Part shown: positions 1 to 64,000 of the stretch, piece after piece
Numbering within the stretch: the stretch's first letter is position 1
Layout of the letters: each line of letters starts with the position of its first letter
Assembly (NCBI RefSeq): GCF_020085105.1
Contig: NC_058044.1
Span: 27,718,206-27,782,205 of the forward strand
Length of the DNA: 64,000 bases
Origin: Siniperca chuatsi
Taxonomy: Eukaryota > Chordata > Actinopteri > Centrarchiformes > Sinipercidae
Direction: 5' to 3'
Notes under the pieces: model-generated
Database searches by the model: none
What the model was told of the DNA's origin: nothing
Seen by the model: only the letters and a program-made list of their open reading frames with translations
Program-made: the position numbers and the translations under genes

Positions 1-2430
1 TCTTAAACTTTAAGTTGATAAATTTTTTCATTCTGCTTACAAACGCTTTGTTCAAAAAGTTGGTAGAACCTGTCTGCGCCTCCTTCTGAACTTTTACTTT
101 CCTATACATGGTAAGTTTAATGATAATTCAAATGTAAAGTGCTTGACACTAGACATTTCAAGCAAACAACATACTAGAAAATCCACTTCATTCCACTGAT
201 TATGAAAGCAATAAAGCATGACAAATACCAATGATCCATTATGCAGCAATGTGCTTTCAGAGAATTAGAATACAAAACAGCAAAGAAAAGAAGCAGAACA
301 TTTGATTTTTAAATCGTCAGCTTGGACTTGGAGGATAATGCAGCTTAAACACATGCCACAGATGACCTAGGCCTAAATTACAGTGACATGATAATCACTT
401 CAGCCTAAATTAAGACAATGATAAAGTCCTTTTTCTCAGACTTCCTCAGAAAGGACGCTGGTGAGGGAGGAATGATTACTTCAACAGTGTCTGTCTAATA
501 ACGGGATGACATGAGCGTGGCTCATCTCCAAACCAGGGCAAAAACCATTTTCTACTTCAAAGTTCACTGACTCATGTAGATCAAATCTGCTCTCCATCTG
601 CGCACACAGGACTGGCTGAGTGAACAAAGACTCCTGTATTAAATTTGAGTGTGCACACGCACCAGCGTGAGTGTGGGCACGCATCTGTGCGAGGGCGAGT
701 GATTGTGTATGTGGGTCAGAGACTAAATAAAAGGTGGCAAGTGTGTGTGGCTGACGTTGGTTATATCCTTAAATACTCAAACAGATCTGTGGCAAGTTTT
801 GGTGAAGTTAGTGTTGCCTGGTTTCTATCCAATTGTGTGTGTGTGTGTGGGGGGGGAGAAACACACATTTGTAGACAGAAACACACACGCACAACCATTG
901 TCATACATTCCACAGTGAGATTTAGCGTGTCATATCCTGTCTCAGCTGTTGGAAGCTGTCCTAATAAGGGAGCCCTTCACTCTTTCATTGTGCTGCTCTC
1001 ATCCGTCTCTCCCACCAATGTTTTTCTTCCCAGCCAAACACTTCAATCCTGGAAAGAGAGCGGGCGCCGTTACTTTCTCTGACCCAATCTGGGCGTCCAA
1101 CCACAAACCGACAAAGTGCTTCTTTAGTGGATAATGCTCACAAACTGAAAGGTGGTTTGAAGGGATCTCAAGTTCATATATGCATCCCATGAGTAAAGCT
1201 AAGAGTGCATTAAAACTTAAAAGTGAATAGCTGCTGAAATCCCAAACACAAAAAGAAAACTAAACTAAATGTGGCAGCAAGCTACAAATAAGTGTTTGCT
1301 GTGTCATGAAGGTTGCCTATAGCAGCTGTCAAGTTTTACATTAGGGACCAAAATATCACCGTGGCAATGGAGTACTGACACCATACATCAGATAAGTCAA
1401 CATACCGCAGTGTGGGTTGTTCTTTGTGGCTCTGTCAAAACATCAACACTTTTTCGAGAGCATGGAGGAAAACAGCCTCTTGTGCCTTCGTCCAACAGAA
1501 AGACAGCCCCACACAACCTCTGAAGCTATGCGAGTCCCACCACTAACATTCTTGTGGCAGGGAGCAGTTTCTTGTGAGAGAGTTTTAAATGGCTTTAGCC
1601 ACTTAAAGTCTGGGCATTAGTCATTAATCTATTGTAAGGCCATTAGCAGCAACGCTAAATCGTATCTGCTAATGGGATAGCCCTGGAATTACACTGCTAA
1701 GCCACTCACCATCCTGAGCAAACACACAACATAGATCATGCACACACTATCAGTGTCCACTACTCACTGAAAACCTTGTGTAGTACACACTCACAGCCAG
1801 TCTGTTGGTCTATCACCCAGTGCCCACCGAGTATTGTGACTGAACTGTATTCCCACAATATCATATGCTATCACTGCTATTTCAGCAACTTAGTCACTGG
1901 TGGTTGCAGCAGCCTGACATGCATTCTGTTCTAGTCTACACACACACACACACACACACAGCTGAGGTGAAGCTATGGTAAAATGCTGTTGTGGCTTGGA
2001 CAAGTGCTCCGCTGACTCAGCCTCATTTGAATGGTCACACAGAGATTTGGCCTGAGTGTGTGTGTGTTGTGTGTGTTAGCCTTGGCCCACATCCAACTAC
2101 TACCACCTTTACCATCCTGACCTGAAACCATGAATCCCCCCCCGCCCTTCTCCTATGCGGCCTACAGTGTGGTAGCTGCAGAGAGAGTGCATATGCACAC
2201 ACACCAGCCCACACTCACATTCGCTCACACTCCACACAGGCTTTTCAGGGACCTCTGCAAGGCCAGCTGTCTAATCTACAGGACGACAACTTACTATTCT
2301 TAGTGAGGAAGGAAACGTACAGGCAACTATAACTCCGAGGGCAAAAAGGAGCCAAAATACGGACCAATCAGTTCAAGTATACGAATACCTAACTGGAGTT
2401 AGGAGATATATGGATATAATATTACAACTA
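1..2430. other. Non-coding flank, no gene recognised
   Basis: No convincing exon chain was seen on either strand; open frames here are short and low-complexity. The stretch contains TG/CA-rich tracts (around 830-850 and 1937-1960) and otherwise unremarkable AT-rich sequence. It could be intronic or intergenic to a gene left of the window. Confidence 0.5.
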
Positions 2431-2439
2431 CAACTAACG

Positions 2440-3122
2440 GCAAAGTTAGTCATAGAGTTTCACAAGGTTCTGTGCTTGGACCGATTCTATTCACCTTATA
2501 TATGCTTCCTTTAGGCAAAATTATTAGGAAACACTCCATAAACTTTCATTGTAATGCGGATGATACCAGATTATATCTATCGATCAAGCCAGATGAAACT
2601 AATAAATTAGCTAAACTTCAAGCATGCCTTAAGGACATAAAAACCTGGATGACCTGCAATTTTCTGATGTTAAACTTTGACAAAACTGAAGTTATTGTAC
2701 TTGGCCTTTTAAGAATAGGCTTAAGAGTTTCCTCTTTGATAAAGCTTATAGTTAGGGATGGCTTGGGTGAGTCCTGAACCACCCCTTAGTTATGCTGCTA
2801 TAGGGCTAGACTGCCAGGAGACTTCCCATGATGCACTGAGCTCCTCTCTCTTCCTCTCCATCTGTATGCATTTTTAATCGCATTAATGCACGTTACTAAC
2901 TCGACATTTTTTCTCTCCTGTAGTTTTGTGCTTTCTCGTCTCTCTCCCTTTTCTCCTCCTGTCGCTTTCAGCAGGTATTTCTGCCTCCGGAGCTGCAGAG
3001 TCTGGATCTTTGATTGTGGGCCGCCTGCTGCCCCCGTGTTTCTGCTCGACAACTGCTACTACAATTATTATTAGTCTTATTACTATTATTATCATCATTA
3101 TTGTTCCTATCACTATCATTCC

Positions 3123-3165
<43 letters not shown>

Positions 3166-3470
3166 TTATTAATATTAGCACTACCATTACACTACATTAT
3201 TATTATTTTAAAATTCTAGGTGGAATTTGCATTGTGCCCCCCCCCCAAAATCAACCGGCAGCAGCGGATGGCCACCCACCCTGAGTCTGGTTCTGCCCGA
3301 GGTTTCTGCCTGTTAAAAGGAAGTTTTTCCTTGCCACTGTAGCCAAGTGCTTGCTCATGGTGAGTAAATATTATAAAGAGTACAGTCTAGACCTGCTCTA
3401 TATGAAAAGTGCAATGAGATAACTTCTGTTATGAATTGGTGCTATATAAATAAAATTTAATTGAATATTG
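2440..3470 (+). mobile_element. Truncated L2/Maui-like LINE, 3' end with tail
   Basis: The 5' part encodes the end of a non-LTR reverse transcriptase: a SQGSVLGP motif, a degraded ADD box (NADDTRLYL) and a C-terminal stretch ending FDKTEVIVLG. About 700 bp of untranslated 3' sequence follows, ending in a tail (around 3293-3470) that recurs at 11635-11730 and, inverted, at 54432-54665. The reading frame is lost after about 2720. Assignment to the L2/Maui group is from memory of fish LINE tails and is an inference; truncation and sharing of the tail are direct observations. Confidence 0.7.
3123..3167. repeat. (ATT)n microsatellite
   Basis: Near-perfect ATT trinucleotide run inside the LINE 3' region; it produces the isoleucine-rich false open frame seen here. 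Confidence 0.9.
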
Positions 3471-3696
3471 ATATGGGGCTGTATATCATCTGGGTTTTTG
3501 GTCATTGTAATATAATGATTAAGCTTCAATGTTGTCTTAAATGCAGCATTACAGTTAGGTGATAAAAGTTATGTTCTAGCTGAGTGAAATTCACAATAAA
3601 TGCCTCTACCTTCTTGGCTATCATACCCATATTACAAATTAATTTCTCCCCAGACACGATATCTTCCTCTAGTTTAAGTGAAATATTGCAACAAAA

Positions 3697-4071
3697 GAGC
3701 TGCAATAATGATTATTTTCATTATTAGTTTTACTATTAGTTTTACTACTATTTTCATTAGTAGTTTATTTCTGAGATTAATCGTTTAGTAAATCAAATGT
3801 CAAAGAAATTAGAGAAAAATGCCCATCACAATTTTTCCAGAGCCTAAGGTGACATCTTCAAACTGCCTGGTTTGTCCAACCAACAGTCCTACATATTGAA
3901 TTTACAATGATATAAACAGATAAAAGACGCAACCCCTCACAATTTGAAAAGCTAGAACCAGCAAATGTGGGGCATTTTTGCTTGCTTATTAATAAGTAAA
4001 ATTATTTATCGATTATCAGAATTGCTGTTCGTTACTTTTCTGTCGACTGACCAATCTGCTAATTGTTTCGC
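3697..4071. mobile_element. hAT-like MITE, near-complete copy
   Basis: Starts at GAGCTGCAATAATGATTATT and ends near a matching inverted TAATTGTTTC sequence, with internal text (AAAAATGCCCATCA and following) shared with the partial copy at 7677-7828. The GGGCTGCAACTA..ATTAATCG type is very common in fish genomes as I recall. No coding capacity. Confidence 0.55.
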
Positions 4072-4079
4072 TGTGTGAA

Positions 4080-6130
4080 ATAAACAGTCTACTGGATCAT
4101 TATACCCCATTATTAATGGATTTGATCTCAGTAACAATATCCTCTACAAAAGGGTTTCCAGCACTGTTTTACAAAAAGAATAGAGGCCTATTTCACACAG
4201 CGATAAACATTTTCGTGGGGTAAATATATCAAAGCATTATCACTAATACCATCATATTATTAATATTGGTACTGAGTCAAACATGTTTTAGGACTGGCCG
4301 ATATGATCGATATCAATATCATGGTTTTATGTACTTTTCCATATCGATACACTGGTTTATCACAATATGTCAAATGTTCCCAAAGTTAATTTAAAAAAAA
4401 TAAAAAAAATCAACATATAAAATAAACAAATTGATGAGTCATTTTCTTTGTTTATAAACAGAATTTTGCTCATAATCATTGATTTTGGCAACACAATTTT
4501 GTAAAACAATAACACATTATCTTTGTATCATGAGTCCACTGAAAGTCAACATATTATTGTATTGTCACCCAGCTGTAAGACTGTCGTATTTAATTATAGG
4601 CCAGCTCTACATCTTAGTCTTCACTTCAACTTAAATCAAAAACAAAATGTTATCACAATCACAAAACACATAAATTCACTAATATTACATAAAATATTTC
4701 AAAACACATTTAAAACTTGACTAATAATTAACATTCTTGGTCAACTGCTATATGAAAAATGGTCAAACAAACTAAAAACCAACGTTCAGTAGCGGGTAAA
4801 GATCTACAACTGGTGACTTGCAATCAAGAGCGTGACCAGCGCTTAACAAGGAAGTTGGTTAAATTGCTGCAGTGAGGACCATAAAAGTGCTTACTGACAC
4901 TCAACCTTTCCAAGAAGTTAACCATCAGCACTGAGGGACGGTACTATAAGGCAGTCTCGCTTCGCCGCTTTAGGAATCTGTGCACTTTGATTTCACTCTG
5001 CACACAATAACACATCTCATATCATGTCCTCCCCTGCATGGAAAGCCAGCTGACGTGCTCAGCCTTCAAATAAAAACACAGACTGTAGGGGTAACCGTTG
5101 AAAATAGAGAGAGGAAGAGAGACGCATGAGGAGAGCGAGAAGACAGACAGGGAGGAGGAGCAAATATAAGAAAATCCCAGCTTGTGTGTGTCAGAGGGAC
5201 ACACCCGTGGTGTGCTCTGAAAGCCCGTCATTACAGAGGCTCACAAATGATAGCCCTGGCTAAAGCAACAAGACTTCAGCCCCCACAGACAACATGGCTA
5301 GGAACAAATTCTAGGCAGCAAAAGAAATGTCCAACTAGTGATTTTTTTTGCCCCTCCTTTTTGCATCTCACAGATGGGACATTTCTGAGAAAACAGCATG
5401 TCCAAACTTGCTCACAATCGTTTCCATCTCTGTTCCAGCAGGTCAAAGCAGACATGCCTACAGGGTATTTAGAGGAATATGATAGGCATGTCCATGCTGC
5501 ACTCAAACCCACAGATCAGCTGACTGTTCCATCTCAAATCAACAATTCACAGTTACTTTAGACAAGCTGGCAACATGTCTCAGGTTGGTCTGTATGTTGT
5601 TAATCTACAATGACTTTTAACTTCACACACAGAAACTAAAGAATAGGACTACAAACAAAGTAGCAAGCTTACTCCAAGAGTGCTCCACCAAAGCAGATTT
5701 AGCCAGGTCCCTCTGAGTAATCCAGCATCCGTTCACACTGAAGAACTGTAAACTGAGAAGGTGTCTGTGTCGCAAGTCTCTACACAAGGGACTGAATAAT
5801 GAAGTAACAAACACGCCTGCCACCTTGCCACACCCCACACATACAGACCCACACAACAGGTTCTTACTTTTGTCCCTCGCTGCTCCACCACCAGTCCCGT
5901 CTCCCTCCTCTACCAGTGGCTGACCACATCAAAAGACAGCTGCTGAAACATTAAACAGTGTGTTTTCACAGTAACACACCAAAAAGAACAAAAGTCACAG
6001 GAAATCGGCCAAAAAACACACGCCATGCGAGCATAGTCACCTGAAAGCACCAAGCAGCTTCACTGTCCGCGGAGAGTGGGCGTCTCGGGTACAATACATA
6101 ATAGAAAATTGATAAGTAAGCCGACACTGG
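4080..6130. other. AT-rich non-coding stretch
   Basis: No gene was recognised. The first half is AT-rich; around 5090-5160 a purine-rich GAGAGG tract occurs. Open frames at 5022-5561 lack homology or splice-supported neighbours. Confidence 0.4.
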
Positions 6131-6149
6131 ACTTTGACTCCTGGCTTGT

Positions 6150-7060
6150 GGTCTGTGACGCGGCGGGCTGGTCGGTTACTTCCGTGTACTCTCACCTGTC
6201 CTGAATGCCCCCCACTTCGGGGAAAACTGGCGGAAAAGTCTGGTAAAATCGTGCTGCTTCGGTGTTTAAATGCAGCAAACAGAAAAAAAACTCAACGCGT
6301 AATGTTATAACGGTATACCTCCCAACCACCCACAAACCAGACAATTCATGTAATAAACTGCTGTTAGCTAGTTAAGGTTACGTTAGCTAGATAATTTCTA
6401 TGTTTAGCTGTCTTTATATCAACTAGCTTTAACTGCATGCATGAGTTTTGTTCAACTTTACCTTTTTAAGTCACACTCTAGATAAGTTATTCATCAAGCC
6501 AACGACTAGAATACAATCAATGCTAGCTAAATTAGCTTGCGCTGTGGTAGCTAGCCTGCTAACGCTGCGTTTACAACAATCAAGTTCACCAAATTAATGG
6601 TCACTCCTCTTTCCACCTACAACAAATCCCAACCAGCTGTACCGAGTACAAAACAGCAAAAGACGGGCCATTACCGATTCTGGAGACTGTTAGGCTTGTT
6701 TTTCAAAGTCCATAAGTTAAGTGTCTGCGAGGCGGATTCCGGCCTAGCCTAGCCGAGTGCTGCCGCTGCTGCTGCACTGACACCAAACCTCGACCCGCAG
6801 GCTCGGAGAAGTGAGTTGAGATGAGACAACAAAAACACGTCGGCGTGGTCGAACAAAAACACCTTACATCTTAAATAATACACTGTCCACCGCAGGAAGA
6901 GCGCACTCTCAATGAAGACGGAGAAAAAACACCCACCTATAGAATTCCTATCTTCTTTAACGTTACCTTGGCTTGTTGTTCACTTGTCTCTGCTCTTCCT
7001 CTCCGCTGGGGGGAAGCGGTGGGGGCGAGCAGGATGGGACAAAGTAGCGGGGTGGGGGGC
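6150..7060. promoter_or_regulatory. GC-rich promoter-like block
   Basis: GC- and CpG-richer than its surroundings (for example 6150-6240, 6720-6850 and 6990-7060). On the minus strand there are two good splice-donor matches, CAGGACAG/GTGAGAGT near 6194 and AAGCCAAG/GTAACG near 6965. These would suit non-coding first exons of a gene transcribed leftward. No coding exon follows within the window, so promoter function is inferred only. Confidence 0.35.
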
Positions 7061-7432
7061 GGAGTGATTAATATCAATATTTATTTATATTTTTAAAAAA
7101 ATTACCAAAAAATAATAATAAAATCGTTGATTTTGATTTAATTTACCTTCCTCCACTATAAAGAAAAAAAACAATTTTTAGAAAAGCTTTCTCATTTCAC
7201 GGTTTATCGTTAATTAAGCCCATTCTCCCTCATATGCTTCCAGCATTATCCCTTATTTTCTGCTTCGAGACATTAAACACAACACCTCACCTTTTTGTTT
7301 CGACTATGGAAATACCCATAAAACTGAATGAGTTCCGATATTGCCCTCATGTGGTCATCGAAGTGTTATTACAGAGCAGAATAATAGCCAATGCATCCGT
7401 TGCACTCGAGTTTATTTTGGAGACAGAGCACA

Positions 7433-7670
7433 GGTGGTGGAAAGTAATTAAGTACATTTACTCAAAAATTTGACGCACCTAAATATTATGCTATTTTATA
7501 CTTCTACTTTACTACATATCAGAGGCAAATACTGTCCTTTACTCCAGCACATGTATGACATTTGACAGCTGTAGTTACTGAACTTTGTAAGTTTACATCC
7601 AAAACTTATGATCAGCTTCTAAAACTTGATGATTTGTAATAGCTTAAACTACTCAGCAGTGTATAACGTA
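7433..7670. repeat. Fish dispersed repeat (GTGGTGGAAAGTAA family)
   Basis: Begins GGTGGTGGAAAGTAATTAAG and continues through TACTTCTACTTTACTACAT. This resembles a very abundant teleost repeat I recognise; only one copy was seen in the window. Confidence 0.5.
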
Positions 7671-7676
7671 TATAAC

Positions 7677-7953
7677 GGGCTGCAACTATCGATTCTTTTT
7701 ATTATTGCTTGATCTGCCACTTATTTTTATGATTAATCGTTTTGTCTATAAAATCTCAGAAGCTAAAGAAAAATGCCCATCAATTTCCCACAGGCCTCGG
7801 GGGTGTCTTCATATTGCTTGTTTTGTGCAGACATCTCTACTGCCGATATCTCCAAAACTCTGCAACTCACACCAAAACAACTTAGATGGATAAACAGCAC
7901 TACAGATAAGAGGGAAAATATGTATTTTGGATTTTGGGGTGAACTGTCCGTTT
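7677..7953. mobile_element. Chimera of two MITE ends
   Basis: The first half (7677-7828) matches the left part of the MITE at 3697-4071. At about 7828 it switches to sequence that is the reverse complement of the left end of the MITE at 60250-60706, ending at the terminal GGGGTGAACTGTCCGTTT. One family therefore appears inserted into or joined to the other. Confidence 0.6.
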
Positions 7954-8690
7954 AAGTACATTTTGATGATAATACTTCTTTACAAGAATTCCTCTTATCT
8001 GAACTTTGAAATCCAAGCAGACACATACAGACTAGTTTTAAGCAGAAAGGCATTTTTACACACTATATACGTGTATTGTTGGAAAAATCAACACAATATG
8101 CCGACAAGAATATCTGTGATTATGTGCAACAGACAGCACAGAGTGTGAACTGATGACTTGATCGGTCTGTAGGTCAACATCCATCGTGTCAAAGGTTTTT
8201 CACTTCCCATCAAACCACTCTGTGTAATATAGCCTACAGTAAATATGCTAGTTATTTATTTAGGGTGTCAGATGATGCCACACTTGATTGTGTAAATGCA
8301 AAGGAATTGATCTCTGTAGGCTGATCAATTCATATTTTCTTTTCCCTTATCATTTCTTTCGGAGGTAAAGTGTATGAAATCCCTTGAACCTGATGTTGTT
8401 ATAAATAATTGCACCTCACTTCAGTATGACACAGAAGCTGATGAAACATCCTGTCAGCTGCATGCGTGGCTCAGGCTGAGTAAAGAAGAAAGTGTAACAC
8501 AGAAGTGAGAAGAAACTGTGCAATACAACTGCAGCATACAGGGAAGCGTGATACCAGGCAGATCAACAAAATGCAACTGATTATTAGGAAATAGACCACC
8601 TAAAGAGTCTTATTTGGTACATGGAGTTTGGTATTAGTTGGAAGAAACAAGAGGCCAACGGAAAGCAAATCTTGGTAGACAGAAATTGAG

Positions 8691-9962
8691 ATGTCTGAGT
8701 ACATTTATGACAATGATCCTGGTGAACAAAAGCAGATGGAAGAAATAGCCTTTAACACATCTGGAGAGAGTGATGAGGCGGAGGAGAGGACAGTGGTTAT
8801 TTATGAAAGCTCAGACGTCTACGGGGGTCGCAAAGCTGTAACACGGCCCACAGTGCATCAGCAGCCGGGTGAGTAACACAGTCACAAACTGATATGTTCC
8901 CTCTGCGGTTTGAATGACTGTTTATAATGTTCCGTCATGACATTTTCCACCCAGGCAGGACTGCTTTCTGGGCTGTGACCGCGTGCCTGGTGCTGCTCTG
9001 TGTTCTCCTCCTGGCTGCCGGTATCGGCGCTGGACTCCACTGTAAGAAATGTATCTTCTCTAAGAAAGCATGATTTGCACTGCGAAACATCCATTCACCA
9101 ACCTCAAGTTGTTGTTTTTTTTTTAGATTTCCCGTGCAGTTAAATGGACATTGATGGTAGAGGAGTCTCACTGTGAATTTACTGTCTGTTTCAGGCAGAA
9201 TCAAACTGCAGACCCTCAAAGTGAGCTGGGCCGAGGAGAGAAAACAGACTGTGGTTGAACTCAGTGAGTGTAGACTCTGGTTTGTGTGCATCTGACTGAG
9301 CCTGTTTCTCTATGTGTGTTTGCAACGGACATTTGACACTTTTCCTTCTTAAACTGTCCATGCTTGCAGATCATTTCTGTAAGGATGGATGTACATCATT
9401 CAACAACAGCTTTTACTACATTTCTGCTCAACAAAAGAGCTGGGAGGAGAGCAGACAGGACTGCAAGGACAGAGGGGCAGATCTGATCATTGTAAACAGC
9501 AAAGAAGAGCAGGTAAAAGAAAACAAGCTAAATATTTTGTTCCCTTACATTGCTGTTTGAATGTAAAACAGACAGTGCAGGGTGTTTAGTTGGCTTCGTT
9601 GCAGGTATTCATCAATTCCTTAAACCGTGTATTCTGGATTGGTCTGACTGACACGGAAGAAGAGGGAACATGGAAATGGGTAGATGGTTCAGTTCTGAAC
9701 AGCACAGAGTAAGACATTTTCTTTTCTCCAGTGCTATGTGACAGCCAGTTAGTGGGTTAACAGTACATTGTGCATCACGTTTTGTAATAACGAGCCAGTC
9801 ATTGATTGTCCATGTTTGAACAGGTTTTGGAGAAAAGGTGAGCCCAGCGGAAGTATTCGGGGAGCGATGCACAACTGTGTTGACACCTTTTGGTACACAC
9901 AGCAGAGAAGCTGGAATGATAATAAATGTGCCAAACCACAGCTTTGGATCTGCGAAAAGTGA
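8691..9962 (+). CDS. Type II C-type lectin-like receptor (CD209/CLEC4-like)
   Basis: Six coding exons join in phase: 8691-8868, 8955-9041, 9195-9263, 9370-9512, 9605-9708 and 9824-9962, giving 239 residues. There is an acidic cytoplasmic N-terminus with several tyrosines (none in a canonical ITIM), a transmembrane helix at about residues 63-87, a short neck, and a C-type lectin domain from about residue 112. Lectin-domain landmarks are the FCKDGC start, the FWIGLTD motif, and the final SWNDNKC and CEK cysteines. The WND calcium-site motif is present, but the EPN/QPD site reads EPS, so sugar binding may be altered. Two N-glycosylation sequons (NNS, NST) are visible. An AATAAA at 9987-9992 follows. 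Family membership is well supported; the exact orthologue is not identifiable because fish have many such genes. Confidence 0.85.
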
Positions 9963-9986
9963 CTTCTAACATTATTTTTCATCCTA

Positions 9987-9992
9987 AATAAA
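9987..9992 (+). terminator. Poly(A) signal of the lectin gene
   Basis: AATAAA lies 25 bp after the stop codon of the lectin gene. Confidence 0.6.
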
Positions 9993-10150
9993 AAATATAG
10001 GCCACAGTGATAAGCACCATACAGCAAGATTGTGGGTATGGTAAAAAGAAATCTTGCTTATAAAGCACTTTAAAAAAAAAAAAAAAAAAAATTACATTTT
10101 TAAATACTGCAGCACAAGAAAGACTGTGAGGAACAAGCTCAGTACATCAA

Positions 10151-10392
10151 GTGGGTCCCCTTCCACGGAGGCTGCCATATTGAACCGTGTTTCTACAGTA
10201 GCCCAGAACGGACAAACCAAACACTGGCTGTAGATCTGGCCTTTCGCGTTTTTTGCGAGTTTCACGGCCACCGTAGTTTCTCTTACACACTTGGAACGGT
10301 ATGGGATTGTGTATGGGAGGGTGAGGCGAGCAGTATTCAGTTGGTTGCAATCTGCAATTTCACCGCTAGATGCCGCTAAATCCTACACACTG
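10151..10392. repeat. Dispersed repeat, copy 1
   Basis: Shares GGTCCCCTTCCACGGAGG and TAGCCCAGAACGGACAAACC with copy 2 at 22731-22882. The end CCGCTAGATGCCGCTAAATC resembles the terminus of a common fish DNA-type repeat. It creates similar antisense pseudo-ORFs in both copies. Confidence 0.65.
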
Positions 10393-10514
10393 CCCTCAAA
10401 ATACACTTTCATCATATCATGCTTTTGATTTTGCTTACTTTCAATATAAAGTTACATTTCTGAAATACGTTTTTTATTTGAATGTTTGAAACTGCGTCAT
10501 TTCTGTAACAAAGA

Positions 10515-10560
10515 GTTTCCTCTCAGGGATCAATAAAGTATTTCTGATTCTGATTCTGCT
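10515..10560 (+). mobile_element. Retroposon 3' tail with TTCTGA repeats
   Basis: AGGGATCAATAAAGTATTTC followed by short TGATTC repeats, a typical 3' tail of a non-LTR retroposon; the body is not recognisable. Confidence 0.45.
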
Positions 10561-11079
10561 TATATATATATCTCCTTGGCATAAAGAAAACTAAAATGAA
10601 ATGGACTTAAATGTGTATTGTCAATACACATGCCCAAGCTTGAAAATAAAAATGCCAACTGGAATTTTGATATTGAGTTATGTCATCATTTTGTATTTTT
10701 ATGTGTATAATGGCAGGATTTCCAGACTTGTTTTCTTGAAAATGTCAGTCATCCATCAAAACCAGTTGGCAGGATGTAATTAATGAATTGATACATTAAA
10801 AACCTGAAAGTGAAGGTGGACTATTTGAATTTTTATATGTCACGCGCACTGATGGTAAAGGACACTTCAATTTGATGAATGGTTTCAGTTAAATATTATC
10901 ACTACTGGACTGTGGTGAATTCCACTGTACTAAAAACTTGTGTTGCATGTTTTCATGCTAGCATGGTATAAATAATGATTAACATAAAAAAAAACAAAAA
11001 AAAGAACATCATATTGTTAACCAGCATTACACCAAGTGGTAAGATGACCACAGAAACCTCCGTGCTTGTGTGCACATCT

Positions 11080-11185
11080 ACAGTGGGTACGGAAAGTATT
11101 CAGACCCCTTTAAATTTTTCACTCTTTGTTTCATTGCAGCCATTTTCTAAAATCAAAAAAGTTCATTTAATTTCCCGTGCGTGTT
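11080..11185. mobile_element. Tc1-like transposon terminal fragment
   Basis: CAGTGGGTACGGAAAGTATT followed by CAGACCCCTTTAAATTTTTC and then TTTCATTGCAGCCATTTTCT is the characteristic terminus of fish Tc1-like elements as I recall it. No transposase frame or second terminus follows, so this is a solo end. Confidence 0.7.
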
Positions 11186-11634
11186 ACGTTAAGCTCTGTA
11201 TTTGTCATAAGCACATTAATTACAGTGAAGTCTTGTTCTCAGGCTCCCTCGAACAATGCTCATACAAAAATGGACAAAATGAGAATCTAAGACAAGACAC
11301 ACTGATAGTTAAAATATAGGGGAAATATATCAAATATATATGAAATAGAATAAAACAAAATATGAAATATAATACCCTTAGTCACCCCTCTTGTTACCAC
11401 ATTTGTCATACTTTGTTTTATTCAGTATGTTACTCTTGTGCTGCTTTTATGTTTTGGTGAGCCAAAGACAATTTTCACCTCTGGTGGACAACAAAGTTCT
11501 ATTCTGTTCTCCTGCTAATGTTTACCATGCTTATGTCATTATTAAGCTCAAAGTGAAGCTGAACCTGATGAAGTACACATGCTGATCTAAGGCTGATAAA
11601 GTGCTCATGGTGGGATTTGTTGGGTCTGTAAATA

Positions 11635-11730
11635 AGATTAGAGTACGGTCTAGACCTGCTCTATTGGAAAAGTGCAGTGAGATAACTTCTGTTATGGATT
11701 GGCGCTATACAAATAAAATTGAATTTAAAA
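11635..11730 (+). mobile_element. L2/Maui-like LINE tail, copy 2
   Basis: AGAGTACGGTCTAGACCTGC through GCGCTATACAAATAAAATTG matches the terminal part of the tail at 3380-3465. Only the last ~95 bp of the element is present. Confidence 0.75.
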
Positions 11731-11739
11731 AGTACAGCT

Positions 11740-12836
11740 TAAAAATTGATGCAAGTCTAACAATGTAGGGCTAATAGAAGAAATCTTTTAAAATGGCCAC
11801 CATACAGAGGGTAAACATGGCCTCTCTTCGGGTGCCACCCTCAGGCCAAAGTTTAGATTGTTTTGCCCCACCAGTGACGAGGATCCAACAATAGGAAAGT
11901 TGACTTTATATTTTTCATCCATCCAACCATTTTGTTTTCTGGTGTGTAATGAACAGCTAGGTATTACACTTTGACTTCTAAAAAATGTTCTTTGACTGTA
12001 ACACATTAGTTGATTTACAGTAGTAGTGGATAGAAGACTTCTTGGGCAGTGCTGGGTAAAGATATCATCATATTTAGTCATATTTACTAAAACCATATAA
12101 TTGTTGGACAAGAAAAACAGATGTTTAAGAAGGTCACCTGATAAAATCAGTGTAAACTTCTCTTATACAAAACTATATAGTTTTATATCATTCGTTTTTA
12201 CAAGTTTTATTTATTCCACTTTACCATCAAAAATCAAGTTCACAAAAAAGCATGTCTCCTCTTCTGAAGTAACTGTTCTGTTTTTGTCAGGACGCGTTCT
12301 AACATGTCGATGGATACTGTGTCAACGCCACCAGAGACGAGTACTATGCTGTGTGTGTGTATAGGTATACGAACATGCACATGATCCAAAAATTCGTAAT
12401 GCCTCCTAGAAGTGAAATTAAGGCTAATGTTTGTTTGTAATCCAACATGATTCAGATGTGATGAAAAACACTCATTTTAAATGTTGCATTAACCCTGGTT
12501 AGTTGACAAGCATTAAAATTAATTGAGCTGAAAGGGCAAGTAAGAGCAAAAAAAATAAATAAATAAAATTACAGTGAAATTACACAGTACATGTGCTTAA
12601 TTTTCCTACCCTGCCTCCACTCAATATCACTGGATTACAAGAATCCAACCCAGCCTGTTACTGTAGGACATACAGTGTATTTTTCACAGACTTCAAGGCC
12701 ATTGATTTGATAATTAATACATTTTCAGACTTTAAAGAACACAATTATACCTTGATACACAGCAAATACACAGTATAAATACACAAACATTCAGTTGTTT
12801 AAATTACGGACCTCTATTCCTTGTTTTATCTTCCAG
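11740..12836. other. Non-coding stretch, no gene seen
   Basis: AT-rich with short open frames only. An acceptor-like CTGTTTTTGTCAG near 12280 precedes an open GYCVNATRDEYYA stretch with an immediate upstream stop; I could not assign it to a family. Confidence 0.35.
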
Positions 12837-12958
12837 ACTGTAGCGCTCAGGATGAGCACCTCGCTCAGGTCATGTCTGTCGCCAACACAATAATACGCTT
12901 CCCCACTGGATATGTCTTCGGCCCGATGTGGAACCACAGCAGCAAGGCTAATAGCTAT
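12837..12958 (+). pseudogene. Relic SLC43A3 exon (matches intact exon 3)
   Basis: Follows a good acceptor (TTTTATCTTCCAG) and ends at TAT/GTGAGC. Translation DCSAQDEHLAQV..FPTGYVFG parallels the intact slc43a3 exon at 23006-23135 ([21 protein letters not shown]). The MFS signature aspartate-arginine pair of the intact copy is Gly-Pro here, and the exon is 8 nt shorter, which changes the phase. No other intact exons are nearby, so this is read as a decayed duplicate. Confidence 0.7.
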
Positions 12959-13338
12959 GTGAGCACACCGCCACAGAAACTGTATTTTATTATTTGTGTT
13001 TCTCAAGTTTGCTTTGTGAAGGTTCATGACTTAACGAGCTGTTGAGGGGAAAGAAGAACAGCAATTATTAACCTTCCTGGAAAGGTCCCTTCTGGGACCT
13101 GCAGGCTGCAAATTAAGGTGCTGCCAAACTGACAAAGCATTTACTCACTGGCTGTGGCTAAAAAAATGCTAGACTCATTGTGACAGGGTTGGCAGCATAA
13201 AGGGTCAGTGCAGACAAAAATTGGCAAGGTAAATGTTTGTGCACGTTTGCAGGCATAAGCTGTTATAGAAGCATTTACTTCAGGAAGTAAATGGAAAGTT
13301 TGCATAAATGTTTCTGATGGTATAAGTGAGCATATCTG

Positions 13339-15415
13339 TTACATCACTGCTTGCTTCTGTTGCGTCACAGCCAAAAGGTTGTTGGTTTGAATCCACCAAC
13401 TGACTGGGGCTCTTCTGTCTGCAGTTTGCATGTTCTCCCCGTGTTCACGTGGGTTTCCTCCAACCCCCAGTAAAGCACTGTGATACACAGGATTTAACTG
13501 CTCAAGTGTTGATGGGGCAGCATGACAATACAGAATATCTCCATAGTCAAGGACAGACATGAAGGTTGGCTGCACAATAGTTTTATGGCCGGAAGTAGAC
13601 AGACATCCTTTAATTCTGTACAAGAAACCTAGTTTGATTTTTTAAATTGAGTCAAATCTTGAACGACTGTCTGCTGTCAAGCCAAATTCCTAAGTAGTTG
13701 TAGGACTCAGCAAGAGTAATATGGGTGCCATTTAAAGTTAGATATGGCAGGACAGTCAGAGTCACCGGTGGAGGTGGAGAATAACATGCACTTGGTCTTT
13801 TCTGCATTTAAAACTAGTCTGTGATTAAAGAGTGGTACTTGGAAAGCATCAAAGGCAGACTGAAGACGAGTCAGGGCCTGGGCGTCGCTTGGGGTATATA
13901 AAATACTATCATCGGCAAAATAAAATGTTAATTTGAAAGTATTATTTTATTTATGTATAACGTAAACAGAATGGCCCGAGGATAGACCCCTGTGGCAACC
14001 CATTTCTGATTGTAAGATGGCTTGACTGAGTACCATCAGCAACAACAGTCTGAGTTCCCTCTGTAAGGGAAGAGTGGAACCAATTAAGCGTGGCTTCATC
14101 TAGACCTATAGACTGTAGTTTGTGGAGTAGGATTTTGTGATCAACAGAATCAAATGCTTTAGAGAGGTCAATGAAGAGGGCAGCACAAAATTGTCTATCT
14201 ATGAAGGAGACAATGTTATCATTGACTGAAACTGCAGCTGTTATTGTGCTGTGACCTGGGCGAAAACCAGGCTGCTGTGGCTGTAGTAAGTTTAGTGAGT
14301 CAATAAAGGCACATAGCTGTACATTGACCAAGGATTCTAGGATTTTTGTTAAGGGAAGTTTGGATATTGGGCGATAGTTGTTGAGATTGGAGACATCACC
14401 ACTTTTGTGTAAGGGCGTTACTGAGGCACTTTTCCACGAAGCTGGAATCATGCCTGTCAACACATATTTTGAATCAAACATTTTTAAGTGTGGACAGATT
14501 AAGGGGGCACTTAGATGAAGGAGATATAAGTCAAGATTATCTGCACCAGCATTTATGCAAGCTTTGCCCCTAACCAGAGTTTTGGAAACATCTGCACAGC
14601 TGACCAGATTAGAAGAAAATGTACACTCGGAAGAAGCTGAGGCGATGGGGACTCCCTCTGCTGGACAGATATGGTAATTGTCTACAGATGAATCAGCAGA
14701 CATTAAATAAAAGACCAGAGGAGAGAAAACGGTGATTAAAAGCTTCTACCATAGAAGATCTATCAGTAATATGACCAGATAGATGTTTGACTTGTGATGG
14801 GAGGTGTGAATGTGATGAGGTCTTCAGAGATGCTATGGTGATCCAAAATTTAGTGGAACTATCACAGGCAGAGAGCTGACTGATAATTTGATTTAGCCTT
14901 CCTAATCATGCTGGTGCAGATGTGTCTTTGGTGCCTAAAGGTTAACCAGTCCTCAGGGCTGCCACTGGATCTAGCCTTGGCCCAGGTTTTGTCTCTGCTG
15001 AACCAAGGACTGAATCTCTTTTTAATTCTATGTTGTTGTTTTTTTTTTAAAGGAGCATGTCTGTCAGCAAAAGCATTAAAAGAACGTTGACCGGTGCCAC
15101 GGCAGAATCAGCGATAGAGACGATTTTACTAATGTCAGATTCACAAATCATTTAAACAATCCTTTAATTTAAAATGCTTGTTGAATTTCTTGCCGTGATA
15201 ATCTGAGATTGAAATTTTGAAACTCTAGTATGTCTGACACAGGCGACAGGGCAGTGATCACCAACGTCAAGGGCAAAAACTCCAGAGGCAGGGTATTTGT
15301 TTGGTCTGTTAGTCAGTATATCAATTAATGTGGAGTTAAGAGGATTTTTGAAGTTTGGACTGAAAAAAGATGAAGTTGTGGGATCAAAGACAGAACAAAG
15401 GGAGGAAGGAAGCAT
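13339..15415 (-). mobile_element. Decayed CR1/L2-group LINE, minus strand
   Basis: Read on the minus strand from 15415 to 13339: an endonuclease-type fragment (GVFALDVGDHCPVACVRH), then about 250 residues of reverse transcriptase (14703-13951) with NNYRPISKLP, GFRPGHST, FIDLSKAFDSVDH and NGLPQGSILGP motifs. A degraded FADDS box (around 13920) and a C-terminal segment (VLDYGDILYCHAAPSTLEQL) follow. Frames are interrupted several times. The element sits between two relic slc43a3 exons. Confidence 0.85.
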
Positions 15416-15704
15416 TTACAGCCTCTAGTTACGGTGAAGTGGTTGCACCTGAGGCTTTGCTGTTCTCCCTGCCTCAGGTGTGATCATGTGACTTCTGACA
15501 GTCAAATCTTCAAAATAAATCCTTAAATGCTGCTTGATCAGGGGGTTTTTCCTGGAATATACACTCCCAAAAAAAAATCCTTATTTAGTGATGAACTATT
15601 TGTTTCTATTTGCCTGTGTCGCCCTTGAGTCGTCTTTCTTTTGTTAGTTCCCACAAAGACTTCACAGTTCTGTTAACCATCATCATCTCTCATCTATTCC
15701 TTAG

Positions 15705-15840
15705 GAGAAACCAAGGGGGAAGCAGACCTGCGTTCACGCCCTCTCTCCCTCTCCCGCTCTGATCATGTGATATCATGTTATGTCCCAATCATTGTATTTC
15801 TTTTTGGGTTACACGTTTCAAACATATTGTCAAAATCTGA
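15705..15840 (+). pseudogene. Relic SLC43A3 exon (matches intact exon 11)
   Basis: After a TTCCTTAG acceptor, the sequence GAGAAACCAAGGGGGAAGCA and following parallels the start of the intact slc43a3 exon at 27721 (GAGAAACAGAGCAGGAGGCG). Both translate as GET..EADLRS..LSL; similarity then fades, with FGLHVSN matching FGLQVLN of the intact copy. Order and strand agree with the relic exon at 12837, supporting one broken gene copy. Confidence 0.65.
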
Positions 15841-15849
15841 CTAACCACA

Positions 15850-18150
15850 GAGAGCTATTGAAGCTACAACACTACGTTATATACAAAGCATGGTGACAAA
15901 CTGCTGCTGCTGTTAACTGCAGATCTCAGGACTGAACGTGAGATGGCAGTGCATCTCTTCTAATCAGCAAGGTTTGCACTGGACCGGTTGTAATTTGGTT
16001 TGATTTTTGGTATGACAACGTTGGCCAAATTTTAGGTAACAATGGAGCAGGACCACAGCTGCAGGCAGAACAGCTGAAGAGCAACACAGGATGGAGGAAT
16101 GAAATAGAAACTGCAGAGGAGCAGGAGGAGGTGAGGCTCTTCATTCAGACCATTCAGGCCTTTTTACGTCCATACCCATCCAGTGTAGTCTTTAGGCTAG
16201 AGTGGAACACAACGTAGCCAATTCAAACATGAGGACAAACTACAGTATATGATTGACTATCTGCCATTTTGAGCTGCGAACAAGATTAATCTGCATCTTC
16301 ACGGCTAAAATGTCTTGTGACACCAGTTGTTGAGGCCTCGAGTCTGCTTCTGTGTACTGAAAATGGCTTAGTGCAGACCATTTCTTCTACTTTTGTGACA
16401 AATGCTTTGTTTTGTTTTCAAACTCCAGTGGATGGAGATTATGCAAAACTACTGACGGAAATATGGAGTGACTTGTAACCGACAACCCTAGTATTATAAC
16501 ATGTAACAGATATAGCTCTAATACGGTCATTTTAGTGTGCAACAGAGAACCTTAAGGTTGGCATATGGCGAGTTTGAACCAATTACTGTCAAATGTGAGG
16601 CAGAACAATATTATAGTTAAAATAACATTGCCAAGTAAGTTATGATCATTATGATGACCTTTGCTTCTGCTGTTCTTTTTAGTAGCTCCTCCTGCACACA
16701 GACTGTCCTCAGCATCAGGATGCAGCTGAACAGAGCTCGCAGATGAACCTCCAGAGAACAGCAAGATCTGCACGCAGGCTACAAGCAGTCTGCGGAAACC
16801 TAGTGCCAGTTATTGGTATTTTCCCGAGCGGAGGTCAGTTCATTGACCTGGGATTTCATATTAAAAGAGAAGCAGAAAGTCCAGAGCTTCAGACCCCAGG
16901 TGAAGATGTAAATCAAAAAAGGGATGTCAGAAGTACACCGACGCGAGCAACTGGGTGTTTCCAGTACATATGTGACAACTGTGGGAAGGGTTACCCTTTT
17001 CCTGAGCATAGACAGATATTGGGATAGTTAAAGCTGCATTACTTGATATCTGGCCACTAGGGGGCAGAAGAACTCCTCACAGTCAAATAAAGTTGTTTTG
17101 GCTAACAGTTAGAAAACAGTCGCCTACACATCCAGCAGACTCAGAGCAATATTAGCATTCATTTAGAGTTGTGTTTCTGGCCACTTTAATAATAAATCAA
17201 ATATTTCCTCTCCTTTTAGCTCTGTTTTGGTCCACTCCAACTCCAACACCAAATACCTGAGTTTTTATCTTGCTAGTTGTTCAATTTCCTCCATCAGCTA
17301 GCTAGCAGAGATTCTCACTAAAAACACGTTGTTGCTTGTTGCTGTGCAAGATGTAGTTATGTGATTCAGTGTTAATATTAACTATGAATTAATAGAGCTC
17401 TAAGTTATAATTGGTATGATTTGGATTATTCACTTTTGAGTCAACCACTATATTTAAATGACTGGAAACTTAGCCTAACACCATTCCCTAATGAACATAA
17501 AAACAAGAATGAGACATAAAAGTTATTAAATAATGTTTTATAATATATAATTTACTTTCTCCAAAAATATCATGTAGGTTTTCCATTAAATAACTTTACA
17601 GCAAGTTTCTTTTTTCTACTAATGTCCTTCTTGTCCATATAGCCTACTGTATTTATGCCATGGTGACTGCCAGTTCTCCTGAATATGTTAGTGGACATAA
17701 ATCACACAGTAACCATACTATGTCTTATACTGAGTCAGTGCAGAGTTTAAATGAATGAAGGCACGAAATGGCCTCCAGAGGACAGAAGAGAGCTCCGCAC
17801 AAACAACAGCAGGGGAAGCATGTCCAAGTTTGCGCACACTGTTAACCTGGTGTTTGCATAACAAACAGACACTGTTTGTTATGCATAAAACAAAAAAATC
17901 ATTAAAACATGTCTGCAGGTCCCACCACGTGTCTTTTGTTCTCATTAGTGAGGTTGTATGCTATTGTATTTATAGTTATTTAGTATACTTTATCTCAGGG
18001 ACTCGATGGGTTGAATTAAAATGGTGTCATCGTGTGCGCTAAATAATAGAAAATCCGCAGGATTATCCTATAATTCACAATCAAACTGTTAATGAGAATT
18101 ACTGTGTGTGTATATAATGAACCCATATGTTACTGTGCTCTCCCGCCCTG
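15850..18150. other. Non-coding stretch with possible zinc-finger debris
   Basis: No supported gene. An open frame at 16743-17027 ends in a half C2H2 finger-like YICDNCGKG and is preceded by an acceptor-like CTTTTTAG; it is broken upstream by stops and has no partner exons. The rest is AT-rich. Confidence 0.35.
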
Positions 18151-18179
18151 TGTCCACCTGTTTACAGCTGACTCCCCGA

Positions 18180-18314
18180 CAGACAGATTGAGAGAGTGAG
18201 GCGCAGCTCTGCACATTAGAGAGCCAAATTGCGGCTCAGTGCAAGGTGCATCCCTGTCCTGCAGAGTCCCTGCGCATGAGGACTGTAATGTTTGGATCAC
18301 CTGGAAATTACGAG
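18180..18314 (+). other. slc43a3: Probable 5' untranslated first exon of slc43a3
   Basis: GC-richer sequence ending at a strong donor, ACGAG/GTAAGC, at 18314/18315. The next acceptor (TCTGTATGTTAG, exon start 21153) leads into the exon holding the slc43a3 start codon. The 5' boundary is not determined and transcription from here is inferred. Confidence 0.4.
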
Positions 18315-18979
18315 GTAAGCAGCATTTCAGATGTCAGTGGTACAGCAGGCGTTTGCGGAGCGATGCGTGTTTTGTCGCAAAACCGAGGTGAGCAGATTCA
18401 ACGTCTCCGCACAGAGAAATAGACCATTCTAAGGGGTTTATAGCCTACTCATATTCACTATATCAATTGTCCACTCGTGTTGTGTGTCGTTAATTAACCG
18501 TGTGACACGTTACACGGGTCTAATTTCTTGCGGTTTTGTGTCCACGTTGTGCCATGTGTCAGTACGCATAGAGATTAAGTGAACTAATCTGGATTACAGT
18601 CAGCAGCGCCTCATGCAGACCGGGGTTTGCTTGGCACACTTCTCACTCGCTGCCGTATTTCTCTGGCATCGTTTATGTTAGAACCGTTTCTAACCGGCAG
18701 CAAATCAAAGGTTAAGGTCTCAGCTCTAAACACCTCTGTGGTAATGTACACAAATGCGTTTGTGCCAACCCGTTATGGTTCTGGTTGGTTGGCATAATGT
18801 TAAAATGCTATAGTTACAAGAAATGAAGCAACCAATAGAAAAAAATCTAATCAATAAATGTGATCAAAATCGCTAAACTAGTGTGCGCATGTGTAGATAT
18901 AAGAAAATATGAAGCAAACACACACTATTAATAATATATTTCTTGCTACATAGTTAATACATAGTTGATACAAGGATGT

Positions 18980-19005
18980 GTGCGCGCGCGTGCGTGCGCG
19001 TGCGT
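18980..19005. repeat. (TGCG)n-like alternating purine-pyrimidine tract
   Basis: TGTGTGCGCGCGCGTGCGTG-type run in the slc43a3 first intron; a potential Z-DNA-forming simple repeat. Confidence 0.7.
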
Positions 19006-19339
19006 GATAGCTAAAGTTAGCAAATGGTAGCGATGAGGGTTGCCCACTTCCTGAAATGGAAATAAGGAACGCCGCCGGGGGGGTGGGGTTAGTTGAACTT
19101 GAACTCCAGGACACACTAACTAGGAGGCCTCCAAACCCAGTGAACTGTACAACACCACACATTCAAATGGAAATCAGACAGCTACCAAAAGGCATTTCAA
19201 AATCCAAAATCCAATATTCAGCTGCTTTATTTCTTTCTAAAATGTTTCCCCATAACAACGATGGTGTTAATTTAGCTGTGGACAAAATTAACACATTTTT
19301 TTGATAAATTGGCAGCGTTATCTAATTTGAAAACCTCTA

Positions 19340-20650
19340 ATCAAAAACCACAACAAATAATCAATTCCAAATATCTGCGTAGTAAAGTTATCAAACGAAA
19401 AACATAGAGACCCAAATAACCAAAATATACACCTTCATTACTATGACGCCTTAAAACAATACAAACGCACACTAAGAGCAAAGAAAGAACAACACACCAA
19501 GAAGCAGCTCACTGAAACAGAAGATCTTGAAGAGTCAAACCAGTTCTGGAACCCTCTAAACAAAACACAACAAGATCAATTGGCAATACAAAACGGCAGC
19601 ATTTGGATTCGTTATTTGACTGAATTATACAGCAATATTACAAAGAACACACAAAATACACACCAAGTGGAAAACTTTAGAATTAGTAATTAAAGACAAC
19701 CAAAACCCTCTAGATGCTTCAAAAACAGAAGGGCTGATGGAAAGCATCAATTCCCTGAACGCTAGAAAGGCCCGTGGAGTCGACAGCATCTTAAAGGAAA
19801 TGATCGAATATTCTGACCATAAATTCAAATTGGCTATACTCCAACTTTTTAATATAATTCTAGCAGTTGACACTTTTCCTGACATATAGAATAAAGGTTT
19901 AATAACACCAATTTATAAAAATGTAGATAAATATAACCCAAATAATTACAGTGGAATCTGTGTAAACAGTAACCCTTTGGCGATATTATGAATAAAAAAA
20001 CGTATCACTTTTACCACTGGCCAAATGTTTTGAATAAATGCCAAATTAGATTCTTACCAAAGTTTGCACAACAGACCACATCTCTACCCTCCACACCCAA
20101 ACTGAGCAAGAATTAGACAAAAAGAAAGGAAAGGCCTATGCATGTTTTATTGATTTCAAGAAGGCCTTCGATTCCATCTGGCATGAGGGCCTTTTCTATA
20201 GACTACGTAACAGTGGCATTAGGGGGGAAAACATGTTATGTAATTAAATCCATGTACACAAATAGTAAACGTACAGTTAAAACAGGAGACAAACAAACAG
20301 CTGTCATTTCCCAGGGTCATGTGGTGAGGCAGGGGTGCAATCTTAGTCCAGTCCTCTTCAATTCATACATGAATGACTTTGCATGTCATTTAGATCAATC
20401 CACTGCGCCTGGCCTCACCTGAATGACACAGAAATGAAGGGAAGTAGATGACTTGGTGTTGCTGTCACCAACAAAAGGAGGTCTACAGCAGCAAGTCAGG
20501 AAAAACACACACAATTTCTATTTGGACACCACTAAATTACAACATACAAAAAACTACACATACCTTGGCCTCAGCCTGCAGAGGAGAGACTACTTAAACC
20601 TGAGCAGAAATGACATTTTTAGGGTGGACTTTCCCTTTAATTGTGCATCT
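19340..20650 (+). mobile_element. Decayed non-LTR retrotransposon (possibly Rex6/R4-like)
   Basis: Broken frames on the plus strand show an upstream SLNARKARGVDSILKEM segment, a FIDFKKAFDS motif around 20150, QGHVVRQGCNLSPVLFN around 20310, a degraded DDLVLLSP box around 20450 and HTKNYTYLGL around 20550. Order and motifs are those of a LINE reverse transcriptase. Many stops and frameshifts show it is dead. Clade assignment is a guess. Confidence 0.75.
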
Positions 20651-21152
20651 TGGAAATGACCAGCATGAGCAGAGTCAGTGAAGTTTCTCTTAATGGACTG
20701 AGTGAGCACTGATGGATCAAATGTCAATTTGCATCCAAAGTCACATAGTGCGGCACCCCACAGTGTGTAAACTGGACACTGTACTCTTCAACAGAGCAGC
20801 AGAGGACAAAGTAACTCTGCTTATCACATAGTCTCTGAAAATGATCCTGAACATGATATTTATTTATTATTATTTACTATAAAACTGTACTTTTATGGAA
20901 CCACACTGAGTACAATATTTAGCGCTTGTCGTTCTTTAAATATTGTTAAAAAAACCAACAGCTTTGGGGTGTAATTTGGTTGACATGTGTTTAATCCATT
21001 GAAGCTGCTTCACTAATGCTGCTCAGTCCTGGATCATCTGTTGTGTAGGCGTGGAACAATATGCTGCATTATATTGTACTGTTTGGGCTGTAACTGAAAG
21101 ATGAACAACTCTCTCTCCCTTACACCTGTTTTGTTTTTGTTCTGTATGTTAG

Positions 21153-24100
21153 AAACGTTAATCCGGCAGAGACCTTTACTGCCCTGCTCTTGCTGGAGGG
21201 AATTCGAAAGAACTGCTTAAAGAGGAATTAGAGGAACAGAAAACCAAAGAAAAAAAGAGACAACTTTCTCTGAGGACTAAACTCATACCGGAAGTAAACC
21301 TGTTAGCGACCCGGAGAAGGGTAGTGAAGCATGCAGGGGTACGAGGTTGGTACCAGGCTGCACCACAGGCTGACTCTGGCCTCTGGGATGCTGGAGTGTC
21401 TGTGCTTTGCCGGTGTTGTGTTTGGTTTCGCCTCTCTGGTGTTTGTGCTGAAGGAGGATGGCTACTTCAGTGAGCTGTGTGTCAGTGCCCCAGGTAACAA
21501 CAGCAACCTGACCAGTACAGGTGAGCAACTAGAGTTCAGGTCTGAGAGGTGATCTGAAGCAAAAAATGTACAAATACTATCAATTAAAGCTGCATGAATA
21601 GATTTTTGGCCGCTTGGGGGCAGAAGAACTCCAAAACACAATGACAACCCCTGACATACTATAACTTATATATAGCTCGTTAACTTATAACTCATTATGG
21701 CTAGTGTTAGCAAATCATTTCCACATACACATCCAGCAGACACAGAGCAACATTATCATCCCATTGGAGTTAAGTTTCTGGCCACCTGAGGAATTCCCAG
21801 TAGCGTCATGCCCATTCAAGCTGATTTTTGAAATCTGGATTTGTTTATTTTATCCATCCATCTTGGTCCCGTCCGCTTGGTCCCGTTAGGGGTCGCGGGT
21901 GACTGGAGCCTATCCCAGTGACTTTGGGCCTTAGGCAGGGTACACCCTGGACAGTGGCCAACTCGTCGCAGGGCTAACACAGACACAGACAAGGACAGAC
22001 AACCATTCACTCTCACATTCATTCAATACGGGCAATTTAGAGTTATCAATTAACCTACACATGCATGTCTTTGGACGGTGGGAGGAAGCCGGAGAACCCG
22101 GAGAGAACCCACGGTAACACGGGGAGGACATGCAGACTCCACCCAGAGAGATTGTGTGATGTTGGTCTGGTCCGGGAATCGATCCCACGAACCCACGATC
22201 TCCTTATTGGGAGGCAGGAGCTTTAGCCGCTCTGCCACCGTGCACCCCTGTTTATTTTATATTATATTATATTATATTTTATTTTAATACAATTTTTTAT
22301 AATATGTAGTGATGATCGTTTTATATTATGAGTCAAACGTATTCTTCTAAATATGTCATAGATCATACCTCAAAAAGTTAAAACACCCCTTTTCCCTGTG
22401 GTATTGGATTTTTCTGAAAGTTGCATGTAGCCACACACACAGCACTCTGCTTCGCATCAGTGCTGGAGGAGATGTAGGCTAGCTTAACTGTGTGTTGCTG
22501 AAGTGGTTAGTAGAGCATCAATCCCTTTTTCAAATGTGTGAAAATGAAATGCAATTAGAGAGAGTTAGGGATTCCTTTTGGTGTAACACTTAGGAGGAGC
22601 TTTTGGCAGAAATGGAATATAATCTTTATAAGTATGTTTTCATTAGTGTATAATCACCTGAAAATAAGAATCGTTGTGTTTGCGCTAGCTTAGAATGAGC
22701 TGTTTTTATCTACAGAGGGAGCAGGTCCCCTTCCACGGAGGTCACCATGTTGCACCATGTTTCTACAGTAGCCCAGAACGGACAAACCAATCACTGGCTC
22801 TAGATAGAGCTGTTTTTTGCGAATATCGCAGCCAATGTAGTTTCTCCTACACGCTTTGAACGGGAGAGTGATGCGAGCGCCTCCGATAATTTTGGCTTGC
22901 ATGACGCCTCTGCTAATTCTAATATTTAGCAGACACATTTTGGCGTCCACCACCAGTTGGTTCAATATCCCATAATGTCCTGAGCTTTCTCTCTGTTTCT
23001 TACAGACTGTAGTAGACAGGATGAGCAGTTCTCTCTGATCTTCACCATTGCCTCGTTCCTCAACAACTTCCTGAGTCTAGTCAATGGCTACCTGTTTGAT
23101 CGATTTGGCACCATGGTGACCAGGCTGCTGGGAATGTGAGTTCATCTTATTTTTCTCTCTCCGACCGCAAAACAAAAAGGAAATACCCCATCAGCATCGT
23201 TTTTGTAATGTCCTGGACATATTGTTTGTCCAGGTTATAGTTGACTGACAAACTTTGACAAACAGCTTTTCATTCATATTTCCCTTGTGTGTACTTTAAG
23301 AGACAACAGTCAGAAGTCAGATAGCATAATGAAACAAAAGCTTAAGAAGTTTAGTTGACAAAACAAGTGGCCAACAGTTTGAAATAAATTCATTCAATGC
23401 ATGATACCCATATGGGATCCATGAGCTCAAATTCCTATTTCAGTTTACAGTTCAGTTATTGCTACAGTTTACGATTAGCATAAAGTGAATGTCTAACAGA
23501 GGCCGCAAAATTATGAGCAGAGCCTACCTCATTTGACCATTGTATTTGCAGTGTCAGACTCATCACTTTATAATATTTACAACTATGAATCCTTTTCAAG
23601 ACAAGCTGAAGACGACCTGGCGAGCCTAGTTCAGTCACGGGATGGATAGATCCACTGTTTGTCAGAAACTGAACCCTTTGACCCCAGACTTTCTGTCCAT
23701 AAATGGTACATTTCACTATGTGCCTGCAGATGTGTCACAAATCTACTTGCGTTATACATTGACAATTTAAGTTACTTATTTATTGCTCATGGTCCACGTG
23801 AATGCATATATTTAGATCACATGACACACGTTATCAAGAGCCCACCCATGAAAAACATTTTGACAGAGAATGTGTTTTAAAAAATTAAAACCCACCTCCT
23901 TATTTATTAAATCAGTTGAAGTTGAATCAAATCTTCAGCTCTTCAAATGCATCATAGTTATTTCATCTGATGCCAGTCAGATGAAATTAAGATTTGTCCA
24001 CCAAAATATAATAAATATGAATTCATAGTGTACTTTACCATTGCATCTTTTACGTGTGAAGTGTGAAAATACCTCTCAGCTTTCAAGTGTGTGTGTATGC

Positions 24101-24577
24101 TTTGGTGGATAAATGACAGAAACACGGATGTAGCTGCTCTAAATGTAGTCATATTTCTCTCTCCAGATCTTTGTACACTACTGGAACCGTTCTTGTGGCT
24201 TTCTCCAGTGCAGGTAGGTGCGCACTCACAAGCAGATCACAACATGCATCAAATAAGTGACCACTTCAAGCAGTTCACTAAATTTTCTCAGCATCTAAAG
24301 CAATGTTAGAGTTATTAGTCAATATAAATAATGTAGTTTAATGGATTAATCTTTCAGCTCTGTCATCATGCCTGTTTCCACATGTTTCTTCTTGTCATAA
24401 TCCTTTCACAGTGGGAAATGTGTAGTATTCCTGTCACATTCTAAGCATGTAACATTGTGCTAAGGAAAAAACACGCAGTTATTACTATAAAACCAGAGGC
24501 GGCTGGCCAATAGAGGGCGCTAGGGCGCCACCCTCCTTGAGCCACAAACTTATAAACTTATATAACTTATAATAATG

Positions 24578-24619
<42 letters not shown>

Positions 24620-27600
24620 TTGTCAATATGTGTGTGTTTGAAATATGGAATGCACCCAGTAATATGTGTAAAATATGATAGAAAATGGACTATAACGTAA
24701 CAAAGCGAGCTGTTGGACTGCATGCTGTCACTGCTAAAGGATTACATTCTGGAGGAAGTAAAGAGCGCTGATTCTCGCCATTCAAGCAACAAGACCACTG
24801 ACATTTCCACCCACTGCCAGCTGGTGCTTGTGCTAAGCTACATGGACGCCAGCAGTAACATTTCGAGTTCATTACCAACACTGTTTCTGTAGGGCCGAGC
24901 ACCAGACTCCCACATGGACAATGAATAACCAGGTATCCAGCAGATGTAGTCAGACTCTGACTGGTAGTGTACATTTGTTCATGTTCAGCCCCAGTGTGTG
25001 TTTTTGAGCATAGTTGACATTTTAAAACAAATCCCAAATGATTCCATTTCAACTGATATTTACAAGATTGTTTATGTTATTTGGGTCATTTCCTTCTGTT
25101 AACTATTTTGTATTGGTTATCAGGGATCCTATAATTTTTTTTTTTTTTAATTTGCCTGTGTGGGTGACCAAAATAAGATGTCCTGATATGTTTGCAGTTC
25201 AATATTTAACAATTATTTTATTCCAACATAAAATAAAGCAGTAACGCCTTGACAAAGTAGGAATTCCTTTTTGATACATTCACTTTTTTGCATAAAATCT
25301 TACTGGGATGTTTGTTGAAATTGATTGGATGTGGCACAGCACTACCTGGAACATTTCCACCAGCCGCCACTGCTAGAAACCCGGGTGATTACGACACATA
25401 ATACGAAATTCATTCCTAAATCATATCAAACCCATATTTAATTCTTAATTGTCTCTTAAAAATATTTTCATCTAGCTGTCTGAACCAATGACATCACTGC
25501 CACACGAGTGTTTAAACACCCAACTTGTCTGCTGTTCTGGCTTCTCTGTGACTCTGGAATCTAGCACTAACCAAGTGAAGGGGTTAGGTATAAGTTTAAA
25601 ATCATGTCATAAGTACATAATCAAGGGAATCATTTCTTAACTTGTCTTCCACCGTCACGTAGCATTTTCAGAGCTGCTTTTTCCTGCCCTGTCCTGCATC
25701 GCCGTGGGAGGAATTCTGCTCCTCCTAACTAACATGCAGGTGAATTCTTATTCTGTATCAATATCTTAGCATAGAAACATAATGTATGTCCAAAATAAAT
25801 TATATTTCACAACACCTTTGAACTCTCCAATAACCCATAACTATATAAATGTTGTATCACTGAATTGTGTCCCTGTGGTGTTGGAAAGGTGGGCAACCTG
25901 TTCGCTGCTCATCGCTCCACCATCATCACTCTCTACAATGGTGCCTTTGACTCCTCTGCTGCTGTGTTTCTCATCATCAAGGTAAAGGAGTGGAGCCATG
26001 TCAGTGGAGCCATTATAATGATATGTTCTGGCAGCATCTGTAATCATTTACTAGATGGGTAGTCGTCAAAAAACAATATCAGGCACTATTCTGGGCATTC
26101 ACATTGCAGGATGGTAGGTTGCACTTGGTCATTGATCATTCTCACTAGAGTCAGACAGCTTGCTTCAAAGTGGCTGACACAAAATGGTGGACAACATGGT
26201 GAACAGTGAATGAGTTCACGCATAGCTACAGACAATGCAAATCCAATTTTTGTTGCCAGGTCTATGAAGTGCAGTAGTTTTTCTCCACAGCAAAAAAACC
26301 CAGGTATTTTTACATCAAATCCAGTTTAGCTTGTGGTTTGAAATGCAATTGAAATACACCATTTGAGGTCATGGTGCTCTGTGCTTCTTTGACGTACATG
26401 TGTATTTTTATATGAGCAGAAAGCAACATGTACATCAACTTCTACAAAATTGCTGCTATTCTTTTTCTTGAATTTTACCCAAGAGTTTTCCCTCTGCTTT
26501 CCAGGTACTGTATGAACAGGGAATCTCTCTCCACTCCTCCTTCCTTGTTTTGTCCTTCTGCAGCATCATACACCTGTTGAGGACCTTCCTGCTGATGCCC
26601 AGAACCCACATCCCCTACCCTCTGCCACAATACTACACCTACGGGTGCGAACATTAGCTTGTCTTTGAGCAGCTACTGTAGTAGGTCATGTAGATCATCT
26701 TCACGGATGAGACATGACAGACATTCACTTCTCCCGATGTACAGATTGAATTGCAGAAAGGCCAACCCTTATAATGTGGAGCAGTTGGAGAGGATGAGGG
26801 ATGGAGCGATGACCGTTTCAGAGGAGTCCAGTGGGAGGGACAACGTGCCACCAGCACCTGAGGACGGGATAGAGGCCCAAGACTCAGGAAAAGGTACTTA
26901 TCCTCATTGTTGCCATCACCTCCATATTCACATTATCAGGTGTGGATGACATGATTGAGCAATAAAACTGCACACAAATCATTACATATTTAAATTTGGA
27001 CTTTTAAAAATACTAAAAAAAAAAAAAAACAGAACACAATTTGTTAAAAAATATCACAAGTAGATATTAGTAAATGTATTCAACTTTAAAGCACTTTTCA
27101 GCGCGTGGACTTGATTTCATTTTTCGATAAAGTTCATGTCAGATTTCATGTGAATCTCCACGTGTTTAGTGGCGAGTTTCCGAAGCTGCGTGCTGTCCTG
27201 GTTCTTCCTGTGGCACCTGTTGTGGTTGTCCGTTATGCAGCTGAGGCACTACCTCTTCATTGGCACGCTCAACCCCATGCTCAACCGGCTGGCCAACAAT
27301 GACTCCAACCTGGGTAACTCATTATAAAAGTCACTGAGCCTCTTCGTCACACATATTAACGGACTGTGATTTAAAGCTTTCTCCTTGTTCTCTCACTGAC
27401 CTTTCCATCCCCTCTTCTCATTATCGCCATCCAACCGCAACTCTTGTATTTTTATTTTTTTCTTTGCTTCTGTTTCCTTCCCACCATATCTCCCTCAGTG
27501 AGTCAGTACACCAATGCTTTTGCCATGACCCAGCTGTGTGGAGTACTGTGTGCTCCCTGGAACGGACTCATCATGGACAGACACAAGGGAAAGCCTCTGG

Positions 27601-27628
27601 CTCCTGGTAAATCAATAACTGGTGTTAT

Positions 27629-27672
<44 letters not shown>

Positions 27673-29923
27673 AACAGAGCAACTTTACTCATTCCTTCTT
27701 AACCATTTTTCCTCTTGTAGGAGAAACAGAGCAGGAGGCGGACCTGCGCTCCTCCTGCCTGTCTCTGTTCCTAACCTCCCTGCAGTGCCTCCTGTTCTCT
27801 GTGTGCGCCTCCTTTCCTTTGCTCCCGCTGCAGTACCTCACCTTTGGTCTACAGGTCCTCAATCGCTCCTTCCTCTACGGGGGAAATGCAGCGTTCATTA
27901 GCATTGCGTGAGTAGCTATCACACACACACACACACGGGATGGACAAAATAAAAGAAACGCCTCACAACACGACGAAAGAAAAGTTAAAACTGACAGATG
28001 TGACTCGATGGTCATTTCTGAGTTTGCTGAGTTGTTAAACAAATATACAGTTTAGTGTCTTTCAGTCAGTCGACTTATGAACAGTGTTTCTCTTTGATAA
28101 TGCAGTTGTCCTATGTTTGGCATACAGTGTCACCGTGATGTTCTGAACATTCCATCATTTTTCAGTGTTTGGGACTGTTGCAGTTCTGGCAGCGACTATC
28201 TTTGCACCTCGTTAAGGTGTGCTGTTGCTTGAAAACTCACTTATACTGTAAAATTGCAATTTTTACACCACTTTCACACCAAATAAGCAAGAGTGCAGAT
28301 TTGGTGCAAGGTAGGATGAAGACCAGTCGTAAAGGATTACCCATCCTACAAATCAGCTAAGATGCTACCTACTATTGGAATGTAAACAATCACAATTTGT
28401 CTGATTTTCTAACCTGGCATCCCTATCCTCTATGAAGACCGAAGAGTTGAGGTGAATAACTCAGGGAATTCAAAGGTGCACTAAATTAACTTGTCTGTCT
28501 TTCATTACAGTGAAATTGGCAATGTCATAAATGCTGGAATGTCGTTGGACATGCGATACATACCCTTAATGAATACTGATAGTGGTTTAAATACATGTGT
28601 AACTGACAGGTGCGGCAGGCCACTGTAATTGTGACTTAAAGGAGCACTCCACCAGTTTTACACATAAAAATCAGTTTACTTGTTACAAGGAGTACTTCTC
28701 AGCCTGTGACAACAGCTGTATAATGTTTTATGTGCCTCTGGAGTGAGCTCTCTACTGTCTGAAAAAATAATATTTTGGATTGGGCTTGAAACTTTTTAGA
28801 AACAGCCTGAGTTACAAACTTAGGATCTGGAGTTTAAAATATGTGGGCAGTCACCAGACAGGGTCGGTCTACAGAAAGACGCTACTGAGTTCCATTATGG
28901 GAATTGTTGGATCCAGGGTTTTTGGAGCTTGACCCATACTCGGAACTAAAACTCAGGATATCTCGGCCTCTACTGCTTAGATTTTGACCATTCTTTTTTT
29001 AATCTGTCTCTCACAAGCATTGCATTTTATGAAAGCACTTTATGAAAGTGCAATGATAAATTGCTGGAGTACCCCTTTAAAGTAGTTGCTGCCTGAATTG
29101 CAGATTCATCAGTAGCAAGCACTGCAAAATTACGTAATGTGGTAAAGGGAAAGTGTCAAAAACTGACAATAGATACCAAACAGAGAAAAAAATGCATCGG
29201 CAAAGAGTATCAGTGGTCAGACGTTGACGGTCACAAGCACTGACTGAAGGACACTTAATAGAATATGAGCTTAAAAACACTTTCAACTACAGCCTCAATT
29301 AAATTAACCTCTGACGGTCTCAAAAAAACAAACCAATTTTAAGTGACTGGAGGGCTACTTACTACTGATCAGACTTTATAATGAGCAGGTTTAGCGTGCC
29401 AGATGGACACCAAGTCACAGACATACCTGTGGAAATGACATGTCTCTCTCTCTTAGTTTTCCTGCCTGTCACTTCGGGAAGCTGTACGGCTTGGCAATGT
29501 CTGTGTCCGCTGTTGTCTCGCTGCTGCAGTACCCCTGCTTCACCCTGGTCAAAGGACCTCTGGGTGGAGACCCCTTTTTCGTAAGTGCTAAAGAACCACT
29601 GGGTGACTATCACATCCTTGTGGAGGACACATTTAGGTAGAGGGCACGTGAATACATTTTGAGGAACGCTGACAATCTTAGTTTGTGCCAGTGTAACAGT
29701 CAGTGTATTCACTGACAAGGGTAGTGTGATGCCGTAACTGACTTCAGACTAATGTTGTTTTGATCTGTTACAGGTGGACATTGCTCTGACTCTCCTCACT
29801 CTGCTGGTGTTTATCCATCCTGTCTACGTCTTCATCCACTGCAGAAAAGTAGCCCGCCACAGAGACGACAACGCCCACACTGAGGTCGCTAATGGCTCCA
29901 AAATGGCTGAAGCCAAGTTATAG
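21153..29923 (+). CDS. slc43a3: SLC43A3-type MFS transporter (equilibrative nucleobase transporter)
   Basis: Twelve coding exons, all phases consistent, 512 residues: ATG 21331-21520 (exon from 21153), 23006-23135, 24167-24213, 25663-25739, 25889-25981, 26505-26644, 26745-26893, 27170-27313, 27499-27606, 27721-27907, 29457-29580 and 29774-29923. The protein is rich in hydrophobic segments with an MFS loop signature GYLFDRFG at residues 91-98, a glycosylatable NNSNLT in the first extracellular loop, and conserved blocks [27 protein letters not shown] and [11 protein letters not shown]. Family knowledge: SLC43A3 (ENBT1) moves purine nucleobases across the plasma membrane; human protein is about 491 residues. 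A hydrophilic loop (exon 26745-26893) separates the two halves. A decayed duplicate lies upstream at 12837-15840. AATAAA at 30110-30115 follows. Confidence 0.92.
21850..22250. mobile_element. Abundant fish interspersed repeat
   Basis: TGACTGGAGCCTATCCCAGT, GGGTACACCCTGGACAG, CATGCATGTCTTTGGACGG and GGGAGGAAGCCGGAGAACCC are hallmarks of a widespread fish repeat. It lies in an slc43a3 intron. Superfamily not assigned. Confidence 0.65.
22731..22882. repeat. Dispersed repeat, copy 2
   Basis: Same family as 10151-10392, in the same orientation; homology fades after about 22882. It sits about 120 bp before the slc43a3 exon at 23006. Confidence 0.65.
24571..24620. repeat. (AAT)n microsatellite
   Basis: Near-perfect ATA/AAT trinucleotide run in an slc43a3 intron. 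Confidence 0.9.
27631..27669. repeat. (TG)n microsatellite
   Basis: TG run 24 bp after the donor of the exon ending at 27606, within the very short (114 bp) slc43a3 intron. Confidence 0.9.
28636..29080. mobile_element. 445-bp MITE with 19-bp terminal inverted repeats
   Basis: The left end TTAAAGGAGCACTCCACCA and the reverse complement of the right end TTAAAGGGGTACTCCAGCA match at 16 of 19 positions. TTAA at both extremes could be a target duplication or part of the repeat. Non-coding; a shorter decayed relative is at 47736-47995. Confidence 0.65.
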
Positions 29924-30109
29924 TTATTAGGATAATCATACAAGTGTTTTAGTCTCTGTCAACTTCTAGACTTAATTTTTCAGGTTGTCAAATGATTTTC
30001 TTGTATATTTTGTTTTTTTTATTTAACCGATATCATTTTAAATGTTATGTTTGTGAGAACAGATATGTCTTTTAAATGTTTTGTACATTCCAAAACGTGT
30101 TAATAGTTA

Positions 30110-30115
30110 AATAAA
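30110..30115 (+). terminator. slc43a3: Poly(A) signal of slc43a3
   Basis: AATAAA 187 bp after the stop codon at 29923. Confidence 0.6.
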
Positions 30116-30318
30116 AAATATTAAGAGCTGTTTTTAAATGTGAATGTGTTTGACTGGGCTAAATTTCATTTCTGAGCTTTAATGTGTTGTAAAGTATATA
30201 TGTCCACATGTATTTATATTAACCACAGGACACAATGTACAGTACAAATTTTACTGTACAGTGTATATACACAGTATGTTTCATGATTATATTAATATGA
30301 CCAGGTTAAATAATATAT

Positions 30319-30324
30319 TTTATT
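30319..30324 (-). terminator. Candidate poly(A) signal of the minus-strand fusion gene
   Basis: TTTATT on the plus strand reads AATAAA on the minus strand, about 800 bp after the stop at 31128. It would put the two convergent gene ends only about 200 bp apart. Other AATAAA matches may be used instead. Confidence 0.35.
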
Positions 30325-31127
30325 CTAAAAAAGTGACAGGTATATTTACATTTACACTAAGACATACAAAACATTAAACGCAAAGAGTTCAAGGACATCA
30401 CAGTCTAAGACAATACAGATATTGTGCTAATAAGCTTCATCCATTGTGTTAACAGTGTACAATGCAGTGCTGAAAAAGTGAATCATTATGTAAAATGTTT
30501 TTAAAAAAAGTCATTTTAGGTTTCACGCAACACTTTCATGATCACTTTAACTATAACAGGAATACCTACCAATACTATACTATATAACTGTATCCAAAAG
30601 AGGTAAGGCACTAGGTGCTACAAGGTACAGCCAGCAAAGTTAAATGTAGATCAGAACTATAAACAGTACAAAACTGATTTTCTTTGTCTTTCTTCTCTAT
30701 AATCTCCAGGAAATAAAAATGAAAATATCACACCACTGTTACTTTTAGGGGGGATAAATGCATCTTTAAAGTAAAAATTTAAACCTTAAATTTGCTGCAC
30801 AAATAAGGGTGAATAAAGATTTCAGTCAATGAAACTTTACATGGTTGAAAGATCCTCCAATCAAATATAAAGCCAAACCTTCAATCCCAAAAAATGATTC
30901 TTCCTAATATGCACTTATTTTACACTTTAATATGACCTCAGTGTGTACTGCATCCAACCTCAGCACCCTGTTTGTGTTCTAGATGGGGATATTGTGCGGT
31001 TTTCTTCAACAGGCTAATTTTGTGTCAGGGCTTTGGTTTAAATTTAGATGAGGGTACGTGTTACACATGTAGCCGAGGGGGTTAAATTAAAGAGCTTGTG
31101 AAAAAGCAATGAATGCTGTTTGTGTGT

Positions 31128-34100
31128 TTATGGGACCTTTTCCATCCCACTGTTCTTGTCGTCATTCCTAACTGCTGTTTGCCCACTCTCAGTGGCGGGC
31201 ATGTGGTTGTGGTGCAGAAACAAGATTGAGTCCAAACTTTCTGGTGGAATGTTGGCTCTCTTCCTGTACGTAGCTCCCGCTCCTTCCTGCACAAAGTCCT
31301 GTGCAGCGTTACCTGCCACTGCCGGAGCAGCCAGGTAGGCCCGTGCCACTGTGGCTAACAGCGGAAACTGCACAGCCTTCGTCCTCCACCACTGCAGGGG
31401 CTCCACTCCCAGCGAAGCTCCCTTGTCGGCTCTGAAGACAGACATCTCCATGTCTATAGACTCCTCCACGGAGCTCTGCCTGGTCCTGGGTGCAGAGCAG
31501 AACAGGTCTCCCAGGAGGAACTCCATACCAGAGAGCCCGCCCTGAGAGCCTGGATCTGCCAGCTCGCTCTCATCAGCCTCCCCTGCATCGCTCTCTTCAT
31601 CTTCGTCTTCGATCTCTCTGAAGTTGATTGGGCGGGATTCTTTGAGGCGCTTGCTCCTCCGCAGAAAGTCACTCTCTGACTCTGGTGACCCAGGTGAGGG
31701 GCTTCTCTTGCTCTGGCTTTGCTTCTTACCTTGGCCTTTCCTCCTGTCCTCCTTCACAATCCTGACAGCCTCTTTCTTTAGCCAATCAAAAATGGCCGTC
31801 TGCTCCTTGAAAATAATCACAACAAAAAGATTTTATTTGTGTTCCAGAGTATCTTTTGCTTCACACATTATTATAACTATGATTGGGGAAGAGACAAGTT
31901 ACATAGAAGAATTTTTCAAGAAGATCAGATCAAGAAGGCAGCCTCAAAAGTTAATGTAATGTAGTCTTCCTGGCCAATGATGTTCAAGCACATTAGCACC
32001 AGAAATGGAAATAATAAGCAGGAAACAGAAATCTCTCAGTACATATGAATCATTAATATGTATTCCAAAACAAATTTAATATCTCAAAAGAAGCTGACAG
32101 ATATTTAGTAAAAAAAAGAAGGCAGCAAGCCTATAAAGCACTGGCTTTAATAAAATGTTCAGTATCAGTGGTATGTGCTGTTCATAGGGTGGGATATCAA
32201 ACCTCAATGTTCTGGTACTGACTGAAATATTGATTGAATATTGAATATCGAGTTTGAAAACTGTCAAGTACTGAGAGTTGGCATCAAAAATGCCTGTTCA
32301 CATTCATAGTCTAGCTTACAGTACTTATTCTTTGATCAGATAGTTCCAGATTTTAATCATGTTTTTAAAATCGTATTCGCACTAGTATCGGAATATTTCA
32401 AACAATAAGCTACCCACTAATCATGACCATTCTCTTAAAGTAAGCTACAATTGTTAGCATGTTTGGCTAACTAGTTTACTAACTACAGGTTAATTGAGTT
32501 TTCCCATTCAGGGAGCACATCAATAACTAACTACATTGGTTTGTGCAGTTACTGGTTACATTGAAAAAAAAAAAACACAAGCCTTGTTCATGATTAGCAC
32601 ATGCACTGAGTAGTACTTCCTCATTGTGTGGAGCTGGTCCTGGACGCTATCGGAGGAGTTTAGGGTAACGTTAGTGGCTCTGTCCTACTCTTTGTTGGAT
32701 CTGGGGAAGTTTACACTCCACCAACCCCAGCCTAAATTACCAGAAAATGCTAGAACAGAAAGTTTGACAGGCATAGCAACAGTAACTAAAGGGGACAGGG
32801 TTTAGCAAACAGTCAATTCCCTGCATTTTAACTTTACAACTCACCTTCTCCTCCATGAACCCCAGCCCATGGAACTGGGGGTCGAGGGAACATGCCACAC
32901 ACAGAACCCTGTTGACAACGGGGTTGTCGTAACAGCTCGCCAAGTTCCGCCTCATCATCCTCTTCACTTCCTTCAGGATGGATGAGGAATCTCCCGGCCT
33001 CGACATGAGGTGGCGGGAGAGCAGGCCGGTGAGAATGGGTTTGATGAGGGACAGACGGGGGAATGCCTCCTTGGCGAGGGTTCGACACGCCACGTCCAGA
33101 GGTTTGAGGACCAAACACAGCTCCTCTAGAACCTTCCATTCAGATCGCAAAGTGGGAACGCTAGTTGAGGATGTGTTGGAGGTGGAGTTTGCATGGCAGC
33201 TGCCAGATGAACTGGATTCTGAAGAAGTGTCTTCTTTGGACAAGCCCTCACCTTTAATCTCTTTCATCATATCATAGAAAAGGCTTTTATGTTTGATGAA
33301 CGTGCTCAGTAGAGGGTACAGCTTATTCCATGTTGGCCGGCTGTGAGCCCATGACTTCAGCTCAGCCTGTTCTTGTTTCGTCAGGGTCTGCAACAGACTC
33401 TGGGTGTGGTTCTGATAAGAGCCTTTGTTTTGAGCAGGTGGCAGGAAGAGGGTTGAGAGAATGCCCTGGAATTGGCTGAGGGTCTTGGAGATGACGGAGT
33501 GTGACATCACTTCCTCAATGCAGCCCTGCACAGCGCTAAAGAAACATGGCACAGATGGCAGTCCTTCACTAGAATGGCCGTGCTCTGTGCCATGTGGTTC
33601 CTCGGGTGACACAGAGTCGTCCCTCTCAAGAAATGTTGTTGAGTTCGGGTGAGGGACGCTTCCTGCAGCCTCTCCACCTTTCTCGCTCTTAATTGGCCCC
33701 AGCCTCATCTTGTTCCTTCCCTCCCCTCCCAGCAAGACTAGATTAGGCTGGGAGATTCCCCACTCCTGGGCCATCGCTTTCACTTGAGCCTCCACTGCTC
33801 GAAGGCTGTAGTCTTTCGCCCCACTCTCTGTCAGTCTTTGGGTTGCCAGAGCCAGGTTCTGAAAACTAAAATTACAGTCTATGTAATGTGCCCAGAGGGT
33901 GAGGTACCTCTCAGTGTTGCCCTGCCAGTTGTGGAACCAAATATCCACACTTAAAGTGACAAAATGAGGAACTTCCCTGCGATGGCTCGGAGGTCGCCCA
34001 CGTCTCCTGGTCTCAAACTCAATGGGAGCGGTGTAGTCAGATACCTCCTCGTTTTCTCCGCTTCCCATTTTCCTCCTCAGCAGCTGAGCCAAGCTCGTCT

Positions 34101-34325
34101 TGCCTTTGGTGTGGTGTTCTTTCAAAAGGTTCTCGAGTTGACAAGGTGAAGGCAGATCCTTGTAGGAGGGCAGGAGAGTGTGGATCAGCTGTTTGAAGCC
34201 TCCCCCTTCAACCAGAGCCGGGGGCTGGAGATCCATGATGAGAAAGTTGGCAATGGCATCGGTCACATGAGCAGATGATACCAGGGGGAGTGTACTGACC
34301 ATCAATGGCTGCGAGCGCTGTTGAC
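31128..34325 (-). other. hAT transposase-like exons (exons 7-8)
   Basis: Exon 7 opens with the hAT-typical AHVTDAIANFLIMDLQPPAL block and retains the first catalytic-type aspartate in LSVDIW (D887). Where DNxxNM-type second acidic motifs are usual it reads LLGGEGRNKM (about 957-966). An AT-hook-like RRRGRPPSHRR lies at 866-876. Exon 8 begins FDWLKKEAV, carries a basic then acidic insert (KRLKESRPINFREIEDEDEE) and ends with a dimerisation-type block EPLQWWRTKAVQFPLLATVA, where the usual SERVFS motif is replaced. Confidence 0.8.
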
Positions 34326-37300
34326 CTTTTGTGAAAAAGAACAAATCTCCAATCGGCAAATAAGCTTCAATAGTTTGACAACACATTTTTACAAAGCCTG
34401 TTTAAGCTGTAGATCAATTTTGAACCACTTTTGAAAGAGCTATCTGACTCACATTTTGACTCACATCTCGGGTCTTATTTTTAGCCATGCTAGCGGCGTG
34501 GCACTCTCTACAGCAGCGTTGGTCGGTCAGTTCGTTGGTTCACCACTTTGGTCCAAACTGAAATATCTCAACAACTATTGAATGGCCAATACTTCCAAAA
34601 CTAATGACACTCCCATCAGCCTCAGGTGTACTTTCTGTGTAGTGCAAATTAGTAAACGTAATCATGCTAACACACTAAAATAAGACAGGTAAACATTATA
34701 CCTGCTAAACATCAGCATTTTAGCATTGTCATTGTGAGCATGTTGCCATGATAGCATGAGCATTTAGCTCGCACTGCAGTGCCGAAGTACAGCCTCACAG
34801 CTAGCTAGCATGGCTGTAGACTCTTAAAAGAAATCCGTCTGGACAAAACACACGAGCAGTCAGACCATTAGACAAGTTGTAAACTCCAGGGTTCACTAAA
34901 CTTATTTAGAACAGAAGACGAAGATGAAAAATAAAAATGATTACCCAAACTGCACTTTGTAAGCATACATCACAGTTTACAGGCCATCTTCCTGGTTTAA
35001 CTTTATACTACTCGACATAGTTGTTTGTGTGCAGTTTTCCAGAGTAATGCAGGATTATTAGTAACATTTTGGTGCTTTTGGTGGCGCTCACTTTTAGTTT
35101 TACCTCCAAATAAAGTGGTTTATATAATTTGGCAAAACTCTTGGTTCGTTTACAACCTGTCTGACTGCTCATTTATTGGTCTGTCAAGTTATAATAAACC
35201 AGAACTTTCCTTTAACATTGTAACTTTGATACTCTGTCATTTATTGTGCAAAACAGGCAGTCGACAGTAATAGTTACCTATTGTCAGAAGACTCCGATCC
35301 TTGTTACTGTCACGTGGTCTGATGTGGTGCTTGTTGGTCAGATGGTTTTGGAGATCCACTGCTCCTCCCCCACAGGCCACATGTTCCCCACACAGCTTAC
35401 ACACCACAGTGCTCCGGTCCAGAGGCCGACCGGTTGGGTCCGGCTCAAACCCAAAAAAGTACCACGGGCTGTTCTGTGTGGCATTTGGGTTACTCAGCAG
35501 TTTCTCAGTTCCAGGCATAAAATCGTACTTTTCCAACGGATGAGAGCTAGGGGATGGGAAGGAGATCAGGGAGGAGGAGGGGAAGGCAGAGCCAGAAATC
35601 ATGCCTGAGTCACTAGCTGCATCCAGGTTTGACATTGTCGTCACATCACTGATGACAAGCATGGGACTCTGTGACTGGCTGTGGTCTGACCAAAGGGAAG
35701 AGCTGCTGGGCTCTGGGAGGGTGACCAATTGGATGTCCTGCAGGAGGCGCATAACTGTCTCCTTGTCTCCAACTTCACATTTCACACTGTCACCTGTATC
35801 TCCCCAACAAAAACAAAAACATAGGATGTTGGCCAAAAAGCAAGCTATATTTTCAGTATAACACCTTCAGAATAATAGTTCCAATTAAATTTAAGTCTAC
35901 TTTCAGTTGAAAATGAATGTGGAAGTGAAAAACTAATAGGGATCTGCTAGGCTGCGTCTGCCACGTCATTCCATGCGTCAGTGAGTGAACTCACCCATCC
36001 CGAGGCCCAGCAAGGTGGCATAATCCTTGCCGATCCAGACCCTGAGCTCGGCTCCCTCTGTGATGGGCTGGGAAACCCTGTAGTAGATGTGACGGTAAAA
36101 CTGGAAGACGACCAGGTTGTGTTCCTCCTCACTGCTGGTATATGTTACATACCTGAAACATACAGCAAACACATACAGTACGTAACTGTGACCAGCAAAG
36201 TAAGAGCCAATCTCTGTCAAACAAATGCTGTGATCGTAAATAAATAAAACTACGAGTGACTGAATGTCAGACTGCATTATGACAGAAACAAAGCAGAAGG
36301 GAGAAAGTAAGACCTGCCCACCTCATCCAGTTAGATTTGTTTTCATCAGAAGCATCGATGTAGACAAAAGCAGCCTCATCTCTGATCTGGAGATGGGAGC
36401 AATGCGTATGTCAACTATTTTTATACCCAATTCTGTTTTGGATTCCTGCTCTCAACACAAGTCAGAAATTACATCATGGATTTTAAATGTTATTGTAGCG
36501 CAAAACAGCACCATTTTTGCCATAACTTGATTTTAAACGGCCTCTTTAGGTCTACTCAAACCTGTCTACTTACAGCCCAGGTGTATCTGAGGTTGGTCGG
36601 CATCTGTCCTCTGCACACTTCTCCTACAAATGGCCCAAACATGACGCCCTGCTGAAGGTGACACTTGGCGTACACTTTCATCTCTCCCATCTGCTCCTCG
36701 CCGGAAGATCCAGGACCAGACTTCCCAGACCCAACGTCCCCGCACAGGCACAGGCAGGAAGGCAGGGACAACACCGCCCGGGAGGGGCCGCCATGGAGCC
36801 ACGGCTCTCCAGGCGGCAGCACAGCATCTGGGACATAGTTCTGGTTTGAAGCAGTCTGGAGAAACGGAACATCCTCGAAGAATTCATCGTGGTTTAAATC
36901 TAAACCTGGAGAGGCAAAAAAAAAAAAAAAAAAAACAGAAATATTTAGTCAAATATGGAATTAAGGTGAGATATTGTCATTGACTAGAGGAGGAAGCACG
37001 TTTACGGTTTTTTTTGTTTTGGGTGACAAAACAGAGATGACGTGATTAAGCAACTCAGTAAATAGAGACAAAACCTTTTGAGGATATTACTGAATTAGAA
37101 TGTGATTGTTACTCTACAACATTAGACATATTACATTATAGTAAATACACAACAATTTACACATTTATTTATAGCAAAGACAGAAGCTTTGAGTTTGTTT
37201 TGATTCGTTTTATTTTGTTCCCCCACCAAGAAAAATGTATTTTTCTTCAGCGTCTTCACGTTCGTTCGTTCTGACATTCTGTAGACATTTTTCTGAACAT

Positions 37301-38697
37301 TTCACTCAGACTGTAATTACTAAGATAATGACTCCATTGCAGCAGTGGTGCAGAATGTGTGTGCTTGAGTGAACTTCTGTTAGGGGTGCCCACTTGTCTG
37401 GTGGCAGACCTGCTGGGCCAGCTGAACCGCTCTCTGGCAAGAGCTCGCTCCGCTGCTTACGGCTCCCCAGGGACGGCGTCTGGTGACTTTGGAGGGAGCT
37501 TTCAGACCTGTTGTAAAAATTATATTTAAGTCATTTCAGCAGGTGTAATGGGATAAATTAAGATGGCAAGAGGTGAATATCGTCCTACCTGTGTGCGCTG
37601 ACAGGAATCATTTCTCTCCCCTCCAGTCCTGCGTCATACAGTTGGTGAAAGGGTGTGCTTCTGACGCAGTGATTGGTATAGATGACTGATGTGCCGGCTT
37701 CTTTACACATGCGGGCCAGCATTGAGCCCAGATAATTGACTCCTAGTGGGACGTGGCTGTACCACATTTCATCCGTTAGCTCCTTCTTAGGCTGTAAGTA
37801 AAGGGCGGTTGCGTTGGATGGGAGCTTGCTGAGGTACTTCAAGAGAGAAGTAATGGGACAGAATTCACTGCCTGGCTTCTCGAACATAGAGCATCGGTCC
37901 TTCTCAATATGAATTTTTGTCTCATCACCAAAGGATAAAGTGCAGTATCTCAGTCCCCTCTCGTCTTTTCTGATCACAAATGAATCTGGCTTTAGATTCC
38001 TGTTAGCCTGCTTCCCTCTGCGGCCGAAATGTACCTGTATATCGAACCAGACTTTGTTCAGAAGTCCCCTTGGAGTGCTGGTGTCCATCGCACGCGAGTG
38101 TCTGAGGATGCGGATATCATCAGGAGACAGTGCCTGATGGTGTGATGTTATGTCTCGACCGGACTTCCTAATTCTCTTCAGCACTCCCAAGAATACCTTG
38201 TTGGCTGAGGTGAACTCAGCATCTCTCATTAAGCACACAGGGCGGCTGACAGGAGGCTCTTTGAAGTAACGGTTAAGTCCAGCTCTCAGTGCAATGTAAC
38301 TAGCGATCCCATACAGCTCACCTTTGCTGTTTCGTACTGATCCATAAAAGTGTCTCAGTAGCCCGTTCAGCTCAGTCTTCTCCGCTGTAGTCAGGTCCAC
38401 CTGGAGCCCCTGGGACTCCAACCAGCCAATGAAGCAATTCACAGCCCATGTCGTCTGCTTCTTTGTAACCGTACTTATTTCAGTCCTGCTGTCTTCAAGT
38501 TCATCCAGTTCCAAGTCTGATACCAGTGCATGTCTACAAATGTCAGTGGTATTTACTTCACACTCTACCTCATCCTGTGACTCAGCCTCTTCTTTCAGAA
38601 TGAGCTCATCTTTAGTTGTCATCTCAGGTTCAAACAAATCCACATTTTCACGAGAACCCCTCAGGTCTGCATTCATAATGTTAGCTGCTAGCTCCAT
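31128..38697 (-). CDS. Tyrosine recombinase - PR/SET - BED - hAT fusion protein
   Basis: Eight minus-strand exons join with matching phases and GT-AG borders: 38697-37589, 37507-37410, 36905-36574, 36386-36322, 36152-35995, 35793-35278, 34325-32845 and 31805-31128. Total is 4437 nt, 1478 residues. Domains in order: Crypton/DUF3504 tyrosine-recombinase-like (about 80-400), PR/SET (about 475-587), BED zinc finger (C719, C722, H738, H743), hAT transposase-like (760-1253) and an acidic/serine-rich insert with a hAT C-terminal dimerisation-like block (to 1478). Catalytic residues of both transposon domains look lost, suggesting a domesticated nuclear DNA- or chromatin-associated protein. The start chosen is the first in-frame ATG; the frame is open upstream to about 38822. 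The PR/SET part resembles PRDM9/PRDM11. I do not recognise the whole protein; no function is claimed. An alternative is two or more transcripts sharing this locus. Confidence 0.8.
34541..34825 (+). repeat. CAACAACTATT dispersed repeat, copy 1
   Basis: CCACTTTGGTCCAAACTGAA, ATCTCAACAACTATTGAATG and AATGACACTCCCATCAGCCT are shared with 48755-49322 and, inverted, 50630-51240. It lies in the intron before the hAT exon. Contains the GCTAACA-rich tail common in fish genomes. Confidence 0.75.
35278..35793 (-). other. BED zinc-finger exon (exon 6)
   Basis: A serine/proline-rich lead (about residues 610-700) precedes WYFFGFEPDPTGRPLD and a C-x2-C...H-x4-H BED finger (CKLCGEH..LQNHLTNKH). In active hAT elements the BED finger binds the transposon ends. 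The exon ends in phase 1 and splices in frame to the hAT exon. Confidence 0.85.
35995..36905 (-). other. PR/SET domain exons (exons 3-5)
   Basis: Exon 3 ends with VMFGPFVGEVC and RYTWA; exon 4 encodes IRDEAAFVYIDASDENKSNW followed by MR; exon 5 encodes YVTYTSSEEEHNLVVFQFYR, IYYRVSQPITEGAELRVW and IGKDYATLLGLG. Block order and residues (GPxxG, NWMRYV, EEExNLVxFQ, IYYR, ELxVWxGxxYA) are those of PRDM-family PR/SET domains, closest by eye to PRDM9/7 and PRDM11. No C2H2 finger array follows, unlike most PRDM genes. Confidence 0.85.
37410..38697 (-). other. Crypton/DUF3504-like tyrosine recombinase segment (exons 1-2)
   Basis: Residues 1-75 are acidic with a LKEE SUMO-type motif. The recombinase part shows the first catalytic arginine region HFGRRGKQANRNL (R226/R227), the HxxR box NHCVR (H343, R346) and the second histidine box SAHR (H369). 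The final motif reads SESSLQSH, with His378 where the nucleophilic tyrosine of active relatives is expected. The same domain type occurs in vertebrate KIAA1958, ZMYM2-4, QRICH1 and KCTD1, which are Crypton-derived. The last box is split by the intron at 37589/37507. Confidence 0.75.
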
Positions 38698-38829
38698 CAG
38701 CTGTGCTTTGTCATAAATGGAAAATGAAGCGAGCACAGGGTTTTGGCCATGTAAACAAAGCGGAGGGATACCGGTCAAGTAGTCAGGTTCCGGTGCTATA
38801 CGGCGATTATACCACAGTCGTTATCAGCT

Positions 38830-39650
38830 TGTATTGAAGAGACGGGGTCAGTCGGTTTACAAAGGGGTTTTAAAAGGCTAAAGATGGCGGCTCTGACGGG
38901 CCAATCACTGCAGCATCCGCAAAACTGTCGTTAGGTACGACATATCATACCAGCGGGCCAATAGCAACATATCCCACACCAAACGATATTTTAAATAACA
39001 AAATATCCCCTTGTGTCTCCGTCAGCTCTTTATAATGGACTGCGTAAAAGACTGTTTAGGTGATACCATGGCAACAGGGACTGCCGTAAAACAGACTTCT
39101 AGCGCTTGGGTCGTATTCTCTCTGCGCATGCGTGCAAACATATTTAGGTTTTTTTGTAATTGCAGTTACATAGCTGAAATGAACACTCACTCTACGTTGT
39201 ATAATGCCCCTAAATGTGACATGAAAATGACATTACGTATGAAAGAACTTGACATAAGATAACCCCGTTTAAAGAAACACACACCGTTTTACTCACTGAC
39301 CTGCTGGCAGGTGTTACTCAAACGACGCTTGAGTGTAACCAACATTCTTGATTATATCCACTCTCTGAATGTGTCTGATACAGTCACAGTGCATGGTCGG
39401 AATTAAACGTTGCATTCAGAGACGTGACACACTAAAAACACTCACATCAGTCTATGTTACAACATTAAAACAACGTAAACCATATCACGTGGTCTGTGCT
39501 CTAAAGTGTGTTATAAATTAGCAACGAGTGTGTATACAGGCTACACAGCATCAGGGTCAGGGACTATTTTGTGTCACCTTTAACTGCTCCCCATTGCAAT
39601 GCAACTTTATAAAACCCACAATAGTGCCCCACTGCAGCTGCATTTTGTCA
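38830..39650. promoter_or_regulatory. Probable promoter region of the fusion gene
   Basis: Around 38880-38960 the sequence is GC-richer, with two CCAAT motifs on the plus strand (near 38901 and 38959) and AAGATGGCGGC, a YY1-type element. Head-to-head or internal promoter use cannot be decided from sequence. The remainder is non-coding. Confidence 0.35.
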
Positions 39651-39769
39651 GTTTCAAGGGAGTGGATGAATGCAGTTGTGGCAAAGGTGGCCAATGCAAT
39701 AGGACTCAAATTTGATTTTAGATTCACAATTACTGTTAAGTGAAAGCGCTGAATTTGGTGGTGAATCAC

Positions 39770-40010
39770 CTTGAGCCTCAAACAAAGCTCCAGAAGTCGT
39801 GGAAGAAGTGGTCTCGAAAAAATCTGCACGATGTCGACGTCTCAGATGACTTCTTAAATTCGTGGTATTTCCACCTTTTGCAAGCACTATTTTTCGACAT
39901 AAACGACAGACGGCCTCGCCAGAGTTCAAAGGTTGTCCCTTTTCATCTGCTTTCAAGCCGAAATACAACCACACGATAGACTTGCTTCTTGGTTTACTGA
40001 TAAGATCCAT
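39770..40010 (-). CDS. Second BED zinc-finger exon, upstream of the fusion gene
   Basis: ATG at 40010 in good context (ACAAACATGG) opens 80 codons with WLYFGLKADEKGQP and a BED finger CRLCRKI..NLRSHLRRRH. The exon ends at CAAG/GTGATT in phase 1. A phase-1 acceptor (CGTATAG/CACCGG, near 38790) lies at the start of the open frame that precedes the recombinase exon, so it could be the first coding exon of the fusion gene. Alternatively it is a leftover of a separate ZBED/hAT copy. The acceptor has a weak pyrimidine tract. Confidence 0.55.
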
Positions 40011-40100
40011 GTTTGTGTTCCTTTTCTGCAGGCTGCAGCACAGCTGGAAGAGTTAGGGTGGATAGAAAGGACACCCAATTCCTCTTCTTTTGATTTTATT

Positions 40101-40345
40101 GGCAGTTGGCAAACAGCTTTCGGGTGCATTACCGCCACCTACTGACCTGGAGTGTGGACCATCCATGGTGTGGACTAATGATCTTCTTCTTCTTCTTCTT
40201 CTTCTTCTTCTTCTTCTTCTTCTTCTTCTTCTTCTTCTTCTTCTTCTTCTTTCTTCTTCTTCTTTCCGTTTCATGGTGGGTGGCAACCGGCAACCAGCAT
40301 TAAGGTGCATTACCGCCACCTACTATGTTGGAGTGTGGACCAGAA
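40101..40345. repeat. Duplicated repeat terminus flanking (CTT)n
   Basis: GGTGCATTACCGCCACCTAC followed by GGAGTGTGGACC occurs twice (near 40122 and 40302), on both sides of a CTT run at 40183-40264. The unit is a common fish repeat end associated with TTC microsatellites. Confidence 0.75.
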
Positions 40346-40349
40346 TTAT

Positions 40350-42040
40350 ATATGCCCTTAACCAGACAAACAAACATAAACAAAAAAAAAATATTATAAT
40401 AATAATATTTCACTGAACTCTAAATTCTTTTGATCAGCCCAGTTTCTTTGAAATAGCTGTGAGCTGGTAGCCACATAAATGTTATCAAAATATTCATATT
40501 TGTAAATCTGCACAGTTCCATATATCTCATTGACTGTATCCTGCCTACTGTGAGATGCAAACCTGTACAAAGAATAACCTTTTTAATTTGTAACTCTTCT
40601 ATCGACTGTAATGTTGCTGCAATTGCCATCATCTCGACTGCATGTACGGATACATGACCTCATGTTCTTCTTTCAGCATAAACTTGTAAGGCTGCTATAC
40701 TAAAAGCAAAAGCTGTGCTCCCTGTGTTAACCTAACCTATCTTTAACCCAGACTGCACTGAGGGAGACAGCCAGGGTGGTGTTACTGGCACCGCTGCTGT
40801 AGGGATACTCTACCCTCTCACTAAAACAATGCTATTACAATAGAAACATTTTCCATCTTCGTATTCGATTTTGTGACATGCGTCAGTACTAATGCTGTAA
40901 CAAAAAGTCCAAACACTTTTCTAAAAAAAAAAAACCCCACATAAGATAGGACAGCCATTGACTTGGTGGTGCACCTTCTACCTGCTCTGTTTCTATGCTT
41001 TCTACACGTCTTTATTTGTGGACCAACGTCAACACACTGCGACGAGTCAGAGTTGCCAGGTTCTGTTGTTAACAAACTTCAAGTCCAAAATATATCAAAT
41101 GTCTGAAAGGTTTTCTGTCGCAAAAATGATTCCCCAAAGGCCCCAGACTCACTGTGTGGCAATTAGTTTTTGGACATTTAATTAATTGCACACTTGTTCG
41201 GGAATATGGACCACTATTTATATGAACTGTAACAATAAGGACCTCAAGGTGGCTCCTGCATTTTCACCTAATCTTGAGGCAGTCTTGTACAGGGGCCCTG
41301 TGTCAAAATTTAGCTCTTTATTGTTTTAGTTAACATTGTCCTTGTATGCTGCATATTTCAAAATAAATATACGTTTAATCAAATTGCCACAAACTAGCTG
41401 GCACACAGCAAACCTGGGGCACATGTAGCTGTATTTTAAAATATTTGTATTGTTTCTGGGAGTCTGGGCAAAACATAACAAATTGCCATGTGTAGTCTGC
41501 TTTGCACACTGTGCCTGAAGGGTACTTAAACACAACACCGCAACAAATAGAGTGTGAGGAACCAGGGGGCCAATCACTGTATAAAACAGGGGCCAATAGG
41601 AACCCAAAGCTGAATTTGAATTTGCACAGGAACCCCCTAGCAGGTGAATCTGGCCCTGTGTGGAGATTTCTGTCAGGTTAAGTGCCTATCAAAACAGACA
41701 TCCAGAGGTATGAATGTGCTTTAAAAAGGGCAGCTAAGGAGGGAATGAGTACATTTTTAAAGCAAAATGGTAGACCTTTTTGATAGACATTTCCCAACTA
41801 GAGAGAAGTAAAAAAATGTCAGAATACTGGTCCATCTTTCTCCCAATTTAAACTTCTCATTGAGCTCTTACAAAAAAAAAAAATAATAATAATAATACAT
41901 TACACCAGCTAACTCTTTATGTGACAGCAGAGCCCCACATCTCATACCCGCGCTACTCATTTCAACCGATTTCACTTGTAACGTCAAACTAATCTGGCAA
42001 CACCTCTGGCTGTTGTAGCCCCCTTACTGCCACCCACAGT
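40350..42040. other. Intergenic, no gene seen
   Basis: AT-rich with an A-rich run at 40382-40392 and an AAT run near 41880. Open frames are short, without recognisable domains. Confidence 0.45.
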
Positions 42041-42147
42041 TTGGCGTTAGCTGTCATACCGTGTGAGTCTGACTTGTGTTGTCAGCTCGTACACACATCT
42101 TGGGAAGCTGAAGTTTTTGTCTGCTCGGGTGTTGCTACATATTTCAG
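42040..42147 (+). other. Candidate 5' untranslated exon of the coiled-coil gene
   Basis: A promoter-proximal stretch ends at ATTTCAG/GTAAGC (donor at 42148), about 400 bp before the coding ORF. Several acceptors exist before 42550 (for example TATCTAAACTTAG near 42300); the true one is not determined. Confidence 0.35.
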
Positions 42148-42549
42148 GTAAGCACTAAACCCGCTGATGATTAGCCTCCAAAATTTTGTTATATCGCTGT
42201 ATTTTTCAGGACAGAAGTCGCGACAGTCTCTCTCGTTTCACACGTTCTTTCATGCTTCAATTACGAAGGTCACCCGACTTCTCTGTTTATCTAAACTTAG
42301 GTTTAGCTTAGTTTCTTGTGGTTAGTTACAACCTTAGTGACAGCAATTGCTTGGTTTCACTTACTGACGATTAGCTTATGGTTAGCCACTGCTAACAACA
42401 TTGTGGCCTCGCTGACTTGCCGTAGCAAGCTGTCTTCTTCCTGGTGGGGCAGTTGTTGCCATGGCGACCCCACTCACAAGTTATCGGAGGTAGAAACTAA
42501 CTCAACTTAAAAGTGCAGTCACACAGAAACTTAACACATACGGATAAAA

Positions 42550-44766
42550 ATGGCGTCTTGCCTGGTGCCGGACTTCCCAGCCGTCTTGGTTGCTCTCGAG
42601 CATTTAAAGGAACTGGACAAGCAGCTGAAAGAGGAGGGAATACCATTCTCACCTGACGCCAGCCTCCATCTGACAGAGATAACGACTGCTATCACTGAAC
42701 TGGAGGTGGACCGGCGTGCTGCTCATGAACATTTAGAAGTGGAAACCATAGAAAACAGCAAGCTAAGACACCAAATTAACAATATAAGAGAGAGAATGAG
42801 CCAGGAAATCATGGCTGACGTAGCAGCAGCCCGGGCATCTAATGCTGAGGAGATAGAGCAGCTGCACAAAGAACTCAACACAGTTTCTCAGCTACAAGAA
42901 GCCACTGTGAAGAGGCAGGAAGCCCTCTCCAGCCAAAATGAAGCACTGTACCCAGAGCGTGAGCAGGTGAAGGCTGAACATGAAGAGATGATTGCTGTTC
43001 TGAATGATGAAATAACCTTAAAGTATGGCCTGCAGCTGCAGCTGGATCAGACACGGGAGCAGATAGAGGAGCTGAAATCCTGCATCGCTGCTGTCGAACA
43101 GGACAAAATAACACTGCAGCAAAACATGGCACTGGAGAGAGAGGCTTTCGCTGTGAAAAAAGACAGCCTGTCCAGAGAAGTGGACCAAGCCGAGGGGAAT
43201 ATTAAGCAGCAGAAGCAAGCGATCAGGAGGAGCAGAGGAGAGCTGGACAGAGTTAACGACAAGAAACAAGAAACCCATGACCATCTGGGCGAGCTCATGA
43301 TTCACATGGCCAAGCTGGAGAGCAATATACAAAGACTGACAGCATCTCGGTGCCAGTGCGAGAAACTGCTGGAGGTGGAGAACCAGAAGCAAAAAGAATT
43401 GAGGCAACAGAGAGAAACGCTGAAGGAGGAGTTGTGTGAGTTAGGGGAAGCCTTCAGCGTTGCCGTCCAGCGTCTTAAAGAGGAAATAGCCACGGTGGAA
43501 GGTAAAATAGAGGCGGGTCGAGCAGCAAGATTGCTCTTTCAAGACTCCCTGGCTAAAATCTATGAGATATTCAAGCATCAGCGCGATGAAGAGAACGACG
43601 TGAGGGCAGAGCATTTCCACGTCTCGCAGCAGCTGGAGCGATCCAGGCTGCAGCTGGAGGAGCGCATTTCCTCCATAGTCAAACACAGCAAGGAGATCAA
43701 AGAGATGGACAAGCAGATCGGAGAACTCCTGGAAGCCGACACAATCAACAAGCGCGTGTTTGAGAGGCATCAGGAAGAGATGTGCGGTAACGTGGATACA
43801 GAGAAGAAGAACATCAGCAATTTGGAGGAGGAGAAGAGGCGGCTAAGGAGGCTCTTGGAGGAGGCGAAGAGGAATCAGGAGGAGCACGTGGCGAAAATGA
43901 CCTCTGATATCAGCAACACCATGGCGAGATACCAGGAGCTTCAGCAGAAGGAGGCCGCACTCCAGCAGCGTCAGCCCAAGAGCATGGATACTGACTTGCT
44001 GATGAGCCATGTGACCCAGTGTGAGGTGGAGTACAGACAAAAAGAGATCAAACACCATCAGGAAATAGAGCAGTGCACTGCAGAGACTGAGAGCATCGTA
44101 AGGAGCAACGAGGAGAAGCAGAGGGAGATGGAGGAGAAAGAGGAGATGCTGAAGGACGTGGAAGCAAAGTGGAACGAAGAGCGCTCCAGGCTACAGAGAC
44201 TACAGATGCTGACCTCCGAGCTGAGGAGGAAGAAGAACGATCTGGAGCTGTCCATTCAGGGGCTGAAGGAGAAAACCAGCTCTCTGCTTCAGCCCAAAGT
44301 GGAAATGAAGGCTGAGCTGGAGGAGCTGCGACAAAGTTACATGGACGTGCTCGACAAGCGGGCCGCAGAGCTGAGAGCTGTGGAGATGAGCATCTATGAC
44401 AGCAGCGTGAAACTGGAGCAGGTGAGCGTGGAAAACAGCAGGCTGCATCTCTGTATCAGACAGACGACAGAGGCCATTAGCAGAGCCAGGGAGGACAAAG
44501 ACCGATACTGGCAGGAGATTCACCAGTTCAAGCGGGACATAAAGGCCTTGTTTGAGAGTTTACAGGAAGCATGGAGAGAGGACCTATTGGTAACTCAGGA
44601 CTGTCAGAGCAGCGATGGTGTTCTGTTGGTGTCGATGAGTGACCTGATGAACCACCTGAAGACCAGGAGACAACAGTTAGGGAATGTCCGCACACTCCTA
44701 CACCAACAAATGTTAGACTTCAGCAAACAACTGGGAGATAAAACAGCTAAAGAGCAGCAGAGTTGA
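42550..44766 (+). CDS. ccdc175: Intronless coiled-coil protein, CCDC175-like
   Basis: A single uninterrupted frame of 738 codons starts at AAAAATGGCG and stops at TGA. After a short N-terminus (about 1-35) the protein is almost entirely heptad-type coiled coil rich in E, K, Q and R, without a catalytic domain, signal peptide or membrane segment. The N-terminal block ITELEVDRRAAHEHLEVETI with ENSKLR and the PEREQVKAEHEEMIAVLND stretch resemble CCDC175 as I remember it (human about 790 residues); this is a moderate-confidence guess. Absence of introns in so long an ORF is unusual for a coiled-coil gene and could mean an old retrocopy with a 5' intron. A poly(A) signal lies at 44869-44874. Confidence 0.8.
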   Translation: MASCLVPDFPAVLVALEHLKELDKQLKEEGIPFSPDASLHLTEITTAITELEVDRRAAHEHLEVETIENSKLRHQINNIRERMSQEIMADVAAARASNAEEIEQLHKELNTVSQLQEATVKRQEALSSQNEALYPEREQVKAEHEEMIAVLNDEITLKYGLQLQLDQTREQIEELKSCIAAVEQDKITLQQNMALEREAFAVKKDSLSREVDQAEGNIKQQKQAIRRSRGELDRVNDKKQETHDHLGELMIHMAKLESNIQRLTASRCQCEKLLEVENQKQKELRQQRETLKEELCELGEAFSVAVQRLKEEIATVEGKIEAGRAARLLFQDSLAKIYEIFKHQRDEENDVRAEHFHVSQQLERSRLQLEERISSIVKHSKEIKEMDKQIGELLEADTINKRVFERHQEEMCGNVDTEKKNISNLEEEKRRLRRLLEEAKRNQEEHVAKMTSDISNTMARYQELQQKEAALQQRQPKSMDTDLLMSHVTQCEVEYRQKEIKHHQEIEQCTAETESIVRSNEEKQREMEEKEEMLKDVEAKWNEERSRLQRLQMLTSELRRKKNDLELSIQGLKEKTSSLLQPKVEMKAELEELRQSYMDVLDKRAAELRAVEMSIYDSSVKLEQVSVENSRLHLCIRQTTEAISRAREDKDRYWQEIHQFKRDIKALFESLQEAWREDLLVTQDCQSSDGVLLVSMSDLMNHLKTRRQQLGNVRTLLHQQMLDFSKQLGDKTAKEQQS

Positions 44767-44868
44767 GTTGATAAGTGTCTCTGTGTCAAATGTCTGCTGA
44801 CCTGTAGTGTGAATTCAGATAAACTGCATGCATGGAATACTCTTTTTTTGAAGTTGATATTCATTTGT

Positions 44869-44874
44869 AATAAA
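44869..44874 (+). terminator. Poly(A) signal of the coiled-coil gene
   Basis: AATAAA 103 bp after the stop codon. Confidence 0.6.
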
Positions 44875-44899
44875 AACTTCTAAGTAAAGCTCAAAGCAA

Positions 44900-46988
44900 C
44901 AAGATGATGATATGACATCATGTCTATTTTTACTGCGGGCTCGTATACATACTCCAAATGGTTACAATACTTTCCTCTCCTGAGTAGACTTCAGTAAAAT
45001 GCATCCAAACAGGGACATATTCACTCTTGATTTCTATTCATGTTGACCTAGTAATGATGTAATATACACTTTCAGTACCTGTCTTTACTATAGACATTTT
45101 TCACGACGTTTTGACTTGTCAGACACAGGTGGCACTAATAACAGGATTCGTTCCTTAAGAACAGAGCTGTTGTTCAAATTATTTGTTCCACCTGTGCCTT
45201 TCCTGCAATGACAGTCAAAGTCCAACTGTCGGCTGTGAAACCACTACTATAATCTGTTTTATTTTGTTAGATATTAGCCAATTTTATGGATATAGAAATT
45301 GAACATGGTTTATTTATGAGATGGACAAAACTTCAAGTGGAATTTCAATCATACTTTATATAGCATGAGTTTGTTATCATTTCTAAGTTATCAATAGGCC
45401 TTTTTCACAGAAGCCATTTTGACACGTCACAATAGGAAAAGCGCAGGTCAAATTAATGATAGCTGAATTCCATTTAGCTGCTTCAGTTTCAGGGTCCTGG
45501 TATTGTGCATGCTGGCTTGGACTGACTGACTAGAACAGGTCCACTGTTAATGTTGTTGGTAACACATGGTGATTTTCTTACTATGACAAGTCAAAATCTG
45601 TAAAAATAGCCTATTTATACTTTCTAAGTATATGCTCAGTTATTTTTCTATTTTTGACACTACATTTGACTACCATGAATCACAATTTGGAATGCAGCAA
45701 TTAAGTTGAATAGCAATTAGCAGTATGTGTCAGCTTTGACTAATGTCTGACAATAGTAAGGCAACATACAGAGATACAATAAATTCAGATCTCAATCTCT
45801 TTTTGAATAGAGGCCTGACGTGGAATATTTCTGTTGTAGTTCTCTCCTCCAACACGCTCACCTGAAGGTGTTGCCATCCACCTTTCAAAGTTAAATGAGG
45901 CTAAGAAAAGTATTAAGTTACTGTTGCCACTCTGACTTGTTGACAAGTCCTGTACCAGGTCACAAATGTAGTACTTTTCTTTGTAGCTGTGTTTTTGTTA
46001 TATACACAGTGTTTGGTTCATACAGCAGCTGTTGTCATCTTCCAACACGGAGGAAATGCAGCAAACATTCGGTGAAGCCTCTGTTGAAATAAGGATTTCA
46101 CAAGCTAACTACACTTTCATTACATTGCAGCAGCAGCAACAGAAGTATTACATAGAGCTATTTTAAGTGTGTGTATACGGTGAGAGGAGCAGAGGACTCA
46201 GCTGAACGTAAGACACATTTCATTTCATACTCTGTTGTAACACCTCCATGTTAGTGGTGTGACAGGTCTTTACCCACAATGTGGTCGACCCAGACTTTTT
46301 GGATGTTTTCTCCACTTTGCCGCCATTATTTTTGAGTGTCTGTCATGTATGGTATCGTCGTCTTCTTCCGTGTATTGGAGTAAAAAACCAAAGAAAACTA
46401 AAGTCTCTCTTCTGGACCGTTTCCTTTTTATTAAGGAATCATTATTTTGTTCCAAATCTGTAAATGAAATCTTTTGCTGTCATTGTGATGCTCAGTTTGT
46501 CAAAGGAAATACTTTATACTATATGTGTATATATTTAGTTACCAACTTGTTTCTTTGCTCCTTTTCTTCTTTGTATCAGAGGAATTCCACAAATTTCCAC
46601 TAATTGTGAGAGGCAGCTGTCACCCACTGCACTTTTCTTCCTTTTTCCTCTTTAAAATGTAATTGTTTATTCATAAATGCTCACATTTTTAGTGTAGCAA
46701 ACCAAACCAAATGATCATGCCAAAGTAAAATGGAGAACTGAAAAGGAAAACTGAAAAGAAAATGATTAATTGGAAAGTTTGAAGACAAAATATTCGCAAA
46801 ATTCAAGATGTGAGAATTCACTTTTTACATATTAATTTTAGACCATCAACTTTTTTTTTTTTTTTTTTTTTGCAGACTCACTGTATGTGGCTCCTACCAG
46901 CAGATGTCAGAAGGGGCCGGATTTCTCTTTGCTGTGACCTTGCCCTGCAGCCAGAGGGTCAAGCGACCACCCACTTCCCTCTGAACGG

Positions 46989-47026
<38 letters not shown>

Positions 47027-47700
47027 GTCCATTCCCTCCGTCTGTGTCACACACTATTAGGACAGCATAGAGGCAAACAAAGATAGCTGCTAAACAAGGT
47101 AGCAGCTGCACAAGTGGAGTTGAAGGGAAATCAGCAGTTTATTCCAGTAAAGAAGGTAAGTCTTCAGATAAACATCAAGTAAACTTTGTGCCACGTGACC
47201 TGGCAGCTACAGAACGTGAAGCTCTACGGTATGGTCAGACTGTATCACACAACATATTTGAAACTGGTTTGTAAGTGACTTAGATTATTTTAAGTGCGTT
47301 CTCCCTGACAGGCTGTATCTGTGTCTGTGGCTGCTCTGCTCTATCAGTATTGTGTCTGTGTGTGATAGATTATGTTCATCGGTATCTCCAGCTGAAGGAC
47401 ACGTGCTGCTGTAAAGCTGAAAAACCTCTTTGAATCATGTAAAGTTTCATATTTTGCACTCTCAGCTGAGATCAAAACAGCTTATTTTTTAGGTTCTGAC
47501 ATTCTGAAGACACAAGCTTTTCACAGGATAGTGACAATTTTCGAACCAGTTTTTATATTGACTTTGGTCATGAATAGAAGTCTTCTAAAGTTATGTCTTC
47601 TGAAGCCATTTACAGAGAAGACAGAGAGGAGGTCTCTGAATGCTGAGTTTACCCATTACAGTGACACAGCAGCGGTTCTCAGGAATTTTAACATCGTCCT
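44900..47700. other. Intergenic flank with microsatellites
   Basis: No coding exon recognised. A T-run at 46850-46871 and an (AC)n microsatellite at 46990-47025 occur. A donor-like AAGAAG/GTAAGT near 47155 follows a GCAGCTGC-rich segment and could be an upstream non-coding exon of noct, but no proof is available. Confidence 0.4.
46990..47025. repeat. (AC)n microsatellite
   Basis: Perfect AC dinucleotide run. Confidence 0.95.
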
Positions 47701-47735
47701 TTCAGAGCTGAAACGCCACAGGACGCCTCCATATT

Positions 47736-47995
47736 TTAAAGGGGCACTCCACTGACTTTCCATGTAGGAATCTGTTTACTAGTAATGAAGAGCTCTACTC
47801 AGCCTGTATAATCTGAGAAAATAATTGGGCCACAAATTTATGAAAGAAAGCCTGCATTACAAATTTGTGGTTTACAGGACAGGAAGGGTCTACTAAAGGA
47901 TGCTGTTGAGTTGCACTATAGGATCCAGTGTTTTTTGACTAATACTCCTGTGCGCCTGAAGCTTGACATGCAAAACATATTAAAGTTCCCCTTTA
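47736..47995. mobile_element. Decayed copy of the TTAAAGG MITE
   Basis: Starts TTAAAGGGGCACTCCACTGA and ends AAAGTTCCCCTTTAT; internal phrases (CTGTTTACT, CTCAGCCTGT, GGATCCAG) match the 28636-29080 element in order, with internal deletions. Confidence 0.6.
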
Positions 47996-48754
47996 TGTAG
48001 TTGGCAACAGGCAGTATTGTTGATACTGATATTTCCAGGCCAGACTGGCCAAAAGCAGAACTGGAGGTGTGGCTTGCAGCACTTCTACATTCTACATGTT
48101 CAGGAGTCACTATGTCAAAGTCATGAAAGATAGTTACATTCTTTGGTTGTGATATAACTGCAAATGCATAGTTAATAATAATAATTATTATTATTATTAT
48201 TATTATTATAATAACCTGCAACACTGATGTTCCTGGTGACTGTAAATAAGGCACTCAGCGGATATCACTTTGGCAGTGACAGCAGGGTCCCATCTTTGGG
48301 TTAGATTTTTTAGTCTCAAGTCTACAGCTCGGATATATGATATTAAGTAAATTTCCAATGTATGAATGACCTTGACTTTACCTACTTTGTCACATAATGC
48401 AATCCGAGTGCTTCTAACTAAAGTGATTCTTTCATCGCAGCTTATACTGTCTCATACTGTACTATGAGCAGGGGCACAAGGGGTTCATGTAACTAAAACA
48501 AGCTGCCACCATCTTTGCTAATACAGCACATGGGTGTGGATTGAGTGGCTCTTTTATGTTTGTGTTAACTCTGCTTTGCAGTGGAGGAGACTGCCTGTCT
48601 AAAGGTCAGAGAGTAAAGTAGCAATTTAATACCACAAACTAGATAACACATATGATGCCGGCTCTGTAAGATATCACATACATCTGCACATGCGTTGGGG
48701 CAGGATTTAAGAAAACATTGAAATAAGATGGCGTACCTTTGGGGAAAACTGTGT

Positions 48755-49322
48755 CCACCACTTTGGTCCAGACTGAAATATGTCAACAACTATTAGACGC
48801 ATTGCCATGCAATCTGGTACTGACATTTATGGTGCCGAAAAGACGAATCCTAATGACTTTGGTGATCCCCTGACTTTTCCTCTTGCTCCACCATGAGGTT
48901 AACATTTGTGGTTTTTAGTGAAATGTCTCAACAACTATTAGATGGATTGCCATGAGATTTGGTACATATAATCATGTTCTCCTCAAGATGAATTGTAATG
49001 ACTTTTTTAATCCCTTAACTTTTTATCTAGTGCCATCATCAGGTCAAATGTTTATTTTGTCCAATACTTTGGTTTATGATTAAATACCTGCAAAGCTAAT
49101 GACACTCCCATCAGCCTCAGCTGTACTTTGTGTTTAGGGCTACTTAGCAAATGCTAATTCAGTAAACTAAGATGGTGAATATGGTAAACATACTTGCTAA
49201 ACATCAGCATGTTAGCGTTGTCATTTTTGAGTATGTTAGCATTCTGACATTAGCATGTAGCTCAAAACACTGCTGTGCCTCAGTACAGCCTCAGAGCCAC
49301 TAGCACGGCTGTAGATTGTTGT
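48755..49322 (+). repeat. CAACAACTATT dispersed repeat, copy 2
   Basis: Longest copy. It contains the motif CTCAACAACTATTAGATGGA and a second earlier version TGTCAACAACTATTAGACGC, indicating internal tandem duplication. It is in the opposite orientation to 50630-51240. Confidence 0.75.
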
Positions 49323-49724
49323 TATAACCTTTCATTTAAACTGGAAAATCTCACTGAGATTAAGATTTCATTTTCAAGCAAGACATAAATATATTTATAA
49401 CGCCATATAACTGCAGAATTGAACATGTACAATACAGCAAGATGCCAGAGGACAATGTTATACGTTTGATACAGAAAGAGCAAAAAGCAGCAGTATTGAA
49501 ATATCTGTCCATTTATTCAAAAGGGAAAGAGGTTGTTTGTTTCGTTCATATACAGTAGTGGTACTTTAAGATCACAAATAGACAACCATCACAGTGAAAT
49601 TGTTTCAGCTGTCGTGACATGACACACGCGCGCACACAAAAACCCAGCCACATATTGTAATGTAATGAGGGAGCTGCCCTTCAATGTGGAAATGTCAGTA
49701 TGCCACTAAAGGATACAGTGACAG

Positions 49725-49728
<4 letters not shown>

Positions 49729-49774
<46 letters not shown>
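49729..49774. repeat. (CT)n microsatellite
   Basis: Perfect CT run of about 23 units. Confidence 0.95.
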
Positions 49775-49778
<4 letters not shown>

Positions 49779-50018
49779 GCACCCACTCACTGCACTATAG
49801 TAAATTATTCTGCCTGGAGCCACAGGAGGTTGTGTACAGGGTGAGTCACACTGCCCTCACAGCAGCATGCACGCACACACACACACACACACGGTGCCTA
49901 CCGTAATGTTTCTTGACTTGTAGTAAATGTGTAGAAACTACGTGAGTGACCACTCACAAGTCAGCAGAGCTTTTAGTTTTATCTCTAGCTTCATCTGCTC
50001 ACCTGTGCGCTGACGCAC

Positions 50019-50026
50019 TGACGTCA
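50019..50026. promoter_or_regulatory. Consensus CRE upstream of noct
   Basis: Palindromic TGACGTCA, 2.2 kb upstream of the noct start codon. A consensus CREB/ATF site; use is not shown. Confidence 0.35.
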
Positions 50027-50629
50027 AAGCAACACAGTGGACAACATTCGCTCCTTGACTCCATTCTGTTGGTTTAAGGGATCCAGATAGAGAGGAATAA
50101 TACTGCTTTGTCTCGGCTCATAAAACATCCGAATTATTTTGAGTACACACACGTGCAGGAATTTGTCTTGCGTTTATATTCACAGCGGAACAGGTGGATG
50201 TTTCACAAAGGTCTCTGCAGAATGCAAACACTTTGCTGCCACTTTCACATTGTGATTCAACATACTTGCACAAGGATGGTGGTTGCTGATGTGTCCTGTG
50301 TGTTTTTGTTACAGGAAAACAACATTTTTTTTATTAGCTTTACGTTGATCTACAAAGAGACGTTAGCCATTAAAATCAACAGAGTTTGCATACAATAACC
50401 TGTGATGGTCAATAAAGGCACACCTTCATATCGGTGGTTCCCAACCTTTATGGCTTTTGATGCCTTAAAACAGTGCTTCTCAACATGGGGGTCAGGACCT
50501 TTCCAAGGGAACACAAGCTAAATCTGGGGGGATCATGAAATGATTAAAAGAAAACATTTAAATTTAAAAAGGCCTCTACAAATTAATTCAAATAAACGTA
50601 GCTGTGGCTACAGGCCGCACGCCAACCAG

Positions 50630-51240
50630 CCAAGCTCTCAGCTGTACGAGGCTGTACTTTTAGCTAAATGAACGTCAGCATGCTCACACTGCCATTCTTA
50701 ACATGCTGATGTTTACCCGGTACAGTGTTTACCATGCTCAACATCTTAGTTTAGTGTTAGCATGCCAGCGTTTGCTAATTAGCACTAAACACAAAGTACA
50801 GCTGAGGCTGATGGGAATGTTGTTAGTTTTGCAGGTGTTTTGGTCATAGACCAAAGTATTGGACAAACTGAAATTCTGACCTTATGATGGCGCAGGTTTA
50901 AAAGTTAAGGCATCACCAATGTTAATACAATTCATCCTGAGGGGAAAATTCATTTCTGTATGAAATTTCATGCCAATCCATCTAATAGTTGTTGGGACAT
51001 TTCAGTTTGGACCAAAGTTGTGTAAAAAAAAAAAAAATTTCATTGGAAACGCAAAAACCTTTAACCTTCTGGTGGCGCTGGATGAAACGTCGGGATCGTC
51101 AGAGTCAGTACGATTCATCCTGTGGAGGCCGTGAGTGTCTTCACAAAACAGTTGTCGAGACATTTCAATCTGAATCAAAATGGCGGCCTGACCGACGGAC
51201 ATTGCCATGCCTAGAGCCACGCTGCTAACGTGGCTAAAAT
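50630..51240 (-). repeat. CAACAACTATT dispersed repeat, copy 3 (inverted)
   Basis: Reverse complement of the same family: CATCTAATAGTTGTTGGGAC and GGCTGATGGGAATGTTGTTAG are visible. Together with 48755-49322 it forms an inverted pair about 1.3 kb apart. Confidence 0.75.
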
Positions 51241-51849
51241 GTCAGGAACCACTGTGTGTACTTGTGTTTCATGGTTTGCGTGTTTACAGGTAGTGTGCAG
51301 TATCAACGTATCATTTAAATACATTTCACAGACATGAAGAGGTAAAACTGTCCAATATTTCACAAAAAAGATTAGAGAGAAAAAAATGACACAATAGCTA
51401 TAATTATGTGTTGCTTAATTATGTGTTTCTTCAATCTCATGACCCCTCACGTTTATGCCACGACCCCTAAGGGAGCTGCAAACCACAGGTTGGGAACCGC
51501 TGCTTCATACTGTAGTTATACAATTATAAATTTGATTCCAGCCCAAAATATTATGAGTTAGTTCTATCAGTTTAGAAAAGTACAACGTACTACATGGAAA
51601 ATAACCCTGAACACTGACGTACCGTTAGTGACGATAAGTTGTTATCAAAGTGACCTGGGTGCTGTTACAACATCCAAACTGAGGAAGTTATTATTGCAAA
51701 ACGCACACACACACGCACGCACGCACGCACGGCGGCACACACTCATCACATTTGTGCATTCATGCAGTCATTGTTGTGTGAGGGTGTGACAATCTCCAGA
51801 TAAGTCAGTACAGTTTATCTATTAGCAATATATCTGCCACACACTCCGC

Positions 51850-51884
<35 letters not shown>
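51850..51884. repeat. (TG)n microsatellite
   Basis: TG run immediately upstream of the putative noct promoter. Confidence 0.95.
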
Positions 51885-51888
<4 letters not shown>

Positions 51889-51929
51889 ACTGAGAGAGCA
51901 GCGGTTTGGATTGCGCAGTGTATGCCTCT

Positions 51930-52060
51930 CCCTCAACAGCACGTGAGCTGTAATACTCCATATGGCCTGATGACGTCTATACTTCCTAATCTCTCTCTGT
52001 GTCTCTCTCTCCCTCCCCGAGGCTTTATAGGCAGCAGTGAACAGTGGGAAGTCAGATTCC
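51930..52060 (+). promoter_or_regulatory. noct: Putative noct promoter
   Basis: In order: an E-box CACGTG (51940-51945), a near-consensus CRE TGACGTCT (51971-51978) and a TATA-like TTTATAG (52023-52029). A start near 52050 would give a 5' UTR leading to ATG 52240. Nocturnin is rhythmically expressed in vertebrates, and a CRE-like element drives it in Xenopus as I recall, so this arrangement fits; activity is inferred. Confidence 0.5.
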
Positions 52061-52239
52061 TGCATTCACACAGAGACAAACACATCTGCCACTGTCTCCT
52101 GTTACAGGGAAAACACTTTGAGCGTAGCCAGGAAGCTTAAATTAGCTTAGACATAAACATACAGTATCAGTATACAGTGTTAGCGTTAAAAGGAGGCGTT
52201 AAGGACTCAAGTGCAGGGTGGACGTAGCTGTGGACTGTG

Positions 52240-55200
52240 ATGGAGACTATGGGTAAGAGGCAGCTGTTCTTTGTTTCACTGTAGATGAGGTCATGTTGGG
52301 ATGTACAGTATCTGCTGTATATACATGACTGGTGTCATTTTGAATGTACAAAATCAAAGATCAGAGGTGGAAGGTGTTACAGTGGAGCAGAGCGGGGATT
52401 TAATCACCATATTCAGTCTGGCTGGTGCTGGCATGTACATGGATAAACATGGACCCACATAATTATTAACATTTAATGTCTGAAAGAGTAAGAAGATATT
52501 TATTGTTTATCTAAATGCTCCAGGGTTTGTTTTATATGTGGACAGGAGTGGGAGCTGGCTCTTGTCACTGAAGTCCTGTTATCGCTCACTAACACAGAAC
52601 AGGAACCTAAACATCAGTGGCCAAACAGTGTCTGATCTCTCCATTTGTAGTCATATAGTTCTGGTCCAGAGGAGCCGAGAAGTTAGGTTCTGTCTTACTG
52701 CTGTCATCAAGCTCACTTTCAGGCGCAGCTTTTTCAGAGAAAATGGCGGTCAAACAGTCACAGTTAGCAACTTGCTGGTGAACATAGTGGAGCCATTAAA
52801 GAGCCAGATATTTCCCTCAGGAGCTGAGGAAGACCAAAAACAGAGCTAAAAGAAGAGTGAACATTGAACTGCCACAGTGGTAGATATACTGTACATCAAA
52901 GGTGAAAGTGTGTGATGTAGCAGACAATTTATTTTTAACTAATTTGTTAAAACTGTTAATACTCAGTGTCAGTCTGACGGTCACTGGGAAGTCTTGTTTT
53001 TAGGTTGCATTAGTGATTCAGTTCACGTGAGTGGACAGATGTTGAAGGGGGACACAAGGCGAGCTGAGCTGCAGTCATGCTCAGACATGAGAAAGAAACA
53101 CTTTAGTCATCATGTGATTAAAAAAAAAAAAAAAAACGGGATTTGTCACAGATGACTTGGCAGCTGAGACAGTCGAGCCTGTGAGTGTGTTCCCTCGTCT
53201 CATGATCTGAGCTGAAGGTCAACAAACACACCTCACCGTCTTTGTCTTTTTCTTCTAATCAGTGTGTCCGATGGGTGGAGGGGCCACCAGGCTGTACAGC
53301 GCCCTGACTCAGACCCACAGAGGCAGCTCTCCTCTCCCCCTCCCTCCGTCCCATCTGGACCCCCACCAGCCTGCGGACACAAACCTGGATCCGGATTCCT
53401 GCCAGGTGACTCCTTCACTTCTGCTCACAGTACAGTTCTAGTATGTATAGTAATCTGCCTCCCTGAGCTGAAATAAATGTTAAATGTCATGTCTGCCTTG
53501 CAGCAGCACAAGGGGTCCGATCCAGTGGAGCTGCTTCGACAGTGCGAGGAGGCCCTCAGGGACCGACCACCTCGCTTCCACAGGAAGTTCACTCACTTCA
53601 ATGATGGAGACGGCGCCCCCAGCAGCCCCATCAGGATGATGCAGTGGAACATACTGGCCCAAGGTAGATTGCTTTTAGCCCACCAACAGTCTAATATCAC
53701 ATCACACTGGATTGTAGGCTCTGATATATCTAATGACACATTTTAACTTGAAAAACAGTTCAGATTTTTGATGTGGCAGATCCAGGGAGATATAATGATA
53801 TAAGTGGCTTTCTAATTGTGTGCCAATCCTTATTCCTGGTACTTTAACACAGTAAAGTTGGAGATATCAGGTGTCATCCTTTCCTCCATTTGCTTCCATT
53901 CATTTTTGTGCCAGTTAAAGCTGCACTAATGAATGTTTTTATATTAACAACTGGATCAAATGGCTATGCATAATGTGAAAGGGGTCGCTCATAGCCATGA
54001 ACCCACAAATAATTATCACCTGACTGCAGTTCCCCTTCAGCTCTTCGGAGCGTTTTAGCATATTTCAGCTCATTGTTTTGGTTTTACGGCAACTATACTG
54101 TTTTGATTCACTCTGCTGCGCTCATCACCCCGCTAAACCGATTGTCAACTACTTGTCCAGCACCAGACAGCAGACAGACAAAGTTAATGACTAGCTGGTG
54201 AACATAGTGAAGCATTTAGCAGCTAAATGTCACCACACTTTCATCTCCATACTCGAGATGAAAAACTCGACTCCAAAAAAAAAAATCTCTGATAAATACC
54301 TGCCCAGCACCAAACAGCAGACAAAGTTAGCAATTAGTTAAGCTAGCCGGTGGAGGAAATTGAACAACTTGCAAGATAAAAACTCAGATATTTCCCCCAG
54401 GAGTTGGTAGAGAGCAACACTTTGCTAAAAGCAGAATGAATTCAATTGTATTTTATTTATATAGCGCCAAATCATAACAGAAATTATCTCAGGGCACTTG
54501 TCATATAGAGCAGGTCTAGACCATACTCTTTATAATATTATTTACAAAGACCCAACAATTCCCACCATGAGAAAACACTTGGCGACAGTGGCAAGGAAAA
54601 ACTCCCTTTTAACAGGCAGAAACCTCGAGCAGAACCGGGCTCTGAGTGGGCGGCCATCTGCCTCGACCATATTGGACTTATTATTTTCCAGGTGGCAAGA
54701 AGAACTACTCCAAATGAATGCTAATGTTGCTTGGTTGTCAACTTTTCAAAGTGATAATACATCACTTCTTCTACTGCCCCCAAGTGGCCATACAAATCTA
54801 TTAATACTGCTTTAAAAAAACATCAAATTTATTATCCTGACATCAACAGGAAGTTAAGCAGAACTCTTCACTGAGAAGTAATACTTAAAAAAATACATCA
54901 CTTTACAACCTTAACTGTCAAGCTAAGTTTTTTTTTTATGTTAAAAATGCAGGCCTAATTATGTAAAACTGTGGGAAATGTAATAAAGGTGTAGACAGTA
55001 GGACATGGTAAGGGTGTTCTTTTGTAAGCAAAGAACATTTCCAAGTTGTAGCAAAGAGATATCCTGATTGAACACTTGCTAACAAACTATGGAGCGTAGC
55101 TACTCGAGGTTAAGGCTATACTGAAGTCAGATGTCCCTCTTTCTCCTGTCCTTCAGCTCTGGGCGAAGGACTTGACAGTTTTGTCCAGTGTCCCCCGGAG

Positions 55201-56091
55201 GCCCTCAGCTGGTCCCGCAGGAAGTACCTCATCTTAGAGGAGATCCTCACCTACCGACCACATATCCTGTGTCTGCAGGAAGTCGACCATTACTATGACA
55301 CCTTCCAGCCAGTTCTGGCAGGCCTGGGTTACAGCAGCAACTTTTGCCCTAAACCCTGGTCGCCATGCCTGGATGTGGAGGGCAACAACGGCCCCGACGG
55401 CTGCGCGCTGTTCTTCGATCAGTCGCGATACGAGTTCCTGGATAGCATGAGCATACGGCTGTCTGCCATGAGGATTCCAACCAATCAGGTGGGTAGAATC
55501 TGCTTAAAGCCACACTTGGACACATAGAAACCTCCTCATAAGCACCTTTAACACGCCGCCCTCTTGCCACAGGTTGCTGTGGTGACGATGCTACGTTGTC
55601 GGCGCACGGGAAGATGCGTGTGTGTGGCCGTGACCCACCTGAAGGCTCGTTCTGGCTGGGAGTGGCTCCGCAGCGCCCAGGGCTCCGACCTCCTGCGACA
55701 CCTCCAGAATCTGGTCCAGAAACACGCCGGCGGGCCCACGGGTGCCCCTAGCTCTGACATTCCACTGGTCATATGTGGCGATTTCAACGCAGTCCCAACT
55801 GAGGAGGTCTACCGGCGTTTCAGTGGGTCGCCTCTCGGTTTGGACTCGGCCTATAAGAAACTCAGTCAAGACGGTTTGACTGAGCCGGAGTACACGACAT
55901 GGAAGATTCGGCCTACAGGGGAATGCTGTACCACTCTGGACTACATTTGGTACAGTCAGGACACACTGAGAGTGGACGCAGTTTTGGACATGCCCACGGA
56001 GGAACAGATTGGGCCAAACAGGCTTCCGTCCTTTAGCTATCCATCTGACCACCTTTCTCTGGTTTGTGACTTTAGCTTTAAGGAGGAGTGA
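52240..56091 (+). CDS. noct: Nocturnin, EEP-family NADP(H) 2'-phosphatase
   Basis: Five coding exons in phase: 52240-52252 (METM), 53263-53405, 53504-53663, 55157-55488 and 55573-56091; 388 residues. The endonuclease/exonuclease/phosphatase fold shows all signature boxes: MMQWNILAQ (N101), LCLQEVDHY (E147), VTHLKAR (H238), CGDFNAVP (D286, N288) and SDHLSL (D375, H376). KPWSPCLDVE, NNGPDGCALFF and TEEQIGPNRLPSF are nocturnin-specific blocks. The start joins METM to VCPMGGGATRLYSAL, matching the shorter human form that begins within VCSMG; no long mitochondrial leader exon was found here. Known role: circadian enzyme that dephosphorylates NADP(H) to NAD(H), formerly called a deadenylase. The third exon has a tandem acceptor. 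Convergent with elf2. Confidence 0.95.
54432..54665 (-). mobile_element. L2/Maui-like LINE tail, copy 3 (inverted)
   Basis: Reverse complement of the tail at 3293-3470: GGCAAGGAAAAACTCCCTTT, AGCAGGTCTAGACCATACTC and ATTTATATAGCGCCAAATC are recognisable. It lies in a noct intron. Confidence 0.8.
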
Positions 56092-56545
56092 GAAGGAAAC
56101 GCTGAACAAGCACACAGGAAGGGGCGACGCTGTGAAGAGAGAGTCGAGGTTGGCTTCACTCGACAAGAAGGCGTGCAGGTGAGGCGCCACATGCGAGTGA
56201 ACCGGACAGGATGAAGACAGGAGGCCGAGGAACCAGAGTGGGAAGTTAGTTATTGTGACTGGACTGAAAAGTCAGATAACTTAATGACGCTGAAGTTGCA
56301 GTGATACGTGCTGCAACAACATAGTCTACCTCCCCAAAGCCTAACACTGTGCGAGTGTGTTTTCTGCACCAGGTTACTGTCCTGTACCTTCATCTGTACT
56401 CAAACACAAACAAGCACAGTGAAACTCAAGAATGGGATTGGAAACTTGTTTGTTTTTATTAGTTAAAAATAATCTTAGAATCAATTAGTTTCATTGAAAC
56501 TGCAGTAAATGTGCTTCCCACTGCCAGTGTACTACAGAGTGACAG

Positions 56546-56551
56546 AATAAA
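56546..56551 (+). terminator. noct: Poly(A) signal of noct
   Basis: AATAAA 455 bp after the noct stop, followed by a T-rich stretch. Confidence 0.55.
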
Positions 56552-56559
56552 GTGTTTTT

Positions 56560-59510
56560 GCTGCACCTATGTGAGGTTTATATTTGATGACTGTTGCTTT
56601 TAGAGTTATGTAGATTTACTCTCTCTGACTGTGCTCTTGCTGGTTTGCGACTTAAAAAGGATCGGCTCATCCAAATTAGCAAATTATCTAGAGCTATCTA
56701 GAGATGCAGATTGTTTTGGTTTTATCTATCCAGATTTTGAGATTTCTGTCTGTGTCTACCCCAATCTAATGGAGGTGAATATCTCTTTTGTTTGTGGTGC
56801 TCTGTGGTGTAAACAATGTCCTGGTTACTCTGAATAATCCAGACCTCACTGTGAACAATTTTAATTGGAACTACATTCTACAGAGGAAATAGTCCCTATA
56901 AACACTGCTGAGAGTATTCTGTTTATCCAACTGTTTCTGAAGACACCTTGCTGTTGAATTTTCCAAATGCAATTTTTGAATGCTTTGAGCAACAAACTAA
57001 ATTCCATTCCCCTCCATTTTATTGGGGACAGCTATTTCACAACCTGGGCAAAACCAAAACTATCTGTAGCATGGCGACACACCAGGAAATGTAATCTGGG
57101 TGAATTGACCTTTTTTAAATTTACATAGTCTGGATAAAAGGGTCCTTTCAGGTACAGCTGATTATGGCACTGGCAGCTCAAATATTCAGTTTCAGTGCTA
57201 AATGTAATCAATAGCTGTCTGAACATTAGTAATACAATAACCAACTGGTATGACAAACATGCAACCACAGACAGTGTGTAAATGTGCAACAATCTTTTTT
57301 TGTCATGTAACCAAATCACGTTGTAACAGGTCTAATTAACTGGACGTACTGTACCAAACAGACAGCTCCAAGATTGGCAGAACTTTTGCTATTAGGAGGA
57401 AATTAAGTCTACCCTATGGCCAGGCACTACAGTCCCTATACAGCATCAGAGCACACACTCCCACATAGGTTCATGGTCCCGTTTTAATTTACTATCTGTT
57501 GAGACATTATCCGGTCTGTGCTCAACGTACAGTATGAGATACAGAAACGCTAAGTTTTTAAATGTCTCAAACTAGATTGGCAAATGCTTTGAAAACATTT
57601 CATAAAGACATTTTTTGAGGACTGTGCATTTGCACTATTTAAAACTATTTTTTTCATCATTTGAGTTCATCAGCATCTTTTCAGCTACAGCACGACTGAC
57701 TATTACCCTGATTTATCTTTGTCTATCTTTGTGTATGAAACAATAAATTCTGTAAACTCAGCTGGATGGGAGAACGTGGAAAGTAACCACAGAAACAGTC
57801 TGCACTCACTGTGCTTCTGATACACTGGAAAAATAAATGTTATTGCTACTTAAAAACAAGGTTACTGCCAATCAGATTTGGTTTTATAAGTAGGCTAACC
57901 TCCAAGCTTCAATATAAAAACATAAATATATACATAAAACCATGATGAAAACTGCCAGGTTTCAAATATCTTTTTATAGTTCAGTAAAATCTAATACACT
58001 TTGAAACAAGAGTACAGCAAAATAGAATATACTTCAAATGTTGAATATACAAACAGTTCAGTCTGAACACAAACATCTTTCTCTCCATTTTCCCTCTTTT
58101 TAGATAAAAAATAATGAAATGTAGGGGCAGGGCCAAAGTGGCAGTAAAAAAAAAAAAAAAAAAAAATCTATGCTGGCAAATTGACCCTCTGTTTTAAGCG
58201 AGAAGTAAAGTGACCTGGCATCCACAGTGGTATGTTTCTCGCAGACATTTTGCATAAACTTGTGATTTTCAATGCCTCTCTTTTAATAATTAAAATAAAT
58301 GTCTTTAATTCATTCTTGACCTCTGAGTTTACATACATTCTTATCTGGATTCTTTTTTCAAGACATGGCAGCATGCATCAGCTCAGAGTCGCATTTCCAT
58401 GCAGACTGTAGGGTTCTGAAAAGAGCAAACATCTGTCAAAAAAAGAAAGAAGAGAAAAAGCCAAAATCCTTTTGTCAATTAAGTCTGAAATTCAAGCCTA
58501 GAGATTTTCCTAGACGCTGGAGGTTACACTGCAAGCCATCGGGCCACTGATCTACAACATGTTACCGTTTCTCCTGTAAGATTCAATCTATATGAGTGTT
58601 TTTATTATTATTAGTTCCTCTGTCTCCATCAGGAAACAGAGAAACTAATAATAATAATAATAATAATAATAGTTCCCTTAGCTTCAATAATACTGTGCTT
58701 GGTACAAGGTATCAAAACACAAACTAAATTTCAGCTTACTGTTCAGACAATACATGAAAAAGAAAGTCAAAATTAAAATCTAAAGCTGTTCTGTTAACTT
58801 TAGCTCCGTAAACTGTATAGTAGATTGTTTTTTTAATATATAAAAAAACATTTTCTGTCTGATATCGTTGTTAGAGCTTCTCGCAGCTCCATTTTTTTAC
58901 GACTCAAGTAGCACCACCGACACTTGATCTGCACAGTGATATAAGTAAAAAAAAAAAAAAGTTTTTTAATTTGCTGGTTTTTACATCTGTAGAGGCAAAA
59001 ATTATACACAAATGGTCTCTACAAAAGCTTCATTACACCCCCCGCTGTGTCTTTTATTTGATAGTACACATTTTGGTTAGTTGTAATTATTTGCCTTGTT
59101 TTGTAGTGTTTCAGCTTCTGCTTTGTATTTTTAAAAGGTTCTTTCCTTTTCCCCCAATTTGAGTCAGTGATAGCGATATATTTAGAAGGCATAAATTGTA
59201 GTGATCAAGGTTGGTCCCTTTACCTTTCCCAACAAGTTCCTTTAAAGTCTGTGTGTATTCCTTGGTTGCGGAGTACAGTTTGAACTCTGTACACGACACT
59301 CAGAGGTTTCAGTGTGGTTCTGAGGGAGACCGGCTTTGTTCAGTAAAGTTCTTGGCAGCAACAAGGAAAATGTGTAGACAGGTTCAGGACTAAAAACAGG
59401 CCTTCGGGAGTCTTTAAAGTCTCACAGGCTGCTGCTGGTTATTACAAGAGTAAAAATGACGTCAGACATGTACAACCTAACCCTGTCTGGCAGAGAAGGA
59501 AATGATGGAC
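56560..59510. other. Noct-elf2 convergent intergenic/3' UTR region
   Basis: No coding exon. It probably contains the elf2 3' UTR on the minus strand; TTTATT at 59053-59058 is the nearest minus-strand AATAAA, and further ones lie lower (for example near 57020). An A-run occurs at 58146-58166 and AAT repeats near 58650-58670. Confidence 0.5.
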
Positions 59511-59513
59511 ATT

Positions 59514-63579
<4,066 letters not shown>

Positions 63580-63582
63580 CTG

Positions 63583-63584
<2 letters not shown>

Positions 63585-63630
<46 letters not shown>
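63585..63630. repeat. (AC)n microsatellite
   Basis: AC run directly upstream (in gene sense) of the elf2 exon at 63579; its GT complement sits at the acceptor of that exon. Confidence 0.95.
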
Positions 63631-63633
<3 letters not shown>

Positions 63634-63639
63634 TAGCTA

Positions 63640-64000
63640 ATAGTTCAGGAAAAATAAAGTTACTGGTTGAGCCCAGTGGACACTATTATACCAAAACACA
63701 TGAGTTATACTATTAATCCCCACAGGGAAAATCTGTGTCCTGCTCAAGGACACTACACCACCTAGCTTTCCAATATCTAAGCTAAGAAGCCACAATTTCT
63801 ATATTTACATGGTCAACTTAATAATTTCCCAAACATAATAAAATACTACCAACTGTAATTCGCCTCTATCACACCATTAATAGTGCTGCATATGCTGCAC
63901 ACAAAATGCAACTATATGGCACCCCCTAGTGAAAAACCCAATCGCTTTTAGACCACTGATACGGTAATTTCAGCAGACAACACATTCACTCTGATCCAGA
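63640..64000. other. Elf2 intron, no feature seen
   Basis: AT-rich sequence with no coding exon recognised; the upstream elf2 exons are beyond the window. Confidence 0.5.

What the first reader, a model, noticed from the sequence alone, without database searches (positions are those of the whole stretch)
31128..38697. Gene fusing a tyrosine recombinase, a PR/SET domain, a BED finger and a hAT transposase
Eight minus-strand exons keep frame across all seven introns (phases 2,1,0,2,1,1,0) with GT-AG borders, giving 1478 codons with no stop. They combine material of a Crypton tyrosine-recombinase element, a PRDM-type PR/SET domain and a BED-hAT transposase. I recall domesticated genes with one of these modules, but not with all three. 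Chance phase agreement over seven junctions is unlikely, yet the transcript itself is not observed. A link to PRDM11 long forms cannot be excluded from memory.
Basis: partly seen in the sequence, partly recalled or inferred. Interest (0 to 1): 0.95.

Follow-up and report, generated by a model that had tools for sequence, protein, structure and literature searches.

The report
Transposon-derived exon joined to PR–hAT gene
In spiny-rayed fishes a tamed mobile element, a Crypton, sits inside an old gene that already joined a PR/SET domain to a hAT transposase, and gene models join all three into one protein, though whether cells really make it is not yet shown.

Summary
The eight-exon, 1478-codon reading is correct and is letter-for-letter the database protein LOC122873905 isoform X1 of mandarin fish, Siniperca chuatsi. 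Two layers must be separated. (1) A PR–BED–hAT gene, a PRDM7/9/11-group lineage distinct from this genome's prdm9-like and prdm11 loci, is old: sharks, coelacanth, frogs, lizards and eels have it. (2) A Crypton tyrosine-recombinase gene lies between that gene's upstream BED exon (40010–39770) and its PR exons. Among named hits this Crypton lineage is seen only in percomorphs. Across 13 species its core diverges as slowly as the hAT module (0.182 vs 0.185), but the catalytic tyrosine is lost in 23 of 23. The Crypton has promoter-like motifs, its own stop and candidate poly(A) signals; five other fishes annotate it as a separate protein. The three-module protein is therefore most likely an alternative splice form alongside BED–PR–BED–hAT and free Crypton proteins. 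Phase agreement is weak evidence at the one junction that matters. No fusion transcript was seen. Precedent: KCTD1 isoform b. New variant of a known kind.

The parts
39770..40010 (-). alternative first exon of the PR-hAT gene: BED zinc finger, 80 codons plus one base, donor phase 1 (not in the finding)
   Evidence: frame and donor; zf-BED 3.6e-11; matching N-terminus in 76 relatives
38881..38962 (-). promoter-like stretch before the Crypton exon: YY1-type GCCGCCATCTT (38881-38891) and two ATTGGCCCG (inverted CCAAT) at 38897-38905 and 38954-38962
   Evidence: 1 match vs 0.04 expected; 2 vs 0.16; naming of the motifs is recalled
37589..38697 (-). Crypton exon 1: tyrosine-recombinase core, 369 codons from ATG
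   Evidence: DUF3504 at residues 200-331; Crypton fragments elsewhere in the genome at 31-57% identity
37410..37507 (-). Crypton exon 2 as spliced into the fusion; catalytic Tyr position holds His
37306..37507 (-). the same exon 2 read through its donor: end of a free-standing Crypton protein (~435 aa) with stop at 37308-37306
   Evidence: similar tail in P0175, P0177, P0179, P0187
37164..37214 (-). two AATAAA: candidate poly(A) signals for a free-standing Crypton transcript
36574..36905 (-). PR exon A; acceptor phase 1, fits both the BED and the Crypton first exons
36322..36386 (-). PR exon B; exon ends after NWM(R), as in the prdm9-like and prdm11 loci of this genome
35995..36152 (-). PR exon C; PRDM9 catalytic Tyr position is Ile (VWIG)
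35278..35793 (-). linker and internal BED finger exon
32845..34325 (-). hAT transposase-derived exon
   Evidence: no other close copy in the genome
31128..31805 (-). hAT C-terminal dimerisation exon, stop TAA
   Evidence: PF05699 1.5e-7; Hermes, E 0.014

Best explanation
The locus is one transcription unit with alternative 5' exons. The base is an ancient gene in which a PRDM9-type PR domain was joined to a BED-hAT transposase and enzyme activity was probably lost. In an ancestor of percomorph fishes a Crypton element landed between the BED first exon and the PR exons, in the same orientation. Its recombinase was kept as a host protein after loss of the catalytic tyrosine. Its own promoter drives transcripts that either end at the Crypton stop (free ~435-aa protein) or use a donor inside Crypton exon 2 to join the phase-1 PR acceptor, giving the 1478-aa Crypton-PR-BED-hAT protein. 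Most likely function (inferred): a DNA-binding, dimerising chromatin regulator. The hAT C-terminus dimerises, the PR domain works as a protein-interaction surface rather than a methyltransferase, and the choice of first exon swaps a BED finger for a Crypton DNA-binding fold, changing target sites. Shown: exon structure, module identity, loss of key catalytic residues, protein-level constraint, distribution among our hits. Inferred: promoter, splicing in vivo, DNA binding, regulation.
For: Exact match to a database isoform. 21 of 167 pooled PR+hAT proteins carry a Crypton match, 19 of this lineage from 19 named species. One annotated gene in Anarrhichthys (LOC116392948) has both a Crypton isoform X1 and a BED isoform X3. 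Models P0005 (Seriola dumerili) and P0026 (Clinocottus) run BED exon, part of the Crypton, PR, hAT. Crypton core differs by 0.182 on average over 78 species pairs against 0.185 for hAT, distances correlate at r = 0.87, and 9 of 12 species show no gap in the core against Siniperca: vertical descent under constraint. At 0.1 neutral substitutions per site 5 stops would be expected in 369 codons. The other 49 Crypton matches in this genome are mostly short fragments, many with stops; one (C6:32239129, 33% identical) is long and open. Catalytic Tyr absent in 23 of 23, present in 5 of 7 other Crypton-type proteins compared. PR Tyr replaced in 153 of 153 parsed, 15 not parsed. Promoter-like motifs. 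Precedent KCTD1b.
Against: No RNA read or cDNA could be aligned. Of the 8 raw contigs ('lgn') with a long PR-hAT frame listed, 7 start with the BED exon and 1 lacks its N-terminus; none has a Crypton. Their frames of 986-1196 codons fit on contigs of 3.4-4.9 kb, so they are probably spliced RNA (inference). One raw contig (P0187, 1629 bases) shows the free Crypton form. Five species annotate the Crypton as a separate gene. The stretch just before the junction (residues 353-403) is poorly conserved (0.379), and the free-form tail behind the donor is no less conserved (0.289 vs 0.376), so selection may act on the free protein alone. Gene models keep frame by construction, and the PR acceptor also receives other mobile-element-like N-termini in models (Monopterus P0032, Thunnus P0004), which suggests that predictors attach upstream frames readily.
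Confidence: 0.66

Rival explanations
1. Two separate genes share the locus: a nested domesticated Crypton gene and the BED-PR-BED-hAT gene. The three-module protein is only a rare read-through splice form or a gene-model artefact without function.
For: Separate models in Seriola lalandi, Toxotes, Cebidichthys, Centropristis and Parambassis, the last four on contigs of the same length as that of a PR-hAT protein; own stop and AATAAA; tail not less conserved than the stretch before it; middling donor; no Crypton among 8 raw-contig PR-hAT frames.
Against: The same junction (PAG or SAG followed by LD[LS]N) in 15 of the 19 fused models of this lineage (P0058 and P0226 differ there, P0084 in the same call, P0027), several of them labelled as alternative isoforms; models running through all modules in two species.
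Confidence: 0.28
2. The Crypton part is a recent, still mobile insertion caught in the model by chance.
For: Crypton relatives exist elsewhere in the genome.
Against: Other copies found in this genome are at most 57% identical; ortholog distances track the hAT module (r = 0.87); catalytic Tyr lost in 23 of 23.
Confidence: 0.02
3. It is a long form of PRDM11 or PRDM9.
For: The PR domain belongs to the PRDM7/9/11 group; the eel member scores 164 bits to PRDM9 and 139 to PRDM11 and aligns over their zinc knuckle; exon border after NWMR shared.
Against: Separate prdm11-like (C4) and prdm9-like (C20) loci in this genome; the PR-hAT proteins form one clade from sharks' relatives to teleosts (UFBoot 97). 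The deeper node joining this clade to the others has only 58, so its exact place in the group is open.
Confidence: 0.04

Closest known systems
KCTD1 isoform b (Crypton DUF3504 exon upstream of BTB/POZ; Kojima & Jurka 2011, PMC3212892, section read)
   Same: A Crypton inserted upstream gave an alternative N-terminal exon of a host regulator; catalytic residues lost; a shorter isoform without it persists.
   Different: Host gene is PR-BED-hAT, itself transposase-derived; insertion seen only in percomorphs among our named hits; the Crypton also has its own stop and is annotated as a free gene in some fishes; two exons rather than one.
Crypton in an ATF7IP intron of birds (PMC3212892, section read)
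   Same: Conserved Crypton frame inside a host intron; predicted fusion splicing without mRNA proof.
   Different: There the frame is broken in chicken and turkey and may keep catalysis in some birds; here the frame is kept in many species and the Tyr is lost.
ZBED genes (Hayward et al. 2013, PMC3606216, passages seen)
   Same: BED finger plus hAT transposase with dimerisation region.
   Different: A PR domain is added, and the catalytic Glu is not kept, whereas the paper reports the DDE triad conserved across domesticated ZBED genes.
PRDM9 / PRDM11
   Same: PR/SET domain; CxxC...C..H knuckle sequence in eel, tarpon, frog, sawfish and sawshark members; shared exon border after NWMR.
   Different: No C2H2 array; PRDM9 Y357 position is Ile/Val/Met; followed by BED-hAT.
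Host-transposase fusion transcription factors (transposase capture; recalled, main paper not held)
   Same: Transposase module joined to host domains by splicing.
   Different: Two unrelated transposon classes plus a PR domain in one predicted protein.

Membership tests
Crypton-derived DUF3504 proteins | DUF3504 / Crypton YR homology | tested here: met
   PF12012 E 7.5e-12, 46 bits against a 29.7-bit cut-off
Crypton-derived DUF3504 proteins | catalytic site not preserved | tested here: met
   Tyr lost in 23 of 23; but H kept in 31 of 32 and second R in 29 of 32, unlike the known genes, which all lost Tyr and the second Arg
Active Crypton element | R-H-R-Y tetrad intact | tested here: not met
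PRDM family | PR domain | tested here: met
   PF21549 1.5e-35; PRDM9 structures 86 bits
PRDM family | C2H2 zinc-finger array (most members) | tested here: not met
   no C2H2 family among the matches
PRDM9 | three catalytic tyrosines of the SET domain | tested here: not met
   Y357 position is Ile/Val/Met in 153 of 153 parsed, 15 of 168 not parsed; the other two tyrosines not scored; role of the residues from passages of PMC5519329
PRDM11 | falls in the PRDM11 clade | tested here: not met
   the prdm11-like locus is at C4:32716069
ZBED / hAT domesticated | BED finger and hAT dimerisation region | tested here: met
   internal BED below cut-off in the window protein itself, BED first exon clear
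ZBED / hAT domesticated | DDE catalytic triad conserved | tested here: not met
   the SER motif of Hermes aligns with AAQ here (its catalytic Glu recalled); family motifs seen, 9 of 174 not parsed; second Asp judged by eye only
Expressed three-module fusion gene | transcript spanning all modules | not testable with these tools
   no RNA data; database models only
Gene under purifying selection | dN/dS below 1 | not testable with these tools
   no DNA of other fishes held; protein-level constraint only

The most novel reading that the evidence does not exclude
The PR exon of this catalytically dead PR-hAT gene is a recurrent capture site: one phase-1 acceptor behind a first intron has taken N-termini from a BED finger, a Crypton in percomorphs, a second, distant Crypton (twice in tandem in Labrus bergylta) in wrasses, and CENPB/Tigger-like and other sequences elsewhere, so that a fixed dimerising PR-hAT core is re-aimed by changing mobile-element DNA-binding modules. 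Of these, the Crypton-PR-hAT form is made and selected in percomorphs.
Probability: 0.3. Interest if true: 0.8.

Novelty: new variant of a known kind. Interest (0 to 1): 0.62.

Why it matters
It would be a protein built from two unrelated classes of mobile element (tyrosine recombinase and DDE transposase) around a PR/SET domain, each with a key catalytic residue lost. It gives a datable case of Crypton capture, otherwise known from very old events, with living fishes whose models lack it, have it free, or have it fused, so the step from nested gene to fusion could be tested directly. It also points to a PR-hAT gene found from sharks to lizards that databases call only ZBED1-like or uncharacterized.

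Tried and rejected
PRDM11 or PRDM9 long form: rejected. Recent mobile Crypton: rejected. Intron gain inside the tamed Crypton: considered and dropped, because six other Crypton frames from raw contigs (P0192, P0201, P0203, P0208, P0210, P0212) end at the same residue as the window's exon 1, suggesting the intron belongs to the element, although seven fossil matches in this genome run through that point without a gap. Homology of the free-form tail with other Cryptons' C-termini: suspected, not supported by the alignment. dN/dS: not possible without other fish DNA. Paper searches for this combination: no listed title or abstract start describes a PR-hAT or Crypton-PR-hAT gene. Only open-licence papers are held, lists were capped, and passages or sections were seen for only five papers (PMC3212892, PMC3606216, PMC5519329, PMC9859435, PMC10027918). 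Cosby et al. 2021 is not held, so its tables could not be checked.
Full report
The observation. The protein is identical over 1478 of 1478 residues to a database entry, uncharacterized protein LOC122873905 isoform X1 of Siniperca chuatsi, a centrarchiform percomorph. The window therefore most likely comes from mandarin fish; its assembly has 719 Mb. Pfam finds DUF3504, PR and hAT-dimerisation domains; the internal BED finger falls below cut-off in this protein but is clear in eel, frog, sawfish, coelacanth and sturgeon relatives.

An upstream exon at 40010-39770 encodes a BED finger and ends in the same phase as Crypton exon 2. A matching N-terminus is found in 76 relatives, among them P0007 of Seriola aureovittata. 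Also, Crypton exon 2 is open past its donor to a stop at 37308-37306, followed by AATAAA at 37214 and 37169. That gives a free protein of about 435 residues, matching separately annotated proteins in other fishes (P0175, P0177, P0179 and, with a changed tail, P0184; P0188 ends earlier).

The old layer: PR-BED-hAT. A profile search (65 proteins; only the 8000 candidates sharing most words were scored) finds PR, BED and hAT domains together in sharks, rays, coelacanth, lungfish, sturgeon, frogs, salamander, caecilian, lizards, snakes, turtles and eels, mostly called ZBED1-like; order was checked for seven proteins. Eel, tarpon, frog, sawfish and sawshark members show a PRDM-type knuckle sequence (Pfam support weak); the eel PR region scores 164 bits to PRDM9 and 139 to PRDM11. 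This genome has separate prdm11-like (C4) and prdm9-like (C20) loci. A small PR tree puts the PR-hAT proteins in one clade (UFBoot 97) apart from PRDM11 (98) (176 columns, outgroups and one member partial; the deeper node has only 58). The hAT module has no close second copy in the genome; other matches reach at most 44 bits. At the PRDM9 Y357 position none of 153 parsed proteins has Tyr (15 of 168 unparsed), and the Hermes Glu is replaced (the Hermes catalytic residue is recalled).

The young layer: the Crypton. In 229 pooled proteins (one search listed 120 of 127), 167 match both PR and hAT modules and 21 of these also match the Crypton module. Nineteen are of this lineage, from 19 named species: Siniperca, Morone, Seriola, Chaetodon, Anarrhichthys, Epinephelus, Scatophagus, Sebastes, Plectropomus, Sander, Clinocottus, Lycodopsis, Cottoperca, Scortum, Notolabrus, Labrus, Pempheris, Dissostichus and Tautogolabrus; six are partial (P0018, P0020, P0026, P0027, P0053, P0226). 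All are percomorphs as far as I recall; Siniperca, Labrus mixtus, Dissostichus and Clinocottus were looked up. Two more (P0054, P0057) carry a different Crypton at 35-38% identity. Free forms occur in Toxotes, Cebidichthys, Centropristis, Seriola lalandi and Parambassis; the last belongs to Ovalentaria and Seriola to Carangaria, so the insertion should predate the split of those clades from Eupercaria. Cryptons outside this lineage reach at most 61% identity.

Constraint. In 13 fused species the Crypton core (residues 51-352) differs by 0.182 on average, hAT by 0.185, PR by 0.143; core and hAT distances correlate at 0.87 (78 pairs). The N-terminal 50 and last 51 Crypton residues are looser (0.397, 0.379). 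The catalytic tyrosine is gone in 23 of 23 sequences that cover it, while five of seven other Crypton-type proteins have it; the wrasse second Crypton has it in P0054 and not in the two copies of P0057. This is the pattern of a tamed protein, but dN/dS could not be measured.

Is the fusion real? For: the same junction in 15 of the 19 fused models of this lineage (the wrasses P0058 and P0226, the icefish relative P0084 and P0027 differ), isoform labels, and models that run BED, Crypton, PR and hAT together. Against: no RNA alignment; of 8 raw contigs with long PR-hAT frames 7 start with BED, 1 is truncated, none has a Crypton; one raw contig shows the free form (P0187); the free tail is not less conserved than the stretch before it (0.289 vs 0.376); the donor is middling and frame agreement there is cheap; predictors also attach other upstream frames to the same acceptor. 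That NCBI's pipeline makes alternative isoforms mainly from transcript evidence is recalled, not checked. I put the fusion being made at a useful level at about 0.6 and functional at about 0.45; these are judgements.

Mechanism. Three modules with lost catalytic residues point to a DNA-binding, dimerising regulator whose first exon sets its targets; this is inference. Kojima and Jurka propose DNA or protein binding for DUF3504 (section read), and describe KCTD1b and the bird ATF7IP intron Crypton, the closest precedents (sections read). ZBED genes keep the DDE triad according to passages of Hayward et al.; this family does not keep the Glu.

Novelty. Each kind of event is known; the combination, and the PR-hAT family itself, were not seen in the paper searches named under Tried and rejected. 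I file it as a new variant of a known kind.

Noticed in passing
P0054 and P0057 (Notolabrus, Labrus bergylta models): Wrasse models carry a second Crypton, only 35-38% similar, joined to the same PR exon, in two tandem copies in Labrus bergylta; the Notolabrus copy keeps the catalytic Tyr.
   Followed up: partly
P0032, P0004, P0015, P0066, P0102, P0104, P0109: Other N-termini on the same PR exon in gene models: CENPB/Tigger-like in Monopterus, another mobile-element-like one in Thunnus (my reading), a short one in Xiphias, a different BED-like finger in pipefishes and Halichoeres.
   Followed up: partly
P0123 and P0169 (moray and conger models): Calmodulin-like EF hands in front of the PR domain, probably a gene-model fusion.
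   Followed up: no
P0049 (Scophthalmus maximus model): Its N-terminus holds a 13-residue match to the Crypton exon (E 0.03), hinting at decay in turbot.
   Followed up: no
window 42541-44766 (+): 741-residue open frame that looks like coiled coil, without Pfam match, divergent from the BED exon.
   Followed up: no
window 55552-56091 (+) and 61223-61717 (-): An Exo_endo_phos exon and a weak ETS-domain match (24.5 bits, below cut-off) further along.
   Followed up: no
window 13951-14745 (-): Reverse-transcriptase fragment of a retroelement (PF00078 8.1e-21).
   Followed up: no
window 40120-40340: GAA-type simple repeat flanked by two copies of AGTAGGTGGCGGTAATGCACC just upstream of the BED exon.
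   Followed up: no
G000:C6:32239129-32240112 (L010): Another Crypton-like frame, 553 codons open, 33% identical; possibly a second tamed Crypton gene.
   Followed up: no
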